A DNA stretch of 5,241 nt from Chloroflexota bacterium (GTDB lineage: Bacteria > Chloroflexota > Anaerolineae > Anaerolineales > Villigracilaceae): contig JAKAMM010000142.1 in NCBI GenBank assembly GCA_021812905.1, forward strand, positions 1 to 5,241, written 5' to 3'. Both the position numbers and the translations under genes were made by a program. This document shows, piece after piece, positions 1-5,241 of this stretch. The notes beneath the pieces were generated by a model, which ran no database searches, was not told the DNA's origin, and saw only the letters and a program-made list of their open reading frames with translations. Numbering within the stretch: the stretch's first letter is position 1; the number at the start of each line of letters is the position of its first letter.

Positions 1-73
1 CCCATTCTTTTTTATCTTCCATCTTGATGAGTTGTGAAAGTGATTTACGCCACATGGCGAAGGTGGTGTTCAT
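1..73 (-). CDS. N-terminal fragment of a divergent, unidentified gene
   Basis: A minus-strand reading frame starts with ATG at 73-71 and stays open to the left edge, giving 24 residues (MNTTFAMWRKSLSQ, then LIKMEDKKEW). Its start is supported by an AGGAGA Shine-Dalgarno on the minus strand (plus positions 78-83), four bases before the ATG. The peptide has an aromatic and basic start (F5, W8, R9, K10) followed by a charged stretch, with no signal peptide or complete domain visible. It is transcribed away from sufC, so it probably shares the 74-249 intergenic region with the suf promoter. A membrane enzyme such as a UbiA-type prenyltransferase is one possibility, from a loose memory of similar starts in Anaerolineae, but 24 residues do not identify a family. 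The gene call itself is fairly secure because of the ribosome binding site; the product is unknown. Confidence 0.6.
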   Translation of the reverse strand, partial: MNTTFAMWRKSLSQLIKMEDKKEW

Positions 74-132
74 GGTCTCTCCTAAGTAGATTTTCACGAA
101 GTTATACCCTTAAAAAGGCAAAAGGTTATCTA

Positions 133-156
133 TTCTAGGACCTGAATATACTAGAA
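133..156. promoter_or_regulatory. Inverted repeat upstream of the suf promoter, candidate operator
   Basis: TTCTAG at 133-138 is the exact reverse complement of CTAGAA at 151-156, with 12 bases between them. The element lies 14 bases upstream of the -35 hexamer of the sufC promoter, inside an AT-rich stretch between two divergent genes. This position suits an activator or repressor site for either gene. SUF operons are commonly controlled by Fe-S or iron sensing regulators such as IscR, SufR or Fur, but I do not recognise this as the site of any of them. Six-base arms in AT-rich DNA can arise by chance, so this is only a candidate. Confidence 0.35.
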
Positions 157-170
157 AAATATGATAAATA

Positions 171-199
171 TTGACTTTTCCCTCTGACCCTGCTATAAT
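171..199 (+). promoter_or_regulatory. Sigma70-type promoter of the sufCBD operon
   Basis: The -35 hexamer TTGACT (171-176) and the -10 hexamer TATAAT (194-199) are separated by exactly 17 bases. The -10 is preceded by TGC, an extended -10 element. Five of six and six of six bases match the housekeeping sigma factor consensus. Transcription would start near 206, giving a leader of about 44 bases before the sufC ATG. No equally good promoter is seen in the spacers before sufB or sufD, so this probably drives the whole cluster. Such a strong core promoter suggests substantial basal expression unless a repressor acts on it. Confidence 0.8.
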
Positions 200-218
200 G
201 CCGCGATCTCGATATTTC

Positions 219-237
219 ACGCCCAAAAGGCGTTTTT
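219..237 (+). promoter_or_regulatory. Small hairpin plus T-run in the sufC leader, possible attenuator
   Basis: ACGCC (219-223) pairs with GGCGT (229-233) around a CAAAA loop, and the right arm runs into T residues so that 233-237 are all T. This has the shape of a short intrinsic terminator inside the transcribed leader, ending two bases before the sufC Shine-Dalgarno at 240-244. With only five base pairs it would be a weak terminator. It could instead influence ribosome access or protect the 5' end of the mRNA. No competing antiterminator arm or leader peptide is evident in the roughly 44-base leader. Confidence 0.35.
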
Positions 238-239
238 GC

Positions 240-244
240 AGGAG
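240..244 (+). promoter_or_regulatory. Ribosome binding site of sufC
   Basis: AGGAG lies five bases before the ATG at 250 and fixes that codon as the start. It sits immediately after the leader hairpin and T-run. Confidence 0.75.
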
Positions 245-249
245 CAATC

Positions 250-1020
250 ATGTCGGAATTAGTTATTAAGAATCTCCATGTCAGCATTGGGGACAAGGAA
301 ATTCTCAAAGGTCTTGATCTCACAATCAAACAAGGCAAAATTCACGCCATCATGGGGCCGAACGGCACGGGCAAGTCCACCTTGGCCTACACACTGATGG
401 GGCACCCGAATTATACGGTTACCCAAGGCGAAGTTCATTTCAAAGGCAAGAACATTCTTGAGCTGGAACCAGACGAACGTTCCCGCGAGGGAATTTTTCT
501 GGCGTTCCAATATCCGGTTGCTATTCCTGGTGTGACCGTTGCCAACTTTTTACGCACCGCGCTCAATGCCCGTCGTCGCGCCGTCAATCCCGAAGATAAG
601 GGCATGCCCATCCCTGAGTTCCGCAAGATGCTCAAGGAGAAGATGGAATTGCTCAAGATGGATCAGGCGTTCGCTGGTCGCTATTTGAACGATGGATTTT
701 CTGGCGGCGAGAAGAAGCGAGCTGAGATCTTGCAGATGGCCGCCCTCAGACCGGAAATCGCTATTTTGGACGAGACCGATTCAGGTCTGGATATCGATGC
801 GCTGCGCATCGTCGCGGAGGGCGTCAACGCTCTTTCTGGACCCGAACTCGGCGTGCTCGTCATCACGCATTATCAGCGCCTGTTGAATTACATCAAACCG
901 CAGTTCGTCCACATCATGCTCGATGGGCGCATCGTTGAATCTGGCGGCCCTGATCTGGCATTGCATCTCGAAGAGCAGGGCTACGATTGGGTTCGTGAGA
1001 AGTATGAGGAAGTCGCCTAA
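250..1020 (+). CDS. sufC: SufC, Fe-S cluster assembly ATPase
   Basis: This 256-residue cytosolic protein is the ABC-type ATPase of the SUF system; it binds SufB and SufD and drives conformational change in the SufBC2D scaffold during cluster assembly. The sequence shows a complete nucleotide-binding domain: Walker [10 protein letters not shown] at 36-44, Q-loop AFQYP with Q87, signature FSGGEKKR at 150-157, Walker B with ILDE at 172-175, D-loop SGLD at 178-181 and switch histidine H207 in ITHYQR. The stretch from [10 protein letters not shown] to the ITHYQRLL motif, together with a C-terminus GYDWVREKY, is typical of SufC and not of transport ATPases, and no membrane segment is present. The length is usual for the family. 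The start is set by AGGAG at 240-244. It is the first gene of the operon, 82 bases before sufB. Nothing appears missing. Confidence 0.97.
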
Positions 1021-1032
1021 CAGAGGCGATAC

Positions 1033-1080
1033 TCGATAATTCGAAAATCGATTCTCGAATATCAAACCTCGAATTATCGA
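1033..1080. repeat. Perfect 12-bp inverted repeat in the sufC-sufB spacer
   Basis: TCGATAATTCGA (1033-1044) is the exact reverse complement of TCGAATTATCGA (1069-1080), with a 24-base loop. TCGA occurs six times in the 48 bases (1033, 1041, 1048, 1055, 1069, 1077), so the loop carries further copies of the same unit. The spacer is noncoding and lies between sufC and sufB in the same transcript. The arms are AT-rich and no T-run follows, so it does not look like an intrinsic terminator. It may be an mRNA stability or processing element, a protein site, or a copy of a dispersed palindromic repeat family. Confidence 0.8.
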
Positions 1081-1093
1081 ATGTAACTTTATT

Positions 1094-1097
1094 GGAG
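1094..1097 (+). promoter_or_regulatory. Ribosome binding site of sufB
   Basis: GGAG lies five bases before the ATG at 1103 and decides this start. It is 13 bases downstream of the right arm of the spacer inverted repeat, so folding of that repeat would leave it exposed. Confidence 0.7.
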
Positions 1098-1102
1098 TTC
1101 CC

Positions 1103-3616
1103 ATGACTGAAGATTCCAAGATACTTGATGATATTGGTGAATACAAATACGGTTTCCATGACCGTGATGATAATTATGTTTTCAAATCCCAGCGCGGACT
1201 TTCGCGCGAGGTGGTTGAAAATATTTCGCGCATGAAGAACGAGCCGCAATGGATGCTTGAATTCCGCCTCAAGGCGCTCGAACATTATCTGACTCGCCCC
1301 ATGCCAAATTGGGGACCTGACATCTCGAACCTTGACCTTGACAATATTTTTTATTACGTCAAGCCGACCGAGAAAAGCGAAAAATCTTGGGACGATGTCC
1401 CGGACGATATCAAAAACACGTTCGACAAATTGGGCATCCCCGAAGCCGAGCGGAAATTTTTGGCAGGTGTTGGCGCGCAATACGAATCCGAAATGGTGTA
1501 TCACTCCATTTTGGAACATCTCGAAAAGCAGGGCGTGATCTTCCTTTCCATCGAGGATGGCCTGAAACAATATCCCGATCTGTTCAAGGAATATTTCGGC
1601 ACGGTCATCCCGATCGAAGATAATAAATTTGCCGCGTTGAACTCAGCCGTTTGGTCAGGCGGATCATTCGTCTATGTTCCGAAAGGCGTCAAAGTGGATT
1701 TACCGTTGCAGGCTTACTTCCGTCTCAACACCGCCAACGTCGGACAGTTCGAGCGCACGCTCATTATTGTTGATGAAGGCGCGTCGGTGCATTATGTCGA
1801 GGGTTGCTTCCTGGAAGGCGCGCAAGTCCGTACTCGAAACGGCGAGAAGTCTATTGAGCAAATTAGCATTGGCGACGAGGTGTTGACGCATCAAGGTCGT
1901 TATCGCCGCGTGTATCATACGCAAAAACGTTCATATCATGGCAAGGTGTATAACATCCGCTTTTATGGAGACAGCGGACGTGAGTTAAATATTACCGGCG
2001 AACATCCTTTATTGGTTGTTCGCCGCCAGAAACAAAACGAGCGCAACAAGGAATTTCAATTGACTTGGGCGCGTGCCGACAGCGTCCAGGAAGGCGATTA
2101 TCTGGTTGTGCCAGTGCCTCAACCTGTGATGGAACCTGCCTTCGCTCATAGTGTGACCATTCCTTTGGGGCGTGGCCGCCACGCTCCTGTCGAGCGCGAA
2201 GTCAATCTGCCTTACGAACCAGATTTCTTCCGCCTGCTCGGTTACTATTTTGCGGAAGGTCATGTGGATAACGAGCATTACTTGTCATTGTCTTTCCATG
2301 TTGAGGAGACCGAGTATCTTGCAGACGCTAAATCCCTCATGGAAAGATATTTTGGCAAGTCGCCTATCGAAAATACGCCGCGTCAAAACGGGCAGACCCT
2401 CGTGCTTTCCTCGACTGAAATTGCGCGCACTTTTGCCCGCGAGTTTGGTTCAAATGTTTATGAAAAACATATCCCCGAATGGGTGACCGGCGCTGATCCT
2501 GCCTTGCTCTTAGAATTAATTAATGGCATGTGGCGCGGTGATGGAAGTTACGACCCGAAGAAGAACATGTTCCGATATAACACAGTATCTGCGGATTTAG
2601 CTTACGCTTTCCGTGATGCTTGCTTGCGGCTGGGAGTGGCGGCTTCTGTGAACAAGCAGGAGCGTATCCTGCCTCGCAAGGATATTTATGCGGTCGTGAT
2701 TGCATCGCCGTTCAATCCAAAATTTGGAGAAATTGTCGGCGTGAATGCGCCCGCAGGCGACCTCAGCGGCTCTCCATTTGCCCTCGATGAAAATTTCCTT
2801 TATGTTCCGATCAAGGAAATTGAAGTTGACGAACAGGAAACCGAAGTCTACAACTTCTCTGTGGAAGAAGATGAGTCATATGTCGCGGAAGGCGTAGTCT
2901 CGCATAACTGCACGGCCCCCCAATACACGTCGAACTCATTCCACTCCGGCGTGATTGAGATTATTGTCAAGAAGGGCGCCCGCTCACGTTATTCCACGAT
3001 TCAAAACTGGTCAACCAACGTGTTTAACCTCGTCACACAACGCGCCAAAGTTTTTGCCGACGCCTCGCATGAATGGGTCGATGCCAATCTCGGCTCGAAG
3101 CTGACGATGAAATATCCGTCCTGTTATTTAATGGAACCAGGCGCGCACGGAGAAATGTTGTCGATGGCCTTCGCCGGCCCAGGTCAGACACAGGATGCGG
3201 GCAGCAAGATGATCCATTTTGCACCGAATACCACCAGCAAGATCGTGTCCAAATCCATTAGCAAATCCGGCGGACGCGCCTCCTATCGCGGCATGGTCAA
3301 AGTTTATAAAGGCGCGAAGGGCGTCAAATCCAACGTGGTTTGCGATGCGCTTTTACTCGATCCCAAATCGCGCTCTGATACTTATCCCACCATCGAAATT
3401 GACGAAGACGATGTGACCATTGGTCACGAGGCTTCGGTCAGCAAAGTAGGTGAGGAGCAGCTCTTCTATCTCATGTCGCGCGGCCTCAGCGAAGAAGAAG
3501 CCACCGGCATGGTGGTTGCCGGTTTCATCGAGCCGCTCGTCAAAGAACTGCCGATGGAATATGCTGTCGAAATGAACCGCCTCATCCAACTTCAAATGGA
3601 AGGCTCCATCGGTTAG
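1103..3616 (+). CDS. sufB: SufB, Fe-S cluster scaffold precursor containing an intein
   Basis: The 837-residue product is a SufB precursor: residues 1-234 and 603-837 join into a 469-residue SufB of usual length, and 235-602 is an intein. SufB is the cytosolic scaffold subunit of SufBC2D, accepting sulfur and building the cluster at the SufB-SufD interface. The N-extein shows family motifs such as RGLSREVVENIS (31-42), KNEPQWML (45-52), FKEYFGTVIP (161-170) and AVWSGGSFVYVP (182-193). The C-extein shows CTAP at 603, IQNWS at 633-637, KYPSC at 670-674, the SYRG segment near 727-730, C747 in NVVCDALLL and H775-E776 in GHEASVSKVG. By family alignment from memory, C603, C747 and E776 correspond to E. 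coli Cys254, Cys405 and Glu434; the 29-residue spacing between the last two matches. The start has a GGAG site. The gene ends 69 bases before sufD. Active SufB requires splicing. Confidence 0.96.
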   Translation: MTEDSKILDDIGEYKYGFHDRDDNYVFKSQRGLSREVVENISRMKNEPQWMLEFRLKALEHYLTRPMPNWGPDISNLDLDNIFYYVKPTEKSEKSWDDVPDDIKNTFDKLGIPEAERKFLAGVGAQYESEMVYHSILEHLEKQGVIFLSIEDGLKQYPDLFKEYFGTVIPIEDNKFAALNSAVWSGGSFVYVPKGVKVDLPLQAYFRLNTANVGQFERTLIIVDEGASVHYVEGCFLEGAQVRTRNGEKSIEQISIGDEVLTHQGRYRRVYHTQKRSYHGKVYNIRFYGDSGRELNITGEHPLLVVRRQKQNERNKEFQLTWARADSVQEGDYLVVPVPQPVMEPAFAHSVTIPLGRGRHAPVEREVNLPYEPDFFRLLGYYFAEGHVDNEHYLSLSFHVEETEYLADAKSLMERYFGKSPIENTPRQNGQTLVLSSTEIARTFAREFGSNVYEKHIPEWVTGADPALLLELINGMWRGDGSYDPKKNMFRYNTVSADLAYAFRDACLRLGVAASVNKQERILPRKDIYAVVIASPFNPKFGEIVGVNAPAGDLSGSPFALDENFLYVPIKEIEVDEQETEVYNFSVEEDESYVAEGVVSHNCTAPQYTSNSFHSGVIEIIVKKGARSRYSTIQNWSTNVFNLVTQRAKVFADASHEWVDANLGSKLTMKYPSCYLMEPGAHGEMLSMAFAGPGQTQDAGSKMIHFAPNTTSKIVSKSISKSGGRASYRGMVKVYKGAKGVKSNVVCDALLLDPKSRSDTYPTIEIDEDDVTIGHEASVSKVGEEQLFYLMSRGLSEEEATGMVVAGFIEPLVKELPMEYAVEMNRLIQLQMEGSIG
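1805..2908 (+). other. SufB intein, full length with homing endonuclease
   Basis: This in-frame 368-residue insertion (SufB residues 235-602) excises itself and ligates the SufB halves. Block A begins with the nucleophile Cys1 (CFLEGAQVRT, followed by a SIGDEVLT segment near 255-262). Block B is GRELNITGEHPLLV, giving the TxxH motif T298-H301. The C-terminal blocks are VYNFSVEEDESYVAEG (582-597) and VVSHN (598-602) with penultimate H601 and terminal N602, followed by Cys603 as the +1 nucleophile. All canonical class 1 splicing residues are therefore present. The boundaries are set by these motifs and by restoration of the conserved SufB text VHYVEG-CTAP. The site appears identical to that of the Mycobacterium tuberculosis SufB intein, judged from memory of its extein junction. 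Apart from Cys1, the only intein cysteine is C507. Confidence 0.95.
2222..2707 (+). other. LAGLIDADG homing endonuclease domain within the intein
   Basis: Approximate limits correspond to precursor residues 374-535. The first dodecapeptide-type motif is RLLGYYFAEGHV at 377-388 with acidic E385; the second is LLELINGMWRGDGSY at 469-483 with acidic D480. Between them KHIPEWV (455-461) matches the usual intein block D, and SADLAYAFRDACLRLGVAAS (496-515) matches block H. Monomeric LAGLIDADG enzymes use one acidic residue from each motif to hold the metal ions for double-strand cleavage, and both are present, so the domain looks potentially active. No frameshift or stop interrupts it. Its expected target is the intein-free sufB junction. 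Activity is an inference from motifs only. Confidence 0.88.
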
Positions 3617-3626
3617 CAAGTTATCA

Positions 3627-3676
3627 CGTTTGCATGTTTGAACGTTCCAACCTTTCAACCTGCAAACTTTCAAACG
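3627..3676. repeat. Imperfect inverted repeat in the sufB-sufD spacer
   Basis: Positions 3627-3644 pair with 3659-3676 at 14 of 18 positions, including six consecutive pairs at the base (CGTTTG with CAAACG) and five more (GTTTG with CAAAC), around a 14-base loop. The spacer also shows a near-direct repeat, AACCTTTCAACC (3649-3660) followed by AAACTTTCAAAC (3664-3675), and an 8-base palindrome GAACGTTC (3640-3647). It lies between the sufB stop and the sufD start, and its right arm overlaps the GG of the weak sufD Shine-Dalgarno. No T-run follows, so it is not an obvious terminator. Folding could reduce sufD translation or mark an mRNA processing point. Confidence 0.65.
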
Positions 3677-3685
3677 GATAAATAG

Positions 3686-5026
3686 ATGCAAGAGAAACCA
3701 AAAGTTGTAGTTTCAAGAACTCGACGGGCCGAACCCGCCGCAAAGGATTTTTCATTCACCCAAGCCGACATCCCCGCCTCGAGCGGTGATATCGCTTCTT
3801 ATCGCGCCCGCGCCTGGGACGCGTTCAAACGGCTTGCCCTTCCCTCGATATCCGAGGAAGCCTGGCGCCGTACCGATATTCACAGCCTGCCCGCCGACAA
3901 ATTTACGCTCCCGAAGGATGGCGCGTTCAAGGATTATCCGTCTGTGCCGGAGGATTTGCTCAAGCCTCTCGTGGCCGATGCGCACGGTGGACAAATTGTT
4001 TTGCTCCCCGGTGGTGCAACCGTTGATCTTGATGAAAAGCTCGCTAAAAAAGGTGTAATTTTCACTGACTTAAAAACCGCGCTTGAAAAGCATCCTGAAC
4101 TGGTTGCAAGAATGCTTGGGCAAACCGTCAACGTTGAAGAAGGAAAATTTTCCGCGCTGGCCGGCGCGTTCGCACAAAACGGCGTGGTTTTATATGTTCC
4201 CAAAGGCGTAACGGTTGAAGAACCTTTCCACTCTGTTTTGTGGGGACCGGGTGCAAATCTTGCTTATGTTTCGCATTTGCTTGTTCTTATCGAAGACGAC
4301 GCGTCTGCAACCTACGTTCACGAATCTGCTTCGCCAACTGAAGACAAGATGAATACGATGCACGCTGGTATTGTCGAGATCAAAGTCGGAAATGACGCGA
4401 ATCTTAAATTTGTTGAGTTACAATCCTGGGGCAAACACGTCTGGAACTTTTCGCATGAGCGGATTCGCGTCGAGCGCGGCGGCAATCTCGATTGGATCTT
4501 TGGCGCAGTCGGCTCGCGGCTGACAAAAAATTTCTCCGAACTTGATCTGGCCGGTGAAGGTGCAACGGGACGCATGTCCGGTTTTTATTTCACCGATGGT
4601 ACACAGCATCTCGACCATGACACGCAACAGAATCATCTGGCTCCGCATACCACCAGCGATCTGTTGTTCAAAGGCGCGTTGAAGGGCAGCAGCCGATCTG
4701 TCTGGCAGGGCATGATCTATGTCGCGCCGTCAGCGCAGAAAACGGACGGGTATCAGGCCAACCGCAACCTCGTCCTGAGTGAAGGGGCGCGTGCCGATTC
4801 GATTCCCGGCCTCGAGATCCTTGCGGACGATGTCCGTTGTACGCATGGGGCTACCGTCGGCAAGTTGGAAGCGGAGCCGCTCTTTTATCTGGAAAGCCGC
4901 GGTATTCCCCCCAAGGATGCCGAGCGAATTATGGTCGAGGGATTCTTTGATCCGATCATGCAACGTATTCCGTTTGAGGGCGTGCGCGAAAGATTCCATC
5001 AAGCCATTTTGGAAAAAACTGGATAA
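3686..5026 (+). CDS. sufD: SufD, Fe-S cluster assembly scaffold subunit
   Basis: The 446-residue cytosolic protein is the SufB paralogue that pairs with SufB in SufBC2D and contributes to cluster formation at the shared interface. It has the N-terminal EEAWRRTD motif (57-64), a central beta-helix region, and SufD-type segments QQNHLAPHTTSDLLFKGAL (314-332), QANRNLVLSEGARADSIPGL (357-376, carrying the NLxLSxxA pattern) and CTHGATVGKLEAEPLFYLES (385-404) ending in the RGIP motif. H387 corresponds by alignment from memory to E. coli SufD His360, a residue reported as essential. An in-frame TAG directly before the ATG at 3686 rules out an upstream start. The Shine-Dalgarno is weak (GGA at 3676-3678), so translation may be partly coupled to sufB or lower than that of its neighbours. 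The length is slightly above the E. coli protein, with a basic N-terminal tail. There is no intein here. Confidence 0.95.
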   Translation: MQEKPKVVVSRTRRAEPAAKDFSFTQADIPASSGDIASYRARAWDAFKRLALPSISEEAWRRTDIHSLPADKFTLPKDGAFKDYPSVPEDLLKPLVADAHGGQIVLLPGGATVDLDEKLAKKGVIFTDLKTALEKHPELVARMLGQTVNVEEGKFSALAGAFAQNGVVLYVPKGVTVEEPFHSVLWGPGANLAYVSHLLVLIEDDASATYVHESASPTEDKMNTMHAGIVEIKVGNDANLKFVELQSWGKHVWNFSHERIRVERGGNLDWIFGAVGSRLTKNFSELDLAGEGATGRMSGFYFTDGTQHLDHDTQQNHLAPHTTSDLLFKGALKGSSRSVWQGMIYVAPSAQKTDGYQANRNLVLSEGARADSIPGLEILADDVRCTHGATVGKLEAEPLFYLESRGIPPKDAERIMVEGFFDPIMQRIPFEGVRERFHQAILEKTG

Positions 5027-5034
5027 TTTCAGAA

Positions 5035-5064
5035 TTGAATGATTTGTGGTTGGAGTAATAAAAT
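5035..5064 (+). promoter_or_regulatory. Possible promoter for the gene after sufD
   Basis: TTGAAT (5035-5040) and TAAAAT (5059-5064) are separated by 18 bases in the 59-base AT-rich gap after sufD. A transcript would begin near 5071, just before the AGGAA site at 5076-5080. No terminator hairpin is visible between sufD and the next gene, so read-through from the suf operon is equally possible. AT-rich DNA yields such matches easily. Confidence 0.3.
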
Positions 5065-5085
5065 CTGTAGTAGTCAGGAAAACAA

Positions 5086-5241
5086 ATGCCAACAGCCAAA
5101 ACAAAAACCAAAGTTAAGCAAACGCGTGGAGTGTCTGCATCCGGGCCGGCGCGGCGCGCTCGTGGGGGACGCGTGCAATTCGCCTACATGAAGGCTCCCG
5201 GTGCAGCGCATGCTTTTGAAGTAGGGGATACAGTCGAAGTT
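5086..5241 (+). CDS. N-terminal part of an unidentified gene after sufD
   Basis: An ATG at 5086 opens a frame of 52 codons that reaches the right edge without a stop. AGGAA at 5076-5080, five bases upstream, supports the start. The first 30 or so residues are strongly basic and low in complexity, with a run of Lys-Thr repeats (MPTAKTKTKVKQTRG), then small residues and an ARRARGGR cluster (23-30). From residue 31 the sequence looks folded (VQFAYMKAPGAAHAF), ending in a segment like a beta-strand, EVGDTVEV. A basic, probably disordered tail ahead of a small beta domain would fit a nucleic-acid binding protein, but I recognise no family. It is not SufS, SufE or SufU from what is visible. It is co-directional with the suf genes and may belong to the same transcript. 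Confidence 0.6.
   Translation, partial: MPTAKTKTKVKQTRGVSASGPARRARGGRVQFAYMKAPGAAHAFEVGDTVEV

Follow-up and report, generated by a model that had tools for sequence, protein, structure and literature searches.

The window analysed here, the whole stretch of 5,241 nucleotides, carries three genes in the order sufC-sufB-sufD, all on the plus strand. The cluster is Anaerolineales-like, and the original prediction of a Chloroflexota SUF operon agrees with the SufB tree, in which the window's five nearest rows are Chloroflexota or a genome drawn from the same class. sufB is a single open frame of 837 codons, into which 1805-2908 is inserted in frame, with SVHYVEG before the insert and CTAPQYT after it. 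The genes and the two parts of the SufB host protein are as follows.

250..1020, plus strand: sufC, ATPase (TIGR01978, E 1.7e-109)
1103..3616, plus strand, stop codon included: sufB open reading frame, 837-aa precursor (TIGR01980 SufB, E 7.2e-211)
1103..1804, plus strand: N-extein of SufB, 234 aa, C-terminal end HYVEG
2909..3613, plus strand: C-extein of SufB, 235 aa, first residues CTAP
3686..5026, plus strand: sufD (TIGR01981, E 1.2e-78, over the cut-off)

It is the flanks of the insert that match the NCBIfam profile TIGR01980, and this match, the alignment of both key cysteines and the adjoining sufC and sufD identify the host protein as a SUF-type SufB. Removal of the insert was expected to restore a continuous SufB across VHYVEG-CTAP, and it does so, leaving a normal protein of 469 aa with the junction HYVEG-CTAP. 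The neighbouring genes had been described as intein-free; consistent with this, no intein or Hint model matched sufC in Pfam or sufD in Pfam or NCBIfam, both genes being whole frames and the NCBIfam scan of sufC covering the best 25 of 195 families. Short inverted repeats lie in the sufC-sufB gap (window 1033-1080), where there is a perfect 12-nt inverted pair at 1033-1044/1069-1080, and in the sufB-sufD gap (3608-3679).

Upstream of sufC, at 145-204 of the window (core 148-175), lies a promoter/operator-like block, ATACTAGAAAAATATSATAAATATTGAC with TGCTATAAT; the stretch 148-175 overlaps a -35 box at 171, and an extended -10 ends at 199. The block is nearly invariant, with 38 alignment columns identical in 13 aligned genomes, which were chosen among the loci whose DNA match extended upstream. 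A search of 11 genomes recovered it, with three mismatches or fewer, in 9, and a reversed control pattern in none. In two genomes a second copy (L157 1501-1527 and L158 1501-1527) adjoins a SufR-like gene. The gene of L158, which is followed by a SUF-associated gene, matches TIGR02702 with E 1e-22 and 80.9 bits, below the cut-off of 178.8, and that of L157 is assigned by sequence resemblance alone. The block may represent a putative SufR operator in Anaerolineae.

Anatomy of the insertion and its place in SufB

The features of the insert are given below with residue counts for all 120 relatives among the matches listed, the splicing residues not having been required beforehand.

1805..2908, plus strand: intein, 368 aa, Cys1 to Asn368 (SufB residues 235-602), by profiles, residues and fold
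1805..1807, plus strand: Cys1 (C235), first nucleophile; Cys in 120/120
1994..2005, plus strand: block B TxxH, T64-G-E-H67 (T298-H301, TGEH); T64 and H67 in 120/120
2234..2260, plus strand: first LAGLIDADG motif LLGYYFAEG, acid E151; Glu in 117/120, Lys in 2, gap in 1
2465..2482, plus strand: KHIPEW, which we take to be block D-like; K221 in 120/120
2516..2545, plus strand: second LAGLIDADG motif LINGMWRGDG, acid D246; Asp in 119/120
2846..2908, plus strand: C-terminal splicing region VYNFSVEEDESYVAEGVVSHN, ending in H367-N368 (TIGR01443 over the cut-off); both residues in 120/120
2909..2911, plus strand: +1 Cys (C603), aligned with E. coli SufB Cys254 (5awf); Cys in 119/120, Trp in 1

The sole relative among the matches listed with Trp at +1 is P0065, where the residue stems from a sequencing error unless the allele is dead.

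The search of residues 235-602 against intein families, proposed with the original prediction, gave Pfam matches over the cut-off to Intein_splicing (E 5.9e-15), to two Hint models and, in two stretches, to LAGLIDADG_3 (PF14528, E 6.5e-12); in NCBIfam, intein_Cterm (TIGR01443, E 7.3e-6) is over its cut-off and intein_Nterm slightly under it (21.4 vs 24.5 bits). A confident structure model of the insert predicts a Hint splicing domain that encloses a LAGLIDADG homing endonuclease. The in-frame insert thus combines the attributes of a class-1 intein, namely Cys1 and Cys+1, TxxH and a His-Asn end, with a Hint fold and two LAGLIDADG motifs that have their acids. The predicted extent (1805-2908, 368 aa) and the canonical residues C235, T298-H301 (TGEH), H601, N602 and C603 are all borne out by the sequence, and the residues on either side of the insertion point are directly adjacent (gap of 0) in every one of the 93 empty SufB rows. 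These data support the assignment of 1805-2908 as a complete intein in sufB, for which splicing is predicted.

Alignment to 5awf pairs C603 with E. coli SufB Cys254 and C747 with Cys405, described in an excerpt of a review (PMC6006206) as the sulfur-entry cysteine and the acceptor cysteine, respectively. The intein insertion point lies directly before the equivalent of Cys254. Across 121 SufB rows, the window included, insertion points map to extein positions 128/129, 234/235 (that of the window) and 296/297; the mapping used overlapping pieces and is blurred in coordinate in 10 of the 121 rows. The first two sites are both occupied in 17 of these rows and the last two in 19, one coordinate being blurred. 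About a third of the SufB relatives among the matches listed have inteins at one or two further sites, and the window has one intein. P0072 (1426 aa) carries inserts at all three insertion points, and the truncated P0045 carries inserts at the first two and ends within an apparent third.

Relatives and a second intein lineage at the same residue

The original prediction had implied that a SufB intein is rare in this kind of genome, and this part fell. A search with the insert returned 367 protein matches, and all 120 that were listed carry SufB domains and the same intein at the same residue, with intein identities of 60-86%. Named relatives among the matches listed are mostly Anaerolineales, Anaerolineae, Anaerolineaceae or Chloroflexi and include one Thermoflexales and one Ktedonobacteraceae; one Anaerolineales SufB among them already bears the name "intein-containing" at NCBI. 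Judged by these sequences, the SufB intein of the window is not new in kind.

Frequency was assessed in a draw of 298 genomes belonging to the same class as G001. This Anaerolineae MAG, from which L001 comes, was selected for having the intein and is itself among the 298. The window-type intein is present in 12 of the 298, always in SufB: ten are full-length (at least 61% identity), one is the mini-intein of L098 and one, in L099, is half-deleted (about 248 aa). SufB matches exceed the curated cut-off in 212 of the 298 genomes, a count in which intein-split genes may score lower. The natural mini-intein of L098 (718-2802, reverse-complement coordinates) has 199 aa, with a short linker in place of the endonuclease, and is 80-89% identical to the window's intein over the splicing parts. 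Further afield, the SufB encoded on L010, a contig with the label Aenigmatarchaeota, is interrupted at the same residue by an intein 44% identical to the window's; the 1.2-Mb genome of this contig, G006, gave eight intein-profile matches, some of which are two pieces of one intein. Carriage of the intein by phages or plasmids was considered and rejected: 83 phage and 5 plasmid records matched it, all below 60% identity, and the rows shown (12 of the 83 phage and all 5 plasmid) have 19-44% identity and fall within other genes or in unannotated sequence.

A second SufB intein lineage, with members in Anaerolineae and a length of 355-360 aa, occupies the same residue. It is present in at least 7 of the 298 genomes (L105, L106, L108, L110, L113, L115 and L117; 358-359 aa), and a search with it gave 638 matches, of which 120 were listed; names among these include Fervidibacter, Armatimonadetes, Bipolaricaulota, Omnitrophica, Chloroflexi and others. 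The two lineages share the insertion point yet are only 25-27% identical. Excision by motif succeeded in 229 of 241 proteins, comprising 119 of 121 of the window's lineage (window included) and 110 of 120 of the second, and the +1 Cys is found in those 110 rows; since the motif required Cys1, Asn and His-5, these columns are conserved by construction. Among the 12 rows dropped by the motif, both of the window's lineage have His-5 and several of the second do not. What appears to be new, at the level of sequence, is the occurrence of two divergent intein lineages at one SufB residue, of three SufB sites in Anaerolineae and of a natural mini-intein.

Predicted splicing, mobility and inheritance

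We consider it highly probable (about 0.88) that the insert is a class-1 intein with an intact LAGLIDADG endonuclease that splices, is mobile and sits before the SufB sulfur-entry cysteine. From the residues and the modelled fold, splicing would take the standard four-step class-1 route. An 837-aa SufB precursor would be translated with the intein inside, and Cys1 would attack the carbonyl of the preceding Gly in an N-S shift, the TxxH His assisting; the +1 Cys would then receive the acyl group, Asn368 would cyclise with the assistance of His367, and an S-N shift would ligate the exteins to yield the 469-aa SufB and a free 368-aa intein. We infer precursor inactivity, DNA cleavage by the intein and the direction of its gains and losses as follows. 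With the +1 Cys tied up in the splice junction, sulfur entry would be blocked before splicing, so that the persulfide-acceptor Cys would be locked and unspliced SufB should not accept sulfur. The endonuclease would cut intein-free sufB alleles at the conserved site, allowing the intein to spread, and lineages would repeatedly gain and lose it.

Occupancy was traced on an extein tree of 117 SufB rows, 17 of them occupied by the window's lineage, for which the query had been split at the points of insertion; an earlier tree (13 changes in all, 11 of the window's intein) was set aside since intein residues had entered some of its extein rows. One contig enters the 17 occupied rows twice (L007, L092), the distant L010 is also among them, L019 is without a state, and the best SufB profile matches supplied 30 of the 117 rows, a choice that favours uninterrupted genes. 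The tree requires 17 changes in all, 15 of them for the window's intein lineage, and at least 10 of these 15 are forced by well supported branches. Shuffled labels gave a mean of 16.1 changes, with 100 of 500 shuffles as low as observed; the 'empty' label as a whole was clustered (as few changes in 1 of 500 shuffles), and only the window-intein label was near random. On a second, carefully built tree of 33 rows hand-picked from the 117, there were 11 changes, at least 7 of them forced, and 446 of 500 shuffles needed no more. There the window's SufB clusters with the empty L011 (95%), L012, L014 and L018 and with the occupied L001 and L089; L018 and L089 are 98.3% identical in SufB, one being occupied and the other empty. 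The tree fails to distinguish intein gain from loss.

It is possible, though in our judgement doubtful, that the intein is splicing-competent and now only vertically inherited, the endonuclease being unused for homing or structural and the patchiness arising from losses alone. Sliding comparisons with 24 loci (one contig, L006 and L093, entering twice) and near occupied/empty pairs revealed no co-conversion tract beside the insertion point, as strictly vertical descent would predict. In near pairs the intein is at least as diverged at synonymous sites as the extein, both being close to saturation there; a recent transfer into the window is therefore not demonstrated. On these two grounds recent homing into the window's sufB was rejected. 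The natural deletion forms, L098 without the endonuclease and the shortened L099, also accord with exclusively vertical descent. Against it, the endonuclease acids are kept in 117-119 of the 120 relatives among the matches listed, and the forced changes on the extein tree would demand many losses.

Distances, computed for 110 of 119 rows, bear on both sides. The two extein halves correlate at a Spearman coefficient of 0.85 and the extein with the Hint or endonuclease part at 0.52-0.63; taken alone, this is no proof of transfer, because Hint and endonuclease of the same intein reach only 0.61, no better than either does with the extein, as vertical descent would allow. The lower extein-intein correlation may reflect noise and faster change of the intein. 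Shared nearest neighbours speak against descent without transfer, since of five neighbours 2.45 are shared within the extein and 2.0 within the intein but only 1.55-1.74 across the two. Single pairs diverge in opposite directions: P0082/P0011 are 64% identical in the intein vs 94% in the extein, and P0109/P0094 are 79% identical in the intein vs 63% in the extein. Pairs of the latter kind are difficult to attribute to faster change of the intein, which usually is the faster-changing part, and they too argue against purely vertical inheritance. dN/dS is low in both intein parts and in the extein, where measurable. We read it as an old intein that has kept its mobility and has been gained or lost repeatedly.

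Regulation and known systems

Since both catalytic cysteines flank the sulfur-entry residue, splicing could be a regulatory switch in which oxidation or sulfur/iron status times SufB maturation. We regard this as improbable. An excerpt of a review (PMC8529194), citing the result of Topilina 2015, describes the M. tuberculosis SufB intein as oxidation sensitive through a Cys1/Cys+1 disulfide; the insertion points of the two inteins agree by landmarks, and the window's +1 Cys aligns with Cys254 of E. coli SufB. The near-random occupancy on both extein trees (100 and 446 of 500 shuffles as low) is nevertheless unlike an established regulatory trait, and carriers are few (12 of 298 class genomes, vs 212 with a SufB match over the cut-off). 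In addition, His-38, which serves N-cleavage in M. tuberculosis according to the excerpted text of PMC8891592, is Lys in the window. The near-random occurrence favours a parasite-like element, with a regulatory role possible. A more specific proposal, that the intein gates iron-sulfur assembly in Anaerolineae after translation, is more speculative still, and we give it little credence. If it were true, the +1 nucleophile would be the residue that receives sulfur, so persulfidation or oxidation would block splicing; SufB maturation would be coupled to sulfur or redox state, and the two lineages at one residue would owe their shared position to selection for the gate in addition to that for a conserved target. 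Least plausible is a broken, non-splicing insertion in an inactive SufB replaced by another copy or system, which another sufB copy beyond the window could permit and which the intact sufB frame, the full set of splicing residues and the low dN/dS of intein parts and extein, where measurable, oppose.

In the open-licence literature, as sampled, SufB inteins are reported from mycobacteria and one archaeon. Within it no title or abstract start concerned a Chloroflexota SufB intein or an insertion at Cys254, full texts being searched by term only. In fold, the predicted structure of the window's intein is matched over its whole length, Hint and LAGLIDADG domains included, by TliVMA (7qss) and PI-PkoII (2cw7), which reside in other host proteins and are 19-22% identical to it over aligned residues.

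One of the closest comparisons is with M. tuberculosis SufB, whose intein, as given in the same excerpt of PMC8891592, follows Gly252, is succeeded by a C-extein of 235 aa and has His-5 and His-38 assisting N-cleavage. Judged by the published landmarks only, the window's insertion point appears to be the M. tuberculosis site: both proteins have Gly-1, Cys+1, His-5 and a 235-aa C-extein, and both inteins have the block B His at 67, a His-Asn end and an endonuclease. They differ in length (359 aa in M. tuberculosis, 368 aa in the window) and at position -38, where the His of M. tuberculosis is replaced by Lys; His is found there in 17 of 119 rows of the window's lineage (window included) and in 31 of 97 empty SufB loci. 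Three features deserve notice: the group of hosts, the position at the sulfur-entry cysteine and the presence of a second lineage at that residue. With its large size and patchy occurrence, a 98%-identical occupied/empty pair and a natural mini-intein, the Chloroflexota family is suited to asking, outside any pathogen, whether splicing at that cysteine is neutral or subject to regulation.
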